The notes under the pieces are model-generated. The model had not been told where the DNA came from, searched no databases, and saw only the letters and a list, made by a program, of their open reading frames with translations. Shown here one piece after another: positions 1 through 64,000 of a DNA stretch of 64,000 nucleotides. Position 1 is the first letter of the stretch; each line of letters begins with the position of its first letter. Source of the DNA: a virus; the IMG/VR virus record IMGVR_UViG_3300020439_000005, positions 1-64,000 of that record. One strand, given 5' to 3'. Position numbers and translations under genes: made by a program.

Positions 1-2678
<2,678 letters not shown>

Positions 2679-2981
2679 TCACCGCACCGTCCATACATCG
2701 AAGGCCGAGCCTCTTTCGTGGTCTATGAACCGAATGTAGGGTTTATCCTCATTACGATTCAAGACCGCCGAGCCACCGAGCATGGAAATAAGAAAATCAC
2801 GTGCCGCTTCTTCTGTTCCGGTCCTGTCCGGCATGACGTATTCTTCTCCGTCATGAAAGACAACCCACATGCCGTCGTCTCTTTTTGAAAGGTGGATTCC
2901 TTCGTGAGTTCCCTTAGATGCTTGAGCCGAGAATGCCAATAGTTCACGTCGACCGTTAGGTCCCTTCTGTGACCACGTCAT
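2679..2981 (-). CDS. Hypothetical protein, 100 aa
   Basis: I do not recognise this family. The start is put at ATG 2981 because it forms a 4-bp ATGA overlap with the stop of the preceding gene (2978-2980), the usual coupling in this genome. An ATG 18 bp upstream is possible. The protein is soluble, with alternating charged and aromatic residues (MWVVFHDGEEYVMPDR) and no obvious motif. It sits between the fibre gene and another unknown, so it may be a minor virion or accessory protein. Confidence 0.7.
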   Translation of the reverse strand: MTWSQKGPNGRRELLAFSAQASKGTHEGIHLSKRDDGMWVVFHDGEEYVMPDRTGTEEAARDFLISMLGGSAVLNRNEDKPYIRFIDHERGSAFDVWTVR

Positions 2982-3322
2982 GACCATTCTTGTGACCACC
3001 CATCATCCCAAGATACCCAATTAGGGTCGAAGTCCGCTTTATCGACTTGAGGAGAAAACTGTCGCATGCTACTCTGATTCATCAACTCGGGGTCAATGAA
3101 ATGATTTCTAAGAATCTCGACCATGTGTAATGGGTTGTAATCACAACCATTCCCGACCTGTATTGTACCACGACCGCCATATCCGGGGAACATGAAAGTC
3201 CATGTTCCGTCTGACGTACAAACTACTGTCGCTACGTGTTCTCCTTGAAGGGTTGAGCCGTGTAATTCCATACCGAAGGCTCCACCCACCGTCCACACTA
3301 GGTCGGCTTCTACGGCGTCCAT
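2978..3322 (-). CDS. Hypothetical protein, 114 aa
   Basis: Unrecognised. It is the first gene of a short unit 2978 > 2679 > fibre. A TATA-like box with a GTGGGGG stretch lies 24 nt upstream of the ATG, so the messenger is probably nearly leaderless. The protein is Gly and aromatic rich in its middle part (TWTFMFPGYGGRG) and acidic/Trp-rich at its end. There is no signal peptide or membrane segment. Confidence 0.7.
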   Translation of the reverse strand: MDAVEADLVWTVGGAFGMELHGSTLQGEHVATVVCTSDGTWTFMFPGYGGRGTIQVGNGCDYNPLHMVEILRNHFIDPELMNQSSMRQFSPQVDKADFDPNWVSWDDGWSQEWS

Positions 3323-3344
3323 TTCGATACTCAGTCCCCCACGT

Positions 3345-3354
3345 GGCTAATATG
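3345..3354 (-). promoter_or_regulatory. Class II-like TATA box (CATATTAGCC)
   Basis: CATATTAGCC followed by ACGTGGGGGACTG lies 22-24 nt before ATG 3322. The spacing matches an archaeal TATA box for a leaderless transcript. The GTGGGG stretch matches the replication-gene promoters of this window. Confidence 0.5.
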
Positions 3355-3359
3355 CGTGT

Positions 3360-3557
3360 TTATTGTTTCATCACGGGAGACGTCGTCTGCCACGCTTCTT
3401 CTATTACACGAACCACGTTGACGGACACGGGGTTAGTCCTTCTATCGAGTGCAAGTTCATACGCCTTTCTAAGGGCTACACCGACGTTTTTAGCGTCAAT
3501 TTCAACCTGCTCAACGCCTTCATTACCGAAGTCCACATTGACTCTGTATTGAGGCAT
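3360..3557 (-). CDS. Small hypothetical protein, 65 aa
   Basis: Unrecognised. The start is set at ATG 3557 (MPQYRVNVDFGNEG) because a class II promoter box ends 22 nt before it. A GTG 21 bp upstream would lie inside the promoter. The sequence suggests a small alpha/beta fold with a Lys/Arg-rich helix (VALRKAYELALDRR), like the short phage proteins that modify or bind other proteins, but no function can be assigned. Confidence 0.65.
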   Translation of the reverse strand: MPQYRVNVDFGNEGVEQVEIDAKNVGVALRKAYELALDRRTNPVSVNVVRVIEEAWQTTSPVMKQ

Positions 3558-3572
3558 AGTTGAAGGAGGCAT

Positions 3573-3587
3573 CCCCACCTACTTAAC
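3573..3587 (-). promoter_or_regulatory. Class II promoter (GTTAAGTAGGTGGGG)
   Basis: GTTAAGTAGGTGGGG lies 22 nt before ATG 3557 and overlaps the stop codon of the XPF-like nuclease gene. It matches the replication-gene box (CTTMATAA followed by GGTGGGG). Confidence 0.6.
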
Positions 3588-4415
3588 GTGTAAGCATTGA
3601 TAGATTTTCTCTGCCGTCTTTTTCCCAATGCCTTCTATCTCCATCAAGTCGTCGACTGACGCAGTACAGAGGTCTGCGATACTCGGGTAGACTGCTATTA
3701 TCTTTCTACGGGTTTTCGTACCTATCTTAGGTAAAGACTCCACGATTGCATTTCTGAAATCTGTTGCTTTGGCACCTTTCGGTCTAGGAACGTAAACTCT
3801 AGGGTCATCGTCCTCGACCTTCTCAACTATCCGACTAATTAACTCGGCGGCATCATGCTTGTCGGGGATGAATAGGGGAGGGTAGCCCACGGCGCATAGA
3901 GATGCGATATATCCTAGAAGGACTCGCTCGTTTACGTCTCGCATCATCATGTCGGCTTTGATTTCATTATACGACTTCGTGACTAGAAGATAGGAAAACT
4001 CGGCTTCTTCTCTCATCGACCCTAATTGTCTCAATCTTCGGTCATCAAACAAACTCGGAAGAAAGTCATCTTCCTTTCTTTCGACGGAGACCCGTCGAGT
4101 CGAGATGTCTCCCTTCCCTGTTTCGAGATGGACGATTTCAAAACCGAGATTGTTGAGATACTCGGCGATAACCCAATGCTCCCTGTGGTCAACCTTCTGT
4201 TGTCGGTCAAGGAGTTCCTGTATGATAGCCCTACCGAGCCACTCGCACCGTTCTTCGTGTCCGGTGGGTATTTCGCCCACTTCGATGTTTGCTCCGCTTA
4301 GGAGACGCAACAGAGCCAATTTTCGGCCAAGCCCGCCTGTGCTAGCGGCTTCAACAAAAGCCTCGGGGTTCTCTAGTATCTCTTTAGCCTTGAATGTCTT
4401 ATTGGCGGGTACCAT
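3579..4415 (-). CDS. ERCC4/XPF-family nuclease with C-terminal HhH domain
   Basis: This is a predicted structure-specific endonuclease for forks, flaps or crossovers. The ERCC4 nuclease signature GDxnERKxxxD is visible at residues 102-117 (GDISTRRVSVERKEDD). Two helix-hairpin-helix elements follow near residues 225-275 (LPKIGTKTRRKI and IEGIGKKTAEKI). It has the nuclease-HhH part of XPF/Hef without a helicase domain. It is the last gene of the clamp, small protein, primase, nuclease operon. Its start overlaps the primase end by 17 bp and has a good Shine-Dalgarno (GGAGG, 7 nt). In archaea XPF-type nucleases work with PCNA, which is encoded three genes upstream. Confidence 0.85.
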   Translation of the reverse strand: MVPANKTFKAKEILENPEAFVEAASTGGLGRKLALLRLLSGANIEVGEIPTGHEERCEWLGRAIIQELLDRQQKVDHREHWVIAEYLNNLGFEIVHLETGKGDISTRRVSVERKEDDFLPSLFDDRRLRQLGSMREEAEFSYLLVTKSYNEIKADMMMRDVNERVLLGYIASLCAVGYPPLFIPDKHDAAELISRIVEKVEDDDPRVYVPRPKGAKATDFRNAIVESLPKIGTKTRRKIIAVYPSIADLCTASVDDLMEIEGIGKKTAEKIYQCLHVK

Positions 4416-5580
4416 CTATCTTCCTCCATTTTCTCTTTACTGTTTTCTTTTTGGGGAATGCCTCAATGTACTTCGGGCATGCCTCTCCAATGCAACAACG
4501 GTCTCTCTTTAGTGTCGTGCAGTTAGCGTTCGTGTGGTATCTATCGTTATGGAATATCGACTCCAATTGATGACGCCTGTACTTATGATTCTCCACATCG
4601 ACATAACCACGTTCATGTGCTAACTCGACCCAAAGAGAGTCGAATGTGTCTATGTCTATGCCTATACTCTTAGCGTACATGGCGGTGTGGACTCTTGACT
4701 TATGATACGGGTTCATCGAACGAAGTTCATTGACCACACCCGGACATCGTACTTCTAGTGAAGCGAGGAACTGTCCTAATCCCGTCTCGACGTCCACTTT
4801 GATTTCAGATGGGATAATCGGTCTTAGTTCCACATCGTCTTTGTTTATCTTCAAGTCGAGGAACCTAATCAGTTCCTTAAGTGTTAATTTCTTTGACCCG
4901 ATTATGAAAGGTCCCTCGTTCTTAGGACGGTATGAATGTGCGACGATATTATCGTGGCCGGAATACAACATGTCTCTAGTCAGAGGCATAGCCATTCGAC
5001 CGCTTTTCTCCCCATGTCTGTTCACATGGGTTGTGAAGGGGAACCTACACAATCGCTTAGGGTCGCCTGTGGTTTGCACATCGAGAGTATTTAATCCATG
5101 CAAAATCTTGAGTTGTGTTTGGGTCTGATTGACGATTCTCCGTAGTGCATCAGCAGTTCCGTCTGTATGCTTGAACTTGAAAAGTGTCGGTGTGTGAAGA
5201 ATGAAAAGATGGTAGCCTTTCGAGCCGGAATACTGAACCCAATGTGCTACGTCATGCTCCTCAAGATACTGAGACAACTTGACCGCATCTGCATAGGCGT
5301 TCTCCGGCTTCGTATCATGGTCGAAGTCAAAGAAGGTCAAGCGGTACTGAATCTGTGTCGGCAGTTGTTTGCCTCCACCATCATAGCCTAGTCCATCGTA
5401 GCCCTGTGTACTGATGAAGCATGAGTTATAGCCGTCCCAATCAGAGAAGGATGAATATGCTTCTTCGGGTGTGAAGATGAAGTGTTGCCTAGGGTTGCCT
5501 ACTGAACGTGGATAATGCGTGAACCCGAGTTCTTCGCATAACTCCTCAAACTCAGTAAACTCAAGTCTCATCATTCTCAT
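4399..5580 (-). CDS. PriS-PriL fusion DNA primase
   Basis: This 393-residue archaeo-eukaryotic primase makes primers for replication. The catalytic part shows DxD (FFDFDHD, D85 and D87), the nucleotide-binding SGSKGYHLF motif at 118-126 and a GDPKRLCRFP segment at 172-181, all typical of the PriS small subunit. The C-terminal third resembles the Fe-S domain of the large subunit PriL: Cys279 in RCPG, a YHKSRVHTAMYAKSIGI helix region, and NC, RCC and AC cysteines at 354-368. Four such cysteines bind a 4Fe-4S cluster in PriL. One polypeptide thus appears to replace both subunits. Its start overlaps the preceding stop (ATGA). Confidence 0.85.
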   Translation of the reverse strand: MRMMRLEFTEFEELCEELGFTHYPRSVGNPRQHFIFTPEEAYSSFSDWDGYNSCFISTQGYDGLGYDGGGKQLPTQIQYRLTFFDFDHDTKPENAYADAVKLSQYLEEHDVAHWVQYSGSKGYHLFILHTPTLFKFKHTDGTADALRRIVNQTQTQLKILHGLNTLDVQTTGDPKRLCRFPFTTHVNRHGEKSGRMAMPLTRDMLYSGHDNIVAHSYRPKNEGPFIIGSKKLTLKELIRFLDLKINKDDVELRPIIPSEIKVDVETGLGQFLASLEVRCPGVVNELRSMNPYHKSRVHTAMYAKSIGIDIDTFDSLWVELAHERGYVDVENHKYRRHQLESIFHNDRYHTNANCTTLKRDRCCIGEACPKYIEAFPKKKTVKRKWRKIDGTRQ

Positions 5581-5777
5581 TCCAATAGTTTACTCAGAGT
5601 ATCAATCACGTTCTGCAACTCTTTCTTGATTCTCTGCTCGTATGCTAGGTCGACTTGACTGTCGGTGATACCCATAGCCGACTTTAGTAAATCCAAAGTG
5701 ACTAGGTTCCTCAATGCCTCTGCGTCCTCCTCGGTGAACCCGAGTTTTTCTTCTATCTCTCGTATCTGTTTGCTCAT
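5577..5777 (-). CDS. Small helical protein, 66 aa
   Basis: Translationally coupled (ATGA overlaps at both ends) between the clamp-like gene and the primase. It is acidic and helical (IREIEEKLGFTEEDAEAL), probably a short coiled coil or a UBA/HTH-like bundle. Its position suggests a replisome accessory role, but I recognise no family. Confidence 0.7.
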   Translation of the reverse strand: MSKQIREIEEKLGFTEEDAEALRNLVTLDLLKSAMGITDSQVDLAYEQRIKKELQNVIDTLSKLLE

Positions 5778-6595
5778 TCTCTCACGGCCTCTGTTGCTAA
5801 TACCGATGTAAACTCTCCATCGGTGGAATCTATGATGACGAATTGACCGTCACGATGTTTTGAAATCGTCACGGTTTCCGTAGCAGGGTCAAACCTTCTT
5901 ATGATTGTGCGTAGGTTGTCGGTGAATCTGATTGACCAATTGTCTGCCCCTTTCACGGCGACAAAGTCAACGTCTGACCATGAGCGAGAAGTTTTGCTAG
6001 TCCAATGTCCGGCTTCGCACTTTGCTTCTCCGCTACTCCAAGTGTATTCTATGTACGGAGCCTTAGCAGTAGTCATGTCCTTCAAGCCTCGTCGTAGTTG
6101 GTCTATGCTCATTGTAATAACATGGTCGGCGGGTTCATTTCTAAACATAGGGAATGTCCTCACACCATCCACGATAGGAAGAACCCATCTGTCCGGTATG
6201 GTGAGGCACTCATCCTCGTCAGACGGCATGATAGATACTCCACCCGACGATTCTCCCGAGATTTCTATTGGTTTGTGAACGTCAGTCTGTATTCTGACCA
6301 ATTCGTCTCGACCAAACTTATTCTTGAGCATGTCTGAGAGTTCTTTCGGGTTGACTAGCATAACGCATACACCACTAGGCAAAGCCTCGACCACGTCCCA
6401 CCTGTCGATGAAGACCTGCAAGGTACGTGTCTGATTCGTCGTCCATATCGACGCACCATCCGTAGCAAATAGAACCCGTACAGGCGTCGCAGGGTCGTCA
6501 ACGGTACCTGCGTCAAGGAAGGTGCAAAAGCGACCCGCATTGACTGATACGTCGACCCGTCGTGGTACTTCTGAGGACGGGGTGTACTCTCTCAT
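5774..6595 (-). CDS. PCNA-like sliding clamp (probable)
   Basis: It has the length of a PCNA protomer (273 aa against about 245-260) and a two-half layout. The N-terminal half has an FATDGASIW strand pair, a helix ending in an NPKELSDMLKNK segment and an acidic linker (MPSDEDECLTIPDRW). The C-terminal half begins near VITMSIDQLRRGLKDM. This order and the linker resemble archaeal PCNA, but similarity by eye is weak. Supporting context is an operon with primase and XPF nuclease, plus PIP-box-like motifs in PolB and in the microprotein at 57.5 kb. If it is not PCNA it is another replication accessory factor. Confidence 0.55.
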   Translation of the reverse strand: MREYTPSSEVPRRVDVSVNAGRFCTFLDAGTVDDPATPVRVLFATDGASIWTTNQTRTLQVFIDRWDVVEALPSGVCVMLVNPKELSDMLKNKFGRDELVRIQTDVHKPIEISGESSGGVSIMPSDEDECLTIPDRWVLPIVDGVRTFPMFRNEPADHVITMSIDQLRRGLKDMTTAKAPYIEYTWSSGEAKCEAGHWTSKTSRSWSDVDFVAVKGADNWSIRFTDNLRTIIRRFDPATETVTISKHRDGQFVIIDSTDGEFTSVLATEAVRE

Positions 6596-6610
6596 GTGCT
6601 AAAGCACAAA

Positions 6611-6626
6611 CCCCACCGTCTTAAGG
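6611..6626 (-). promoter_or_regulatory. Class II promoter (CCTTAAGACGGTGGGG)
   Basis: CTTAAGAC plus GGTGGGG stands 22 nt before ATG 6595, heading the clamp, primase and nuclease operon. There is no Shine-Dalgarno before the ATG, as expected for a leaderless start. Confidence 0.65.
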
Positions 6627-6633
6627 AGAAAGG

Positions 6634-6858
6634 TCATTCTTTTTCCAATAATTCTTGATAGTGTCGCACTACCTGTTCTTTGGGTAGGTGCATGCTTAGT
6701 GAGAGGATTAGTTCGTTAGTGAGTTGTTGTATTTCAAGAACGGTTTGCGAAGTGTCGAACCGCCCTTTACTTTCGATTTCTGATTCGCAAAGGTCGGCTA
6801 TTTGATTGAGGGTACTTCTCACTCTTTTAACTTCGGTTTCAAGATTTGTCGCTTCCAT
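6634..6858 (-). CDS. Small coiled-coil protein, 74 aa
   Basis: The start is chosen at ATG 6858, which has a strong ribosome-binding site (GGAGGGGTGAAA) and follows the preceding stop by 2 bp. The frame is open further upstream but that part is a shadow of the neighbour. The protein is helical and charged throughout (NLETEVKRVRSTLNQIADL), probably a coiled coil. It is cotranscribed with the class I gene before it. Function unknown. Confidence 0.65.
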   Translation of the reverse strand: MEATNLETEVKRVRSTLNQIADLCESEIESKGRFDTSQTVLEIQQLTNELILSLSMHLPKEQVVRHYQELLEKE

Positions 6859-6860
6859 TT

Positions 6861-7280
6861 TCACCCCTCCGCCACTAAGATGTCGTAGTTCTCCGGTGAA
6901 GCGAAGCCAACTGTGATAGTGACTGTGCCGTCGTCGTTGTTGTCGACACCCAAAATAATTTCTTTGATGCCCCTTTCTCTCATGAGAGTCGAAGGTGGAG
7001 TCAAGTTGCCTCTGACTGCCTCGATAATGTCGTAGCCCAATGTGTACGGACTCAAGATGTGATACATGGTGATGCCCGATGGGTTCTCGCCGTCCCAATA
7101 GGCGTTCTCGGGAGATTCACCGGCCTTGATGAGGTCGATAGCAACCCTCTGCCTGTTTTCGTCGATACCAACTAAACCTGCGGAGAACTCGGGGCTGAGA
7201 GTCACGTACCCTCTACGTCCCTCTTGTATTGCGTCGTTCCATGTGTTCGTGTCTGTTAGGTCCGCGCCGTGTGCGTTCAT
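6861..7280 (-). CDS. Hypothetical accessory protein, 139 aa
   Basis: Unrecognised. The start is placed at ATG 7280 (MNAHGADLTDTNTW) because a class I promoter ends 20 nt upstream; the other ATG, 7298, is only 2 nt from the TATA box. The protein is acidic and looks globular, with an Asp-rich turn (GVDNNDDGTVTITVGF) and no cysteines. It is one of the nine genes or loci behind a CACAAAAC-type promoter. Confidence 0.65.
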   Translation of the reverse strand: MNAHGADLTDTNTWNDAIQEGRRGYVTLSPEFSAGLVGIDENRQRVAIDLIKAGESPENAYWDGENPSGITMYHILSPYTLGYDIIEAVRGNLTPPSTLMRERGIKEIILGVDNNDDGTVTITVGFASPENYDILVAEG

Positions 7281-7300
7281 GTTTGTGGGTAGGTACATTA

Positions 7301-7323
7301 CTATATGAAGCCTTCCCTTTGTG
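7301..7323 (-). promoter_or_regulatory. Class I promoter
   Basis: CACAAAgg, 6 nt, then TTCATATAG on the minus strand. The second half of the upstream box deviates from CACAAAAC but the spacing is identical to the other eight copies. Confidence 0.6.
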
Positions 7324-7325
7324 AT

Positions 7326-7661
7326 TTACAAATCATAGGCGTCGGGAAGTGCTAGCCACGTTTTCTGCGGATATTTGCTCCTACCGTCGACGCTAGAAAT
7401 CTTCTCACTACCTACGCAGGTGAATAGGTGTGGTTTTTTCGCTAGGTGGTTAGACAAGCGGTTCATCTCGAAAGGTTGGTTTTCAAGAGCGGCAATTTCT
7501 CCGGTGGTCAATGGTTTACCATCGGGATGAATTGCTCCGGCCTTTATCATGGCGTTCCAAAGACGTTTGACGTTCCGACCGTCAGACTTGCCTAGCCTAC
7601 CTTTGCGGCGTTGGCCGTATTTGCTACTCGGTACGTACTTATCTTCGGTGCTATCAGTCAT
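7326..7661 (-). CDS. Winged-helix-like protein, 111 aa
   Basis: Coupled to the upstream nuclease gene by an 8-bp overlap. After a basic N-terminus (KYGQRRKGRLGKSDGRNVKR), the segment LTTGEIAALENQPFEMNRLSNHLA, then a hairpin and KTWLALP at the end, suggests a winged-helix DNA-binding fold. No family is recognised. It may be a partner or regulator of the Cas4/RecB-like nuclease. Confidence 0.6.
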   Translation of the reverse strand: MTDSTEDKYVPSSKYGQRRKGRLGKSDGRNVKRLWNAMIKAGAIHPDGKPLTTGEIAALENQPFEMNRLSNHLAKKPHLFTCVGSEKISSVDGRSKYPQKTWLALPDAYDL

Positions 7662-8850
7662 TTATCTTCGATTCCTTTTTCTTGATGTTCATTCGGCGTT
7701 GCGGCTTCACGATAGCAGTCTTGCGTATCTCTGTCGCTACATCATCCGGCAGAACGGGAAGAACTTTCTCGACGGCGGTCTTAGACAGGCTCACCATCTG
7801 ACCAAAGACGGCAGGTGGTACTAACTCCTGTACCAAAGATGGGACGTACTCGGTACGTGTGGTCTCGCCCCATACTATCGACCAATCTTGAGTCTCCTCG
7901 ACACAGTCTTCGACTTTCATTTGTCTATCGAATACGTTGTTCTTGAGATGAGCGTCAATAGCACGTGCCCTACGGTCTAGCATTTGCTTTGATGCTTTGA
8001 TAGTGGCTAGTTCGTTTAGCATTTCATTTAGGTCGTTATCAGCAGTTGGGTCTAGTAGGTCCCATGCTCCCTTCTGCATTAGTTCCTGTGCCCTAGGGCA
8101 AATGTCGGAATAGGCACACCACTTACACCCGTCACCGATTGTTGGGTTTGGTTCTTCGATTGATTGAATCCACTCGTACTGAGCCTTTAGCCAATCCTTG
8201 AACTCGTCGATTTTCTTATCGGTCCATGAAGTAGTCACTACGCCGTAGCGTAGCAAATCGAATGAGAACTTAATCTCCTTATCCGGCCACCACTCCCGAG
8301 CAACGGCGAGATAGATTCCGGCCTGTATCGAATTATCAGCCTCGGCTTGAGTCATGTTTGCTCGAATGGTTTTGTAGTCAACTAACTCAATTGTACCATC
8401 TCGATGTTCGAGTATTGCGTCGATGAATCCAAAGACAGGTACGCCATTACTTAGAATGTAGGGGCTTCTATGCGTTCCGAACCCTCTTTCGGTGTCGATT
8501 ATTCTAACCGGAGGCCGTCCTCGGCGGTCGAACCAACGGGTCAGCATAGTTTTGCCATCTTGATAAAATTGGAAATCAACTTCTGAAATTGCGTTTTCTT
8601 TTTCGTACAATTCCATTAGACGGTCGAATGTTAGTTTGCCCGTTTTGCCATCTTTATCGGGCTTTCGCCAATGCTCTAGTGCATTGTGTACGTTCGTTCC
8701 GACCCGAGCGGCCTGTCCCGAGTCTCGGTGGTTTGCTTTGTGTTTTAGGGTCACTTCATCATCCGACTTTGGGTCGTAATGATACTGATACTGCTGAGTG
8801 CAGTTCTTCGCCATTTTGAGTCTTGACGCAGACAGATAAGGTACTTTCAT
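7654..8850 (-). CDS. PD-(D/E)XK nuclease, Cas4/RecB-like
   Basis: A predicted DNA exonuclease or end-processing nuclease. It shows the N-terminal LSASRLKMAKNC helix with a cysteine, the HNALEHW helix, then GFIDAILEH and ELVDYKT (the D...DxK core), and a C-terminal CKWCAYSDIC cluster. Together with the N-terminal cysteine this could hold a Fe-S cluster as in Cas4 and AddB. ATG 8850 is preferred to the GTG 15 bp upstream because a TATA-like box lies 23 nt before it. In viruses such nucleases usually serve recombination; no CRISPR genes are nearby. Confidence 0.8.
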   Translation of the reverse strand: MKVPYLSASRLKMAKNCTQQYQYHYDPKSDDEVTLKHKANHRDSGQAARVGTNVHNALEHWRKPDKDGKTGKLTFDRLMELYEKENAISEVDFQFYQDGKTMLTRWFDRRGRPPVRIIDTERGFGTHRSPYILSNGVPVFGFIDAILEHRDGTIELVDYKTIRANMTQAEADNSIQAGIYLAVAREWWPDKEIKFSFDLLRYGVVTTSWTDKKIDEFKDWLKAQYEWIQSIEEPNPTIGDGCKWCAYSDICPRAQELMQKGAWDLLDPTADNDLNEMLNELATIKASKQMLDRRARAIDAHLKNNVFDRQMKVEDCVEETQDWSIVWGETTRTEYVPSLVQELVPPAVFGQMVSLSKTAVEKVLPVLPDDVATEIRKTAIVKPQRRMNIKKKESKIND

Positions 8851-8873
8851 AATGAAAGCGACCACTAATCACA

Positions 8874-8881
8874 CTATTAAG
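8874..8881 (-). promoter_or_regulatory. TATA-like box of the nuclease unit (CTTAATAG)
   Basis: CTTAATAG lies 23 nt before ATG 8850. The core matches class II, but the GGTGGGG stretch is replaced by TGTGATTAG. Confidence 0.45.
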
Positions 8882-8914
8882 CAGTCGGTCTATTGAAGAC
8901 CTATGGTCTATTTT

Positions 8915-9481
8915 CTATCGCCATCGTGGGCCTTCGAGCCATCCTACTAAAGAACGACGGGAACCCTTTGAAATCGGGGTCACGAAATGTTCGTGGTACG
9001 ATGGGAATACTATGATTGAGCCTTTCTTCGCTAGGTCAATCGGAGGCGGAGATGCGGTGTGTGCGAAGCCCAACTCTCCACCCTCGTATTCATCGGGGTC
9101 AGTTAGTTGAATGACTACGCTCAGTTTGCGGTGTCGTCCATCCTGTCGCATCCAATCTATATCGTGGTGAGAATCGTACTTATGTCCGGCCTCAGCGTAC
9201 TCTGTGAATTGAAGCGGTGGTAATGTGCTAACGGCTACATCGAAGTGTTGGTTCGCCGCCATAGCGTATTCCCAAACGACGTTATGCAATTCTCTGTACA
9301 CGTCGTCATTAGGCACCCATCGAATGTCCGTTTTGCGGTGTGAGTCTTCTTCATCGGTGCCTCCGGTTCTGAATGTCGATGCTTTTTGCACCGGAAGTTT
9401 TTGCATCTTCTCGACCCAACCATCAATGGTCTTAGTGTCGATTGCTCCCTCCCACATCAGCCATGCGGGGTGTTCCATCAT
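8915..9481 (-). CDS. 2OG-Fe(II) dioxygenase, prolyl-hydroxylase-like
   Basis: A 188-residue oxygenase of the P4H/PKHD type, expected to hydroxylate a substrate using 2-oxoglutarate, oxygen and Fe(II). The iron ligands are visible: HxD in YDSHHDIDW, and a distal His in HEHFVTPISKGSRRSLVGW with the 2OG-binding Arg downstream. GGELGF and GSIIVFPS mark the double-stranded beta-helix. It is the last gene of the SSB, Sak4-like, oxygenase operon. The substrate is unknown: candidates are prolines of the collagen-like fibre, another virion protein or a DNA base. Confidence 0.85.
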   Translation of the reverse strand: MMEHPAWLMWEGAIDTKTIDGWVEKMQKLPVQKASTFRTGGTDEEDSHRKTDIRWVPNDDVYRELHNVVWEYAMAANQHFDVAVSTLPPLQFTEYAEAGHKYDSHHDIDWMRQDGRHRKLSVVIQLTDPDEYEGGELGFAHTASPPPIDLAKKGSIIVFPSYHEHFVTPISKGSRRSLVGWLEGPRWR

Positions 9482-10377
9482 CAGTTCATCCCCTGCTTCT
9501 TAGCCGCATTCCAAAACCGCTCGGGAGTTGGGTTCTCAATCTTGAACGGTTTGCATGCTCTTGACTTCTTGACGTGTGCGGTGTGTCTGACTTGAGTCTC
9601 TCCACCCTTCGTCCTCTGTTGCTGAGATAACTCGATAATCCAATCGAATAGAGGGTCTGTTTGGTCCGGTCGACCTGCGGCGGCAGTCACCTGCTTTTCG
9701 TTAGCCGTACCGAAGTCCTGTGTGTACTGTCTGAGAAGGACGGTGGAAATGAAGTGATAGTTATACAGTTCCCCGCCAATCTTGAGCCTCTCGTATGGTT
9801 GGAAGAATAGTTTGTTAATCACTTTGTAGGAGTGCATCTGACCCTCAGCAAAAGCAGGGAGGGTCTTTTTGCCCTCTGCTACTGCCTGTTGCTGACGTGC
9901 TAGCAATAACTCTCCTTCGGATTTACCATGGACTTCTTGAGAATAGAAGTCACGGCATGCTAGATAGTATGCACCTTCGTTCTCCATCACCATTACACGT
10001 ACACCCTCGGGGTGTTCTTCGGCGTGTTGCCTGTGTAGGTCAATGAATGCTAGAACCATATCGTTGACTTCTGTTGGATTACGACATACCTTTCGGAATA
10101 GGCGAGAGCGGAGGCTGAGAGGCATTATGTCCTCCCGAGCCACTAAGTCTGCTTGACCTTCTAGGTCGCAGTCAATGATAGTCATAAGACACTCAGCAGG
10201 GTCTCGTCCCTCTGATAGGTGAGCAAAGTGCCGTAGTGCGAAGGTGGATTTACCACTCCCACTAAAGCCCTGCAACTTCATGTGCCTCGGACGTACTCTG
10301 ACCATGGAGTCCCCCGTGTCGCATGATGCGATTAGATTAGCATAATTTTCAGCCTTTTTCTTAGCGGATTTAGCCAT
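9481..10377 (-). CDS. Sak4-like RecA-fold ATPase
   Basis: A P-loop ATPase of 298 residues with Walker A GFSGSGKST near residues 37-45, a likely second motif TIIDCDLEG and a hydrophobic strand (VRVMVMEN). Its length and arrangement resemble Sak4/AAA_24 single-strand annealing ATPases of phages, which work with an SSB. The SSB-like gene lies directly upstream. A strong ribosome-binding site (AAAGGAGGT, 8 nt) precedes the ATG, consistent with an internal operon gene. Confidence 0.7.
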   Translation of the reverse strand: MAKSAKKKAENYANLIASCDTGDSMVRVRPRHMKLQGFSGSGKSTFALRHFAHLSEGRDPAECLMTIIDCDLEGQADLVAREDIMPLSLRSRLFRKVCRNPTEVNDMVLAFIDLHRQHAEEHPEGVRVMVMENEGAYYLACRDFYSQEVHGKSEGELLLARQQQAVAEGKKTLPAFAEGQMHSYKVINKLFFQPYERLKIGGELYNYHFISTVLLRQYTQDFGTANEKQVTAAAGRPDQTDPLFDWIIELSQQQRTKGGETQVRHTAHVKKSRACKPFKIENPTPERFWNAAKKQGMN

Positions 10378-10410
10378 GAATCAAACCTCCTTTCTCCACC
10401 TATAACCCGA

Positions 10411-11553
10411 TTACTCCCAATCGTCCCAATCGTCGTCTGTCGATGGGGCTTTGTGAGCCTCGGTCTCCTTATCTCCATCGGTGCCGGTCGCCTCCTCAGA
10501 GCCGTCATCTTCAGAAGAAGCGTCGGCGGAGTCACCGGAGTTGGAGTCGTCATCATCGTCGTCTGCGAAATAGTCGGCGGCGTCATCTGCGCCATCGTCA
10601 CCCGCTACACTCTCGGGTACTTCGGGCTTAGGTGGCTCAACGACCACTAGGCCGACTGCGATTTCTAGGTTTGCGGATAGTCCGTATTCACCATTGACTT
10701 TCGTCGTGACCAATGCTAGGATTTTGGAATAGCGACCGTAGCGTGATGCTATGTCGGGTGTAGTAATGCAGTTGAGCATTAGATTCTCGCCACTCTCGAT
10801 AGCGTCCATAGTCATAGTCGAGTCGTCCTTTAGGAGGACCTTTCCAAATTGATTTCCGGTTCGTGAAGTCTGTACACCTGCATACGATACAGTAGCCTCA
10901 ACTAGGCGGTAGTCGTTAGGTGTGCGGGATATGTCGTCCTCTAGGTCAGCGATTTGAGTCACGTCGTATAGAGAGCGTAGTACGTCCTCTGAGGAACCGT
11001 GTTCGTAGTCTTCTTCTGCGAATGCAGTTAGACCGGATAGTGGCCTCAAGTCGAGCATTTCAGCGTCAAGATTTCTGCATGATACGGCGGCTCTCCATGT
11101 TCCCCTTTGTAGGTCGTCTGCGAGTGCGGCGTCATCGTCCCATAGGGACATGCTGAACATAGCAGGTTCCATGACTGCGTCTCCGTCTTCAACAACGGCT
11201 TGACCATAGATGAAGCATACAGGGCGTGGATTGCCCTTAGCGATTCCAACGGTGCGGTGTGCTACTTCCCAAACGTCCATGTGGGCGGTGTAGGATTTTT
11301 GCCTTAGAATGTTAGAAAGGTCAGTCAGTACGCAGTCGGTGACGAAGCCTTGTGCGGCAGGTGATTTCATTCCACCTAGGGATTGAATCGTCTCACGTAG
11401 GTTAGGGTCATTCGTCTTACGAACGAATAAATCGAGAACAGGAGTCTCGTCAACAAAGATTCCGTTCTGCACCCCACGGTCAATGTACGGTTGCAGACGG
11501 CTCTGTACGGCTTTCGGCAGTTTGGTCTTCTTACTAGCGGTCTTCGACGGCAT
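10411..11553 (-). CDS. ssDNA-binding protein with acidic tail (SSB/RPA-like)
   Basis: 380 residues. The middle and C-terminal core look beta-rich and OB-fold-like (YRLVEATVSYAGVQTSRTGNQFGKVLLKDD). The last 80 residues are an acidic, disordered tail ending DDDWDDWE, the style of tail by which SSBs recruit partners. Placement as first gene of the operon with the Sak4-like ATPase supports this. I see no zinc finger of the RPA type. The family assignment rests on architecture, not on a diagnostic motif. Confidence 0.6.
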   Translation of the reverse strand: MPSKTASKKTKLPKAVQSRLQPYIDRGVQNGIFVDETPVLDLFVRKTNDPNLRETIQSLGGMKSPAAQGFVTDCVLTDLSNILRQKSYTAHMDVWEVAHRTVGIAKGNPRPVCFIYGQAVVEDGDAVMEPAMFSMSLWDDDAALADDLQRGTWRAAVSCRNLDAEMLDLRPLSGLTAFAEEDYEHGSSEDVLRSLYDVTQIADLEDDISRTPNDYRLVEATVSYAGVQTSRTGNQFGKVLLKDDSTMTMDAIESGENLMLNCITTPDIASRYGRYSKILALVTTKVNGEYGLSANLEIAVGLVVVEPPKPEVPESVAGDDGADDAADYFADDDDDDSNSGDSADASSEDDGSEEATGTDGDKETEAHKAPSTDDDWDDWE

Positions 11554-11568
11554 GATTCACCCTAGAAT

Positions 11569-11584
11569 CCCCACCCTTATGAAG
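11569..11584 (-). promoter_or_regulatory. Class II promoter (CTTCATAAGGGTGGGG)
   Basis: The clearest copy of the class: CTTCATAA, GGGTGGGG, then 15 nt to ATG 11553 (23 nt from the TATA box). No Shine-Dalgarno. Confidence 0.7.
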
Positions 11585-11606
11585 GGAATACATAGGACTT
11601 CATATC

Positions 11607-13562
11607 TCATTCAACGTCCTCTAAGTGGGATTCCATTAGCGATTCCCAAAGGGAGTCATTATCCACGTCTGCTGTTTTCAGCATAGTCGTCTTCATCTCC
11701 TCTCGTACTTCTCGCTTCGACGCCAACTTCTCAGTAGCGGTTGATTCCCATGTCTTATCGAACCATGCTTTGCCCGAGAACATTTGCGGTCGGTGTTCGC
11801 TATCCCCTGTGACTTTCCACAACAGGGAAGTCTTGCGGGCGATTGGACGGAAGTACGTAGGAAGGAACAGACTTCTCCAAACTTTCGATTCATCTTTCGT
11901 TCGACAACCGATTGAACGGAGCATGGCTCCTTCGCTCTTACTTAGTGAGCGAACTGAAATCGGAGAGTTGGAGGAAGACAGAACGTCATTGAAGTCAGAG
12001 ATAACGGCAGGTAGGTTATCACGTACGGCCTCTATGAATAGTGGCGTGAGTGCGTATGTATCTAACAGACCTTCTCTTGACTTGACGATTCGATATGTCT
12101 TGCGACCACCACCTCGACCACCACCTCGACTAGCGACTTCAATCAGACCTGCGTCTTCTAATGTCGGCAGGTGCTTATCCTTGATTTGAGATTTAGATAC
12201 TGAGTACGCATGTAGGTTCAGCCATTGTTGGATAGCGTCGATAGTCAGACGCCTCTTTGAGTCGGCCATATTCTGCATTTGGAGAAATGTATTCCATGCG
12301 TCATCGGGCACACCCGATAGGGACGCTCTCAATACTATGTCGCATAATAGAAGTCCAATCACATTATCCTCGATGGACGATAGAATGTATGTACCTGTGT
12401 CGTCGGTCTGTGTTGGTCGTTGCCTACTGTGAAGTAAAGTGACTGCGTCGATTACAGACAGAACCTTAGTGACGTCCCTCTGATGTTGAGCGTTCCGAGC
12501 CGGAAAGAAGTCCGCTAATAAAGGGGCAAATATGTTCCTCACTTTTTGCTTTCTAAGGGAGAGCATAGATGCTTGAAGAATATCTAGTTCGGGATTGACT
12601 GTGAAAGTCTCCGGTCGGGCTTTCGCTATGAGATGATTTTTGACTACATTACCGACCTTATCCGAATTGGACTGTGGAGTCATCAGTAGTTGTCTAGTCA
12701 CCTGCTCCTGTTCTTTTGGATTGCGTGTAGTTAGAGTGATGAATGCAGGTCGACCTCTGATGATGAAATCTCTAGTCTCAATCTCTCCGGTCATCTCGTT
12801 CTTCATCGGAGTTTTCCAAACCAACTCCTTATCGTCGCCGGACATGAGCGGCTTCATGCGCTGAATGAATGCGAACGATTCGTCCTTCTCTAAGACGATG
12901 ATACATTTCCCATCCACATTAACGATGAAGTTCCCATCCTCGTCGACCTCGTCGTAGTCGTACTTGAGAGCCTCACGGGATGCACCCGCTAGTACCATGC
13001 ACATAGATTTGGGGAACCCATTACGTGCGGTTAGAGTCATGTATGTTTTACCGGATGCAGATTGACCAATCATCTCAAGATTGAGCGGTGCATCTGTTTT
13101 ACATGATAGCATGACTAGGAATGTGAGAATGAGATTGGCGTCATCACCGACGAACGGCATGTCTCTTGATTCGTGAAGTATTTTGTTGACTCTGTCGAGC
13201 AACAACTCATCAGCCAATAGAGAATCGACGTCCCTATCTTCTATGTCTGCGTATAGAGTCTCGGCTTCTTTCTTCTCTGCTGAGACAAACTCTCCCGGTT
13301 CGTAATCCCCATCCTTGAGAATGATGCCCGCCTTGAGCATATCCAAAGCGAACGATTCGCTCTTGATTTTACAGTCCTTGGTCAGACGGTTGATACTATA
13401 CTGAGATAGAATGTTCACTTTGCCCCGTGGTTCACCATCGACTGATACGGTGAAGTCCATTCTCCCCTTTGTAGCAGATAGAAAGGTCAACACTACTTCG
13501 TGGTCTAGTTCCTCGATGTGATACACCATGGCGTTCTCTGATGACTGTCTAACGTGTACCAT
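11607..13562 (-). CDS. MCM-like AAA+ replicative helicase
   Basis: The 651-residue protein has Walker A GQSASGKTY near residue 170, Walker B-like CIIVLEKDE near 222 and an ITLTTRNPKEQEQVTRQL stretch with sensor and arginine-finger-like residues. It lacks the MCM zinc domain and resembles the AAA+ core of phage and plasmid helicase-primase proteins. A winged-helix domain follows (SKSQIKDKHLPTLEDAGLI), then a Gly/Arg run (GGGRGGGRK). It is the best candidate for the replicative helicase. It is monocistronic behind its own class II promoter. Confidence 0.7.
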   Translation of the reverse strand: MVHVRQSSENAMVYHIEELDHEVVLTFLSATKGRMDFTVSVDGEPRGKVNILSQYSINRLTKDCKIKSESFALDMLKAGIILKDGDYEPGEFVSAEKKEAETLYADIEDRDVDSLLADELLLDRVNKILHESRDMPFVGDDANLILTFLVMLSCKTDAPLNLEMIGQSASGKTYMTLTARNGFPKSMCMVLAGASREALKYDYDEVDEDGNFIVNVDGKCIIVLEKDESFAFIQRMKPLMSGDDKELVWKTPMKNEMTGEIETRDFIIRGRPAFITLTTRNPKEQEQVTRQLLMTPQSNSDKVGNVVKNHLIAKARPETFTVNPELDILQASMLSLRKQKVRNIFAPLLADFFPARNAQHQRDVTKVLSVIDAVTLLHSRQRPTQTDDTGTYILSSIEDNVIGLLLCDIVLRASLSGVPDDAWNTFLQMQNMADSKRRLTIDAIQQWLNLHAYSVSKSQIKDKHLPTLEDAGLIEVASRGGGRGGGRKTYRIVKSREGLLDTYALTPLFIEAVRDNLPAVISDFNDVLSSSNSPISVRSLSKSEGAMLRSIGCRTKDESKVWRSLFLPTYFRPIARKTSLLWKVTGDSEHRPQMFSGKAWFDKTWESTATEKLASKREVREEMKTTMLKTADVDNDSLWESLMESHLEDVE

Positions 13563-13577
13563 GACTCTCCTCTCCTT

Positions 13578-13595
13578 CCCCCCACCGTATTAAGG
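13578..13595 (-). promoter_or_regulatory. Class II promoter (CCTTAATACGGTGGGG)
   Basis: CTTAATAC plus GGTGGGGGG lies 24 nt before ATG 13562. It overlaps the stop codon of the preceding zinc-finger gene. Confidence 0.65.
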
Positions 13596-13868
13596 ACTGA
13601 CGTCAGACCTCCACTTAGTCTCCGGTGGGAATTGTGATACTAGGGACCAATACAACCCGCAGTCATTGTCTCCACATATTACTACTGAGTTCGGCCACAT
13701 ATTGCCGGGTCCGAGAGCCATGGCGTCGACCGGACCTTTGCGTTTACAGTTAGGACACTCGGGTAGAGTGTACAGACCTACTACATCACACTCACGTGCG
13801 GGTTGTTGGTCAGTTGAAGGAGCCAATACCTTGTTTGGTATCGTCCTATTCAGAAGATAGCGAGTCAT
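13590..13868 (-). CDS. Zinc-ribbon-like protein, 92 aa
   Basis: Two cysteine pairs, CPNCKRK and CGDNDC, spaced about 27 residues apart, predict one zinc site. The start is coupled to the preceding gene by an ATGA overlap. It is the third gene of the XPD-like helicase operon. Such small zinc proteins in viral replication loci may bind DNA or a partner helicase; the family is not recognised. Confidence 0.65.
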   Translation of the reverse strand: MTRYLLNRTIPNKVLAPSTDQQPARECDVVGLYTLPECPNCKRKGPVDAMALGPGNMWPNSVVICGDNDCGLYWSLVSQFPPETKWRSDVSP

Positions 13869-14239
13869 TTCTCATCCTCCTCGGTGAAGTTCTCGTAGAA
13901 CCATTTGTCTAGTTCACTACGGGTGCGCTTACTTACCGAAGAATAATCTCGGGTATGCTCAGTTCTTTTGGAATACCAATCATCATGATTTTGCTTCAAC
14001 TGTTCGTAGTATCTATCATGGAACAGAATCCACTTAGTCATCAGAGAATCATGAACGAATCCTAGTTTTTGATATTGATTATTTACCCTATTCCAAAGAC
14101 TTTCAGCGTTTTTGTAAACAGGTTCCCCCTCGGGATGCAATACAAAACACATGACGGCTTTTGCTGATTTCAACTCCTTCTCAAAGTTAGGATGCCGCAA
14201 CTCGAATCGTGTTCGTTTTGCTATCATGGCCCTACTCAT
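13865..14239 (-). CDS. Hypothetical basic protein, 124 aa
   Basis: The start is set at ATG 14239: it has a perfect Shine-Dalgarno (GGAGG, 8 nt) and an ATGA overlap with the helicase stop. The protein is basic, helical and rich in Trp and Tyr (WILFHDRYYEQLKQNHDDWY), ending in an acidic tail. No motif is recognised. It lies between the XPD-like helicase and the zinc protein. Confidence 0.65.
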   Translation of the reverse strand: MSRAMIAKRTRFELRHPNFEKELKSAKAVMCFVLHPEGEPVYKNAESLWNRVNNQYQKLGFVHDSLMTKWILFHDRYYEQLKQNHDDWYSKRTEHTRDYSSVSKRTRSELDKWFYENFTEEDEK

Positions 14240-15975
14240 GCTACGTGCCTCCTTAACCAACTAGGCATTTCCTTGATGTTCTGTCGGAACCACGAAGGAA
14301 GAAGCCCTGCATTCATTCGTTGAAATCTAGCCCACGATGAATCGAGAATGAAGATGTGTCCTTTGTCTGTTGGTGAACGAACGATACGACCTGCACCTTG
14401 TACAATAGTCAAGGCGGTTTGGAGATTGTACCACTTCTTACAGGGAGCGGGACAACCGAACGAGCCACACATGCCGTTGCTATACTTACTCGGGGGTTCG
14501 TACGGACAGTCGGGTCCTCCTTCGTGTTTGGCCCTCCACGCATGCTCGTCCTCCATTAGTCGTGTCGAGATAACAGGGTCGACCACGGGTAGGTATGGCA
14601 CTTTACAGAGAACCAACCACTCGGCTAGTTTGCCTTTGAAGTCGAATCCCTCGTTAACGTATGTTGAGATGAGGACTAGGTCGTCACGCTCGCTAGTCAT
14701 GAAATAATCGAGAGCGGCGTCGCGTCCCCCTGCATCCGAGTCATGCGTCACTATTCTATCCTCAAAGCCCGCCGCCTTGAGTCCTTCGACTAATGCCTTG
14801 CGTATGTAATGAGAATGTGGGAGTACGACTCCACGCTTGTTTGGAAATCTCTCCATGATTCCCTTAATGGCTTTGACTTGTTTTGGTATGGTCGTGTCTC
14901 TTTTGGAATACGACATAGAACCAACGGGGCAATAGTGAATGTTGAAGCAGTCTTTCGGGAATGGACTTTCAGTCACGTTGATGTACAGAGTCTTTTGATT
15001 CTCTAGTCCCATCGACTGTACGAACGTATCGACATCGAGTATAGTAGCCGAGAGGAAGATTCTCTTTCGGGCCACTCGCTCCAACATTTCTTCTGCATAG
15101 TCCTTCACACGAACGGGGTTGAACTCAACATACCTACCCGCTCTATTCGAGTCGAGTTTGACGACTAGATTTTTGGCGTTTTGAAGCAGAGTGAGAACCA
15201 TGCTTCCTTTCTCTAGTAAACTACGGAATGCCTTAATGTTGGAGTCATTCTCCTCGTCTTCGGCAAGTTTGAGATGTGCTTCGGCTGAGTTAACGAAGTC
15301 CTTGATGTCGTCCAACCAATCTGCGGCATGGTAGTGCATAGGGAAGTTCCACTTTGGACCATGGACCTTAGCCCAATCCCTCTGAGTTATTCTAGTTCCG
15401 AGAAGGTCGAGGAGAAATTGCTCCATCCTATGAGCCTCGTCGATGATTGCGAAGTCCCTTTGCTCAAACCGTGGGTCTCCCTGTATGACTCTAAAGAGAT
15501 AAGCCGGATTGGATAGCGTCACCCGTGAGTCGGCGGCGGCGAACTTCTGCTCGTAGTACGGACAGGGGTCGGCCTCCTTTGAGTGAGGACAGGAGCCGCC
15601 TCGCTTCGTCCAACAGGGGGCACCGTCGGCGGTCCCGCTCTTTATCCAACAGGGGAAGTTGGAGCGACCTCTTACCTCCTTTACCACGTGCCCGTAGTCA
15701 GCCATATACTGAGAAGCGAGACCGAGGCTTGGAGTTAGAAGGTAGGCGGATTGGAACTGTGCTTGAACGGTCATGGCTATGGCTGATTTCCCTATTCCGG
15801 TAGGTGCCTGTATCACGATGTTATCGAAGTCATCCCGCTCTAAGGCATGATAGATGACGGATAGTGTCTCCGACTGATATTTTCTAGGAGAGGGCATTGG
15901 GAAGTCTTCTCGTATCTCATCCCACTTATCCGGCAGTTTAGCCTTGGTTGGAATGTTGATGCGGACGACGGCCAT
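14236..15975 (-). CDS. XPD/DinG-like SF2 DNA helicase with Fe-S cluster
   Basis: Walker A APTGIGKSA lies near residue 58 and the DEAH box (IIDEAHRME) near 180. Between them are four spaced cysteines (FPCWI, APCW, GSCPH, PCPYY), the Fe-S domain of the XPD/Rad3/DinG group. C-terminal motifs include TYVNEGFDF and QGAGRIVRS (motif VI). It probably unwinds 5' to 3'. ATG 15975 is preferred to a GTG 21 bp upstream because a class II promoter lies 22 nt before it. It heads a three-gene unit. Confidence 0.9.
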   Translation of the reverse strand: MAVVRINIPTKAKLPDKWDEIREDFPMPSPRKYQSETLSVIYHALERDDFDNIVIQAPTGIGKSAIAMTVQAQFQSAYLLTPSLGLASQYMADYGHVVKEVRGRSNFPCWIKSGTADGAPCWTKRGGSCPHSKEADPCPYYEQKFAAADSRVTLSNPAYLFRVIQGDPRFEQRDFAIIDEAHRMEQFLLDLLGTRITQRDWAKVHGPKWNFPMHYHAADWLDDIKDFVNSAEAHLKLAEDEENDSNIKAFRSLLEKGSMVLTLLQNAKNLVVKLDSNRAGRYVEFNPVRVKDYAEEMLERVARKRIFLSATILDVDTFVQSMGLENQKTLYINVTESPFPKDCFNIHYCPVGSMSYSKRDTTIPKQVKAIKGIMERFPNKRGVVLPHSHYIRKALVEGLKAAGFEDRIVTHDSDAGGRDAALDYFMTSERDDLVLISTYVNEGFDFKGKLAEWLVLCKVPYLPVVDPVISTRLMEDEHAWRAKHEGGPDCPYEPPSKYSNGMCGSFGCPAPCKKWYNLQTALTIVQGAGRIVRSPTDKGHIFILDSSWARFQRMNAGLLPSWFRQNIKEMPSWLRRHVA

Positions 15976-15990
15976 GATACTCAGTCGTGT

Positions 15991-16006
15991 CCTCACCTTC
16001 TTAATG
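15991..16006 (-). promoter_or_regulatory. Class II promoter (CATTAAGAAGGTGAGG)
   Basis: CATTAAGAA plus GGTGAGG lies 22 nt before ATG 15975 of the XPD-like helicase. It directly follows pseudoknot element A. Confidence 0.6.
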
Positions 16007-16014
16007 TGGTGCGT

Positions 16015-16132
16015 CAGAGGAGGGGCCTATGAACGGGAAAAGATGTTAACAAAACCCACCGAGACAAACCCCTCCTCCGACGACTTGTTGAAGGTAATAA
16101 TGCCTCGGCAAATTGACCTATCACTCTCACCT
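16015..16132 (-). ncRNA. Predicted pseudoknot element A
   Basis: Read on the minus strand, the element starts with AGGTGAGAGT (16132-16123). Strand P1a GCCGAG (16109-16104) comes next, then a linker ending CAAGTCGTC. P2a GAGGAGGGG (16077-16069), P1b CTCGGT (16063-16058) inside the P2 loop, and P2b CCCCTCCTC (16025-16017) follow. The a-b-a'-b' order makes a pseudoknot with stems of 6 and 9 bp. Copy B next to it has the same fold with changed base pairs. It lies between two genes, downstream of a class I unit and just before a class II promoter. Role unknown. Confidence 0.5.
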
Positions 16133-16167
16133 ATCTAAAGGGAGCGGTATGATTTCGAGTGTTGCGC

Positions 16168-16280
16168 CGGAGGATGGGCGATATGTCGGGCAAATACACG
16201 AAACCCCACCAACGGGCACCCATCCTCCGACGACTTGCGAAGGTAAACCCCGTTGGCGAGTCGTCCTCTGACTCCCACCT
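16168..16280 (-). ncRNA. Predicted pseudoknot element B
   Basis: The same design as element A, 5' to 3' on the minus strand: AGGTGGGAGT, P1a GCCAACGGG (16257-16249), linker with TTACCTTC and CAAGTCGTC, P2a CGGAGGATGGG (16229-16219), P1b CCCGTTGGT (16216-16208) and P2b CCCATCCTCCG (16178-16168). The stems are 9 and 11 bp. The terminal P1 pair is G-U in both copies, which would be a C-A mismatch on the plus strand and so favours minus-strand RNA. Identical linker blocks in A and B suggest a bound ligand or protein. Confidence 0.5.
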
Positions 16281-16288
16281 ATTTTACT

Positions 16289-16672
16289 TCAACGGTTAGC
16301 CCAATAGGTACGACAGTCGTACTGAGCGGTCAGACCGACTTCGGTGGCCGCTCTTTCTAGTTCGCTGAGAAGGTCAATACAACCACATTCACATGAATGG
16401 CTACCGAGACTCGTCACGTGAGGGACTTCGATTTTAGCGATATAGAATGTGTCCGGCCAAGATTGGCGAGTGTTATTTCTCCATACAGTCTGCTTCTCAA
16501 TTAGTCCTCTGTCGATTCCCTTAGCGACCATTGGTCTAACTGTTTGGTTGTTGATGCGACACCATGAGTACGTAGCGTTGTCCGGTACGTACGTCCATGG
16601 TAGTTCGATTTGCTCCGTGGTAGGTAAAGATTGGATTTCCTCTATGATTTCTGCGATTGGTCTTGTTGCCAT
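16289..16672 (-). CDS. Hypothetical Cys-containing protein, 127 aa
   Basis: Behind a class I promoter with 21 nt from TATA box to ATG, so leaderless and probably monocistronic. The protein has a CECGC cluster with a flanking SHS segment (residues about 92-100) and a Trp-rich first half, possibly binding a metal. The family is not recognised. It lies between the replication block and the baseplate gene, and the pseudoknot pair follows its stop codon. Confidence 0.65.
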   Translation of the reverse strand: MATRPIAEIIEEIQSLPTTEQIELPWTYVPDNATYSWCRINNQTVRPMVAKGIDRGLIEKQTVWRNNTRQSWPDTFYIAKIEVPHVTSLGSHSCECGCIDLLSELERAATEVGLTAQYDCRTYWANR

Positions 16673-16693
16673 GTTTAAGCGGAGGGGGTTCCA

Positions 16694-16716
16694 CTATATA
16701 ACATGTATGTTTTGTG
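16694..16716 (-). promoter_or_regulatory. Class I promoter
   Basis: CACAAAAC, 7 nt, TTATATAG, then 21 nt to ATG 16672. Confidence 0.75.
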
Positions 16717-16810
16717 AAATGAATTATGATTATGACCAATATCTTGTACTACATACAGAGTTCTTGTGTGTGTGTGCCTGTAAGGGGTATTGAATTGGTT
16801 TTATTTCCGG

Positions 16811-16827
16811 TAGCCCCGTAGGGGCTA
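16811..16827 (-). terminator. Hairpin after the baseplate gene
   Basis: TAGCCCC-gta-GGGGCTA forms a 7-bp stem about 70 nt after the stop of the baseplate-like gene. A short A/T-rich run follows on the minus strand. The 226 nt between the two genes hold only this hairpin, a CACA run and the class I promoter; I see no gene there. Confidence 0.4.
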
Positions 16828-16898
16828 ATGATGAGGGCTTTTCTTCGACGTATGACTTTCTAACTATATATCGGTGCAAAACCAATATGAAAAGTCAA

Positions 16899-18704
16899 TC
16901 AATTCAGACTCGAATTAGTCGCCATTCTGATAGTCGATGCTATGTCCGGCGGTGCCCTTCCAACTGTTATCGTCATAACAGAATCCATGACTCCGAAGTC
17001 CCAACCGATTGAGAATATCTCCTGTCGTCCGGCGAGACCACCATCAACAGATGCAAAGTCGATTATATCTCCGACTCTCATATCGAATCTCTCGGGCAAG
17101 CCCTCAACTATCCATTGACTGTATGCGATACCCTGTCGCATCAATATCTGTCGTGCTAGAGTCTCGGCATGTGCTTGAGTTGAGACGTTCTCATCCTTGA
17201 AGTATTTAGAGACCGCTCGACCTTGGTGGTTCAGAGATACTGTGGCCGTTATCGTTCCGTCTTTATTCTCGACAGTCACCGTGTTAAAGAAATCACTATC
17301 ATTGGTCACACGTTCTACCATGGTTGGGTAGAAATCCTGTGGTACTGATGTTCTCGGTATTCGACCTGCAACATAAGGAGTCAAAGTCGAATCGTGGAGT
17401 TCCCGCTTTTCTGCCACGTTGATGTACCCGTACGCATCTGCGTAGATTTGATATTGCCTCGGTGCTGAGTTTACGTAATTCAAAACACTTTGAATTGCTT
17501 GTAGTCTAGTCTTGCCTTTGTACTTCAAACCGACAGGAATAGTGAACGGAAGTTCGGCCATCATTCTACCTATTGGTGGTTTGTAGGATGAGTCGGCTAC
17601 TATCTCTTTGATTAGTGAGGCTATGTTGCCTACACCTGCTGAAAGTTCCTCTGTAATGTATTCGTTCGCCAAGAATCCTAGGGCGTCCATGCAAGTCAGT
17701 TTGATTTCATCAGACGTCTCCTCGATGCCCGATACAAAGCCGGTGAATATCAATGGAGGGTTCGACCACATTCTCGGGGCCAAGTAAACTTGGATTGTTT
17801 CACCTAACGATGCTACGCCGCTCCTTCGACCTGCAACAGAAGATACAGTTATCGACAAAGTTCGAGGTGAGTTCATTTCCTCCTTTGAGGTGATTTTCCT
17901 AACTCCATGTAAGGGCCTACTTCCATTCAGCATTACAGTTGGTTGCCTTGGTGTTGCTTCATCTTCGGCTATTTGACCGTAGATTGTACGACCCATTACC
18001 TGTCGTGAACGTACGAAGAATACCTTGTGAGGCCAATTATTCCTTAGATTGCCTAGTTGGAATTGTCTAGGTCTGTTCATCCATTGGAGACCCTCGGGGT
18101 TCCAACCACCATTCGAGTACCCTAACTTGCCTAGGTTGAAGGTCGGGTTTGGAAGGACGCTCGTAGGATAGTTCCCTTCGGTGGGTCCGGTGGTGAATGC
18201 AAAACCCCCACGTGGACCACCACCACGACGAGAAGTCAAATCGTATTGGTCGGGGAAGATGCTAGCCGTTGTATAGAGATAGCCGAACCCATCGTCTGCT
18301 CCTGTGTACCCATCATGTAGGTGCGGGTCGAATGGCTTAGGTGATGCTAGGTTAGTGTAGCAGTACGTCTTAGGTCCGGTGGTTCTCCATATATCAGTCC
18401 CTTGGTTGGGGTGGAGAATCAACCCTAGACCGAAGTCATTTGGATAGTGTGCGGGTCGGTTGATGTCTTCCTTATCTTGAGGGGTCATAGCGTGTTCGAC
18501 TTCTGCATCTTTACTGCGGAAGTTCATCCATTGTACTTCGGCCCACGTCCTAGATACAAAACGTGCTATTGCGGTCCTAGGACGACGTGGGTCCTCGGAT
18601 AATTCGTCAACATAAGATGCTAAACTCTCGGGTGGCGTGATGACGTATTCATCGTCGTTAGGGTGCCTAACAATGCGAGTATATCGCTCATTCTCGTCGC
18701 TCAC
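16899..18704 (-). CDS. Baseplate hub/tail-tip-like protein
   Basis: About 601 residues. The C-terminal 350 residues resemble the hub or late-control-D/XkdQ-type proteins of contractile or siphoviral tails: IQVYLAPRMWSNPPLIFTG, then LTCMDALGFLAN, an internal domain with YQIYADAYGYINV, and a final DMRVGDIIDF segment. The N-terminal 250 residues are Gly/Pro/Asn-rich and unrecognised. GTG 18704 is the preferred start, because a GTCAATAGCC box lies 21 nt upstream; a TTG lies 6 bp before. It is divergent from groES. Confidence 0.65.
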   Translation of the reverse strand: MSDENERYTRIVRHPNDDEYVITPPESLASYVDELSEDPRRPRTAIARFVSRTWAEVQWMNFRSKDAEVEHAMTPQDKEDINRPAHYPNDFGLGLILHPNQGTDIWRTTGPKTYCYTNLASPKPFDPHLHDGYTGADDGFGYLYTTASIFPDQYDLTSRRGGGPRGGFAFTTGPTEGNYPTSVLPNPTFNLGKLGYSNGGWNPEGLQWMNRPRQFQLGNLRNNWPHKVFFVRSRQVMGRTIYGQIAEDEATPRQPTVMLNGSRPLHGVRKITSKEEMNSPRTLSITVSSVAGRRSGVASLGETIQVYLAPRMWSNPPLIFTGFVSGIEETSDEIKLTCMDALGFLANEYITEELSAGVGNIASLIKEIVADSSYKPPIGRMMAELPFTIPVGLKYKGKTRLQAIQSVLNYVNSAPRQYQIYADAYGYINVAEKRELHDSTLTPYVAGRIPRTSVPQDFYPTMVERVTNDSDFFNTVTVENKDGTITATVSLNHQGRAVSKYFKDENVSTQAHAETLARQILMRQGIAYSQWIVEGLPERFDMRVGDIIDFASVDGGLAGRQEIFSIGWDFGVMDSVMTITVGRAPPDIASTIRMATNSSLN

Positions 18705-18725
18705 GTCCAATCCACGTCATTAACA

Positions 18726-18736
18726 GGCTATTGACC
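18726..18736 (-). promoter_or_regulatory. Class III-like promoter of baseplate gene (GGTCAATAGCC)
   Basis: GTCAATAGCC lies 21 nt before GTG 18704 and is close to the class III box. It shares a 70-nt divergent region with the chaperonin promoter. Confidence 0.45.
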
Positions 18737-18740
18737 GTAT

Positions 18741-18753
18741 GCTTCATAGGGCG
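18741..18753 (+). promoter_or_regulatory. Class II-like promoter of groES-groEL (GCTTCATAGGGCG)
   Basis: CTTCATAGGG on the plus strand lies 23 nt before GTG 18773. It is the only promoter of this set on the plus strand and uses the replication-gene class. Confidence 0.55.
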
Positions 18754-18772
18754 TGTCGGTATCGAACCGTTT

Positions 18773-19045
18773 GTGAGAGTTCTCAAGCCGGAGAAGGGAT
18801 ATTGCTTAGTTAGACGATGGGTACCCGAACAGACTACTACATCGGGTGTGATAATACAGGATGACGCCGCCTCATACGGCTTCGGTGTTATTGATGCAAT
18901 TAACCCCGATGGAGGCCGAGAATACGACGTAGGCACCATTGTTTTGATAGCAAGTGATAAAGGAACTCCCGTTCAATGGAACGGTAATGTATGTCTCATG
19001 GTTAAGATATACGACATAATAGGAACCGTGGAGGAATCAGAATGA
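18773..19045 (+). CDS. groES: Co-chaperonin GroES (Cpn10)
   Basis: The 90-residue protein matches Cpn10 in order: VLKPEKGYCLVRR at the start, TTSGVIIQDDA (the mobile loop region is short), then GVIDAINPDGGR and the end VKIYDIIGTV. The start is set at GTG 18773 because it fits the Cpn10 N-terminus and a TATA-like box lies 23 nt before it. An in-frame TTG 42 bp upstream would sit on the promoter. It overlaps groEL by 4 bp. It would cap the GroEL ring during folding, probably of the major capsid protein. Confidence 0.85.
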   Translation: MRVLKPEKGYCLVRRWVPEQTTTSGVIIQDDAASYGFGVIDAINPDGGREYDVGTIVLIASDKGTPVQWNGNVCLMVKIYDIIGTVEESE

Positions 19046-20616
19046 AGCGTTCGATATTTGGAGAAGAAGCAAGAGAAGCATTGATGCGAGGAATAGACGA
19101 AGTCGCTAACTCAGTAAAACCAACACTAGGACCTGCGGCTCGTACTGTTATACTAGAGAGGCAGTATGGTTCTCCTATCGTCATCAACGACGGTGTGACT
19201 ATTGCCAAGGACATAGATATGAAAGAGGACCCGTATGCTAATCTCGGTGTTCGCTTGATTCAAGAAGCCGCAAGCAAGGCTCAAGATAACGCAGGTGATG
19301 GTACTACTACTGCGTCGATACTAACTCAGTCTCTATGTACGAAGGGGTTAGCCGAGATGAAGACAGGTAGGAATCCAATCCATATCAAAAAGGGATTCGA
19401 TAAGGCGGTCGAAATTGCAGTAAAGGCGATTGAAGACGCATCTCAAGATGTCGACGACGAATCTTTGGTACACGTTGCTACTATCGCCGCCAACAATGAT
19501 GAGATGATTGGTGGTTTGATTGCCGAGGCTTTCGGCAAGGTCGGTCGAGATGGAATCGTCTCGATTGAAGAATCGAACGGTCTCGATACGACGCTCGAAG
19601 TTGTAGATGGTTTGGAGTTTACTAAGGGTCTCCTTAGCCCACACTTCCTCACCGATGAGGAAAAACAAATCTCGATTTTGAAGAATCCGTTGATTTTGAT
19701 TACAGATGAACACATCAAACACGCTCAAGAGATTGTTGATGTTCTGAATTATTCTGCTGAGATGAAAAGACCATTACTCATCGTAGCGGCTAAACTCGAA
19801 GGAGAAGCACTTGCTACACTCGCTTTGAATGCCACACGTGGCGTCCTTGAAGTCGCCGCAGTTGAGGCTCCTTCCTTTGGTAATTCACGTGAAGAAATCC
19901 TCACCGATATTGCTACGGTCGTTGGTGCAGTTCCTATTTTTGCTAGCAAGGGAATGTCGACACAACGGAACGGCATAGAGTCGCTAGGTCGTGCTAGTAC
20001 GGTCAAATGCTCCATGAAGCGAACTACAATAGTCGGTGGAGCAGGTGTTGATTCTGATATTAAGAAAAGACAGGAGGCTTTGATTGCTCAGTCGAAAGAG
20101 GCTGAGACTGATTGGGAAGCCGAGGCTCTGCGAGCAAGAGCGGGCAAGATTTCCGGTGGAGTAGCGGTACTACATATCGGTGGTAAAACAGAAGCCGAGA
20201 TGAGGGAGCGTGTGGCACGTGTCGACGATTCTCTGAATGCTACTAGAGCGGCCCTGCAAGAGGGAATAGTGCCGGGTGGTTCTATCATGTACCTACGTGC
20301 TAGGGATGAGATTCTTGATGCCTCAGATGATGCCGAAGGGGACGTTTGGTTGGGTATGATGATGGTTCACGATGCCTTGAGCGAACCGTTCCATCAGTTA
20401 TGCTACAATGCAGGTGTCGACGGCTCAGAGGCTTTGGATAAGGTCGTCGAGATGAACGACCCTACATACGGTCTGAATGCTAAGACGCTAGAGTACGGAG
20501 ACCTGCTAGAACAGGGAGTCATAGACCCTGCGAAGGTCGTCAAGAACTCACTAGAGACTGCGGCGTCAATAGCGGGTCTCGTATTGACCACCGAAGTTCT
20601 AGTCGCTGAGGACTAG
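19042..20616 (+). CDS. groEL: Group I chaperonin GroEL (Hsp60)
   Basis: 524 residues with the group I signatures: VKPTLGPAARTVIL, the nucleotide site GDGTTTASIL near residue 85, the apical LSPHFLTDEEKQ stretch and a canonical HATRAA-like segment (DDSLNATRAALQEG), followed by VPGGS. It is a group I chaperonin rather than the archaeal thermosome. The C-terminal GGM tail of bacterial GroEL is absent. It is the only operon on the plus strand and converges with the next gene (18-bp tail overlap). Confidence 0.95.
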   Translation: MKRSIFGEEAREALMRGIDEVANSVKPTLGPAARTVILERQYGSPIVINDGVTIAKDIDMKEDPYANLGVRLIQEAASKAQDNAGDGTTTASILTQSLCTKGLAEMKTGRNPIHIKKGFDKAVEIAVKAIEDASQDVDDESLVHVATIAANNDEMIGGLIAEAFGKVGRDGIVSIEESNGLDTTLEVVDGLEFTKGLLSPHFLTDEEKQISILKNPLILITDEHIKHAQEIVDVLNYSAEMKRPLLIVAAKLEGEALATLALNATRGVLEVAAVEAPSFGNSREEILTDIATVVGAVPIFASKGMSTQRNGIESLGRASTVKCSMKRTTIVGGAGVDSDIKKRQEALIAQSKEAETDWEAEALRARAGKISGGVAVLHIGGKTEAEMRERVARVDDSLNATRAALQEGIVPGGSIMYLRARDEILDASDDAEGDVWLGMMMVHDALSEPFHQLCYNAGVDGSEALDKVVEMNDPTYGLNAKTLEYGDLLEQGVIDPAKVVKNSLETAASIAGLVLTTEVLVAED

Positions 20617-21024
20617 CCAACTGTACCAATTCTCTCGGTGCCATGAAGTCGGATTTCCGTTGAAGACCCATGCTCCTTCGTTTCGGTAGTCTCCGGTCCA
20701 AGGAACATTCTCCTTAGTGCAGAGTGTACTGACTACAAAGTTAGCCCACTTGTTTACACTACCGGACCACTTCTCGCCTTCGTGTGAGGGGTGTTGGGTG
20801 ACGACAGTCTCGTTTGGGTTGTTGTGGTCGGTGCATACCCACGCCCAAGGACGCTCGTCGTCGTATGCCGGTGCAGTATAACGTCCATAGACAACCGTAA
20901 AGCCCTCAAAATATAGTGCCCCGTCTCGCATTTCCATGCGTTCGGACCGGCCTACTTCTTCAAGAAGGCCGTTTATTTCAGTCATGATTTCTTCCCGAGT
21001 TGTCGCAAATAACTGTCTGCTCAT
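20599..21024 (-). CDS. Hypothetical protein, 141 aa
   Basis: Behind a class I promoter (22 nt from TATA box to ATG). The protein is Trp-rich (WAWVCTDHNNPNETVV, SWHRENWYSWLVL) and looks globular. Its last codons overlap the end of groEL on the other strand. The family is not recognised; it belongs to the group of isolated accessory genes sharing this promoter. Confidence 0.65.
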   Translation of the reverse strand: MSRQLFATTREEIMTEINGLLEEVGRSERMEMRDGALYFEGFTVVYGRYTAPAYDDERPWAWVCTDHNNPNETVVTQHPSHEGEKWSGSVNKWANFVVSTLCTKENVPWTGDYRNEGAWVFNGNPTSWHRENWYSWLVLSD

Positions 21025-21046
21025 GTTTAACCGTAGGGGGTTGGGG

Positions 21047-21068
21047 TATATAACATGTATGTTTTGTG
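21047..21068 (-). promoter_or_regulatory. Class I promoter
   Basis: CACAAAAC, 7 nt, TTATATA, then 22 nt to ATG 21024. The 14 nt from CACAAAAC to the TATA box are identical to the copy at 16.7 kb. Confidence 0.75.
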
Positions 21069-21070
21069 AA

Positions 21071-24000
21071 TCAGAACCCGAACCTGTTGCTCGAACCTGC
21101 TAGAGCGTCTTGGTCTCCTATCCTTGTGATTAGGGCACCCGACCACGGCCAATACAATGTCGAGCCTCCGTGTGGTGTTCTATACCAACATAGAGGATTG
21201 GCCGACCACGCTAGGTCTAGGTCCGAAGCATTACTGCCCCAAAATCTCTGATACCTTAACTGCGGTTGGTCGTGACTGAAATCCTCTGACCCCGCCATTG
21301 TCTCGGCGGCACCCATTATGTCGAACTTACTTGTGCTAGCGTTCCATTTTATCGACGGAACAGACAACCAACGGACGTTCATAGAACGGATAACATTCTC
21401 AGATGCAGTAGCGGCGTCAAACTCGAACGAAGGAATCCACACTTCCATGAAGTGAGAGCGAGCAGTCCATATTCCGGTAGCGTCTCCGTATGAGAACCCA
21501 ACCGATGAAAGAGTCGCACTATCCGGCACACCGGGCCATGCTAGAGGGTATGGGTCATCGTCTTCGGGTGTAGGCACCGTACTAAACTCGGATGCACTTC
21601 TCCATCTTGCTACAATATGCAATTGACCCTTTCCATTCGTAGTCATTGTTAGGGCTGAGATGTCGAATGGATTTCCTGTTATTGGATGGAATATGTGTTT
21701 GGTTGTTTTGTTGGCTTCTGCTAAGTCACGCTTCGCATCCATGGCTACTATCTTAACGTCATAGACTGTGGTTGAGTAAACGAGCATCAGTCTATCTTCC
21801 TCATTGATTAAAGCATCCCAATAGATTACATTATCAGAAGCCGTACTAATTATGATTGGTGAGTTAAACGAATGAGCGGTGCCACTTGAGAATACACCTT
21901 GGGCTACGAAGATGTCTGAGTCTGCCTCGCTGTTATCAGACTCACGATACAAAATGTACGGCAGGTCATCTCCTCTAAGGCATATCTTAGGTAGGTCAAT
22001 ATCATGGTCAGATGTAGCAGTTCTGACGACTACCCAACGGCCATCATCCCAAGTTCCGGTCTGACCACTAGGCATAGCAACCCATGATTGATTTACTTCT
22101 TTCATAGTATATACTACTGAATATTCATCTGCTGAATCTACGTAGTGTATCGCCGCTAGGTGAAGCCTGTCCTTCGAGTCACAAACCAAAGACGGTTGCA
22201 TTAGATTGTCTCCGGTGCTGAACGGATTGAGAGAACCCGAGATGTTGACGGGCGTCACGGCTGACCAATCCCACTTGTAAACGTGGTCGGGACTACTTGC
22301 CACCATGACTCTATGTGCGTACGTATAGAACAGGCGTCGGTTAGGAACTCCGCTAACCGAAGCGTCACCATCTCTAGCCACTTCGATGACTGCATGAATG
22401 GTTCCGAAAGAGTCGGATGCGAATGCGGCACCGTATATTTTATCGTTAGAATCGAGGGACTGCGAGCCTATTTCACTAATTAACAATACTTCGTCGAGTC
22501 CACTACCCCCACCATTGTTCTCAGAATGTCTGTTCCAAAACAAATCACTTCCCGGTGGCTTGGTATAATGGACGTACGTAGGTTGGTTCCCACGTGATGT
22601 TTTCGTCGAAGGTCCCAAATTGAAATGATGAAGTGTTCCATCTTCGGTTCTCAAGATTCTCTGACCTTTGCCAAGGTACCCACTATGAGCAGAAGTAGCA
22701 TTTGCAGTCGAGTTAGATTCGTCAGTATTAGAAGTTGCATTACTAGCAGTTGGTTTTATGCCACGTGCGTTAACTATGCTTCCACTATCCCAATACGGAC
22801 GAACATGATTGGAGACATGTACTTCAACAGAAGACTTGAGTTGCTCTCCGACTGCTACCCAATCTTTCTTGCTTAGTTCTTGTGTTCTTGCCAACGTCAC
22901 ATGTGGATAACCTGCCGTGTAGACCTTATCCCAATCATAGTCAGACCCCGTCATAATAGGTACTGCACCTGCATGAAAGTGGTCGGTGGGGTGGTTGACC
23001 CAAAAGGCGGATAATGAGTTGCCGCTAACGAATGGTCCACCTATGAGTTCGTCGTCTAGTAGAATGTCGTTGTAAAGCACGTTCCCCGAGTTCGTGGCCC
23101 TTCTTGTAGAACCATCCTTCCATAAGTTAGTCCGTAGGTACGACTGTCCTATGGTGTTTCCATCACCTGCTAAATCAAATCCGCTCAACAAATCAGATGC
23201 TCCCTCAAGATGCAAAGTATCTGTTCGTGAGAATGGAGTTTCTAATTCTAGGTCAAGTGAGCCTTTACCACCTGCTCTAGCCCTCACATGAACTTGCCCC
23301 GGTGCTAAGAGATGCAACGGAATGTCGTAGCCTAGACCACCGTGTACCATCTTCCAAGTTCTGTCTGTTCTGTATGGATGAGTGTTGGTAGACAGCCCAA
23401 AGTGCAAAGGCCCGAAGTGAGAAAACCCACCGAGAGGTCCGACCAATTGTCGACCAACATGTGCCCCACCAACTAAAGAAGCGAATGGTGCGTCAATTGA
23501 CCCTTCGCTATACGAAGTGGTGTCGTAGGAACGTGTGTTGTACAAAGATTCGGGGAAGGCCCATCCCGACCATCCATATTCACAAAACGGACTTGCCGAA
23601 GAACCGAAGTCAGCAAACCCAACCGTAGTCGGTATGAACCTAGTCTTGCGTAGGTGTTGGTATCTATCCACAGCCCATGCGTCTACACCTGCCTTCTCAG
23701 TTGTAATATCATCATAACCATGGTAGTCGACCCTGTCGCACATTTGACGGTATGGGTAGCCATAAAGAATCGTACCATCACTTAGAATATGAGGTAGGCA
23801 CTTTGGTAGTACGGCATGAGAGCAACGTCCTTCGGGGTATGAGCCATAGGTTATCGGTATCGCCCTCTGAGCGGATTCGGGGTACCAATAAGCGATACGT
23901 GAACCGCTCCACCACGTATCTTCTTCAACCCAATTCTGAGTTCCCTTGCTTGCTCCATCAATGGTTGAGTAAGTTATCTCAAACTTGGCTTTGCCCTCTC

Positions 24001-26539
24001 TAACCCTGCCGTTTCTTGCGGGTGTATCGGACCAAAGAAGGACTAGACTTCTTGCACTAGAGTTGGCTACCATCTGACTCCATGTTGGTACATCTCCAAA
24101 GTTAGAACCACCGAATGCGTTGGTAGGGTCGAAGTAATCGTCGTAATTCAGAGCCGTTGGAACTTGGAAATGCCCCGCCGTCTCTGTGCCACTAAGAGGG
24201 TCAGAAGGTGGGGTCTCTCCTTCCCCTTGGTCTATTGCTACACATACTTTCGTAGTAGCGTTGTAATAATATCCCGGAGGACATGGATTAGAGAACCCGT
24301 CGGGGTTGAACGGCCATGCGTTAATGTCGGGTGTTGGATAGTCACCCGAGTTGCTAATCATATCTCGGTGAATAGCGGCCATCATCATTTTTCCATCTTC
24401 CATGATTCGTAGAGATGAACAATGAATAGTTGGATGAAGTAAAGATTCTGCGTAGGAAGTGTGGTCGGGGTGTCTTGCTCTGTCCTTCCTCTCTTGACCT
24501 ATGTATCTCATTAGTTCGACTTGCGGGAATACCCAATCGTGGATAGTCCATTGATACGCTGAATTGGAGATTGTTATTCCTGTTCGGGAGTCAAGGCTCT
24601 CGCTTTTTCCTACTAACAGATTGTACAATGGGTTGTCTGTTGGTGTTGTACTGTCCGTCGTGTACAGAGCGTCATTGTTAGCGGTCCACTTGAAGATGAG
24701 TAGTTCACTCCCTCTCGGATTACCTGCCGCTCCGCTTCCACCATCGGGCCACACCTGCCCTGTGCCCCAAACTTCTGAGTTGAAGTCGCTCGCATCTATC
24801 GCATCTGCTCCAACTAATAATTCTCCACCGTACGCATCTGCGTCCCAAAGGTGACTGATTCCTCCTCTTTGGTAGAATCCTCCCGACTCTACGGTGCCGC
24901 ATAGTTTGGGTATGCGAGTCCAATTTGGATTAGCAAGAGGTCTGAATGGTGTTATCTGATGTAGACCCCATGAGGTCTGACTGACTGCGAAAGTCTGAGC
25001 GGTCGTTCCCAACTTCACACCTGTTAGCGTTGGGTCTAGTCTGAATACTGCATGATAGATAGTCACGCTGTCTTGTGAGTAGTCTGCGTCGATAAATGGT
25101 TCATCCAAAGTGGGGTCATTACGGCTTGTGTAGTCTGCGGTTCCTCCTTCCGATACCGTCTTTGGTGTTGGTACTACGGAGACTAATACGTGATAGTCTA
25201 CTATCGGCTTTCTGAATGATACTCCCTCTACTGTGACGTTCTCATATCGAATCAAAGATGGGACGACTCGAACTCGGGTCGGCACCTTGTCTGCTAGGAA
25301 AGTGGAGGAGATTGCAGTCGTACCATTCCACGCTCCCGTACCCGTAGTATCTCCATAGATACGTCCACCTGCTAGTGAGTAGGTTGACTTCAAACTGTTA
25401 GTGGTGGTGGTGCCTGTATTGTATGATGCCGAAGTATCGACATTTCTTCCGGTTATGAATCTAGTTTGGTTGTCGTTCGTATCTCCTGTGTACCCCGACC
25501 TACGAGCCGCCGTACCTAGAGAATCTTGTAGAGGATGTATTGCACTTCCGTTTGTGTAGTTGTATCGAGAACCTGTGGCTAAGGTATGGTCTGCATACCA
25601 CTTGCCATTTCTCAAAAGGCTTTGACCGGAATGAACCTGTACGTTCAGCCCCGAGTATGTTCCTTTAGTCTCGTCCGTAGGTACGTTGTGAAATGCTGAT
25701 ACTACGAATACGCCATCGTAGCCAATCAAACCACAGGTGTCTAGTACCATGTGGTTTCCCTGTTCAACTCTACCTAGGTCATAAGTTGAGGAACCGTCTA
25801 CAACTAGAGGAACTTGTATCGTCTCATAGTTGGTTAGAATGTTAGAAGTCTCAGTAGCACTCTCTGTACTCAGAGGAGAACCTAATGTTGTACCGGACGC
25901 CAATACAGTTTGACGTGCCCCTAGATTGATTCCCCAAAGAGATGAGCATGCTGTTCCTTGGTTAGTCCTGTTAGTAAGTCCTGTTGTTGTGATGTCGGAC
26001 TTATCCGACACGAATCCTACTGTTGAATATGCGGTGTTGTGAAAAGAACCGAACGATATTCCGAGTCCGTTGGAAGCAATATCAGTAGAAGTGTAGAATG
26101 CTATATTCAACGGAGACCCGTTGGTTGAGGTTCTGCCGAGAGTGAGTTGGTTATCTTGTGCGGGGATTTCAGTTGTGTCTCTCTTGACTGAGAATGTATG
26201 ATTCGCAGGTACGTTGCCTGTGTCTGTTCTTCTCTTGTGTGCCCCGAACCTACCCGGTTCTGTGATGGTCATTACTGTCCCCGATACTGATACCGAGGTA
26301 GCAGATGATGAATGCAGAGAACCTACGACGCTCGCACTTTCTATTTGGCTAGTCTCCAACCAACCGAGGTCGCTGTTCAGACGTGGTGGGGACACGTTGA
26401 GAAGAAGGTCGTATGCGGTGGGGTTTGTTGTTGGGTTCCAAGCATACCGATAAGTCGCTTCGTCATTTACAATAGAGGTTAGAGGAAGACCCGCTTCTGC
26501 ACCCACAGGTGGCTTCATATCAACGGGTGTTCGAGGCAT
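21071..26539 (-). CDS. Giant tail protein, 1822 aa (possible propeller domain)
   Basis: It follows the 1868-residue tail gene with a 3-bp gap and shares its Thr/Ser/Asn/Trp-rich composition, so it is almost certainly a virion protein of the tail tip or fibre. Residues about 1330-1640 contain repeated segments of the type DRLHLAAIHY, DDLPYILYRES and GQLHIVARWR, resembling the blades of sialidase/BNR-like beta-propellers. A short CPPGYYYNATTKVCV segment lies in the middle. The rest is unrecognised. A carbohydrate-binding role at the cell surface is a guess. Confidence 0.75.
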   Translation of the reverse strand: MPRTPVDMKPPVGAEAGLPLTSIVNDEATYRYAWNPTTNPTAYDLLLNVSPPRLNSDLGWLETSQIESASVVGSLHSSSATSVSVSGTVMTITEPGRFGAHKRRTDTGNVPANHTFSVKRDTTEIPAQDNQLTLGRTSTNGSPLNIAFYTSTDIASNGLGISFGSFHNTAYSTVGFVSDKSDITTTGLTNRTNQGTACSSLWGINLGARQTVLASGTTLGSPLSTESATETSNILTNYETIQVPLVVDGSSTYDLGRVEQGNHMVLDTCGLIGYDGVFVVSAFHNVPTDETKGTYSGLNVQVHSGQSLLRNGKWYADHTLATGSRYNYTNGSAIHPLQDSLGTAARRSGYTGDTNDNQTRFITGRNVDTSASYNTGTTTTNSLKSTYSLAGGRIYGDTTGTGAWNGTTAISSTFLADKVPTRVRVVPSLIRYENVTVEGVSFRKPIVDYHVLVSVVPTPKTVSEGGTADYTSRNDPTLDEPFIDADYSQDSVTIYHAVFRLDPTLTGVKLGTTAQTFAVSQTSWGLHQITPFRPLANPNWTRIPKLCGTVESGGFYQRGGISHLWDADAYGGELLVGADAIDASDFNSEVWGTGQVWPDGGSGAAGNPRGSELLIFKWTANNDALYTTDSTTPTDNPLYNLLVGKSESLDSRTGITISNSAYQWTIHDWVFPQVELMRYIGQERKDRARHPDHTSYAESLLHPTIHCSSLRIMEDGKMMMAAIHRDMISNSGDYPTPDINAWPFNPDGFSNPCPPGYYYNATTKVCVAIDQGEGETPPSDPLSGTETAGHFQVPTALNYDDYFDPTNAFGGSNFGDVPTWSQMVANSSARSLVLLWSDTPARNGRVREGKAKFEITYSTIDGASKGTQNWVEEDTWWSGSRIAYWYPESAQRAIPITYGSYPEGRCSHAVLPKCLPHILSDGTILYGYPYRQMCDRVDYHGYDDITTEKAGVDAWAVDRYQHLRKTRFIPTTVGFADFGSSASPFCEYGWSGWAFPESLYNTRSYDTTSYSEGSIDAPFASLVGGAHVGRQLVGPLGGFSHFGPLHFGLSTNTHPYRTDRTWKMVHGGLGYDIPLHLLAPGQVHVRARAGGKGSLDLELETPFSRTDTLHLEGASDLLSGFDLAGDGNTIGQSYLRTNLWKDGSTRRATNSGNVLYNDILLDDELIGGPFVSGNSLSAFWVNHPTDHFHAGAVPIMTGSDYDWDKVYTAGYPHVTLARTQELSKKDWVAVGEQLKSSVEVHVSNHVRPYWDSGSIVNARGIKPTASNATSNTDESNSTANATSAHSGYLGKGQRILRTEDGTLHHFNLGPSTKTSRGNQPTYVHYTKPPGSDLFWNRHSENNGGGSGLDEVLLISEIGSQSLDSNDKIYGAAFASDSFGTIHAVIEVARDGDASVSGVPNRRLFYTYAHRVMVASSPDHVYKWDWSAVTPVNISGSLNPFSTGDNLMQPSLVCDSKDRLHLAAIHYVDSADEYSVVYTMKEVNQSWVAMPSGQTGTWDDGRWVVVRTATSDHDIDLPKICLRGDDLPYILYRESDNSEADSDIFVAQGVFSSGTAHSFNSPIIISTASDNVIYWDALINEEDRLMLVYSTTVYDVKIVAMDAKRDLAEANKTTKHIFHPITGNPFDISALTMTTNGKGQLHIVARWRSASEFSTVPTPEDDDPYPLAWPGVPDSATLSSVGFSYGDATGIWTARSHFMEVWIPSFEFDAATASENVIRSMNVRWLSVPSIKWNASTSKFDIMGAAETMAGSEDFSHDQPQLRYQRFWGSNASDLDLAWSANPLCWYRTPHGGSTLYWPWSGALITRIGDQDALAGSSNRFGF

Positions 26540-26542
26540 GTA

Positions 26543-29500
26543 TCAAGCCCCCAACCCCGCCTCTCGGACGAAGACTGCGGTGTATGGGGTCTGTCCGACT
26601 TCCCCACCTTGTCTCTGATAGTTGAAAGAAATCATACGGCCTACGAAGGTCTTGTTTGTTGCAGTACCCGAGTAGTTCACGGCCTCGTACTCGAACTCAA
26701 CCAATGCTCCGCTCTGCAACAACTCCTCCATGAACTCAATGTCTGTGTTCTCAGTCTCCTTTAGGAATATACCCGCCATCTCGAACTCATCAGTTCTCTG
26801 ACCCTTGTCTGTGACTTCGGGATATACTGCATCGAGTACAGGAGTCTGAGTGAAGTTTGCTGACCTTCTCCTGTTGAAAGACGAAGGTCTAGTGTTCAGA
26901 GTCAGAGGTACAATAAGCGTCGCAGGTAGAACCTTGACTACAACCTTAACGGTAGGCGACGCAGTTCCGTTAGAATCGGTCACTATCAGAGTGGCTTGGT
27001 ACTCTCCGGCTTCTGCATAGGTGTGGTCATTGTATGCAGTTGAACCGCTAACGTCGGAAGACCCGTCACCAAACGAGAATGCGTAGGTACTCAGAGATGC
27101 TGAGGTATTGATGCTGTAAGATGAGGTACCATCGAATCTGATTGCTTGACCTGCTCTAACCATAGTTGGTATCGCACGTAGTACGGCGACAGGAGCGGCG
27201 TTCGTGATAGTGTATGTGATAGTGGGGTCTGATGCAACAGACTCAACGTCGTTATCATCTTTGACGTAAGCCTTGACGTTCCTAGTCCCCGACGTTGTAC
27301 TATACACGTGCGAGATGTCTTGAGTTATCGAATTAGCCGGTGTCTTGACTTCGACCCAACCACTATCTGTACCGTCTCCATACTCGACCTTGATTTCCTT
27401 AATCTTCCTGTCTGCGTCGGTGCTAGAGCCTGTGACTCTGAAGGTCACTACATGCCCTACCTTGGTTGTGAATGATGTATCACTTGAGCCTACGCTTGTT
27501 GCCGTACTAGCGTCGTATGAGTTGCTAACCACGGCTACATCAGCGTCCGGCTTGACGTTGTATTCTATGTCCCATTGTGTTATGGTTGGAATAGCGGACC
27601 AATCAATCGGATGATGCAGGGTATCAGAGACGGAGGGGATGTAGAAAAGATACCTAATGACGAATCCGTCTGTTATGGCTGTCGTGTCGAGGTCTGTTAG
27701 GTCTAGGGTACCAAACCCACCTGTGAATGTAATAGTCCTCTCCTCGTAGCCCGGAATGACCGTAGAAGCCTCTTGGTCTATGGTGGCTACCGTTGGTGGT
27801 CGTAGTAGTGTGACTCTCAAGTCCATTCCCCTAGATGTATCGACGTTTTCTGCATAGATGTTGAGCGACGTGTACTTCCCGACGTTTGTTGCGGGTTGTT
27901 GTTTGATTGTATCTACGGTGAAAGGTAGCATGTTTGCGGTAGGCAACTGACGGAGAGTCATAGAGTCGATTTGTAAGTCTTGGTTAGACTTCTGCAAAGT
28001 TGGGTTAGTCAATCGAGTTATCTCGCCCTTCGAGTCAAGGTGTTCCGTAGGTGAAGCGGGTACATGTGCAAGAGTTCTTGCCGGATAGTAAAACCAATCT
28101 CGGTTTCCGTCGCTACCATCATACCCGCCGAGTACGCTCGTCTCTATCGCATCTCGATAGATTGGTTCACTTTCCATGGCTACTAGAACATGGAATGTGT
28201 CTCCATTATTTGATGAAGAAAGCGAAGGGGTGAAGTTTGCATCAATCCATGTGAAGTTTGAAATTATTAACTGATTACTTGTGACTGAGAATGTTCCTTT
28301 TCCAATATACACATTACTTGTCTTGAGGTTCGCTAGTGATGTTGCTACAACAAAATACTGATTGTTTGCCTCGTCCAACCCCGTTATCTTAGTCCAATCT
28401 GCACTTGCGTCTGTTGATGAATTGAAGTTGATTATTGTTGGACTTGTAGTGTGGGTGTAAGTCATAGGACCTACGTAGTAATTGTAGCGGGCACCCTCAT
28501 ACGAGCCATGACTTAGTCTATCATCTCGATTGTAGTCTCTTAGCCCTGTGTTCATTACTGCGGGGTCTCCTTCCAACCAAAAGTCCGCCCATTCTTCAGT
28601 ACCGGCTGATGGATATGCAATAGGGGTTCTAATTGGGAATGTTGCTATGTCGCACATCTTGATGCTCATAGCCCAAACGGGGATTCGACATGACCTGTCG
28701 GTACCGACTACTTCGCCGTTCCACATGAACGTCATTCCTTTCTCATTGAAGATTGTCCGTAGGGTGTTGGTTCCTTGAGCGAATGAAAAATAGTTGGAGG
28801 TTCCAAATCCACTTCCTAATTTTCCGAATCCTCCTGTGCCGGGTATGTCGAACTTGTCGTTGCCGTCGACGTCGACAAAGCCCGTCCATGTCCCATCAGT
28901 TGTAAGGTGTGGTGCCCCACCCGTCATCCATACTGCGGGTCTGTTGAAGGTCGAGAGTGGAGGGAATGATACTGTGCTTTTGCTGTTGGCTAGTGGGTTG
29001 TAGGCATTAGTAGTAATAACGGTGTTCTGAGCGTTAGGCGTATGATTCCAAAACAACCTACGCATGTTGTGTAAACCGGGTACCTGCCTGTAAGTACCCG
29101 AAGTAATATCGGTATTGTCTGCGGTTGGTGTTGTACCAAAGAATCCGCCCCTCCTATAACCGAGATTGGTTCCGCTATGTTGGAAGGAACTCATAGCAAG
29201 TGAGAATACTCCGACTTCTCCATCTGTGCCTATTGTGCTAGACCCAAACTTCGAGTCTCCGAAGAACTCAAGGTCATTCGATGTACCACCCAATGAAGTT
29301 CCACTAACTGATAGTGGTGCCCTGTATTGAGTCACACCATCTATGTCTACACCATCCCATATCGGCTCTATTCCCATGCCGTAGTTCTGAGCCGGTGTGT
29401 CTACGACCATAGAGTGTCGACCGAATACAGGATGGGATTCGTTGCCGTCGAACTCGATTAATACCATGCGGTTCGCTTGGCTCGGGAAGTGTGCGGTCAA

Positions 29501-32149
29501 TTCCATATCGAGATAGATTGGCGAGCAAGCCATCTCTGAAAGTCCGTACTTAGTAGTGGATTCTCTAGCCGTGACTTGGTTTCCACTTGCGGAGGAAGTC
29601 CACGTTGAGGAATGGTCGGTGCTACGGAGTAGCGTAGGAGACATGGAAAGTCTAGTTCCTAATCGCTCATGTCCGGGCCAAGGTCTGTTCCTTCCATAGG
29701 TCCATGTTCCACTAACTCCGGTTGGTTTGATGTAGTCCCATGCTCGACGACCTGTGTTGGTGTCGGTGAAAGACCAAAACGGCGTACTAACACCACGGAA
29801 TAACCACTTATCATGACCGTACTCACCATTCATTCTAGGGAAGCCACTATCGGCTCTAAGGACTATTTCACCATCTGATGTTGCTATGTATCTATCACAT
29901 AGGTCGTAGCCTAATGGCGGTGGTATTCGTAATGCACCTTCACCTTCTCCGTAGATGTTAGGAGATAAGTAGTTGTTATCTGTGCCATCAATTGATACTA
30001 TCGAGATGCCCCGAAGGACGACTTTACCATCACGATGTTTACCATCAACCGAAGGTAAGGAGCGTTCACCAATCGTAGGTCTACCGGGATAAGTTGCGTC
30101 TGCTGACGAACGAGCCGGTACGTTGCTATCCATCTGAGATACTCCGGCTTGGAAGCCTGTTCCGAGTTGGTCGTGAGATGGGTCGCCCTGTGCGTTGGCG
30201 TCCCTCTTTGATACTGAGAATATGGAGTTGCTTGCGGCGGTGCTACTAGCGTCGGCAGTATGATAGTAGCCCTGTTCAGACCCACCAATCATACCTATTC
30301 TGAAATAAACTGTTCCACGTGAATAATGATAAAACCCTTCATCACCTGTAAGGCCATTCTCGAATATGCTACCATGACTGAGTGTTAACTTGCATACTGT
30401 TCTATCAGAGCCACTTTGACCACTATTGCCATAGGCTGTCGTACCTGCACTTGGATTACCTAGTGCGGTGCCCCAAGCCGTAGCGTTTCCTGTGGTAGTG
30501 ACTGAATCCGAAGACAATAACCACCATCCATTCCAATTTCTACCTACGACGGATGAGTCCTCTGCTTCTTCATTAGTACCGTCTGTGTTCCCTCTAAGAC
30601 CCCATCTGTCCGGCCATAGCCTGTGTACGTTGGATGGGAATGTTGCGTCTTTACCTGTTCCTATAACTCCTGTAATACCTTCAAGATATATCGGCGTACC
30701 TGCGGGCAGTTCTTGTATCTCGGTGGTAGTCATACAGTCAACGTATATTCGTAGACCACCACTACTATTCTTTTCGATAGCAAGAACGGCTCCCCTGTGA
30801 GGCGGGGGAGCAAGTGCATACTTATGCACACCACCGTTGGTCTGAGAGTCTGTGGTATGCCTATCCGTCATTTGCTCGTTGAGCCAATTGTTGCTCTGAG
30901 CCGAAGGTGCAAGTGGACCCTGTGTGAAGTCAAAGAATGGGAATACTTGAGCGGAACAGTCTTTGGTCTCGTCATAATTGGTTGAGACATAGGTACTGTC
31001 GTCTTCACTACCATATCCTTGTAGTCCATCCCATATTGAGTATAGAGTCGATGTGACCGTACCGCCGATGTGTCTTGTTTGGTCGTAGACGTATGGTATG
31101 ATTACACCGTCGTTAAGGCTGTACGTACCATCTTTCAAAAAGCAAGCAAGAGCCATCTTCATTCTATACTTGGGTCCTTGGACTGCTGTGCTGTCGAAGG
31201 ACATGTGGAAGTTGCTCATTGGTAAAGCGTCAACTGTGTTAGCGTGAAGAAGGCCGGTTAGGTGGTCTCCCGATTTACCGAATATCTTGTACTTGATAGT
31301 AGCCGAGTCTGCACCTTCGGGGTCCGGCTCGTATCTCGTTATTCCATTGGCATAGTAGGCCGATGCGGGATAGCCCTTTGCTATCTTAGTCGTGGCACTT
31401 GTTATCTCCTTGTGAAATTGATTTACGTCAAGGAGCATAGGATGGAAGACAGTCGCTCTGTAAGGAGAATCGTTAGGTAGTGCGTCATATCCAAAGTCAC
31501 TCTCGCTGTTGGTATCGACCATCCATGTTATTCTTGTATCTGCGGTGTGAGTCGGAAGTGCAGTTGACGAAGACGCTTCTCTACCTTGTACGCCGTGAGG
31601 CAACCATGCGGGTTTGTCTGCGTTGGATTCTCCGACGTGTCGATAGTCGTCGATGAACTCGGCGAGTTCCTGTATGGTCATGAAGACAGGGTATGGACCG
31701 TTATCACGAACTGACTCGGTCACTTCTGTTTGTAAGGGGCTACTTCGCTTCGCAGGTTCGTAGGTGGCAGAATACTCAGAGAATGAATCGGCGGTCTGTG
31801 CCGTTGGAGCGATAAGGAATACCGACGTCTTAGAAGAAGCCGAATGATTCAAAGTGCAAATTGGCTTGAAGCCACCCGACCCCGAGATAGTGATGGTTCG
31901 CTCGGTTCCGGTGGGTGTAGTACCGTCGTCCATTATCGCCTCGACTCTGATACCGGGCGTACGTGCGACGTCGTCCACGCCTCCTAAATCTGCGGCGGTG
32001 TTAGGTCCGAAAGTAGAACGAAATACTTGAGGGTCGACAGTTAGACCACCCTCACCTTTGACGTAAGCGGGCCACATTGGTTGGAGTTCAGCGAGACCAT
32101 TCTTCACACGTGAGAACGGCTTGTCTATGTTCTGTGTACTCCTCGCCAT
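26543..32149 (-). CDS. Giant tail protein with PKD-like domains, 1868 aa
   Basis: Directly downstream of the tape measure gene and coupled to it by 1 bp. The first 1500 residues are Ser/Thr/Gly-rich and unrecognised. Two Ig-like modules follow at about 1540-1645 (VEYGDGTDSGWVEV) and 1650-1735 (FSFGDGSSDVSGS with TLIVTDSNG); the second is a clear PKD domain. The last 100 residues form a compact domain (MISFNYQRQGGEVGQTPY). It is probably a distal tail or receptor-binding component. Confidence 0.8.
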   Translation of the reverse strand: MARSTQNIDKPFSRVKNGLAELQPMWPAYVKGEGGLTVDPQVFRSTFGPNTAADLGGVDDVARTPGIRVEAIMDDGTTPTGTERTITISGSGGFKPICTLNHSASSKTSVFLIAPTAQTADSFSEYSATYEPAKRSSPLQTEVTESVRDNGPYPVFMTIQELAEFIDDYRHVGESNADKPAWLPHGVQGREASSSTALPTHTADTRITWMVDTNSESDFGYDALPNDSPYRATVFHPMLLDVNQFHKEITSATTKIAKGYPASAYYANGITRYEPDPEGADSATIKYKIFGKSGDHLTGLLHANTVDALPMSNFHMSFDSTAVQGPKYRMKMALACFLKDGTYSLNDGVIIPYVYDQTRHIGGTVTSTLYSIWDGLQGYGSEDDSTYVSTNYDETKDCSAQVFPFFDFTQGPLAPSAQSNNWLNEQMTDRHTTDSQTNGGVHKYALAPPPHRGAVLAIEKNSSGGLRIYVDCMTTTEIQELPAGTPIYLEGITGVIGTGKDATFPSNVHRLWPDRWGLRGNTDGTNEEAEDSSVVGRNWNGWWLLSSDSVTTTGNATAWGTALGNPSAGTTAYGNSGQSGSDRTVCKLTLSHGSIFENGLTGDEGFYHYSRGTVYFRIGMIGGSEQGYYHTADASSTAASNSIFSVSKRDANAQGDPSHDQLGTGFQAGVSQMDSNVPARSSADATYPGRPTIGERSLPSVDGKHRDGKVVLRGISIVSIDGTDNNYLSPNIYGEGEGALRIPPPLGYDLCDRYIATSDGEIVLRADSGFPRMNGEYGHDKWLFRGVSTPFWSFTDTNTGRRAWDYIKPTGVSGTWTYGRNRPWPGHERLGTRLSMSPTLLRSTDHSSTWTSSASGNQVTARESTTKYGLSEMACSPIYLDMELTAHFPSQANRMVLIEFDGNESHPVFGRHSMVVDTPAQNYGMGIEPIWDGVDIDGVTQYRAPLSVSGTSLGGTSNDLEFFGDSKFGSSTIGTDGEVGVFSLAMSSFQHSGTNLGYRRGGFFGTTPTADNTDITSGTYRQVPGLHNMRRLFWNHTPNAQNTVITTNAYNPLANSKSTVSFPPLSTFNRPAVWMTGGAPHLTTDGTWTGFVDVDGNDKFDIPGTGGFGKLGSGFGTSNYFSFAQGTNTLRTIFNEKGMTFMWNGEVVGTDRSCRIPVWAMSIKMCDIATFPIRTPIAYPSAGTEEWADFWLEGDPAVMNTGLRDYNRDDRLSHGSYEGARYNYYVGPMTYTHTTSPTIINFNSSTDASADWTKITGLDEANNQYFVVATSLANLKTSNVYIGKGTFSVTSNQLIISNFTWIDANFTPSLSSSNNGDTFHVLVAMESEPIYRDAIETSVLGGYDGSDGNRDWFYYPARTLAHVPASPTEHLDSKGEITRLTNPTLQKSNQDLQIDSMTLRQLPTANMLPFTVDTIKQQPATNVGKYTSLNIYAENVDTSRGMDLRVTLLRPPTVATIDQEASTVIPGYEERTITFTGGFGTLDLTDLDTTAITDGFVIRYLFYIPSVSDTLHHPIDWSAIPTITQWDIEYNVKPDADVAVVSNSYDASTATSVGSSDTSFTTKVGHVVTFRVTGSSTDADRKIKEIKVEYGDGTDSGWVEVKTPANSITQDISHVYSTTSGTRNVKAYVKDDNDVESVASDPTITYTITNAAPVAVLRAIPTMVRAGQAIRFDGTSSYSINTSASLSTYAFSFGDGSSDVSGSTAYNDHTYAEAGEYQATLIVTDSNGTASPTVKVVVKVLPATLIVPLTLNTRPSSFNRRRSANFTQTPVLDAVYPEVTDKGQRTDEFEMAGIFLKETENTDIEFMEELLQSGALVEFEYEAVNYSGTATNKTFVGRMISFNYQRQGGEVGQTPYTAVFVREAGLGA

Positions 32150-34746
32150 TATATCGTCCCCGATGCTCCACTTCTAACCGACCTTGAGATTATCCTTGGT
32201 AATTCTCTCTCCATCATTCTCTTGATTGAGGCTGAATCTTGATTATCTCCTGTTATATTGATGTCTCCTAAGTTGACGTTAATTACGGTGTCTGAACTCT
32301 TAGCCCTATTATCCGGTTGATTGATTGTTATTCCTTCTCCTATTCTATTGAGTACAGTTGAAGTCAAAGGTATGACTGCCTCTGCCCCTGCCTCACCAAC
32401 CAAAGAAAAGGTTGGAGACGTCACCACACCACCCTTAGCCAATTTTGTTATTGGTCCACCTTCTATGCCTGTGATTCTTCCGAACTCATCTCTCGGTGCG
32501 TCACGCATTCTCCTTGCTCTTTCGTTTGCTAGTTTTATCTGTTGACTGCTACGTGGGTCCTTCAGTTTGTCTCTAAAGCCTCGTAGTTGTTTGATGATTG
32601 GAAGATTCCTTAGTGCGTCCTTTACTCGGTCGGCGGTTCGTATTATGCCCTTCAATGCGTCATCGAATAACTTAGTTGCCTTTTGTACTATCTTTAGTTC
32701 GCCAACCATCCTTCTCAAACCGGGGAATCTTGTGAATGCCTTGCTTATACCTTTACCTAATCCAACGACTATCTTCGTTAGACCCTTTGCGATACCTGCG
32801 AAGTCGGCTACGGTATGGAAAAGGTTGCTGAGTTTTTCGTTTGTGCCTTCAAAGTAAACACCTAGCACACGGAATATGTACCCTACACCGGAGAATACAA
32901 CCATGGCTTCCAATACTAGATTTATGAACGTCGAGAAGATGTTTACTAGACTGCCAAAACTACCATCGAAGTCTGCAATTGCTTGAGCGAACTCAATGAA
33001 TAAACCGAACAGTCTAACAAACGGAGTCACTAATGCAACCATTACTTTTCCTACTTTAGCAAGTGCAGGGAGTATGTTTGCTATCGCCGTAAGGACTTCA
33101 ATGAATAGAGGTATGGTAGTCACTAGAGTGTCTATGGCTTGTGGTAGGTTTTCTTTCAGAGTCTTAGCCAACTGAATTACTTGCGGAGTCAACTGTTCGA
33201 CTAAGCCGCCGGGTTCGTTGAGAGTTTTACCAAAGTCGCTTATGACTCCGTTAGTTTTCTCTCCTTGATACTCCATATCGAATAAGGCTCGGACGAAGTG
33301 AACCCCTAGTGCTAGGGACGCTTCTTCGACCTGTGATTTGAAAACACGCATGGCCTCGAAGGACGATTTTTGCAGAGTCTCAGCGAATCGTATAGTTCGG
33401 CCCTCGGCTTGGAAATTAGCGGCGGCTAATTTATCGAAAGCGTCCACTTGCGACATTAGGCTAAGGACAGCCGTACCACCACGCACACCGAATATCTCCA
33501 ACGCTTGTGCCGCCGTGATATTCGCATCTCGCATCTGATGAAGTAAGTCCGTAAGTGAAGTGAGACCGGTCGTTTGCATCTCTACTGTTTTCAATAATTC
33601 ATCTCCCGATGATTTCAGTTCTGATTGTCTAGCCTCTGCTCTTTTCATGGCAGTTGTTGTCTCCATCAATTCGATATTACGCTTCTGCGTAGTTATGTTG
33701 AGGTTCTCATTCGCAAGTTCTAGTCTTCGTATTTGGTCTAACTCCGATTCATTCAACTCTCTATTTTGTTGAGCGGCTCGGAACCTAATCTCAGAGATTG
33801 CTAGGCTGTTTTTCCTTTCTTGTATGGCGAGGTCGTTGAGTTCACTCTGTAAGCCTTTGACTTCCATGCTAAGGCGTTCCGTAATACGAGTAGTAATTGC
33901 CATCTGATTCATTGTTGCTTTCAATGCTTGATTCGCAGACATACCTGCGTCTGAAAGTACGAAAACGTCGAGATTTAGGTCATTGATTACTTTCCTTGCA
34001 TCGAATGTCGGCTTCAACAACTTGTTGATAGCCATACGCAGACCTGTACCTGCTACGGTACCCCTTAGACCCGCATTACCTAATGCACCAATCGCCGCCG
34101 CCGTCTCCTCAATGCCAACACCTGCGGCGGCGGCAACCGGAGCAACGAACTTCATGGCTTCTCCAAGTGTGACGATGTCGACGTTAGCACTCGTAAACGT
34201 CTGAACGAGAACGTCAGTCGCCTTGTCTAAGTCTCCTATCTCCATACGGAATGCCTTAACTGACGCTACACCAATTGTAGTAGCAGTTTGAATATCGACA
34301 CCACCTGCGATAGCGAACTTAACCAACTTGTCGATTACTTCGTCATCAACCATCTCATTGAAGGACACACCTGCGATAGCCAATACTTCGGCGGCTTGAG
34401 CGGCTTGAGTCGCAGTAAATCTTGTGTTGGCTCCAATGTCCCTAATGGTCTTCTCAAGAACCATAGCCTCACCTGCGGTAGTATTCATAACCGCTTGAGT
34501 ACGCACTAGCGTATCGTTAAACTCAATGAATAGTTCAGAAGATTGTTTGAGGAACCCTGCGGTTAAACCTGCTCCTACTGCTGAAGCACCAAGGGTTATC
34601 GCTCGGAAGTTTGCGTTCATGGCTGTACCGAACCGAGATACCTTCCCACCGGCCATCAAAAGCGACCGACCAACGTCGGACATTCCCTTCTTGAATCCCC
34701 GTGTATCGGCTGTGACTCGGGTCATTATTTCCGTAGTCTCAGCCAT
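32149..34746 (-). CDS. Tail tape measure protein
   Basis: An 865-residue TP901-type tape measure. The N-terminus has the typical MTRVTADTRGFKKGMSDVG start and the FIEFNDTLVRTQAVMNTT / TRFTATQAAQAAEVLAIAG signature. A long helical, charged segment lies at about 280-380, hydrophobic stretches at 530-660, and a short Gly-containing C-terminal part follows (GGVVTSPTFSLVGEAGAEAVIPL). It sets tail length and helps eject DNA. It lies just after the tail chaperones, as in most tailed viruses. Confidence 0.92.
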   Translation of the reverse strand: MAETTEIMTRVTADTRGFKKGMSDVGRSLLMAGGKVSRFGTAMNANFRAITLGASAVGAGLTAGFLKQSSELFIEFNDTLVRTQAVMNTTAGEAMVLEKTIRDIGANTRFTATQAAQAAEVLAIAGVSFNEMVDDEVIDKLVKFAIAGGVDIQTATTIGVASVKAFRMEIGDLDKATDVLVQTFTSANVDIVTLGEAMKFVAPVAAAAGVGIEETAAAIGALGNAGLRGTVAGTGLRMAINKLLKPTFDARKVINDLNLDVFVLSDAGMSANQALKATMNQMAITTRITERLSMEVKGLQSELNDLAIQERKNSLAISEIRFRAAQQNRELNESELDQIRRLELANENLNITTQKRNIELMETTTAMKRAEARQSELKSSGDELLKTVEMQTTGLTSLTDLLHQMRDANITAAQALEIFGVRGGTAVLSLMSQVDAFDKLAAANFQAEGRTIRFAETLQKSSFEAMRVFKSQVEEASLALGVHFVRALFDMEYQGEKTNGVISDFGKTLNEPGGLVEQLTPQVIQLAKTLKENLPQAIDTLVTTIPLFIEVLTAIANILPALAKVGKVMVALVTPFVRLFGLFIEFAQAIADFDGSFGSLVNIFSTFINLVLEAMVVFSGVGYIFRVLGVYFEGTNEKLSNLFHTVADFAGIAKGLTKIVVGLGKGISKAFTRFPGLRRMVGELKIVQKATKLFDDALKGIIRTADRVKDALRNLPIIKQLRGFRDKLKDPRSSQQIKLANERARRMRDAPRDEFGRITGIEGGPITKLAKGGVVTSPTFSLVGEAGAEAVIPLTSTVLNRIGEGITINQPDNRAKSSDTVINVNLGDINITGDNQDSASIKRMMERELPRIISRSVRSGASGTI

Positions 34747-34747
34747 T

Positions 34748-34957
34748 TTATCTCCTCACCATTTGGTTCGCTCTCGCTTTCTGCTCCGCTCGCCTATGTT
34801 GCTCTGCTTCCCTACGGTTTTTCACGGAGAAGGCTGTTGCGAGGAAATGAGCCTCTCTAGGGTCTAATTCTAACCATTGAGGGAGGCCCATGCCAAGATA
34901 GGCGAGCAACTCGAATAAGAACTGACCTTCGTCCGAGGAGGCGTACTCGGACATCAC
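34748..34957 (-). CDS. Tail assembly chaperone, distal (T) segment
   Basis: A 69-residue frame starting with GTG/ATG at the end of the 105-residue tail chaperone, just before the tape measure. It is basic at its end (NRREAEQHRRAEQKARANQ). The reading frame is -1 relative to the preceding gene and connects through a slippery heptamer, so it is probably made mainly as the extension of a 174-residue frameshift product (like lambda G-T). Independent start is possible. Confidence 0.65.
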   Translation of the reverse strand: MMSEYASSDEGQFLFELLAYLGMGLPQWLELDPREAHFLATAFSVKNRREAEQHRRAEQKARANQMVRR

Positions 34958-35271
34958 TCTAAAGGGGTGTTAACTGCATCCATTATCGCTGATGTTAACT
35001 CGGCTATCAAAGAGAGAGGTAGTTGTTGGAACTTGCCCCATGTGAGCGTTCCGTCGCATTTCTGCATCATCTCGAAGACCATGAGCATACCTAGTTTCTC
35101 AGCCTTGTCTTCTTCGCTTAGTCCCGTTAGTTCGGGGTTCGATTTGAGACCGTTGTACTCTCTCATTGAAAGAGGTAAAACTTGAATCTCATCGACACCC
35201 ATTTTCAAGGGTTTTACATCTACTGTTATGGGTTCTGAAGCCCGTTCTATTGCTGTATCAAGCCAACTCAT
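34954..35271 (-). CDS. Tail assembly chaperone (G-like)
   Basis: 105 residues between the tail tube and the tape measure, the usual place of chaperone G. It starts with a Shine-Dalgarno (GGTGAT) and ends with the codons for VNTPLE. The segment PLSMREYNGLKSNPELTGLSEEDKAEKLG is of the type seen in phage tail assembly chaperones. The 3' end has a canonical -1 slippery site leading into the 69-residue frame. Confidence 0.7.
   Translation of the reverse strand: MSWLDTAIERASEPITVDVKPLKMGVDEIQVLPLSMREYNGLKSNPELTGLSEEDKAEKLGMLMVFEMMQKCDGTLTWGKFQQLPLSLIAELTSAIMDAVNTPLE
34960..34966 (-). promoter_or_regulatory. Slippery site for -1 frameshift (CCCTTTA)
   Basis: The messenger reads ACC CCT TTA GAG TGA. 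The heptamer C-CCT-TTA is in the phase needed for tandem -1 slippage (to CCC TTT), after which AGA GTG ATG continues into the 69-residue frame. The product would be 174 residues. Confidence 0.65.
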
Positions 35272-35283
35272 TTTTTATCACCA

Positions 35284-35721
35284 TCAGGAGTCAGTAGCGG
35301 TGTAGGTCCATGTTAACGCTTCAAAAGATGCGTTTATCATTAACGGTCCCTCTCCTCCCGCTTCTAGTCCTTCGATTGCTAAATCGGTAAAGACGCAATT
35401 ACTCAATTTGAAAACTTTGGTACCTGTCGTGGTACCTACTGCCTGTGTTCCGGCGGCGGCGAATCGAATCTCAAACTCCTCATCGTTAGTGAACATGTCG
35501 TGAAGTTCCGAGGATTTGATACCCCATGAAGCGGTAAGAGAACCCGATGCGGATTTTAGTCCACGGGTGTTAGCAGTTGCATAGGACGAGCCTAGTTCGA
35601 CGTATTTTCCGGTAGCGGCGGCAAGGGTAAAATCACCTTGCACATAGCCTACTAAGGCACTTGTTGAAGTACCGCTAGTGCGGATAGAACCCGTGACTCC
35701 TGTAAACTCATGTAAAGCCAT
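35284..35721 (-). CDS. Major tail (tube) protein
   Basis: 145 residues: small, beta-rich, Gly/Thr/Ala-rich (MALHEFTGVTGSIRTSGTSTSALVG), like phage tail tube proteins. Position before the tail chaperones and tape measure and a strong class III promoter of its own fit an abundant virion protein. The C-terminus (MINASFEALTWTYTATDS) is also typical. A less likely alternative is a decoration protein. Confidence 0.75.
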   Translation of the reverse strand: MALHEFTGVTGSIRTSGTSTSALVGYVQGDFTLAAATGKYVELGSSYATANTRGLKSASGSLTASWGIKSSELHDMFTNDEEFEIRFAAAGTQAVGTTTGTKVFKLSNCVFTDLAIEGLEAGGEGPLMINASFEALTWTYTATDS

Positions 35722-35732
35722 TAAGCAAAACG

Positions 35733-35759
35733 GAGTCAGAGGAGGGTATTAACTGACTC
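35733..35759 (-). promoter_or_regulatory. Class III promoter inside an inverted repeat
   Basis: GTTAATACCC (35753-35744) lies 25 nt from ATG 35721. It is enclosed by the arms GAGTCAG and CTGACTC (7 bp), which could act as an operator or mark the 5' end of the messenger. Confidence 0.65.
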
Positions 35760-35761
35760 GG

Positions 35762-36106
35762 TTAGGCTTCAACCACTTCTGCGTCCTGTTCGGGCATAGC
35801 GGTTGCGTCTAAGGCCAACCGTACGGCCCTTTCGAGGCAGTCAGAGCAGTTGTCTCTGTCGGTCACGTATGACCAAAGGGAAGTGGATTCTTCGGTGTTA
35901 GGGGTACCCCACCAATGGTCTCTACCGATGCAGGTTAAGGCTCCCTTGAATGAGTTGTTTTGGTCCACGATTTGCTCACCGCATAGGGTCAAGCGATAGC
36001 CGTAGGAGTCAGTACCCCTTCGGACGATATGCGTCTTGCGAGACGTCATGTCGTAGTCGGAACAATAGTGGGTCGTGTGCTGTTGTACATATTCAATGTC
36101 TTCCAT
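35762..36106 (-). CDS. Cys/His-rich accessory protein, 114 aa
   Basis: Behind a class I promoter (21 nt to ATG). Cysteines at about 15, 42, 59, 87 and 90 (the last two as CSDC) with several His suggest metal binding. No family recognised. The acidic C-terminus reads MPEQDAEVVEA. It lies alone between the tail tube gene and the glycosyltransferase unit. Confidence 0.65.
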   Translation of the reverse strand: MEDIEYVQQHTTHYCSDYDMTSRKTHIVRRGTDSYGYRLTLCGEQIVDQNNSFKGALTCIGRDHWWGTPNTEESTSLWSYVTDRDNCSDCLERAVRLALDATAMPEQDAEVVEA

Positions 36107-36127
36107 GTTTAAGCGGAAGGGGTTGGC

Positions 36128-36150
36128 CTATATAATATGTTCGTTTTGTG
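36128..36150 (-). promoter_or_regulatory. Class I promoter
   Basis: CACAAAAC, 7 nt, TTATATAG, then 21 nt to ATG 36106. Confidence 0.75.
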
Positions 36151-36152
36151 AA

Positions 36153-36437
36153 TTAGTAGTATCTTCTATTATCCCAACGCCGAGATACTTGATTAGACAA
36201 CACCTTGCGTGGTTTTATCTTACCATCGAACGGGTCGATACAGTACCAACCCGGTTCCCTGTCCTCATCCCTTTCTTTGATGCACAGGTCGCACATGTGC
36301 TTGGAGTATTTGTTGTGCTTGTCTGCTTCCGGTACTAACTTTCTAAGCCTCTCAATCGTCTCGTCTCGGGAGTCACCAAACTTCAATTGAATGTCGCAGG
36401 TTCGCCCGTGAACTTTGCATCTATGTTTGCACTTCAC
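36153..36437 (-). CDS. Small zinc-binding-like protein, 94 aa
   Basis: It starts at a GTG that overlaps the stop of the glycosyltransferase (GTGA). It has an N-terminal CKHRCKVHGRTC cluster and a CDLC pair in the middle, suggesting a zinc site, and is otherwise basic. It is the last gene of the glycosyltransferase unit. Not recognised. Confidence 0.6.
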   Translation of the reverse strand: MKCKHRCKVHGRTCDIQLKFGDSRDETIERLRKLVPEADKHNKYSKHMCDLCIKERDEDREPGWYCIDPFDGKIKPRKVLSNQVSRRWDNRRYY

Positions 36438-37768
36438 AGTCCAACCCTCGAATTATTACCTAGAGGATGAGGAGACTTTGAGGCGTCCCTTAGTATTCCC
36501 TCGACTTGAGTTGTTATGTCGTTCCAATCGAAGTTTTCGAGTGCAAACTCTCTTGCGTTCTTGCTCATGGTCTGACGCAGTTCCGTATCTAGCGAGATGT
36601 CTAACATGGCTTGTGCCTGTTTCACAACGTCGACCAAACCCATGTTTACTCCCCACTTTGGTCCTGTGATGAATGTCGAACATGGAATTAGGAATCCTCT
36701 TTCGTTATCGCCAATCAATTCCGGTCCTGTCGAGTTATCGGGTAGGATGCAAGGTAGGCCGCAAGCCATGGCTTCGGCAGTTGGAATGCCAAATCCTTCT
36801 CCACCTGTTGCTAGTATGTGTACGTCCGATAATTGGTACAATGCGGCCATTTGCTCGGTCGATAACCCATGTAAAGGATTAGCAGAGGAGTCACTAAACA
36901 TGACGTTCTCTCGTAGTCCTAGTTGCTCGACTAGGACAGGCAAGTCCCAACCACCCATGCCGTAGGAATCAGTTGGGTCTCCACAATGAATAATCAGACC
37001 CACCGATGATGGGTCGGGATGACGGTCTAGCATAAGTCGGAACGATTCTAACAATCGAGGTTGCTGTTTCCTATTTGTGTTCTTACCTACGGATAGGAAT
37101 ACAAACTCCCAAGGTATGTTCATTTGCTGTCGCATCAAAAGTTTGTCTGCAACTGAAATAGGTTTGAATGTCTTGAGTTCAACACCATGATACAATACGT
37201 CTCCATAGTTCTCATTGTATCTGTCTAACATAGGGTCTCTGAGAGATTCGGGAGCGGTTCCTTCGCTACCTAGCCAATTGATGTATGACTCGAATTGCTC
37301 ACGACCATAGTTAGCCATCCATAGGGGCGTGTGTAGCAGTTTGAATATGTCCTTCCACTTGTATGATAGGGGATAGCCGTCAACGGGCATATACGCAACG
37401 TATGGGGTGCCTCTGAGGTTAGTTGCTATTACGTTCTTACCTATGAACCAAGGGTCGATTAGGCTAATCACAACGTCCGGCTTTAGGCGGTCAATCGTGG
37501 CACCAATAACAGTCTCTCCGTCTTGATTGAGTTTCTCTCCTCCGAACTCACCTATTCCGGCGTGTACCATAGTCCAACCTTCGGGGTGTTTGAAGTCCTC
37601 TCCGTTGTAGTCCCACCCCATGACGTACACTTCATGGCCTCTCTTGACTAATCTCTTGCAGATGGCTCTAGTGACTACGGCGTACCCTGTCGGTCGTGTG
37701 GGTTGCTCACTCATCCATAGAATCTTCAATCGCTTGCCCTTGGGTTTTGACTTTCGCTTCTTCCCCAT
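36434..37768 (-). CDS. GT4-family glycosyltransferase
   Basis: 444 residues with a GT-B layout. An N-terminal domain starts KILWMSEQPTRPTGYAVVTR. The C-terminal domain has FLSVGKNTNRKQ, the HILATGGEGFGIPTAEAMACG motif with the EX7E region that binds the nucleotide sugar, and NSTGPELI. It would transfer a sugar to a protein, lipid or DNA. Its location in the virion block suggests modification of capsid or tail proteins. The N-terminus is basic (MGKKRKSKPKGKR). The start follows a TTCAAAACCC-containing leader. Confidence 0.9.
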   Translation of the reverse strand: MGKKRKSKPKGKRLKILWMSEQPTRPTGYAVVTRAICKRLVKRGHEVYVMGWDYNGEDFKHPEGWTMVHAGIGEFGGEKLNQDGETVIGATIDRLKPDVVISLIDPWFIGKNVIATNLRGTPYVAYMPVDGYPLSYKWKDIFKLLHTPLWMANYGREQFESYINWLGSEGTAPESLRDPMLDRYNENYGDVLYHGVELKTFKPISVADKLLMRQQMNIPWEFVFLSVGKNTNRKQQPRLLESFRLMLDRHPDPSSVGLIIHCGDPTDSYGMGGWDLPVLVEQLGLRENVMFSDSSANPLHGLSTEQMAALYQLSDVHILATGGEGFGIPTAEAMACGLPCILPDNSTGPELIGDNERGFLIPCSTFITGPKWGVNMGLVDVVKQAQAMLDISLDTELRQTMSKNAREFALENFDWNDITTQVEGILRDASKSPHPLGNNSRVGL

Positions 37769-37824
37769 GAGTTAATGCGGGAAGTGACGGGTTTTGAACC
37801 AATCGCTCGAACTTAAGATTCGGC

Positions 37825-38214
37825 TTAGATAACAAAACGAGACCTAAGCGTCGCCGTAGGTCGAGAGTCTAGCCCGTGTTGCAGAGTTCCCGAGCCACCG
37901 AATGTCTTGTACTTCTCATCATCAAGCAAAAGTCGATTTCCACTTGTAGTTAGTTTGGGTGTTATCGAGTCACTTTGGTCAGTCGACCAACCGGCTCTAA
38001 TTACACCAACCAAGCCCGGTCTAGTCGATAGCACGTTTGTACCACTAATTGCATACTTAGCAGTAGGTGTGCCAACTCCTGTGCCGTCTAGGAAGTCAGA
38101 GAGGCTGTCGATTAGAGTCTCGGCAGTCGAGGTCTCTGAGGACCACGTAGCGAGACCATACCATACGGGATTACGGAATATCAGTCGAATAGTCTCGTAC
38201 CGTTGACGTTCCAT
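37825..38214 (-). CDS. Hypothetical protein, 129 aa
   Basis: Not recognised. Beta-rich with a basic N-terminus and Ser/Thr/Gly content typical of virion proteins (LDGTGVGTPTAKYAISGTN). It follows an unknown gene by 3 bp within the 38.2-39.2 kb unit. The 56 nt before the glycosyltransferase hold no gene. Confidence 0.6.
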   Translation of the reverse strand: MERQRYETIRLIFRNPVWYGLATWSSETSTAETLIDSLSDFLDGTGVGTPTAKYAISGTNVLSTRPGLVGVIRAGWSTDQSDSITPKLTTSGNRLLLDDEKYKTFGGSGTLQHGLDSRPTATLRSRFVI

Positions 38215-38217
38215 GTG

Positions 38218-38556
38218 CTATGAATAGCGATTCGGTTTAATTGAATAGTCCTTGAGAAAGATTGACTTAGGTTTACTCTGAGATGGTTTACGTTGTGTTT
38301 GAGAGTCAACTAGATTCGTTCTTATGAAGATGCGATACCACTTGTCGTAATTATTCCAAGCGTCTCCATACTTCTCTTTGAGATACTCGTCCCACCCTTT
38401 GAGAGTCGGGTCTAACTTCTTGCACTTAGGACAGGCTTTGATTTCATGTAAATGCCTTTCAGTAGCAACGTACTTCTCGGGCCAACCTTTCTTTTCAGTA
38501 CCGCATAGGTACTTGTATTGACTACTGTCTCTATGCAACAAAGGAGCCTTCGGCAT
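38218..38556 (-). CDS. Hypothetical basic protein, 112 aa
   Basis: Not recognised. A CPKCKK pair near residue 42 and a Cys at 18 may bind zinc. The C-terminus is very basic (TQRKPSQSKPKS). It is coupled to the preceding gene through a TAATG stop-start. Confidence 0.6.
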   Translation of the reverse strand: MPKAPLLHRDSSQYKYLCGTEKKGWPEKYVATERHLHEIKACPKCKKLDPTLKGWDEYLKEKYGDAWNNYDKWYRIFIRTNLVDSQTQRKPSQSKPKSIFLKDYSIKPNRYS

Positions 38557-38765
38557 TACAACGCCTCATGTCCTTCGGGAAGATGCTTGACCCTGCGGTC
38601 TTGCATGTTCTCTAGTAGTTTGCATATTTGGGCTGATGCTTTGTCGAAGCGGTCTTGACTATGCTTGTCTGTGACTAAGTCACGCTTCACGTCTGTTAGG
38701 TCTATTGAAGTGAGAATGTGTTGTAGTATTTCCCACTCGGCATGTTTGATACTTGCGGCTCTCAT
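38556..38765 (-). CDS. Hypothetical helical protein, 69 aa
   Basis: The frame is open to 38900, but the upstream part is a shadow of the HNH gene. The first good ATG after the HNH stop is 38765, giving MRAASIKHAEWEILQHIL. It is helical and charged (DRFDKASAQICKLLENMQDRR). Start uncertain; function unknown. Confidence 0.5.
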   Translation of the reverse strand: MRAASIKHAEWEILQHILTSIDLTDVKRDLVTDKHSQDRFDKASAQICKLLENMQDRRVKHLPEGHEAL

Positions 38766-38797
38766 ACACCTAAGAGGGGCTTTGTGTATTTCAACCT

Positions 38798-39160
38798 TTA
38801 GTACATTTTTCTTCTGCCTTGTTGCTTCGCAGTCTCCATTCTGTGATGATTGGCACAGAGAGGGCGGCACTTGGCTACTTCTTCCATGATGCGCTTCCAA
38901 CTGTACCCATTAGCCACCATCTCAGAGATTGCGAACTCCTTTGTATTGGGGTCTAAATGATGGAAGTCGATGACGTCGGGGTCTCCCTTGAACCCACATA
39001 CGTCACACGCTACTTGTGACTTGTACTGTGCCCATTTGTACCTAATTTGGGCCTTCCTTTCCTTCACACGTTTACGGTGATAATCTCGGTTCCTATGGTA
39101 GTATGCCTTCTGATACTCCCTATTGTATGCCCTGCGTTTAGCGGGGTCCTTGTAAGGCAT
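38798..39160 (-). CDS. HNH endonuclease
   Basis: 120 residues: a long basic helical N-terminus (RRAYNREYQKAYYHRNRDYH), then CDVCGFKG, the HNH core DFHHLDPNTKE and the second zinc pair CRPLCANHH. It may be a homing-type nuclease or a packaging-associated HNH. It has its own class III promoter inside the virion block, arguing for a virion-phase role rather than a recent insertion. Confidence 0.85.
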   Translation of the reverse strand: MPYKDPAKRRAYNREYQKAYYHRNRDYHRKRVKERKAQIRYKWAQYKSQVACDVCGFKGDPDVIDFHHLDPNTKEFAISEMVANGYSWKRIMEEVAKCRPLCANHHRMETAKQQGRRKMY

Positions 39161-39181
39161 TGAACCGTCAGTCGAATAGGA

Positions 39182-39191
39182 GGGTATTAAC
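39182..39191 (-). promoter_or_regulatory. Class III promoter (GTTAATACCC)
   Basis: GTTAATACCC lies 24 nt before ATG 39160. Its first bases overlap the stop codon of the preceding gene. Confidence 0.65.
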
Positions 39192-39564
39192 TGTGCTTTT
39201 CTTTGTACTCATCAGAGGCTAGTAATGTGTCTAGCATTCCTTGGCGAGTAAGACTACCTAGAGGGTTGATTGCTCGTAGGTAGTGCTTCCTACCACCTAT
39301 GTCCGCCTCTCTGCCTAGGATGGCTTGATAAGCGGCTTCTACGAAGTCCTCTGCGGACATAGCCATTGGGTCTGTGTTGGGGAGATTCATGTTGCCTTTC
39401 GAGACTTTGACTTTCTCCTCAACAACTTCTTCGGTAGTCTCCTCAGAATATAGGTGGTCATTGATTCTTTCAATCAAGACGGACTTAGTACCGTTAGTCT
39501 TCAGACCATGCTCCTCGCATAGTGATATTAGTTCGGCTTTCAATAGAGACGAAAGGTCATCCAT
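39187..39564 (-). CDS. SAP-domain protein with DUF4214-like region
   Basis: 125 residues. Residues 1-38 form a SAP motif (LKAELISLCEEHGLKTNGTKSVLIERI), known to bind DNA. An acidic linker follows, and the last 55 residues (EDFVEAAYQAILGREAD...LLASDEYKE) resemble DUF4214. A class III-like box precedes it. In phages SAP proteins near head genes are sometimes linked to DNA packaging; no function is proven here. Confidence 0.65.
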   Translation of the reverse strand: MDDLSSLLKAELISLCEEHGLKTNGTKSVLIERINDHLYSEETTEEVVEEKVKVSKGNMNLPNTDPMAMSAEDFVEAAYQAILGREADIGGRKHYLRAINPLGSLTRQGMLDTLLASDEYKEKHS

Positions 39565-39582
39565 ACAAAAGCCTCGGTGATT

Positions 39583-39595
39583 CGTGGTTTATGAC
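39583..39595 (-). promoter_or_regulatory. Class III-like promoter (GTCATAAACCACG)
   Basis: GTCATAAACCACG lies 23 nt before ATG 39564. A CTTGAACCGTGA element just upstream is repeated before the terminase promoter. Confidence 0.55.
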
Positions 39596-39597
39596 TA

Positions 39598-39990
39598 TCA
39601 CGGTTCAAGACCGCCGTAGTTCAGTAGTTTTACCGTACCGTTTGCTAAGGCGTCCCGTAGAGTTATACTATCGCAGACTTCAGACTCGTAGTAGGTCCCA
39701 TTCGGAATTGTGAGATACATTAGACGGGAACCTGCGATTTCTGCTAAGTATGGTGTTTCATTATCGACCGTTCCATTGATTAGAAATAGATAATAGAAAT
39801 CATCTCCTTCAATGTATATCCGTTTGTCTTCAACTGTACCACCAACCCAATAGCATTCTCCATCGAGCCATGGGAAGTGAGCGGTTGGGTATGTGGCAGG
39901 GGACGTTATCACGAATCCCATAGAAAAGGTACTAACGAATACCATTAGCACTACGGCAAGGGGCATCCCTCGACCCACCTTTTCAGACAC
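39598..39990 (-). CDS. Membrane-anchored or secreted protein, 130 aa
   Basis: It starts at GTG 39990, chosen because a CATAAACC box lies 21 nt upstream; an internal ATG follows at codon 9. A basic start and a hydrophobic segment (LAVVLMVFVSTFSMGFVI) make a signal anchor. The outside part carries four N-glycosylation sequons (NGT and NET). It is probably exposed on the host surface or virion. Family not recognised. Confidence 0.65.
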   Translation of the reverse strand: MSEKVGRGMPLAVVLMVFVSTFSMGFVITSPATYPTAHFPWLDGECYWVGGTVEDKRIYIEGDDFYYLFLINGTVDNETPYLAEIAGSRLMYLTIPNGTYYESEVCDSITLRDALANGTVKLLNYGGLEP

Positions 39991-40006
39991 AAACCGCCGA
40001 GTGTTT

Positions 40007-40019
40007 GGTGGTTTATGCC
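40007..40019 (-). promoter_or_regulatory. Class III-like promoter (GGCATAAACCACC)
   Basis: CATAAACC lies 21 nt before GTG 39990, preceded by GGTTCAAAACTC. Confidence 0.5.
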
Positions 40020-40036
40020 TGTGAGTTTTGAACCGC

Positions 40037-40375
40037 TCAAACTGCTTCGACTTCGGTTATACCGTGAACGGCTCTGTAAACCCACTCTGATACGCAGATT
40101 GCGTCGCAACCACTTCCGATTCCTTGGTGAACGATTATGTTCTCCTGTCCGTATGTGTCGTGCAATTCGTCAGCAGTAAGTCCGACTCCTAGGCCATATA
40201 CCCCATAGAAGCCTCTAGGTCCTACTCCGTTCTCGTCGTTTAGGTCGTGGCGGTTGCCATTGTATGAACCCAATAGAGGGACTGTAATGTGGTCAAACCA
40301 CCCTAGGAATACGAATGATTCCGAATAGTTGTGTCCGATTGAGCGTAGTATTTGGTCTGTCGTTAGTGTGGTCAT
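40037..40375 (-). CDS. Hypothetical accessory protein, 112 aa
   Basis: Not recognised. Gly/Tyr-rich middle (GPRGFYGVYGLGVGLTADEL) and a C-terminus with two Cys. It is behind a class I promoter, here with a 34-nt leader and a GCGGAG ribosome-binding site, unlike the leaderless members. Confidence 0.6.
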   Translation of the reverse strand: MTTLTTDQILRSIGHNYSESFVFLGWFDHITVPLLGSYNGNRHDLNDENGVGPRGFYGVYGLGVGLTADELHDTYGQENIIVHQGIGSGCDAICVSEWVYRAVHGITEVEAV

Positions 40376-40409
40376 GTTGGTTGTCTCCGCTTTATGGGAG
40401 CAAGCATGA

Positions 40410-40432
40410 CTATATGAATGTATTGTTTTGTG
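40410..40432 (-). promoter_or_regulatory. Class I promoter
   Basis: CACAAAAC, 6 nt, TTCATATAG, then 34 nt to ATG 40375. Confidence 0.7.
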
Positions 40433-40434
40433 AA

Positions 40435-40944
40435 CTACTCATTCCAACGAACCATTACGGTGTGCTGAGATTGGTAGCCGATGCAATCACCCTCTGCATC
40501 TCCACCCATTCCTTTCTTCGGCGACATCATATCGACGGCTTTCGTTTCTTCAGAACGAACCACTTTGATGAAATGGTAAGGAGTTCCGTCAACTCCCTCA
40601 CCTGTTAAGTCCGGTCGGGTGAGTGACCCTTTGTTCATGAGAGCGGTAAACACACGATACAACTTCCAATGCTTCGCTCGGGTATCGGCATAAAGTGTGA
40701 CTATCATGAATTGAGTTCCTCGCCTAGGCATAGTATCGCTATCACCTGCAAGATGAGTGTCTTCGGCCATACCATAACCCGGCATGATTGAGATTTGGAA
40801 TGTCTTTTGTTGCTTGAAGTTGAGCCACCCTGTATTGACTACGACAGTCCATGAGCCGTCGGGTGAATCCATGTGGTCCGTGATTAGGGTCGAGAGCATT
40901 GTATGAGGGTCCGTAGTTGGTACTCCTGTATCAGCAATCGCCAT
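40435..40944 (-). CDS. Neck or tail-completion protein (probable), 169 aa
   Basis: The start is set at ATG 40944 because GGAGG lies 9 nt upstream; an in-frame GTG 51 bp before it lacks one. It follows the head-tail connector in the same unit, the usual location of head closure or tail terminator proteins. It has a Met/Asp-rich N-terminus and a long beta segment (WTVVVNTGWLNFKQQKTFQ). The role is inferred from position only. Confidence 0.5.
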   Translation of the reverse strand: MAIADTGVPTTDPHTMLSTLITDHMDSPDGSWTVVVNTGWLNFKQQKTFQISIMPGYGMAEDTHLAGDSDTMPRRGTQFMIVTLYADTRAKHWKLYRVFTALMNKGSLTRPDLTGEGVDGTPYHFIKVVRSEETKAVDMMSPKKGMGGDAEGDCIGYQSQHTVMVRWNE

Positions 40945-41021
40945 TGAATATGTCCTCCAAACATTTAGTGAACATTCGACACGTACTGTAAGCACGTGGA
41001 GTCTCTATGACTCGTATCGTC

Positions 41022-41669
41022 TTAATAGTAGTAGTGCGGTCTTTTGGCTTTGTATTGACCATACGACGCTACCTCCACTAATCCCATTTGTTTGACCCGC
41101 TCAAGCATCTCCATGTACTCCTTTTCAGTAGTAGCGAGAAGGGGTCTCCAAAACTCCTTCATTCGCTCGGTGCAGTTCTCGTCGTTGAGAGCCGCTCTCG
41201 CACATTGACGGACGACTAACATAATAGTTGCCATCTTAGCCTCGATAGGAGCCGAAGTCTCTCCATAGGTATATGTGACCTTTACATATTGCCTCAGAGA
41301 TTCAGCCCACGGAGCGTGGAAGCGAATAATACCTGCCTCTGCATCTTCAAGCCACCAATCATGGCTAGCCCGATTACGTCCTTCATTTAATGTGGTTTCA
41401 TTACCGGAACTATCGAGTGTGACTACTGATGATACAGATACGACAGGACGTTTACTGAGGCTAAGATGGTTAAGTGCGTAGTCAACGTCAAAATGTTCTG
41501 TTGCCGACGTAGTACCGGCTAACTGCCGACCTGCGTACGCATCAATCATTCTTGACGCATTGGTTATCATCGTCGCTATCTGAGCGTCGGTTGGACCGAT
41601 ACCGTCAGAGAAGTTTACCCCTGCGTATATCTCCACGTCTTCTAGTGTACAGTAGTCTACTGCGGCCAT
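41022..41669 (-). CDS. Head-tail connector (gp6-like adaptor)
   Basis: 215 residues with the typical adaptor pattern: CTLEDVEIYAGV at the start, TDAQIATMITNASRMIDAYAGR in the first helix, a SKRPVVSVSSVV strand and a VKVTYTYG motif, ending in a helical segment with Arg/Met. These features are shared by HK97 gp6/SPP1 gp15-like proteins that sit under the portal. A class III promoter of its own precedes it. Confidence 0.8.
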   Translation of the reverse strand: MAAVDYCTLEDVEIYAGVNFSDGIGPTDAQIATMITNASRMIDAYAGRQLAGTTSATEHFDVDYALNHLSLSKRPVVSVSSVVTLDSSGNETTLNEGRNRASHDWWLEDAEAGIIRFHAPWAESLRQYVKVTYTYGETSAPIEAKMATIMLVVRQCARAALNDENCTERMKEFWRPLLATTEKEYMEMLERVKQMGLVEVASYGQYKAKRPHYYY

Positions 41670-41689
41670 AGAGATACCTCACGCTAAGT

Positions 41690-41699
41690 GGGTATTAAC
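41690..41699 (-). promoter_or_regulatory. Class III promoter (GTTAATACCC)
   Basis: GTTAATACCC lies 23 nt before ATG 41669. Confidence 0.65.
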
Positions 41700-41707
41700 G
41701 GAGTCGT

Positions 41708-41735
41708 AGGGAAGGGGCGTTAGCCCCTATCCCCT
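41708..41735 (-). terminator. Hairpin after the capsid gene
   Basis: AGGGGATAGGGGC-taac-GCCCCTTCCCT (minus strand) forms a 5-bp inner stem and a 4-bp outer stem separated by a small internal loop. It lies 18 nt after the capsid stop and before the next class III promoter, so it may end or stabilise the capsid messenger. Confidence 0.45.
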
Positions 41736-41753
41736 GCGTCCCACCGTTCAGTC

Positions 41754-42821
41754 TCAGACTGTGTTTATACCAACAAGTTCGCAGATTGCTTCGCCGTATC
41801 GGACTGCAAATGCTACGTCTTGCTTTGGTATTAGTACGAATCTGTCCTTGGTAGGTTCATCGTAGAATCCGATGGAGAACCTTCTCTCAGCCACAGTTGA
41901 GTTGCCGACTAATGGGCTTCTCACGTGTGTTAGAATTGCTGATGTGTAGGTGTCGCTTGAACCTGCGTCGGATGTACCGTCTACTGCTTGATTAACAGGG
42001 ATAACTCCTGTTGCGTAAACTCTGATACCGTAGATTCTACCGATTTCTCCGTTTAGGATAGTAGCGGCAGGTCCGTACTTGTCGACGGTCTGCAACTCAG
42101 TTAGACCGAGTAGTTGAACCTCAAGGTTTCGTGGAACGATGAATGCTAGGTCTTCCCTGTTGTCTGCGTAGACACCTAGGTTAGAGATAGCAGTTCGGAG
42201 ATTGCTTAGAGCGAATGTTCCGCTAACAGTCACGTCAGATGCGGCGGCAGACTTTCTGATACCATCAAAGGATAGAAGGTAGTCGTTCTTTTCTGAACCG
42301 CTAGTGGTTGAAATACCACCTGTGTTAGTTGAAGCGTTGTAAGCACCCATGATGTTGTCGGCAAGAGTTGATTCTGTGTCTGCGTTAAGGAACAAGTTTG
42401 CCTCATTGAAGGCTAGTCTGCTTGCTATGTCTTCACGTAGAACAGACAACAATCCTTCCACACCGTATGCTACTAGGTAGTTTCCGATTGGAATGTTTGC
42501 CATCATGGTCTTTAGTTCCAAACTAATTTCGTTTGTAGTCTGTCGGCTCTCGGTTGGAGAGTCGCCGGACTCTGTGTTGGTCAAAGTTTGGCGGTGGAAA
42601 TCAATGCTACCTGTTAACTTTGGAACCTTTACGATTCTTCGGCTCATAGGCATGGCAGGGAGAAGACTTCGCATGAAGTTTCTCTCGTAAACCAATTCAA
42701 TGATTTCTTCGGCGGTCTCGGTTGGTAGGAACGTCGCACCTGTGGAGGAAGCGGCACCTGCTAGTGCGGCTTTCACACGCTCGACGACGTCCGTAAACTC
42801 TATTGTATCACTATCAGTCAT
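41754..42821 (-). CDS. Major capsid protein, HK97 fold
   Basis: 355 residues with the HK97-type order: N-terminal LPTETAEEIIELVYERNFMRSLL, then KVPKLTGSIDF, IPIGNYLVAYGVEGLLSVLREDI and the A-domain-like DLAFIVPRNLEVQLLGL and RIYGIRVYATGVIP. The end is PKQDVAFAVRYGEAICELV. It follows the protease-scaffold gene and has a Shine-Dalgarno (AAGTGAAAGAA region). It forms the icosahedral shell; the GroEL-GroES pair may fold it. Confidence 0.92.
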   Translation of the reverse strand: MTDSDTIEFTDVVERVKAALAGAASSTGATFLPTETAEEIIELVYERNFMRSLLPAMPMSRRIVKVPKLTGSIDFHRQTLTNTESGDSPTESRQTTNEISLELKTMMANIPIGNYLVAYGVEGLLSVLREDIASRLAFNEANLFLNADTESTLADNIMGAYNASTNTGGISTTSGSEKNDYLLSFDGIRKSAAASDVTVSGTFALSNLRTAISNLGVYADNREDLAFIVPRNLEVQLLGLTELQTVDKYGPAATILNGEIGRIYGIRVYATGVIPVNQAVDGTSDAGSSDTYTSAILTHVRSPLVGNSTVAERRFSIGFYDEPTKDRFVLIPKQDVAFAVRYGEAICELVGINTV

Positions 42822-42847
42822 TTTCTTTCACTTCCATTTTTTAGGTC

Positions 42848-43522
42848 TCAGACCCCTTTCCTCTCAGACAAACGGGCTTCAAGCCAACCTGCTAGGCCAG
42901 CCATCCCATCAGTCACCTGTGGTTGTGGGTCGAGTTTGGTCACTCCCGTTTTCACTTTGGGGGTGGTTGATGCGGCGGAGAGTGATTTTCTCTCTGCCTT
43001 TGGTGTAGCGATAGGTGCATCACCTACACGCTCTGCGATTCTCTTAGCGACTTCAGCCTCAATCTCCGCTTCTTGCTCTGCGGCGGCTTTCTCCTCGGTA
43101 AGAGATTGAATGGTTGCGTCTCTCTCATTGAGAGCGGCTTTGAGTTCTTCTGTCTCATCTATACGTGCGGACATAGACTGAATGGATGCGTCCATGTCTG
43201 TTAGAGACTTTACGACCTGCATTAGAACTTCAACAGTTGAAGGAAGGGCGTCTTTTTCTTCGACTTCTTCCTCAGCGTCGTCTTCGACTGCTTCGTCTTC
43301 GACTTCTTCTTCGACTTCTTCCTCGGCTTCTTCCTCAACTAATTCGTCTTCGGCTTCTTCCTCAGCGTCGTCTTCGAGTGCTTCTTCGTCTTCTGCTTCA
43401 TCCTCAGACTTGACTTGCACGTCTTCCATAACAGGAGTAGTCTCAGGAACCTCATCTGCTTCCTCAAGGAGTGTCTTCTCCTCGATTTCTTCGGTGGTGT
43501 TCTCAATGTCCTCGGTGGTCAT
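42848..43522 (-). CDS. Internal scaffold protein (in-frame start)
   Basis: A nested product of 224 residues starting at ATG 43522 (MTTEDIENTTEEIEEK), in frame with the protease-scaffold gene. A perfect class III promoter GTTAATACCC ends 26 nt upstream, so a separate messenger would give the scaffold domain alone, like lambda Nu3 within gene C. It is acidic at first and coiled-coil-like near the end. Confidence 0.5.
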   Translation of the reverse strand: MTTEDIENTTEEIEEKTLLEEADEVPETTPVMEDVQVKSEDEAEDEEALEDDAEEEAEDELVEEEAEEEVEEEVEDEAVEDDAEEEVEEKDALPSTVEVLMQVVKSLTDMDASIQSMSARIDETEELKAALNERDATIQSLTEEKAAAEQEAEIEAEVAKRIAERVGDAPIATPKAERKSLSAASTTPKVKTGVTKLDPQPQVTDGMAGLAGWLEARLSERKGV

Positions 43523-44512
43523 TGTCTTCTCCGATGACGAGAGGGGGGTATTAACGGATTCGCTTAGGTTGCCCTTTTGTTCGAGAGCCTCGAATGTTGC
43601 TTCAATCAAACTTAATCTATCCAAAATCTGCGATAGTGCGTCCCTCATCTTCTCATCTTCCTCATCATGATAACCCATGTCTTCGTGCTTTGCGAAGGTC
43701 AAGTAGTAATTCTCCTCATCTTCCTCGATTGCTGAAATGTGCTTCTCCTCAACTTCGACAGTTTTCTTATCACCGCAAGTGCAACTCGAACCACCGTCAC
43801 ATGACTTCTCCTCACTACGTAGCACCGTAGCATGGACCTTGGGTTCTACCTCGAAGTTTCCGTATCGGTTTGAGTCGTAAACTTCGTCGATGCTGAAATC
43901 GACATTGGCTATGTCGGATGATAGCAAAGACTTCTCGACGGAGAATAATGCTCCGGGCGACGCAGGTACGTCAACTACCGAAGTCTCTAGCCACTCAATC
44001 TCTGTGAACTTCATGTAGCATGAATCTTCATCCTTGCATTCTTTCACGGCGGCTTTTGCTATGAATCCAATTGAGAATGCCCTTAGCATTCCCTTCTGTA
44101 TCTTGCGAGTTATGTCCTTCTCGCCACTATCAATACGTGCGACGCCTATGGGTACAGAGACAGTTGAGCCATCGGGCTTCTTGAACGAACCCATGCTAAC
44201 ATCTTCCATCACACCTATGACTCCGTATGTCTTAGAGTGGTTGTACAAAATTACAGGGTTCTTTCTGTACCCTTCCCATGCTTCTATGATTGCGTCGTTA
44301 TCCACCAACTCATTATGTCTGTCTAGCATGTCGTCGTCTCCGACGTAGACAGGACCTTTGATTCGTACATCGGAGTCTTCGTCCTTTGTTGCTGACTTCA
44401 TAGTCACGAATGGAGTCTCGACTCTGTACAGAATAACGGCTTCTGATTCGTCGCCCTCTAGTGAATCAAACAGTCGATGGTCACGGATGAGCGTTGCTGA
44501 TAGCGTGTCCAT
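42848..44512 (-). CDS. Prohead protease fused to scaffold
   Basis: 554 residues. Residues 1-200 match HK97-type (U35) prohead proteases: DRHNELVDNDAIIEAWEGYR, NPVILYNHSKTYGVIGVM (catalytic His region), RAFSIGF and ETSVVDVPASPGA (catalytic Ser region). The C-terminal part from about 330 is very acidic, then helical and coiled-coil-like (residues about 450-510), ending in a short basic tail, as expected for a scaffold. An in-frame promoter and start at 43.5 kb would give the scaffold separately. A variant class III box lies 24 nt before ATG 44512. Confidence 0.88.
   Translation of the reverse strand: MDTLSATLIRDHRLFDSLEGDESEAVILYRVETPFVTMKSATKDEDSDVRIKGPVYVGDDDMLDRHNELVDNDAIIEAWEGYRKNPVILYNHSKTYGVIGVMEDVSMGSFKKPDGSTVSVPIGVARIDSGEKDITRKIQKGMLRAFSIGFIAKAAVKECKDEDSCYMKFTEIEWLETSVVDVPASPGALFSVEKSLLSSDIANVDFSIDEVYDSNRYGNFEVEPKVHATVLRSEEKSCDGGSSCTCGDKKTVEVEEKHISAIEEDEENYYLTFAKHEDMGYHDEEDEKMRDALSQILDRLSLIEATFEALEQKGNLSESVNTPLSSSEKTMTTEDIENTTEEIEEKTLLEEADEVPETTPVMEDVQVKSEDEAEDEEALEDDAEEEAEDELVEEEAEEEVEEEVEDEAVEDDAEEEVEEKDALPSTVEVLMQVVKSLTDMDASIQSMSARIDETEELKAALNERDATIQSLTEEKAAAEQEAEIEAEVAKRIAERVGDAPIATPKAERKSLSAASTTPKVKTGVTKLDPQPQVTDGMAGLAGWLEARLSERKGV
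43546..43555 (-). promoter_or_regulatory. Internal class III promoter (GTTAATACCC)
   Basis: GTTAATACCC within the coding sequence for ESVNTPLS, placed 23-26 nt before the in-frame ATG 43522. The match to the other class III boxes is exact over 10 bp. Confidence 0.5.
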
Positions 44513-44532
44513 ATCAGCCCACTTCGTAAGAT

Positions 44533-44544
44533 GTGGTTAATGAC
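44533..44544 (-). promoter_or_regulatory. Class III variant (GTCATTAACCAC)
   Basis: GTCATTAACCAC lies 24 nt before ATG 44512 of the protease-scaffold gene. Confidence 0.5.
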
Positions 44545-44551
44545 TGTTAAG

Positions 44552-44710
44552 TTAGCCGATGAAACCATTAGAGAAGCAGTCTTCGCAGACTAAGACCCCA
44601 AACCAACGTCCATTAACAAGTGATTTCTTTCTGAAAATTGCTAGTCTATTGGAGCCGCATGTACATGACGCTTCTCCGTTTTCATTCCACGTGATTTCGT
44701 TTTCGCCCAT
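44552..44710 (-). CDS. Zinc-finger microprotein, 52 aa
   Basis: A short gene: it reads MGENEITWNENGEASCTCGS, then a basic middle and CEDCF before the end. CxC and CxxC with a spacing of 23 residues predict one zinc site. A class I promoter lies 20 nt before the ATG, so the gene is probably real despite its size. It is one of several Cys-rich genes in the accessory group. Confidence 0.65.
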   Translation of the reverse strand: MGENEITWNENGEASCTCGSNRLAIFRKKSLVNGRWFGVLVCEDCFSNGFIG

Positions 44711-44730
44711 GACCTTCCGAAGAAGTTGTA

Positions 44731-44753
44731 CTATATGAATTATTCGTTTTGTG
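44731..44753 (-). promoter_or_regulatory. Class I promoter
   Basis: CACAAAAC, 6 nt, TTCATATAG, then 20 nt to ATG 44710. It overlaps the 3' end of the structural gene before it. Confidence 0.75.
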
Positions 44754-45858
44754 ATTTACGAAGTCTTGCTTTCTCGTCGGAGATTACTTTTCTCATGTGC
44801 GATAGTCCACGGCTACCGACCATGAGCCACTTAACCTGTGCAACCACACCTGCTAGCCTATGGTCTCGATAGTGTCGGGCCGACCACGCTTCTCTGAGAC
44901 GAACTGCCTTCTCATCTGTTGGAGTTTTGACTTCTCCCATTTGCCTATGAACTTTCGATAATCGAGTAAATTGTGTATTACCTAGAATGTTCCCACCCTT
45001 TCTCCATATCTGAGGCCATTCCTCTTTCAACTTCTCAGCCTCGGCAAGAGGGAATTGGTCATACTCAGAATTACGTAGACTGACTTTTTTATTGTCTCCT
45101 CTCTTTGGGAAGTTAGTCACATGGCTAGACTTTTCTTTGTCTGCACATGAAGTCTCACACATCGAGCGAGCGACTGCTATTGCTTGGTCTCTTTCGTACC
45201 CATCTTCGTCAATGAGTTCACCTATCTTACGACTGACGCATTCATCATAGGTCTCTGTTGCCTGTCTACATTTTGGACCCTTCTCAACTTTCTTCGACTT
45301 ACTAGACTGAGGGTGTCCGGCAGGTAGTAGGTCGGTGTCGTGCTTACCACCACGGAACCTTCCGTTCCTTAGAGCATAGAGAAAACTGTTTACCCTAGCG
45401 TAGGCCCATTGTTCAGCCGAAGTGACGGTTGGTCGGACACTACCCGGATTCGTCTGATACGCCCCAACTCCCCGGTCGAAGACGGCACTCAACGTACGTA
45501 CGTTGGTTCTCTTGCTCGCCACGTTGCCGACATCGGCGTTATGTTTCTCCGCTTTCTCCTTGAGGACTTTCTTTACTGCGGCACTTGCTTTCTCCTCACC
45601 TTTAGTCTCGGGCTTCTTGATTTTCCGTAGCATCTTCCTCCTCACCGCTACGTTCCTATCGCTACGGGTGTACGTACCATCTTCGTTATTGATGTAAACA
45701 CGAACGATACCAACCTGTTCTGTTTGAGAAGCCTCGATAGTTTCGGTACCACCACTAGAAGTCACGACTTGGTGTTTACCTGCATTATTCATGCTGACTA
45801 ATGAGCCAACGTAGCGTCCTTTTCTCGTCGCCCAACTTACGAAGTCACCTGCATTCAT
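44740..45858 (-). CDS. Virion-associated protein downstream of portal, 372 aa
   Basis: The segment VFDRGVGAYQTNPGSVRPTV with EQWAYARVNSFLYALRNGR and KHDTDLLPAGHP resembles a module found in many marine phage structural proteins. A Cys-bearing middle (CRQATETYDECVSRKIGELI, SMCETSC) and a basic tail surround it. It is coupled (ATGA) to the HK97 gp10-like gene in the portal operon. Exact role unknown; a head or internal protein is likely. Confidence 0.6.
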   Translation of the reverse strand: MNAGDFVSWATRKGRYVGSLVSMNNAGKHQVVTSSGGTETIEASQTEQVGIVRVYINNEDGTYTRSDRNVAVRRKMLRKIKKPETKGEEKASAAVKKVLKEKAEKHNADVGNVASKRTNVRTLSAVFDRGVGAYQTNPGSVRPTVTSAEQWAYARVNSFLYALRNGRFRGGKHDTDLLPAGHPQSSKSKKVEKGPKCRQATETYDECVSRKIGELIDEDGYERDQAIAVARSMCETSCADKEKSSHVTNFPKRGDNKKVSLRNSEYDQFPLAEAEKLKEEWPQIWRKGGNILGNTQFTRLSKVHRQMGEVKTPTDEKAVRLREAWSARHYRDHRLAGVVAQVKWLMVGSRGLSHMRKVISDEKARLRKSQNE

Positions 45859-46286
45859 GGTATGTACACCTTCCTTATTCTTTTTCTTAATGCTAGAGTC
45901 ATCTGTCCTTTGCCCGAGAGTGCTTTTGTTTTCATTCTCAAATGAGTTTGGAATACGGCAGTACGTAGGTACGCTCTAGGAGGGAAGGGAGCGAAGTCAG
46001 TTCGACCATACTCCACGACACCTGCATACTGAACATTGAGATTACCATATCGGACTTCTTTTGCTCGACGGTATTTGCTGATTGCCCGTCTCGACATAAC
46101 GATGCGGCCCGACGCCTTTAGTGCCCCTGTCTGTACAGGCACTAGATGTTGAGAGCGTTTGAGAATCTCCTTTGCTATCTTATCGGTAAAAGGTTCGCTA
46201 AAGTCTTCATTGATAGAAGCCGAGAGCATCTCGAAGTCTTTGGCGGCCTTCCACATTCCGGTTTCGACTTTTGCATACTTTCTCAT
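45855..46286 (-). CDS. HK97 gp10-like tail-completion protein
   Basis: 143 residues with the gp10 pattern: KRSQHLVPVQTGALKASGRI, a VEYGRTDFAPFPPRAYLRTAV core and a basic C-terminus. These proteins complete the neck or tail joint. The location between the portal and another structural gene is unusual but consistent. Overlaps both neighbours by 4 bp. Confidence 0.8.
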   Translation of the reverse strand: MRKYAKVETGMWKAAKDFEMLSASINEDFSEPFTDKIAKEILKRSQHLVPVQTGALKASGRIVMSRRAISKYRRAKEVRYGNLNVQYAGVVEYGRTDFAPFPPRAYLRTAVFQTHLRMKTKALSGKGQMTLALRKRIRKVYIP

Positions 46287-47770
46287 GCTAAGTCCTCGCC
46301 ATTCTCAATACCGAGAAGGCGGTAGTCGACTAATTCTTCCATGTCGAAAATAATACCTTCTTCTATCATATCTTGAGCCGCTTCTTCTGTTGACTGTTCT
46401 TCGGGTGCTTCACCGCCTCCGTCTTCAACACGTCCTTTGTTGATAGCCAACTTCGGGCTGAGATAGAATGGGTCGCTTGCATCATCATTGTCTAGTAATG
46501 GCTCAAGACCTAACACTTCTCTAGCCTCATTGATACTGATTGCTGATTCCTGTCTTAGGTTCGATATAGCCTGTGAGCGTAGGCGGAATGTGTCTGCTCT
46601 CTCACTCTCACGTGAAGGTCGTATTGTGTTGAACTTGACTCTCCAATCTGTGATACCTAGTAGGGGGAGTAGTTTGTTATTGATTGCTGAGGATAACCTG
46701 TGGTGATAAGATTCGACTACGTCATACCATGCGTCTAACTGTTGCTCGGGGTTAGCCAACTTGCCCGTCTGAACCCATCCTAGTTTCATTGGTGGAATAC
46801 CAAAGACTGCACAAATCTCCTCTCGGTAGTAGTATAGTAGGTCTAACTGTTGACCTTCTTTGGTCGAGTCGATAAGACGGTGCATATTGAATCCCGAGCC
46901 ACCGTTGATTGCTACTAGGCCAAATGGTGATTTGCCCGAAGTCAATTGTTGCTCAAGAAGTGAAAGCATGGCTTTCATTTCGCTATTTGATATGTCGCCT
47001 ACGTTAAGGATTGTCTTAGGTAGGGTGCCTGTATAGAGTTCGTTTAGGTAGTTGCTCAAGTTCATTTGACCTGCGATTGTATTCAATAACGGGATGAGTG
47101 GGGAAGTTCCGTAGCCACGACCATGTTTGAACTTCGAGATGTGCAGAATCTTATTGCTAGCGAACCTACGCTTCTCCTTTCGTATCTCTTGTATGTAGGC
47201 CATGGCCGGTGGGTCGGGTCGCTGATTGCCCGGTAGTAGTTTGATTGTCTCAGCAGGTACAGGCCATACGCTCACTAGGTCGCCGCCGAATATCCAATCT
47301 TGACCATTCGCTCTGCTTTTGTCTTCGCTACCATCTAACTCAAGGTATGCGTCTCCGAATAATGCTAGGTCATAGACTAGAGCCTCTAGCCATTCGTCGC
47401 CCATGTCGTCGGGATTAGGTTCTCTAAAGAACTCTTGAAGTCTCCTTAGTTGACCCTCATCTCCTTGCTCGATGCCGGAGGCTAGTCCGAACTCGTAGCC
47501 ATTTGCTAGAACGTCATCAACGGTCCTACGTAGGATTGCATTTACCACTTCGGACTTCATCGAAATGTCTCGAATCAAATGATATGATACATTGGTATCT
47601 GCACCGGAAGAAGCCGCTCTCTTTGCTGAGACTGTTGCTATCCGAGATAGAGATGCGAGGGTTTTACCGTCCCACGGCATGTCTGTCTTAGATGTTGGAG
47701 TTGCTACTGCCTCGGCCTTCACATCACGGCTCCGGCGGAAGAATGGAAATCGCCTACGCTCGTCAGCCAT
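46283..47770 (-). CDS. Portal protein
   Basis: About 495 residues. Portal features in order: SEVVNAILRRTVDDVLANG, EWLEALVYDLALFGDAYLEL, SVWPVPAETIKLLPG, ILHISKFKHGRGYGTSPLIPLL, EEICAVFGIPPMKLGW, LANPEQQLDAWYDVVES and INEAREVLGLEPL. It forms the dodecameric DNA gate. ATG 47770 (MADERRRF) is preferred to ATG 47776 because GTGAAAACCC lies 20 nt before it. It heads the portal operon. Confidence 0.92.
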   Translation of the reverse strand: MADERRRFPFFRRSRDVKAEAVATPTSKTDMPWDGKTLASLSRIATVSAKRAASSGADTNVSYHLIRDISMKSEVVNAILRRTVDDVLANGYEFGLASGIEQGDEGQLRRLQEFFREPNPDDMGDEWLEALVYDLALFGDAYLELDGSEDKSRANGQDWIFGGDLVSVWPVPAETIKLLPGNQRPDPPAMAYIQEIRKEKRRFASNKILHISKFKHGRGYGTSPLIPLLNTIAGQMNLSNYLNELYTGTLPKTILNVGDISNSEMKAMLSLLEQQLTSGKSPFGLVAINGGSGFNMHRLIDSTKEGQQLDLLYYYREEICAVFGIPPMKLGWVQTGKLANPEQQLDAWYDVVESYHHRLSSAINNKLLPLLGITDWRVKFNTIRPSRESERADTFRLRSQAISNLRQESAISINEAREVLGLEPLLDNDDASDPFYLSPKLAINKGRVEDGGGEAPEEQSTEEAAQDMIEEGIIFDMEELVDYRLLGIENGEDLA

Positions 47771-47787
47771 GACCATTCCTCATGGGT

Positions 47788-47800
47788 CGTGGGTTTTCAC
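47788..47800 (-). promoter_or_regulatory. Class III-like box of portal (GTGAAAACCCACG)
   Basis: GTGAAAACCC lies 20 nt before ATG 47770 and resembles GTGAAATACC before the terminase gene. It overlaps the stop of the preceding microprotein. Confidence 0.45.
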
Positions 47801-47931
47801 TTTGTCGCTTTAACAGTAATGGCGTCTATCTTACAACAGACGCACCATTCGGGGTGGGGTTCACCCAACGAAGCGCAAGAATCCACAGGTCCATTTAAGC
47901 AATACTTGAAGTGATTACTCTTTGCCGTCAT
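47797..47931 (-). CDS. Cys-rich microprotein, 44 aa
   Basis: A short gene starting inside the end of the upstream membrane-protein gene: MTAKSNHFKYCLNGPVDSC, then EWCVCCK and a short basic end. Five cysteines suggest a zinc site. The frame stops just before the portal start. It is probably a real gene by composition and tight packing, although its ribosome-binding site is weak. Confidence 0.5.
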   Translation of the reverse strand: MTAKSNHFKYCLNGPVDSCASLGEPHPEWCVCCKIDAITVKATK

Positions 47932-48166
47932 CTTTCTCAGATTCCTTTTTCGCCTTTCGCTCGTCGATGAGTTCGTCTATCTCATCCTTAGCGTCTTCGA
48001 CTTTGTCGACGGCTTCTTCGACTGCATCAAGAACTTCTCCGAGTTCTAATTTGCCGTCTGCTTTGAGTTGTTGGTACTTACGGGCACCCCATATTCCAAG
48101 GGGTACGAGTACGGCCAAAATACCTAGGACTAGAATCGCATCGTCGGTTGTTAGACCCTCAAGCAT
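47915..48166 (-). CDS. Membrane protein with charged coiled-coil tail, 83 aa
   Basis: One transmembrane helix near the N-terminus (ILVLGILAVLVPLGIWG) and then a charged helix (VLDAVEEAVDKVEDAKDEIDEL) ending in Lys/Glu. It is holin- or spanin-like in layout. Together with the three membrane proteins at 49.5-49.9 kb it may serve virus release or be a virion or membrane factor. Not assigned to a family. Confidence 0.6.
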   Translation of the reverse strand: MLEGLTTDDAILVLGILAVLVPLGIWGARKYQQLKADGKLELGEVLDAVEEAVDKVEDAKDEIDELIDERKAKKESEKDDGKE

Positions 48167-48519
48167 GTTAGTACCGTAGCGGTAGGTGGTATTTGACGAT
48201 GTTCCTTATGAGAAATTGAGAAGATACCGACCAATCTCACCCCGAACAGGAGTGGACTTAGGGGCCTCCGCCCCCAACGAGGCACCCGAGGTCATCGGGC
48301 GTGTAGACCCTCGCAGGTCGGGTAAGTGCCACGTGCTTATTCCAAATAGGGACGACCCTTTGTCGAATGGTACTAACTACAACATTAGTCCTTCACACTA
48401 GGCTCAGAGAGGGATTTTCGTTATTTTGACCCCCGCATTTCAAGAGCAGGGACTCCGGCCTTCATGGTGGTGTGTGTTCAGTACACCACCGCACTTACAT
48501 TTGAGCGGACAGGGTGTAC
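48167..48519 (-). ncRNA. Structured non-coding stretch behind a class I promoter
   Basis: 353 nt between the SNase-like gene and the 83-residue membrane protein. A class I promoter starts transcription here, but the first ATG (19 nt from the TATA box) is followed at once by TAA. Several hairpins are visible: GGTGGTGT/ACACCACC near the 5' end, ACTAA/TTAGT, CCCGA/TCGGG and GGGtGCCTC/GAGGCCCC. The minus strand has no convincing frame. It could be a non-coding RNA or a long leader of the next gene. On the plus strand a 71-codon GTG frame (48186-48401) is open but has no promoter. Confidence 0.4.
48466..48490 (-). other. Hairpin at the 5' end of the non-coding transcript
   Basis: GGTGGTGT (48490-48483) and ACACCACC (48473-48466) form an 8-bp stem with a 9-nt loop about 10 nt inside the predicted transcript start. 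Confidence 0.5.
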
Positions 48520-48542
48520 CTATATGAAGTTATCGTTTTGTG
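48520..48542 (-). promoter_or_regulatory. Class I promoter without a following gene
   Basis: CACAAAAC, 6 nt, TTCATATAG: a full match. It is followed after 19 nt by ATG TAA. Confidence 0.75.
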
Positions 48543-48543
48543 T

Positions 48544-48885
48544 TTATCTCTTTCCACCGAAGTATTCGGTAGCGTGTCCTTCGTCAATCAGAACCTTGTT
48601 GATATTACGACCGCTAGTAGTTTTGAGTTCGCCTAAGCATCTCCCGTACTTTCCTACCCCGTGTGACTTAACGATGATACGTCCGTCCTTACATAGTTCT
48701 TCCAATCTTTCCTTTGCGGCAAGACCACGGATTTTTTCTTCCTTGTCTCTAGTCCGAGATTCGGGAGCGTTGAGTCCGTACAAACGAACTCTCACGTTGA
48801 AGTGTACTTTGAATCCTAAGTCAACCCTTACGTCGACTGTGTCTCCGTCTACGACTCGCAATACGTCTGCGTAGTATTCCCACAT
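48544..48885 (-). CDS. SNase-like (thermonuclease) protein
   Basis: 113 residues with the staphylococcal nuclease OB fold: ADVLRVVDGDTVDVRVDLGF, VRLYGLNAPESR with the catalytic R/E/R set, GLAAKERLEEL, and KYGRCLGEL. It would cut DNA or RNA with Ca2+. No signal peptide is seen, unlike secreted nucleases. The start is ATG 48885; a GTG 9 bp earlier overlaps the preceding stop. It is the last gene of the unit starting at the terminase. Confidence 0.85.
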   Translation of the reverse strand: MWEYYADVLRVVDGDTVDVRVDLGFKVHFNVRVRLYGLNAPESRTRDKEEKIRGLAAKERLEELCKDGRIIVKSHGVGKYGRCLGELKTTSGRNINKVLIDEGHATEYFGGKR

Positions 48886-48890
48886 GGAAA

Positions 48891-49463
48891 TCACTTGTCG
48901 GATTTCTTCTTTGGTGGAGTTGCAGTTGGATTCGCTTTCGCTCCTGTTGCTACTGAGTTAGTTCCGGTCACACCAAACGCTTCCATGTTTAGTTCGTGAG
49001 CCTTAGCCATCTCCTCCATCTTTAGGTCATGCTCTAACTTAATCTTCTCAAGCATTCGGGAGTGTTCCTCGATTGCCTCAGCAGACTTTACATCTGAGTT
49101 TAATTGGTCGGGTAGAATGTTGATTTTAGCAGATTCTTTTCCTTTGAACAGGTCGAGTACAGAAGTTATGATTAGAAGGGCCGGACCACCTAGGAGACCA
49201 ATAACAGTCAACTGACTGTCTGTTATGTCCCTCTCTTGTACAATAGAGAAGTAGGAAGCGAGAGCCGCTATCATAACCCACATGATTACAACCATGAATC
49301 CGAATATCAACATCAATTTCTCATTCGGGTTGGTCATTTTAACGGATGCCATGCCTTTGAACCGAAAAAGCAGGTTCTTTACGGATTGGGTGCAAAAGTA
49401 TATAGTCGTCCATCCCATATAGAAGGCCGCAGTCCCCAAACCGGCGAGGAATAAAACCGTCAT
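48891..49463 (-). CDS. Integral membrane protein with cytoplasmic coiled coil
   Basis: 190 residues. The start is set at ATG 49463 (MTVLFLAGLGTAAFYMG), because the upstream frame is shadow of the 48-residue gene. Three membrane segments occupy residues 1-110 (LIFGFMVVIMWVMIAALASYF and VIGLLGGPALLIITSVL the clearest). A charged helix and a Thr/Pro/Lys tail follow. It may be holin-like or a host-membrane factor. Family not recognised. Confidence 0.65.
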   Translation of the reverse strand: MTVLFLAGLGTAAFYMGWTTIYFCTQSVKNLLFRFKGMASVKMTNPNEKLMLIFGFMVVIMWVMIAALASYFSIVQERDITDSQLTVIGLLGGPALLIITSVLDLFKGKESAKINILPDQLNSDVKSAEAIEEHSRMLEKIKLEHDLKMEEMAKAHELNMEAFGVTGTNSVATGAKANPTATPPKKKSDK

Positions 49464-49471
49464 CCATGTCC

Positions 49472-49618
49472 CTACGAATCCTTCCGTTTCAACCACCTCT
49501 GAAATCTGTAATTCAATCGGTAGACCAATTCGTTCAATCCTCCGAGAATGGCAATCCCACTTAGACAAAATAAAGTGGTCATTAGACCCATACCGCAAGC
49601 ATCGAAAATATCAGACAT
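49472..49618 (-). CDS. Small membrane protein, 48 aa
   Basis: Starts at ATG 49618, 2 bp from the preceding stop. It reads MSDIFDACGMGLMTTLFCLS, with one membrane helix and then a basic tail (YRLNYRFQRWLKRKDS). Positive-inside topology puts the tail in the cytoplasm. It lies between two other membrane genes downstream of the terminase; a role in release or membrane binding is possible. Confidence 0.6.
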   Translation of the reverse strand: MSDIFDACGMGLMTTLFCLSGIAILGGLNELVYRLNYRFQRWLKRKDS

Positions 49619-49619
49619 A

Positions 49620-49895
49620 CTACATCATCATTGGAAGACCCATTGAAGCAACAATGAGACCCATGATGTAAAGTCCGTATTTCTTAAGGACGTCCTTAAT
49701 TTCAGATACAAAGGATTCTACATTTGAAAGCCGTTGGTCAATTGATTGCATCTCTAATTTCATTGTCGACATGTCTTTTTCGACATGGAAAAGGTGGTTA
49801 TCTCGGAGCGTCTTCACGTCGTCCACTAACACCTGCAACAAATCGGGGTCCTCACCCATGGAGACCACGAATGTTCTATGGTTATTGACTATCAT
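49620..49895 (-). CDS. Coiled-coil protein with C-terminal membrane helix, 91 aa
   Basis: A coiled coil (LEMQSIDQRLSNVESFVSEIKDVLKK) followed by one membrane helix at the very end (GLYIMGLIVASMGLPMMM). It resembles XhlA-type or spanin-like small proteins next to holins. Coupled to the terminase stop (ATGA). Confidence 0.65.
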   Translation of the reverse strand: MIVNNHRTFVVSMGEDPDLLQVLVDDVKTLRDNHLFHVEKDMSTMKLEMQSIDQRLSNVESFVSEIKDVLKKYGLYIMGLIVASMGLPMMM

Positions 49896-51403
49896 GCTCC
49901 GAAGACTCGAACCTCGGGCATGCCTATATCCTCGACTAACTCTGCCGCTAACCTTGCATAGAGCAAGGCGTGGAATGCGTGGTCATCTCCGTCACGTCCA
50001 TACTTAGTCAACTTCTGACCCCGAATCGGTCGAGTGTCTTTCTCATCTGTTTCTGCTGACGAGTTCAAACTGCACCACTCATGTAGGACCCACTCTAGTG
50101 AAGTATCTCCGTAGGGAAGTCGTATCTCGTTATTCTTGATTGCCTCAATCGTTTCTTCGACATAGGTCGTTCTGTCGACCACTAACATGTAAATCAGATT
50201 TCGATTATTGTCTCGTCTCTTGTACTCGAACGGAGTCATGGGCCGAGATGAATAGTAGCACGAACGGACACGCTCGCCGAACTCCTGTTGTAGTTCCTTG
50301 ACCTGCCTCGCTCCATATCCTATATCTGCGACCACCTGTGTACAGTTGTAGCGTAGCATTAGGTCTTTGATGACCGCTACCTCATCTGAGTCGTGGTCGG
50401 CCCTAGAATCGAGTTTCAGAGCGTTTAGAATAGTACCATCTTTCTTCATGATAACTACTGTCGTCTCGTTCCCCCAATCAATACCCATCACTGATTCATC
50501 CGGCGGGGTCAAACCTTTCTCGTTCTTCACCAACGTACCATCTGCGGCTTGTAATGCCACGTCGAATGTAAGGGGCTTCGTAGCACCTGCGAAGAACTCA
50601 CCCAAAACTTCGTTTGCGAATCTTCGTGGAGTGTATGTGTTCCTCTTGTATTCAATTTCCTCATCGTCAATATCGGGGTGCATGGCTTGGCTGATGTGAT
50701 AGCCGATTATGTCCGACTCTCCGTGAACCCACTTCTCACCATCCCACTCTCCCTTAGTTGACTTCTCCCATAGTTTCCAAAACTCTGAACCCTGCTCACG
50801 TGCAGTACCCGATACAACCACCCACTTATACTCGGACTGAGCAAGCATCTCAATCAACATCGGCAAAACATCAGCGTCGGAGTCTTGGTATTCGTCAATG
50901 CAACATAGGTCCGCTTCGACACCAAGCAACGCATGTGCGTCACCCCAATTGGAATAGGCATAGAAGTGATTGAGATTTCTTGCTCCAATATCGAATGTTT
51001 GGTGACTGACCGAAGTCTTGATTCTCGGCTTCATCAGACACCCATTATTGATTGACGACATTAAGGCTCCATTGAATCTCTCATCAACAAACCTAGTCAC
51101 CTGTGGTTGTCTAGGAGCGGTGTAAACTGCGTTGAAGTATGGTATGTTCATAAGGCCGTACATCAATAGATTACAGATAGTCTCAGTCTTCTCGACTTTA
51201 CGACTACACTTGAGAACGACCATCTTCGTTTTCTTAGATTTCTGAGTCGCTCCGAAATGTCGGTATATCTCAATCAGATAAGGACGCTCATGCAGTAGGA
51301 ATGGACCGCCGTTAATGGTACGGAAGTATTGCGACCACCTGTCGGGATAGAGAGCAATTTCTCTAGCCTGTTCCGGTGTGAGACGGGCGTCACCCTCGGC
51401 CAT
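49892..51403 (-). CDS. Terminase large subunit
   Basis: 503 residues. The ATPase part has VVLKCSRKVEKTETI at the Walker A place, with Glu where Gly is usual, and LCCIDEYQD as Walker B. The nuclease part starts near VMGIDWGNETTVVIM (RNase H-like Asp) and continues through VVADIGYGARQVKEL and DGDDHAFHALLYA. It powers DNA packaging and cuts concatemers. A small subunit is not identified nearby. It heads the terminase and membrane-gene unit. Confidence 0.93.
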   Translation of the reverse strand: MAEGDARLTPEQAREIALYPDRWSQYFRTINGGPFLLHERPYLIEIYRHFGATQKSKKTKMVVLKCSRKVEKTETICNLLMYGLMNIPYFNAVYTAPRQPQVTRFVDERFNGALMSSINNGCLMKPRIKTSVSHQTFDIGARNLNHFYAYSNWGDAHALLGVEADLCCIDEYQDSDADVLPMLIEMLAQSEYKWVVVSGTAREQGSEFWKLWEKSTKGEWDGEKWVHGESDIIGYHISQAMHPDIDDEEIEYKRNTYTPRRFANEVLGEFFAGATKPLTFDVALQAADGTLVKNEKGLTPPDESVMGIDWGNETTVVIMKKDGTILNALKLDSRADHDSDEVAVIKDLMLRYNCTQVVADIGYGARQVKELQQEFGERVRSCYYSSRPMTPFEYKRRDNNRNLIYMLVVDRTTYVEETIEAIKNNEIRLPYGDTSLEWVLHEWCSLNSSAETDEKDTRPIRGQKLTKYGRDGDDHAFHALLYARLAAELVEDIGMPEVRVFGA

Positions 51404-51425
51404 GAGGGGGACTACGCCCCGTCAT

Positions 51426-51435
51426 GGTATTTCAC
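51426..51435 (-). promoter_or_regulatory. Class III-like promoter of terminase (GTGAAATACC)
   Basis: GTGAAATACC lies 22-24 nt before ATG 51403, preceded by CTTGAACC as at 39.6 kb. A GGGGcgtagtCCCC hairpin lies between it and the start. Confidence 0.5.
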
Positions 51436-51438
51436 GGT

Positions 51439-52206
51439 TCAAGCCCTTTCAATGGTGCTGTATTGGTCAACCCACTCCTCGGCAGTCCTTCGGTCAGAGA
51501 CGGTCATGATGATGCCTCCTGTGTCCCTGTCGACGATGTTCCACCTGCCGCCGACCGCTTCATGAATGTCGACTCGTACGTTTTCGTACTGCTCCTCTTG
51601 AACCGCCCGTCCGGTCTTTGTCGACCATGGTAGTCCCCAATTCTTAGCACAGGTTGGACCGTAGCCATGTGCGGTGCTACGCTCGTCCTTCAATGGTAGG
51701 TGGCAGAAGCAACAGCGACCTGTCTTCGCTCCATAGTTAATGGCGGCATTTACAGGGTCGGCGTTTAGGTCGTCGATTAGTTGGGTGTACTGTGCATTCG
51801 TCGCTTCGTCCAATGAGCGAAGAAGTTGTAGCGAACCTCGGGATGATACTTTACCTACGTAGTCCCCTAGGTTGGCCTTGAGATAGATTGCTCCGGGATT
51901 GCGTCCTGTTGCAGGTGCTAGAGAGATTTGAAGTTCGGAAAAGTCGTTCATGAAAGTGACCTTTGGCTTCTTGAGATTTTCACCGGCTCGGGTCAACAGA
52001 GATACTAGAGGCATGTATGGGCCTTCGTCTAGGTTGGACTTATTGGTCGCCCCGTACTGAACGATTCGGTCAAGGATTGCTATTTGCCTGTCCGATAGGT
52101 GTTTGCCATTGGCTAACTGCTTCTCGATTGACTCGACGAAGCCCTTTTCCCACTCGTTCTTAGCGTTCTGCTTTGCGGTCTCTATGGTTGTTGCACTGTT
52201 GTTCAT
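51439..52206 (-). CDS. DUF6011-type zinc protein, 255 aa
   Basis: Behind a class I promoter (21 nt to ATG). Residues about 165-195 carry GRCCFCHLPLKDERSTAHGYGPTCAKNWGLPW, the cysteine-containing signature of DUF6011. The N-terminal part is helical (ESIEKQLANGKHLSDRQIAILDR), as in many phage proteins that join a helical region to this zinc element. It lies just upstream of the terminase. Function is not known. Confidence 0.75.
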   Translation of the reverse strand: MNNSATTIETAKQNAKNEWEKGFVESIEKQLANGKHLSDRQIAILDRIVQYGATNKSNLDEGPYMPLVSLLTRAGENLKKPKVTFMNDFSELQISLAPATGRNPGAIYLKANLGDYVGKVSSRGSLQLLRSLDEATNAQYTQLIDDLNADPVNAAINYGAKTGRCCFCHLPLKDERSTAHGYGPTCAKNWGLPWSTKTGRAVQEEQYENVRVDIHEAVGGRWNIVDRDTGGIIMTVSDRRTAEEWVDQYSTIERA

Positions 52207-52227
52207 GTACCGTGGGACAGGCTACGC

Positions 52228-52250
52228 CTATATAACAACTTAGTTTTGTG
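52228..52250 (-). promoter_or_regulatory. Class I promoter
   Basis: CACAAAAC, 7 nt, TTATATAG, then 21 nt to ATG 52206. It overlaps the end of the wHTH-like gene. Confidence 0.75.
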
Positions 52251-52695
52251 AGTCTGTTTCTTGCTTGATTAGTCGTCTGAATACTGCACCCGGAGATTCC
52301 CCGTAGTCTTCTCTCATTTTTTGGAGATAGTTGAGTTCAGATTCTCCAACGATAACTGATAGCGTCTTACGGACGGGCTTAGGTTCGATAATGTCGGGGT
52401 CTTCGATTGCCTCGTTCATGGAAATTGAATAGCCGAGTTTTACTCTCGGGTTGCCGTGATGATTTACTCCGTTCTTCGATACAACTACGGTCTCGATTCC
52501 CGAGTTTTCGTCACGTGCTAGTTTCTTCAAGTCGAATGTTAACTGTCGTGCTGTCCTCTGCATGTTGTGAGGCAGGTCGGGGTCTGCGTTGAACCTCTCT
52601 GCTATTTCTGCCGACGTCAGTACGTCGTGACCCTGTCTCTTTGCAGTCAGTAGTGCTTTGCGTATTATTTTCTTCTGTGTCTTTTTCAAACTCAT
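52240..52695 (-). CDS. wHTH / DNA-binding protein, 151 aa
   Basis: Residues 1-75 contain LTSAEIAERFNADPDLPHNMQRTARQLTFDLKKLA, a likely winged-helix domain. Residues 112-150 (KTLSVIVGESELNYLQKMREDYGESPGAVFRRLIKQE) resemble a ribbon-helix-helix or coiled module. It overlaps the 592-residue gene by 4 bp. It could be a regulator of the VWA operon. A small terminase subunit is another possibility. Confidence 0.6.
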   Translation of the reverse strand: MSLKKTQKKIIRKALLTAKRQGHDVLTSAEIAERFNADPDLPHNMQRTARQLTFDLKKLARDENSGIETVVVSKNGVNHHGNPRVKLGYSISMNEAIEDPDIIEPKPVRKTLSVIVGESELNYLQKMREDYGESPGAVFRRLIKQETDSQN

Positions 52696-54470
52696 GATTT
52701 AACCTCCTTAATTTGGATTTCTCCTTCGGCACAGTGAGGACACGGGCATACCTCTTGAGACCAACCTCTAGGCATGGTCAAGATAACTCGACCGTTGCAT
52801 GTCGTACACCGAGATTCACGGTGGTTGAAGCCTAGGGGAGGGGCACCGCCTAGGTTGACGGTGATAGGTGGCCTAGCGTCCTTCCATGAAGCGACGAATG
52901 TTGATTTGTGGGTCGGTCGTGGAACCGCCGACCCGTCTGTACCTGCTCGGGCCATTTCACTCCACATAGGAGCGGACGTTTTGGCTTGATAAAGCACTCG
53001 GAGCGGAGCGTGGTATTTCACTTCGGAAGGAAGCGAGTTCGTAGTCGAGTCCCATAAAGCCAACAACCCGTCTGTTTTGTATTTTCTACCCACTCGGTCC
53101 ATGCTACGGGTTGGAATAACTGCGTCTGCTACGGTTAGTTTACTTAGGACGGTGTGTTGTTTTAACTCAACAACCAAACCAACACAAATGCCGTATTTGA
53201 GTCTCGTAGCGAGAGTAAAGTCTTGAGCATTTTTACTACTGATTGGCACCGGCAAACGCCCGCTTCTAATTTCATGCTCTAAGGTGTTCATAGAACCTTT
53301 GTCGTCCGATTGCCACTTCACAATTTTAGGTTGGACTGCTCGCTCCCCATAATGCGGTCCTCTTTTGATTGTCTTCGGCAATTGTTCTATTGGAGATTCG
53401 ATAAGTTCGATTCTCTCGAATGGTAGTTGCTTTCGGAACATTTCTTTGAAATTATGCGTCCCCTTACCTAATGGCATTTCCACGTCAGCCTCCTTCCATA
53501 TTCGATTGAGACTCCTCATTTGGAAGAAGCCCAATTTCCGATGTATGAATAGCACCATTTCCCTACTGACTATTAGTGGGATTATGTCTGCATTACCGAA
53601 TACAGTACGACAGTCGTGGTACAACGGAATGTTGTCGTCGTCGTTCACATAGTAGTCTATGGTGGTGAAATATGGAGTGTATAGGTCATTGGATAATTTC
53701 TCCTTGACTGCGTCAGTAGCGAAGTATGTCGTCATAAGGTCGTAGGGTCTACCCTCGCCTGTGACTAATGGGACGACACTCCAAGGTCTGATTTCATGTC
53801 TGTTGATTACTCCGCATTTTTCGTGCTTGTATGGTCTGACGGGGTGTTGTGCGAAGTACCCGCTTAGGTACCCATTGGGTGTTCTGTCGGCTCCCGCTTG
53901 ATTCGACGCCATGGATTGAAAGAAATTGAAAACGTCGTTTGCCGGTACGAGTTGTCTCATTGTCTTAGCCATGACGTTCCCTAATTTGTCTCCCCACCAC
54001 CTGTGGCCCTTTCTAGCCGACTCATAGAGGCTGTATAGAGCCGTCTGAGCCTTCGCTAGGTCTTCGACCCTCGCTATTGGTTCTTCGTCGCTTGAGACGG
54101 CTCTAATGGCCCTTCTTGAGTCTGATAGGTTTCCGGTCGGATGGTACCGCCCGATTGGTTCGTTTGATACTTCTTTCATGTACAACCTACCGATTTCGGC
54201 TACGCCCTCTGCAAACTTCTGTTCGTTGGGGTCTAGTTCACTAGAAGATGAGTGAGGATGGCATAATTGATAGAAAGCGGCGGCGGCATTCGCCGATGAC
54301 TCGAATGCGTGAGCGGGCTTGAAGTCGCCGACCTTGAAGTCGCCGAGGATTTGGTCGAAGTATGGCATTTCCATGAGTTCGTGGACCTCTGCCATTTCGA
54401 CGAATAAGTTGTTCAACATTGATGCCGCCGTGTTTTCGCCCATTGTGCTTCTCTTTGGTGCCGCCTTCAT
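52692..54470 (-). CDS. Unknown protein with C-terminal zinc ribbon, 592 aa
   Basis: A long protein of unrecognised family in the same operon as the VWA protein (4-bp overlap). The first 200 residues are helical. The end carries RCTTCNGRVIL and VCPCPHCAEGEI, a zinc ribbon. No signal peptide or membrane segment is seen. Given the genetic coupling, I infer that it works with the VWA-MoxR pair as the effector or substrate adaptor. Confidence 0.65.
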   Translation of the reverse strand: MKAAPKRSTMGENTAASMLNNLFVEMAEVHELMEMPYFDQILGDFKVGDFKPAHAFESSANAAAAFYQLCHPHSSSSELDPNEQKFAEGVAEIGRLYMKEVSNEPIGRYHPTGNLSDSRRAIRAVSSDEEPIARVEDLAKAQTALYSLYESARKGHRWWGDKLGNVMAKTMRQLVPANDVFNFFQSMASNQAGADRTPNGYLSGYFAQHPVRPYKHEKCGVINRHEIRPWSVVPLVTGEGRPYDLMTTYFATDAVKEKLSNDLYTPYFTTIDYYVNDDDNIPLYHDCRTVFGNADIIPLIVSREMVLFIHRKLGFFQMRSLNRIWKEADVEMPLGKGTHNFKEMFRKQLPFERIELIESPIEQLPKTIKRGPHYGERAVQPKIVKWQSDDKGSMNTLEHEIRSGRLPVPISSKNAQDFTLATRLKYGICVGLVVELKQHTVLSKLTVADAVIPTRSMDRVGRKYKTDGLLALWDSTTNSLPSEVKYHAPLRVLYQAKTSAPMWSEMARAGTDGSAVPRPTHKSTFVASWKDARPPITVNLGGAPPLGFNHRESRCTTCNGRVILTMPRGWSQEVCPCPHCAEGEIQIKEVKS

Positions 54471-56764
54471 TGTACCACCCTGTTAGTTCTAACTCGGTCT
54501 AGCATGTCCTCGATGAGGAACAGACCTTTGTCGACGATTTGGTCGATGCCCGAGATTGATAGAGAATGTTCGTAGTACCTGTCGACCGGAGAACCGCAAA
54601 CGCCGAGAGCGAATACTTCGACTCCCCTTGGTGGGTTGGCGGCTACGTTCTTCAAGTCTTGACTGACTGATACGTTGGTTGGTGCAGGTCCGGCAGGTGC
54701 CCCGTCTGAGATAGTGAAGACCATGTTAGCCGCTACTTCTTTCGGCATTTCGGCTAGCCTGTTGTAGCACCAATTCAACGCACGTCCGTCAGAGTTCTCT
54801 GAGCCTGTGGAAGGCAGAGCGATTGCCGCTTTGGTTCGGTCGCATAGTGGGTTCGAGTAAAGTTTGTTGACTGCAATTTGAGTACCGCCGACGGTGCCTA
54901 TGTCGTAGTGGGATGAGAAGTCAACCACTTCGACGTTGAAGCCGAGCCTGTGGAAAACTTCGTGGAATACGATTGAAGCGTTAGCGGCGTGGTGTGCCCT
55001 AGAGCCACCTGTGACTCCCTCAGAATGACCACCCATGGAACCGGATGCGTCGACTAGAAGAATGACGTTAGCCGATGGGTCGTCCTGTATGTTCCTCTTT
55101 CTGAATAGGTTGCGAGAAGTGCCGTAGCGGGATAGTCTGCGTGTGTCTAGTCTGCCTCTGCGTAGGTGGGTGTTCCAACGGGTGTCTAGCCCTAGAAGTC
55201 GGCGTGTGTAAAGGTCGACTAGAGTCTGTATTGTGTCCTCGTATTTCTCGACGGTTGCTTCGTAGTGTTCGGCGGCGGCTTCGATGTTGTCGACCCTGCC
55301 GTCTAGCCTGTACCCGCTTCGGGTTTGGCGTGTGTCGAAGAAGTCAACCACTTTCATGTAGTGGCCTGTGTCGTCCGGTCCGTTGGTGACTAGGTCGATA
55401 CCTGCGTATGCCTCGGTTGCTTCGTACTCGTAGTCGGCTTCGTCGTTAAGAGCCTCGTAGTCCTCAACCTCCATGCACTCGATTGCTTCTCTCATGATGG
55501 TCTCCATGTCGAACATTTCTCCATTGGAAGTTATGATTGTGTTTTGACCGATTCCACCGTACCCTGCTAGGCCGTCGTCGTCAGCCTCAGTATTACCTGC
55601 GTCACCGGAGATTTCTGTCTCGTCGTATTCGCCGATGGTGCCGTCTAGTTCTCCACCTGCTACACCTTCGCCGACTTCTCCGTCTGCGTCTGCGTCGCCT
55701 GTGGTACTACCCATACCGTCTTCACCCTCTCCTGTACCCTCTGCGTCGCTCTCAGAGCCGTCTTCGGCGTCACCTAGGCCCAAACTACCTGTTGACTCTC
55801 CTTCGCCCTCAGATTCGCTCTCTGAGAGTTTGGATGCTTCTTCGGCGTCTTCTTTGGTTGGTGTGGTTCTCTCGTCGAAGCGAGTTGGACTAACGTCCTC
55901 GGCTTCTTCGCCGGTTTCGGCTTGATTCTTTGCTGACTCTGTGATTTCTCCTTTTGTGTGTGAGTCCATGGAGTCCATTGAGAAGCCCTCCATGCCCTCC
56001 ATAGGCAAACCTGCCTCGGACATGTCTCGGTCCATTTCACCCAATGGGAAATGTCGGCGGATTACTTCGATAACTCGGCGAGCCTGTCTAATGACCTCCA
56101 TAGTGTTAGGTTGATTGATTGCGTTTTGGTAAAGTGGGCGAGCCTCGTCGATACATGCTACTACTCCTTCGTCGTCGAAGAAGTGAGGGGTGTTGTTGAT
56201 GGTCTCGCACATGATAGCGGTCATGACTGCGGATAGTCTGTTTGACTCGTCAATGTCCTGTGTAGCCCAACGTGCCCTGTGCATGTTGGTGTAGTGGTTG
56301 TTGGTGAATGAGACCCTTTTACCGGAACCGGGGAAGTCCTGTCCGAGAAGATGGTTAATTCGAGTGTCCTCTAGTATGTTGACCATGTGGTGAATTAGTG
56401 GGTCGTCTTTGCCGTTCGCAACAGTCCTTCGTAGTGAGTCCCATGAACCAAAGTCTGTGTAGCGAAGGTGCCCTGCCGCTTCGTGGGCTAGGATTGCTTC
56501 TTGAGCCAAAAGGTTCGCCGCTTCGTCTCCCTCGATTGCAGTCTGAGGAACCCACACGGTTTTGCCGTCTGTGCATGCTCGACCGGATGGGTCGAGTACA
56601 ACCTTAGTTGCTGATGCTCCACCCTGTCCGTACTCGCCGGATAGAACCCTAGCGACCTGTGCTAGTCTGCGTTGTCTCGCTCTAAAGCGGAAGGCGTCGT
56701 CTTTTGGCTTGTTGATTATTCCCGCCATGGGGTTGTCGAAGTTGGCGTCGGCTAGCATGTCCAT
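54467..56764 (-). CDS. VWA-domain protein, CobT-like
   Basis: 765 residues. The N-terminal part has AILAHEAAGHLRYTDF near residue 92, a HExxGH-type motif seen in VWA/CobT-like proteins. An acidic, low-complexity segment spans about 270-390. The C-terminal VWA domain has the MIDAS residues in ILLVDASGSMGGHSEG near 573. CobT-like proteins pair with MoxR/CobS ATPases, and one lies 1 kb upstream. It heads the VWA operon from a class I promoter. Confidence 0.85.
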   Translation of the reverse strand: MDMLADANFDNPMAGIINKPKDDAFRFRARQRRLAQVARVLSGEYGQGGASATKVVLDPSGRACTDGKTVWVPQTAIEGDEAANLLAQEAILAHEAAGHLRYTDFGSWDSLRRTVANGKDDPLIHHMVNILEDTRINHLLGQDFPGSGKRVSFTNNHYTNMHRARWATQDIDESNRLSAVMTAIMCETINNTPHFFDDEGVVACIDEARPLYQNAINQPNTMEVIRQARRVIEVIRRHFPLGEMDRDMSEAGLPMEGMEGFSMDSMDSHTKGEITESAKNQAETGEEAEDVSPTRFDERTTPTKEDAEEASKLSESESEGEGESTGSLGLGDAEDGSESDAEGTGEGEDGMGSTTGDADADGEVGEGVAGGELDGTIGEYDETEISGDAGNTEADDDGLAGYGGIGQNTIITSNGEMFDMETIMREAIECMEVEDYEALNDEADYEYEATEAYAGIDLVTNGPDDTGHYMKVVDFFDTRQTRSGYRLDGRVDNIEAAAEHYEATVEKYEDTIQTLVDLYTRRLLGLDTRWNTHLRRGRLDTRRLSRYGTSRNLFRKRNIQDDPSANVILLVDASGSMGGHSEGVTGGSRAHHAANASIVFHEVFHRLGFNVEVVDFSSHYDIGTVGGTQIAVNKLYSNPLCDRTKAAIALPSTGSENSDGRALNWCYNRLAEMPKEVAANMVFTISDGAPAGPAPTNVSVSQDLKNVAANPPRGVEVFALGVCGSPVDRYYEHSLSISGIDQIVDKGLFLIEDMLDRVRTNRVVQ

Positions 56765-56773
56765 CAGTCCCGC

Positions 56774-57520
56774 TCACCTAGTATGCCTATATGAACCTAG
56801 CGTTTTGTGGTACTGTGGTTTTCGGTATTGCTGAGTTCTGCTTCGTAGCAGTTTCACATTGTCCCATGATACCATGCTAAGGTCCTCCGTAGTCCATGCT
56901 CGACTGTGTAGTTCGTGAGCCTCCTGTACTCGGATTGGATTTTCGTTATTGTAAAGTGCAGATTTCAAAACTGCGATTGGATGGGTTGTTTGAGATGGAT
57001 GAGCAACTCCTGTGAGGATTGCCTTAGTCACGTCGGGTTCTGTGATTCCGTCTATTGTGTAGCCGTCTCCAAAAGTAATGAGTGAATTGTATGCCGTATT
57101 CCACGATTTGCATTGAGCCGCAACCTCTCTGATAATGTCCTCGTCCTCGTTGATGCCGAGATGGTGTGATAGGCTTAACAGATATTCAGTCAACTCCGCT
57201 TTAGATGGTGCGGGGTTGTATGTCGATTTTGCTACTCTGCGTATTGCGTATGGGACCGTTTCTAGGTGTTGGACCTCGATTACCATTTGAGGCGGCGAAG
57301 CCGTCAGAGCGGCTCTAACGGCATTCCATTCAGACTTCGTGAAATGCTCTGCCTCAAGCAGAGCGATTCGACCTTGACCAAAGAAGGACGGATGCCTAGA
57401 GTCCTGTATGATTTTCTTCGGGTTGTCTCCACGTACCACTTCAAGACCTAGGACCTCGGCCCTGTCTAGGATGGCAGTCGTTTTACCCGAGCCTGTTGGA
57501 CCGTGTATGATTTCAAGCAT
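56774..57520 (-). CDS. Clamp-loader-like AAA+ ATPase
   Basis: 248 residues starting at ATG 57520 (MLEIIHGPTGSGKTTAIL, Walker A). A degenerate Walker B position (ALLEAEHF) replaces DExD. The order VIEVQHLETVPYAIRRVAK, then helices with LLSLSHHLGINEDEDI resembles the archaeal RFC family. The length is short for RFC. It lies next to a PIP-box microprotein and near the replication block. The start overlaps the preceding gene by 8 bp. An alternative is an unrelated AAA+ protein. Confidence 0.5.
   Translation of the reverse strand: MLEIIHGPTGSGKTTAILDRAEVLGLEVVRGDNPKKIIQDSRHPSFFGQGRIALLEAEHFTKSEWNAVRAALTASPPQMVIEVQHLETVPYAIRRVAKSTYNPAPSKAELTEYLLSLSHHLGINEDEDIIREVAAQCKSWNTAYNSLITFGDGYTIDGITEPDVTKAILTGVAHPSQTTHPIAVLKSALYNNENPIRVQEAHELHSRAWTTEDLSMVSWDNVKLLRSRTQQYRKPQYHKTLGSYRHTR
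56787..56809 (-). promoter_or_regulatory. Class I promoter
   Basis: CACAAAAC, 6 nt, TTCATATAG, then 22 nt to ATG 56764. It lies in the 3' end of the clamp-loader-like gene. Confidence 0.75.
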
Positions 57521-57683
57521 GCTCAGAAGGGACGAAGGAGTCGATTGTCGTTTGACCCTCAGAGGGAGTCCATGCGGGTCTCCCTGCTTGAAGGATTGTG
57601 TCGACGATTCGCTCAAGATTCATCACCCTCTCATTCAACTCAATAATTCTCGCTTCTAGTTGTTCTCTAGTCTGTTCAACCAT
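57513..57683 (-). CDS. PIP-box coiled-coil microprotein, 56 aa
   Basis: The start at ATG 57683 (MVEQTREQLEARII) is fixed by a class II promoter 22 nt upstream. The first 35 residues are a coiled coil. The end GQTTIDSFVPSEHA contains Q-x-x-I-x-x-F-V, a PCNA-interacting motif. It is coupled to the clamp-loader-like gene. A clamp-binding role is suggested, for example as a loader accessory or regulator. Confidence 0.65.
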   Translation of the reverse strand: MVEQTREQLEARIIELNERVMNLERIVDTILQAGRPAWTPSEGQTTIDSFVPSEHA

Positions 57684-57699
57684 GCTCCTATTCGACAGT

Positions 57700-57715
57700 C
57701 CCACCTTTATGAAAG
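57700..57715 (-). promoter_or_regulatory. Class II promoter (CTTTCATAAAGGTGGG)
   Basis: CTTTCATAAAGGTGGG lies 22 nt before ATG 57683. Confidence 0.65.
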
Positions 57716-57722
57716 GTCGACT

Positions 57723-57802
57723 CTGAGGGGTGGTGGAGAAGGGGATGATTACAACAACCAATTGAGGGGGTTGCCGCCCCTTCTCCGTGGCTCCCCCCTC
57801 AG
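57723..57802 (-). terminator. Large three-step hairpin after MoxR gene
   Basis: CTGAGGGG/CCCCTCAG (8 bp), GGAGAAGGGG/CCCCTTCTCC (10 bp) and CAACC/GGTTG (5 bp) nest over 80 nt. The outer arm overlaps the MoxR stop codon. It probably terminates the MoxR messenger, shields its 3' end or forms a cruciform. The 115-nt gap holds this hairpin and the class II promoter but no gene. Confidence 0.6.
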
Positions 57803-59004
57803 TAGTCAGACAACCTCGCTCGGGCAGTCATTTTGACTGTCTCGATTTCTCTAGGGGTAAATTTCCCTAGGAATGATTCGTCGATTGCTTCTTGAATTGA
57901 GAAGCCGTCTCTTAGGTCCATGAGTATGTGGATGATAGAACGTGTTGAGACGTCCGATGTGATACCCTTTCGGTTGGCCTTGAGAGTACGAAGGTCGTTC
58001 GCTAGATTGACCAACTCTTGAGCAACTCTGTTATTCATGAAGCCGGATTGTTGTTGTACAACCTGCAACTCCTTCTCAGCAGGGAGATAGTCGACCGCAA
58101 AGGAGCGGCTGAACCTGTTGCGGAACGCTTCGTTCTGTTCGTTGGTTCCGGCATAACCCGGATTGTATGTACCAATGACCATGAAGCCCTCCTTTGCTCT
58201 AACTACTCTGTTAGCGTCGTCCGGCAATACTACGAAGCCGGAGTCCATAGCCGAGAACATAGCAATTTGAGTGTTGTCTCGCATGGCGTTGATTTCGTCG
58301 CAGATTAGAGGGATTCCGTTCTCCATAGCGTTTACTAGGATTCCGTCGATGTAGCGAGTCTCGCCGTCCGCTAGGTCTAGTCGACCGAGCAGAGTTTCTT
58401 CACTAACACCGTCGCTCATGTTGATTCTGAGTACGGGTGTGTTTAGGTGTGCGAAAAACTCTCTAGCCATTAGCGATTTACCGGAGCCTGTTGGTCCGAA
58501 TGCCGCTACGTGGCAGTTGACCGTGTCTCCGCCTAGAGAACGCCTTAGCATGGCACCTAAGTGCCTAAACTCATTTCTTGAAGATTCCATGTAGCCAACT
58601 ACGGATGGGATTTGTTGTTGAAGGTCCTCGGACCAACTCTCAGCGTCGCTTCTAGCGATACCATAGAATGTACCGTGGGGAGCGTCTTCGTCTGATACTG
58701 TGTTAGCGACCTTTACTTCGTACGAACCGATGCCGCCTAGTTCTCCGTTAGCCAATGACTCTGCCATTTCTGCTAGCCATATTTGCTTGTCTGTTCCGAT
58801 AGTGACTCTTTCGACACCTGCACCCGCTAGTCTTGAGCGAGTAAAGGCATTCTTCTTCAAGGAGTCTATGGATGCGGCGTTTTCTTCTCCCACGTTAGAG
58901 ACAATAATTTCTCTAACGGCTTCAATAAAGGTAGCCTCGTCTACCTTCCCGCCGTGTCGTTCGCATGCTTCTCTCATAGCCAATTGTGTGCTGTTTCGTG
59001 CCAT
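57799..59004 (-). CDS. MoxR-family AAA+ ATPase
   Basis: 401 residues. Walker A GPTGSGKSL near residue 175, Walker B IPLICDEIN, the GTYNPGY sensor region and FRNRFSRSF arginine finger are typical of MoxR/CobS. The N-terminal 130 residues are helical and unassigned. MoxR ATPases remodel partners that carry VWA domains, and such a gene lies at 54.5 kb. A Shine-Dalgarno (GAGGAAT) precedes the ATG. It shares the transcript of the zinc microprotein. Confidence 0.85.
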   Translation of the reverse strand: MARNSTQLAMREACERHGGKVDEATFIEAVREIIVSNVGEENAASIDSLKKNAFTRSRLAGAGVERVTIGTDKQIWLAEMAESLANGELGGIGSYEVKVANTVSDEDAPHGTFYGIARSDAESWSEDLQQQIPSVVGYMESSRNEFRHLGAMLRRSLGGDTVNCHVAAFGPTGSGKSLMAREFFAHLNTPVLRINMSDGVSEETLLGRLDLADGETRYIDGILVNAMENGIPLICDEINAMRDNTQIAMFSAMDSGFVVLPDDANRVVRAKEGFMVIGTYNPGYAGTNEQNEAFRNRFSRSFAVDYLPAEKELQVVQQQSGFMNNRVAQELVNLANDLRTLKANRKGITSDVSTRSIIHILMDLRDGFSIQEAIDESFLGKFTPREIETVKMTARARLSDY

Positions 59005-59074
59005 TTTTTATTCCTCATTGGTTGTTCATTTGTTGGGTCCCGCTATCATGTCGGGCAGGTCGTCGTAGAAGATT

Positions 59075-59227
59075 CTACTTATCAATGTTTGCACGTATAG
59101 TGGTTCTCGGGTATATCCTACAACACTTTGCACAAGCCTTGATGTCTTTTCCATTCGTTCTCGGTATGACCTTCTTACACATAACACACACATACGTGGG
59201 TTTAGTGTGGTCCTTCCGCTTCGCCAT
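59075..59227 (-). CDS. Zinc-finger microprotein, 50 aa
   Basis: ATG 59227 starts 25 nt after a class II box. The protein reads MAKRKDHTKPTYVCVMCKKV and ends with CAKCC and a short tail. CxxC twice, 16 residues apart, predicts a zinc site, and the protein is very basic. It belongs to the MoxR unit and is probably nucleic-acid binding. A longer frame in the other phase is a shadow. Confidence 0.7.
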   Translation of the reverse strand: MAKRKDHTKPTYVCVMCKKVIPRTNGKDIKACAKCCRIYPRTTIRANIDK

Positions 59228-59245
59228 ACAACGAAAGAGCAGAGT

Positions 59246-59260
59246 CCCACCCTTATGAAG
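59246..59260 (-). promoter_or_regulatory. Class II promoter (CTTCATAAGGGTGGG)
   Basis: CTTCATAAGGGTGGG, identical over 15 bp to the copy at 11.6 kb, lies 25 nt before ATG 59227. Confidence 0.7.
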
Positions 59261-59266
59261 AACGAC

Positions 59267-59722
59267 CTATGATACCATAGTTAGGTACGTTGCTATGTGA
59301 CGTTCTTTGTATTCCCGTTTGGCTCTTGAGTTTTCAAATCTGAGAATCTTCTTCGGCTTGTACCAAAGTTTCTGCTTGTCTTTTGACTCAACGATACGGA
59401 GTGCCTTAGCAACCTTTCTTGTTGCATGGCTCGCTACGATGTACGGCAGTATCGGTCCTATGTCTCGGTCGGGATAATCCGGCCAACATGCGTTGAAGAT
59501 TCGGAGACTTGCTTCTTCGGGTGTTGGTGCCGAGACTGCTAGTGCTACTATTGCATCTATCTCCTCGGCGAAAGCCTCAGCCTCCTTTACTCCCTCATCA
59601 TGTAGAACGTCCTTGAAGTGATTGAACGAACCATAGTGGTCCAACATGATACGCCTAGCCTCATGGTGGGTGAACCCACACTTGAGTCTCAGAGTATTGT
59701 ATAGTTGATTTTTCCACGTCAT
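59267..59722 (-). CDS. Hypothetical helical protein, 151 aa
   Basis: ATG 59722 overlaps the PolB stop (ATGA). The protein is helical and basic, with SHATRKVAKALRI and a C-terminal WYKPKKILRF. Its N-terminus (KNQLYNTLRLKCGFTHHEARRIMLDHYG) resembles an HhH-like helical pair, but no family is recognised. Coupling with PolB suggests a polymerase accessory role. Confidence 0.6.
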   Translation of the reverse strand: MTWKNQLYNTLRLKCGFTHHEARRIMLDHYGSFNHFKDVLHDEGVKEAEAFAEEIDAIVALAVSAPTPEEASLRIFNACWPDYPDRDIGPILPYIVASHATRKVAKALRIVESKDKQKLWYKPKKILRFENSRAKREYKERHIATYLTMVS

Positions 59723-62340
59723 GTAAACCACGTATCAAACGATTCGGTTCCTGTCCTGTTGATTGCTCTATCCCATGATGTACCCATGGCTCCTAGGATT
59801 TGCTCAAAGGAGTTTGACTCTCCTATGTATTTGGCTAGGCTCGCCTCCCTATCGACTACAATATCGAAGTCGTCGGGGTTCTCTCCCCATTCAACCGCAA
59901 CCCACCTGTTCTCCGGTAGTGGGTGCTTCGACTTTCTAGCAAGGTACAGACATGGCTTGTCTCCAATATCAAACTCGGTTCCCAAATATCGGTTCGACCA
60001 CATCGAAGCCTTGTGTGCCTGTGTTCCTTCTTTCTTCATACCCGACGGCTTTCCGTAGTGTGAGGAGGGAGTCTTGCTTTCATCGAGCAAGTTCTCGTTC
60101 CATGTTCTCAACAAATCATTCAACTTACTAGCGTCGCCTCCTTCTAAGATGCAAGCAAAGATAGCCTTCTGAATATCCTTGACTACCTGTGGAGTTGATG
60201 ACCTTCTAATCTCAACTCCTCTGAATCCGAAGTTATCATCGAAGTCAACGTATGCGTATCGCTTCTTTACTCCCCATTGGAAATATCGAGCGTAGTACGC
60301 ATCGGGCTTGATTCTGAAAAACTCATTCTTGTCGACATTCAGAGTTTCTTTCACGAAATCGTCGAAGGAATCATTCAACTCGTCGCAGAGTTGTAGAGCG
60401 AACGATTCGACGTCGCTCCGTAGGACGGGTGCTACTTTCCGTAAATCGGCAAGATTCGTGATACCAACTTTGCATGAATCAGTATCTTGATACAGAGTCT
60501 TGAATTGAACCTCCATTCCATTCCATTCTAGTGTTCGATTGTTAATGTAATTCTTATTCCAATCATTGTGTAGCCGAGCAACCTCTGTAATGTCTGAGCC
60601 TATTTCGGGGTCAGCCAAACGGAACGGGCGTCTCTTTGTCTTCTCAGTCATACCCGAGCCTAGTACGCCGTACCAACTATTCATGTTCTCTTTCATTACA
60701 CGCTGACGTCTATCCAAAGATAGGTATTCATCTGAACCATACTCAACGTCCTTCATGGCCCCACGTGTCGCCTCTCTCCCCTCTGCGAGGGTTCTGAGAA
60801 CCCGAGGCATGATACCCTCCACGTCACGTCGATAGTATCGACCACTCGGAGTTATGGTCACGGGGAACGGGAATCCGTCGGGATAGTCCTTCGGGTCAAT
60901 CTTAGTGTCCGGTGAGAAGTTGCCTGTTATCATAGCCGATGGGTATTCCATTGAGTTATCCACTTCAAAGGCACACTCGAATACACCTGTTGGTGCATCC
61001 ATCACGAAGCCTCCCGCTTCTATCGACCCTTCTATCTTAGAAGCAGTCAGAGATGCTGACGGCATGACCATGTTATCAGCCATGAGAAGGTGCCCCATCA
61101 TGTCCTCCACTAGCAACATATTGCTATGGCTATGGTGGAGAGTTGAGTTGTGATAAGCGGTCTTAGTGATATAGAACCGAAGGAGATTGAGTTTACTCAT
61201 ACAACGAGCGGCGCACACATTATCCCATGCGTTGTAAACTGCTAGCATTACGGGGTCACGTACCATTAGGTCTGTTATGCGTGTACGTGGGACTTTACCA
61301 TAGCCCAATGTCTGACCCGCCATCCATGCTAGGCTAGCGGCACCTGTTGTAGCGGCGGCACCTTGTACCTGTTCTGCGTATGCTATCTTCGTGTCGAAGT
61401 ATGGCATGTACTTGAGATACCGCATATTCGGCCAAGCGGTGTCGGTTCGTGAAAGAGAAGAAGTGTGATTTTTCACGTTCATTCGTTTGCATCTGTTGAT
61501 TACGTACGGGTGGTCGTAGCCTATTATGTTCTGACCGGCGATTACATCGGGGTCGTAATGCTTGATTCTATCATTGAACCACCACATCAACTGACGTTCT
61601 CTTTCTTCCTCGTCCTCGTCATCGAATACCTTGACTACAACCTTTGCAGGGTCGAGCGGGGGTATCGGCTCTGTGTGTTCAACAACTGACTCAAGGGCCT
61701 CCTGTGAGCCAAGGAATCGCTTTACTAGATTAGTAGCGGTAGGTACAGTCGTACCTATCTCATGTGTGTCTGTCTTCTCATCATAGATTGCGATAGAGAC
61801 AATTGGTTCCGGTGCGTTCTCCATATCCAAAGAGTCGGCGGTCTCAATATCATAGTACAACAAATCAAGGTCGAAGTCATCGACAGTCGTGACCGATGAA
61901 TGAATGTCTTTGTACGATACTACGTAGGAACCGTCTTCTGCCTTACGCAGATTTCCCAACGGCACTCTGATGACTGCGGTCCACGAATACCACCAACGAA
62001 CCAAAGAACCCCATTTTGCATCTGCACAATAGTGAGGGAAGAAATGGTCTCTCACTTCTCGAATGTGGCTCGGTCGTTCGCATCTTACCTCGTACAACTT
62101 CTTCCCTTCGATACTACGTATCTCCGTTGGTCGGATAGAAATGTGCTGAGAGATAAGTTCCTTGTCGAAGGTCGAATGTTCAGTCCAAAACTTAGGTACG
62201 CAGTCGGTGACTTTCAGAATTACAGTTTCACCATCGGTTGTTTTGCCTCTGATTTCAGTCCACCATCTCTTAGGCTCCTCGACGGCTCTAACGCTCACAA
62301 CTAGAAGGTCATGCCATACTCTCACGGACGTACCCTCCAT
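59719..62340 (-). CDS. polB: DNA polymerase, family B
   Basis: 873 residues. Exonuclease motifs: YYDIETAD at 162-169, GQNIIGYDHPYV, and YNAWDNVCAARC. Polymerase motif A is VDNSMEYPSAM near 462 (usual DxxSLYPS; the fourth and fifth residues are altered), motif B is KENMNSWYGVLG near 550 and motif C is YQDTDSC near 618. The C-terminus GTESFDTWFT resembles a PCNA-interacting tail. It is the replicative polymerase. The end is coupled to the next gene by ATGA. Confidence 0.95.
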   Translation of the reverse strand: MEGTSVRVWHDLLVVSVRAVEEPKRWWTEIRGKTTDGETVILKVTDCVPKFWTEHSTFDKELISQHISIRPTEIRSIEGKKLYEVRCERPSHIREVRDHFFPHYCADAKWGSLVRWWYSWTAVIRVPLGNLRKAEDGSYVVSYKDIHSSVTTVDDFDLDLLYYDIETADSLDMENAPEPIVSIAIYDEKTDTHEIGTTVPTATNLVKRFLGSQEALESVVEHTEPIPPLDPAKVVVKVFDDEDEEERERQLMWWFNDRIKHYDPDVIAGQNIIGYDHPYVINRCKRMNVKNHTSSLSRTDTAWPNMRYLKYMPYFDTKIAYAEQVQGAAATTGAASLAWMAGQTLGYGKVPRTRITDLMVRDPVMLAVYNAWDNVCAARCMSKLNLLRFYITKTAYHNSTLHHSHSNMLLVEDMMGHLLMADNMVMPSASLTASKIEGSIEAGGFVMDAPTGVFECAFEVDNSMEYPSAMITGNFSPDTKIDPKDYPDGFPFPVTITPSGRYYRRDVEGIMPRVLRTLAEGREATRGAMKDVEYGSDEYLSLDRRQRVMKENMNSWYGVLGSGMTEKTKRRPFRLADPEIGSDITEVARLHNDWNKNYINNRTLEWNGMEVQFKTLYQDTDSCKVGITNLADLRKVAPVLRSDVESFALQLCDELNDSFDDFVKETLNVDKNEFFRIKPDAYYARYFQWGVKKRYAYVDFDDNFGFRGVEIRRSSTPQVVKDIQKAIFACILEGGDASKLNDLLRTWNENLLDESKTPSSHYGKPSGMKKEGTQAHKASMWSNRYLGTEFDIGDKPCLYLARKSKHPLPENRWVAVEWGENPDDFDIVVDREASLAKYIGESNSFEQILGAMGTSWDRAINRTGTESFDTWFT

Positions 62341-62639
62341 ATTGCTCCCCTGCTATTATCCTCCTTATCGAAGTGTCGCCGATGAGACTTTAGTATCTGA
62401 GATAGGGCCAATGGAGACCTAACGTGTAGGTTCTGAGTCACACCCAATCTCGGGCTTTTCCATTCATAGATAGGAGTCCCTTCAATTACCATGTTTTCCC
62501 ACATGTTCCTCACCGTTGAGGGTCCGTGTTCTTTCAGCCATTCATAGATTAAGGGGACTAAATACTCGTTGCGTATCGCAGACTTCTGCATCCGAGAAAG
62601 GCCACTAAGCCAACTCTTTCTATTCCTTCGCCTCGTCAT
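62322..62639 (-). CDS. Winged-helix-like protein, 105 aa
   Basis: Overlaps the PolB start by 19 bp. A basic N-terminus (MTRRRNRKSW) precedes helices and a SPRLGVTQNLHVRSPLALSQIL, then RGAIWRV segment, resembling a winged helix. It may bind DNA. No family recognised. Confidence 0.6.
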   Translation of the reverse strand: MTRRRNRKSWLSGLSRMQKSAIRNEYLVPLIYEWLKEHGPSTVRNMWENMVIEGTPIYEWKSPRLGVTQNLHVRSPLALSQILKSHRRHFDKEDNSRGAIWRVRP

Positions 62640-62853
62640 CTAATCGCCTTATGATTTGAGCGGACAGATAAATTACTAGGTCTAGGATTTCTTCTAGTCC
62701 CATCTCCGTCCATGAATCCGTTTTGGTTCCGTACTGTGTAGTATCGTCCTGTATTCTCATTCCGTGTCCGTATCTTTCTTGACCCACTATCATTCTCTCT
62801 TTGATAGTATCAAGTATTCTCTGATTGTCGTCTGTAAACTCTATGTCCGTCAT
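62620..62853 (-). CDS. MazG-like nucleotide pyrophosphohydrolase domain, 77 aa
   Basis: Has R-x-x-x-G-x-x-x-Y-G (RMIVGQERYGHGM) and EMGLEEILDLVIYLSAQIIRR, the pattern of small phage MazG/dCTPase-like all-alpha hydrolases. The EExxD-type residues (EEILD) would bind Mg2+. Starts with a Shine-Dalgarno (GGAGAGA). It is located with PolB, so control of nucleotide pools is plausible. Confidence 0.6.
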   Translation of the reverse strand: MTDIEFTDDNQRILDTIKERMIVGQERYGHGMRIQDDTTQYGTKTDSWTEMGLEEILDLVIYLSAQIIRRLDDEAKE

Positions 62854-62854
62854 T

Positions 62855-63772
62855 TCATATCTCTCCGTGTAAATGTGCTAAGTAGCCCTGTTCGTCAAAG
62901 CCTTTCTTATCTAACTCAACTAACGTCATTCCGTAGTTGTCGATTTCTTCTCCTTCCCATTCGGATTTTTTTCCCAATGGAATATCTTTGAATGGTTTGT
63001 AATTAACATGGTGATGATGTCGATTGAATCTCCAAACGACTTTCGCTACATCGGGGTGCATGTCTTCTAACATCTTAGATTTCAGATAGGTTCCATCCTC
63101 AGAATAAAACTGTTCATGATTACCACCACCCATTCTTTGTGTAGTCACTTTGCCCTGTAAGAAGGCGTTGAATTGTAATGTAGCCCAACCGTCTTTCAAG
63201 ACTCTCAAGCATAAGTCCGTATCTTCATTGTATCTCCCTCTCCACCGATAAGGAATATCGTTCCGAATGAAAAGGCATGAGTAAATCCGTGTGTTCTTGA
63301 CGTACGGAGGCACACCGTCATTCGACTTAACAAATGAATAGTAGTTAGGTCCCGAGATTGCTATGTTGTCGTATCGAAGAACGAAATCCTCCATGGCTCT
63401 AAAGATTGTACCACTTGTGACTTCGGCTTTGATATTCTTATTGACTCTGTGAAAGGCATCCAAATTATCATCCATCACCCAATGATGAGAATATCCTCTT
63501 TCGATAGAATGGTCCCATGCAAAATTGCGAGCCGCTCCCGGTCCTATCCTTGGGTCGTCATCGTCCCAAAATACATCATATTCTTCATTGTATTTTTTGG
63601 GGGTGACTAGAATCTTATCGGGGTCGACCACCTTTGCATATTTTTCATACTCATGTTCTTCGACGATAAGGTGAAATGGAATCCTGTTCAGTTCCAAAGC
63701 CTTCACGGTGAGGCGACGTCGTTCATCCCAACGACCTTTTGAGACGACGTAAATTGGGAAGTTAGGATTCAT
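62855..63772 (-). CDS. TET-associated-type glycosyltransferase
   Basis: 305 residues of GT-A type. The features match the TAGT family: PIYVVSKGRWDERRRLTV at the start, then LIVEEHEYEKYAKVV, GPGAARNFAWDHS and WVMDDNLDAFHRVN (DDN for metal and sugar), and YNEDTDLCLRVLKDGW near residue 190. TAGTs are predicted to glycosylate modified bases in phage DNA. No TET/JBP gene is in the window. Coupled to the partial gene upstream (11-bp overlap). Confidence 0.8.
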   Translation of the reverse strand: MNPNFPIYVVSKGRWDERRRLTVKALELNRIPFHLIVEEHEYEKYAKVVDPDKILVTPKKYNEEYDVFWDDDDPRIGPGAARNFAWDHSIERGYSHHWVMDDNLDAFHRVNKNIKAEVTSGTIFRAMEDFVLRYDNIAISGPNYYSFVKSNDGVPPYVKNTRIYSCLFIRNDIPYRWRGRYNEDTDLCLRVLKDGWATLQFNAFLQGKVTTQRMGGGNHEQFYSEDGTYLKSKMLEDMHPDVAKVVWRFNRHHHHVNYKPFKDIPLGKKSEWEGEEIDNYGMTLVELDKKGFDEQGYLAHLHGEI

Positions 63773-64000
63773 CTATCCATCTCCTTACATACGGTTTGAT
63801 ATGTGGCTTGTATGGGAACCACATACTCTTTGTTTTAGGAGTCAATTTTTGTCCTACTAATTCAGCAAACAACATCAAGTCCTCCTCTGTCTCGAATCGA
63901 ATGTTAATCATAGAGAAAGGCTCTTTTTTGGGTTGGTCAAACTCCGGCATACCTTTCCATTCTTCGCTAGGTGTTCCCTCTGTTATTTCTTCGTCCGTCA
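63762..64000 (-). CDS. Phage protein often beside ParB-like genes (5' end at edge)
   Basis: The frame is open to the window edge, where TGACGGACG may be the end of an ATG ACG GAC start. The sequence includes EEWKGMPEFDQ and INIRFETEEDLMLFAELVGQ with KTKSMWFPYKP. This is a short phage family seen near ParB-like nuclease genes. Function unknown. Only its C-terminal part of about 79 residues is certain. Confidence 0.6.
   Translation of the reverse strand, partial: TDEEITEGTPSEEWKGMPEFDQPKKEPFSMINIRFETEEDLMLFAELVGQKLTPKTKSMWFPYKPHIKPYVRRWIDES

Follow-up and report, generated by a model that had tools for sequence, protein, structure and literature searches.

In the 64,000-nt stretch of viral DNA analyzed here (the window; positions 1 to 64,000 of IMG/VR record IMGVR_UViG_3300020439_000005), the minus strand carries two tandem pseudoknots that belong to an RNA family new to Rfam 15; they are flanked by a small gene (16289-16672) and by the gene of a DNA helicase (14236-15975). 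Relatives of this element are present in about a dozen divergent virus lineages, in many relatives as a single copy, compared with two in the window. Judging from the comparison of these sequences, it is close to certain that the RNA structure of each copy is real. With respect to the function, we consider it somewhat probable that the element is a stand-alone viral small RNA that starts from its own promoter with a 5'-terminal pseudoknot, at the start of P1, and acts in trans.

Architecture of the tandem pseudoknots

The preliminary description had reported two tandem folds of the a-b-a'-b' type on the minus strand, at 16015-16280, and both are present there; as modeled, the RNAs span 16257-16161 and 16109-16008, slightly inside that interval apart from the final 7 nt of copy 2. 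Each copy forms an H-type pseudoknot with a 9-bp P1, a 14-bp P2 and a small P3, a short GGG/CCC hairpin between P1' and P2'. The elements follow in the order P1, J1 loop of 16-18 nt, P2 5' strand, 2 nt, P1', P3-containing loop, P2' and a terminal CAAC or CACC, and end-to-end stacking of P1 and P2 is possible in the modeled pseudoknot. The stems originally proposed were correct as far as they went, but P2 was drawn too short in both copies, P3 was missed and P1 of copy 2 was given only 6 bp instead of the same 9 bp as in copy 1. The features of the region, with the basis for each in parentheses, are as follows.

16273..16294, minus: promoter of copy 1, TATA-like AAGTAAAATA followed by GGTGGG (motif and 22-nt spacing, as at leaderless start codons)
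16161..16257, minus: RNA copy 1, 97 nt as modeled (fold and spacing; 68.9 bits with covariance model R1, in the building of which both window copies were used; 0 of 1,000 shuffles)
16249..16257, minus: copy 1, P1 5' strand GCCAACGGG (9 bp with 16208-16216, terminal G-U; covarying column set)
16233..16248, minus: copy 1, J1 loop containing UUUACCUUC and CAAGU (sequence)
16219..16232, minus: copy 1, P2 5' strand CGTCGGAGGATGGG (14 bp with 16165-16178)
16208..16216, minus: copy 1, P1 3' strand CCCGTTGGT (helix alignment)
16188..16207, minus: copy 1, P3 hairpin GGG...CCC with a U-rich loop (weaker support, 72% of cells paired)
16165..16178, minus: copy 1, P2 3' strand CCCATCCTCCGGCG, followed by CAAC at 16161-16164 (helix alignments)
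16125..16146, minus: promoter of copy 2, TTTAGATA and GGTGAG (same motif and spacing)
16008..16109, minus: RNA copy 2, 102 nt as modeled (63.1 bits with model R1, built with both copies; 0 of 1,000 shuffles)
16101..16109, minus: copy 2, P1 5' strand GCCGAGGCA (9 bp with 16058-16066)
16069..16082, minus: copy 2, P2 5' strand CGTCGGAGGAGGGG (14 bp with 16012-16025)
16058..16066, minus: copy 2, P1 3' strand TGTCTCGGT (helix alignment)
16035..16057, minus: copy 2, P3 hairpin GGG...CCC (weaker support)
16012..16025, minus: copy 2, P2 3' strand CCCCTCCTCTGACG, followed by CACC at 16008-16011 (helix alignments)
15991..16007, minus: helicase promoter, ACATTAAGAA and GGTGAGG, directly after copy 2 (22 nt before the ATG at 15975)
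14236..15975, minus: downstream DNA helicase gene (Pfam DEAD / Helicase_C_2; putative leaderless start)

The terminal P1 pair, formed by the first nucleotide and a U, is G-U in both window copies, as originally described, but the relatives show G-U, A-U, G-C or A.C at this position. An ACCUC-like motif in J1 recurs in many, although not all, of the relatives, and the P3 loop of copy 1 is similar to UUUGUGUUAUUUC of the relatives. A role of the J1 motif (ACCUC/ACCUUC) as a mimic of the 16S rRNA anti-Shine-Dalgarno sequence or as a partner of the GGUG of the next promoter was considered but not adopted: the match is suggestive in some copies but is absent in L041, L047, L020 and L316.

Homologs in divergent viruses

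Related virus contigs were fetched via the helicase, and the DNA upstream of the helicase gene was read regardless of pairing. A single copy with a different sequence and the same fold precedes the helicase gene in L028, L029, L006/L030, L009, L010, L040 and L024, and L019 has an extended version of the element. Tandem pseudoknots also occur in a second lineage: L021 carries two in a single transcript leader (3799-3990; the first, read by eye, at 3799-3875) that ends in AAAGGAGTTTCC-ATG of the helicase.

Other copies came from searches with the structure itself. The covariance-model search seeded from the copies, which had been suggested at the outset, was productive: a model of P2 and P3 trained on 12 copies recovered the unseen homologs in L040 (30.4 bits) and G009 (27.5 bits, E 5e-5), the latter located elsewhere in its record than upstream of the helicase. 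Further copies came to light in fold scans of whole records, in G026, G032 and, weakly by the model (18.4 bits), in G020; the same scans refound the L024 copy in G008; earlier fold scans had given L041/L047/L020 and L059, and the neighbor genes of two fold-scan copies led to L335-L340 and L341-L345. The pattern GGTGGGN{60,90}TTTGTGTTATTTC, when run against viruses, returned the known copies and one more contig of a known type (L256), and of its 29 matches in cellular genomes, none scored with the model. Two other patterns were discarded, namely, the exact pattern CAAGTCGTCGGAGG, with at least 119 matches too common to be informative, and the gapped pattern AAAGYCCTGTN{78,108}ATAGGCAA, in which the gap was set too long and all matches were chance-like.

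In several loci (L033 upstream of the helicase, L039, L051 and L297:9945-10245), there is no pseudoknot before the helicase, and a conserved AGAAGCCCATAGAGCGCGTC or its reverse complement is found there; this stretch forms other hairpins and is possibly a different structured RNA or site. False pseudoknot scores were produced by GC-rich tandem repeats of the GGTCCTGTTGG type, at about 200-1550 on the plus strand of the window and at 15600-16200 of L295, which are probably collagen-like (Gly-X-Y) fiber genes.

Compensatory changes support the fold

Chance complementarity in GC-rich intergenic DNA could be invoked given that the two window copies are related by duplication and are not independent. 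However, none of the 1,000 dinucleotide-preserving shuffles of either copy reached the observed best a-b-a'-b' helix score (71 versus at most 52 for copy 1, and 63 versus at most 47 for copy 2). In an unanchored fold scan of 845 kb (both strands counted), copy 1 ranked first and copy 2 third; the hit between them is a homolog from another virus, and further homologs account for many of the next ranks.

With the helices placed by hand, so that the counts lean towards structure, 98.1% of the helix cells contain standard pairs in the 18 distinct copies (some of these discovered by the fold search itself), all 18 scored pairs have changed on both sides, and the covariation amounts to 1.115, compared with 0.258±0.032 when the partners are shuffled and no more than 0.28 when they are slid; in the 9 copies selected by their place before the helicase alone, with helices also placed by hand and the same leaning, the respective values are 97.5% paired, 14 of the 18 pairs doubly changed and 0.927 versus 0.260±0.045. 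Homologs with compensatory changes, which the preliminary description had named as a check on the fold, are thus at hand, and the crossing helices that define an H-type pseudoknot are backed by such changes in both the 18-copy and the position-only sets. Because MAFFT misaligned the helices of full-length copies, the P2-P2' region and a composite of hand-registered helices were used instead. The MAFFT alignment of the P2 region, which does not rely on hand placement, yields a covariation of 0.759 versus 0.239±0.040; the support for P3 is lower in this alignment, with 72% of the cells paired. Chance complementarity, already refuted by the covariation, is accordingly left with a negligible probability.

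The sense of the RNA follows from the G-U pairs, which are frequent in the modeled orientation only (about 40 over 324 cells, turning into A.C mismatches if read on the other strand), and fix the RNA to the minus strand, in agreement with the original proposal.

Putative promoter and transcription start

Leaderless archaeal transcripts are characterized by a fixed distance between the promoter motif and the AUG. In 39 viruses, a T-A-rich and GGTGGG motif lies 21-23 nt (mostly 22) before the start codon of the helicase, and 13 elements, i.e. all the copies that could be measured, have the motif at the same distance ahead of the first P1 nucleotide. When aligned, the promoters of the RNA-element set and those of the start-codon set share a consensus shape, and in the window, the GGTG promoter motif is found 22-24 nt before other genes as well. 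Given that the spacing matches that of leaderless starts, the most economical reading places +1 at the opening nucleotide of P1, and transcription of both window copies would start there. Of the three constant single-stranded blocks in the preliminary description, AGGTGRGAGT has to be reassigned: it is not RNA but part of this promoter motif, which at other places in the window precedes start codons by 22 nt.

Three other features of the promoter landscape deserve mention. A second promoter class, CACAAAACnnnnnnnTTATATAG (with variations), is followed by an ATG about 22 nt later on the minus strand of the window (ATGs at 16672, 21024, 36106, 52206 and 56764) and likely represents a different temporal class of leaderless genes. 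In L320 (15279-15460), a GGTGGG promoter is followed by a 16-17 bp hairpin, GATTTGGAGGGTGCG/CGCATCCTCCAAATC, at the inferred start, a possible second structured RNA of record G020. In L059 (6240-6660, minus strand), the pseudoknot is followed by a series of promoter-like blocks CCCATATAAAGGTTTTGRTTGCCGATARTAT and by several hairpins, with no ORFs, which perhaps constitute a cluster of small RNA genes.

The virus

The full record (80,697 bp) encodes a B-family polymerase, terminase, portal, prohead protease, tape measure protein and a GroEL-type chaperonin, and the best-covering matches of the polymerase are to archaeal haloviruses (24% identity). Combined with the leaderless TATA promoters and the GGTG ribosome-binding sites, these matches make a tailed virus of archaea likely; the viruses that share the element are divergent head-tailed viruses that probably infect archaea. 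A placement among the viruses of Poseidoniales, in the order Magrovirales or Adrikavirales (PMC12999244, PMC13108676), is plausible, but no close match was found. The 127-aa gene upstream of the element had no relatives in IMG/VR by the search used, and a DNA search against annotated phages gave no match. Near the terminase gene, the window encodes a CobT-like VWA-domain protein (54467-56764, minus strand).

Comparison with known RNAs

For the window and 9 homologous loci, Rfam 15 gave nothing above the gathering threshold; a search at a low threshold gave only chance-level matches, consistent with the initial impression that no known family is involved. The literature search found no paper describing this RNA or a similar structured RNA of archaeal viruses.

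One of the known systems to be weighed is the HDV-like self-cleaving ribozyme, a nested pseudoknot in which the 5' nucleotide of P1, in a terminal G-U pair, is the cleavage site. The two share the crossing P1 and P2 in the strand order P1-P2-P1'-P2', with P1 at the 5' end, a terminal G-U (in several copies here), GGG right after P1' and a hairpin between P1' and P2'. However, the P3 helix of HDV between P2 and P1' is missing, with only 0-4 nt there in most copies; there is no conserved C before P2' that would provide the catalytic context; J1 is long and variable; P2 is 14 bp; and no HDV-like match was obtained with Rfam. Furthermore, with the 5' end already set by the promoter, cleavage at that site would be pointless. 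This reading was therefore rejected as very improbable.

Three other RNAs, as commonly described, resemble the element in single aspects. The PreQ1-II riboswitch is likewise an H-type pseudoknot with a hairpin inside loop 3, but has much shorter helices, resides in the 5' UTRs of bacterial queuosine genes and has no Rfam match here. The xrRNAs are compact virus-made pseudoknots that, as could be the case here, block nucleases, but they are internal to RNA virus genomes and halt a 5'-3' enzyme, whereas the present fold includes the 5' end. The phi29 pRNA is a viral RNA of about 120 nt with its own promoter, but it is an interlocking-loop RNA, required as a multimer for packaging and located at the genome end of Bacillus phages; here, there is no match to it and no fixed link to the terminase.

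The put RNAs (putL and putR) of phage HK022 are short structured viral RNAs at or near the start of early transcripts, in two copies per genome (PMC9378689). The location is comparable, in the early region downstream of a promoter (P1 lies 22±1 nt after the motif of the putative promoter), but the architecture is not: put consists of two stem-loops, comes from E. coli phages and binds the bacterial RNA polymerase, whereas the element described here is a pseudoknot from probable archaeal viruses, with no similarity to put in sequence or fold.

Genomic setting and function

The gene that follows the element varies among the viruses. It is the helicase gene in the window; in G009, G032 and their relatives, a 125-aa ORF takes this place; G026 and G020 have an HNH endonuclease-like gene there (identified by eye from the sequence), and L041 has a 69-aa ORF preceded by a ribosome-binding site. 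In L059, about 290 nt pass without any substantial ORF on the same strand. A link to one gene or pathway, such as that of a riboswitch or a gene-specific cis element, is not observed. With the exception of L059, the gene that follows shares the strand of the element, and in most copies, its own TATA-like promoter comes immediately after P2'. In L019 and L021, a ribosome-binding site precedes the helicase AUG and there is no separate promoter after the element, which makes transcription past the element into that gene likely, in these two at least; the small ORF in L041 similarly lacks a second promoter. In all three, the element thus behaves as a leader. No terminator-like U-tract was found after the RNA, and hence, transcripts may run on into the next gene.

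Adjacency to the replication helicase in this lineage could also suggest an element that functions as DNA (an origin, a packaging site or protein-binding inverted repeats), in which the a-b-a'-b' arrangement is coincidental. The many G-U pairs in one sense only, the exact alignment with the promoter start and the other positions in other viruses make such an element highly unlikely.

The main rival to a trans-acting RNA is a cis-acting 5' leader, a pseudoknot made first on a long transcript and acting on that same transcript by modifying the polymerase against pausing or termination (like HK022 put), by protecting the 5' end or by controlling translation of the next gene. Such a leader, which we consider a serious possibility at roughly one chance in three, would account for the position of the element where transcription from a virus promoter is predicted to begin, the same-strand downstream gene in nearly all cases with no terminator in between, and the arrangement in L019, L021 and L041; it also has a counterpart in HK022 putL, placed just downstream of the early promoter PL (PMC9378689). 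However, the downstream genes are unrelated, the leaderless promoter of the next gene right after P2' in most copies would render the leader largely redundant, and L059 has no nearby same-strand gene to be led. In addition, the archaeal polymerase terminates by a different mechanism, and we know of no put-like RNA in archaea.

A trans-acting small RNA is favored by the combination of its own promoter, the variable neighbors, the separate promoter of the next gene and the very stable 5'-terminal fold. Under the proposed mechanism, the first nucleotide of P1 would be the 5' end of an RNA made from a promoter (TATA-like box and GGTGGGG) whose class also serves replication genes, among them that of the helicase. 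The long stack of P1 and P2, with the 5' end buried, would make a stable, nuclease-resistant particle. This small non-coding RNA is predicted to work in trans, and a host or viral protein is its most likely binding partner, contacted via the few conserved unpaired stretches (the loop of P3, the strand that follows P3 and the CAAC/CACC tail). In this genome, the dose would be doubled by the tandem arrangement. The roles raised in the preliminary description, a decoy, a regulatory RNA or a packaging RNA, are all candidates. More tentatively, and with appreciably less confidence than in trans action as such, the element might represent a new class of RNAs of archaeal tailed viruses, with a 5' pseudoknot made early in infection that would capture or inhibit a factor of the host, such as a nuclease or a translation or defense protein, by a mechanism new among viruses.

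Implications

Hardly anything is known of structured non-coding RNAs in archaeal viruses. The unusually clear covariation, the predicted exact start and the simple promoter make transcript mapping, structure probing and partner pull-down direct tests of the proposed RNA. Annotation of other viruses of this group, and a search for the RNA in marine metatranscriptomes, can draw at once on the covariance model and the promoter rule.
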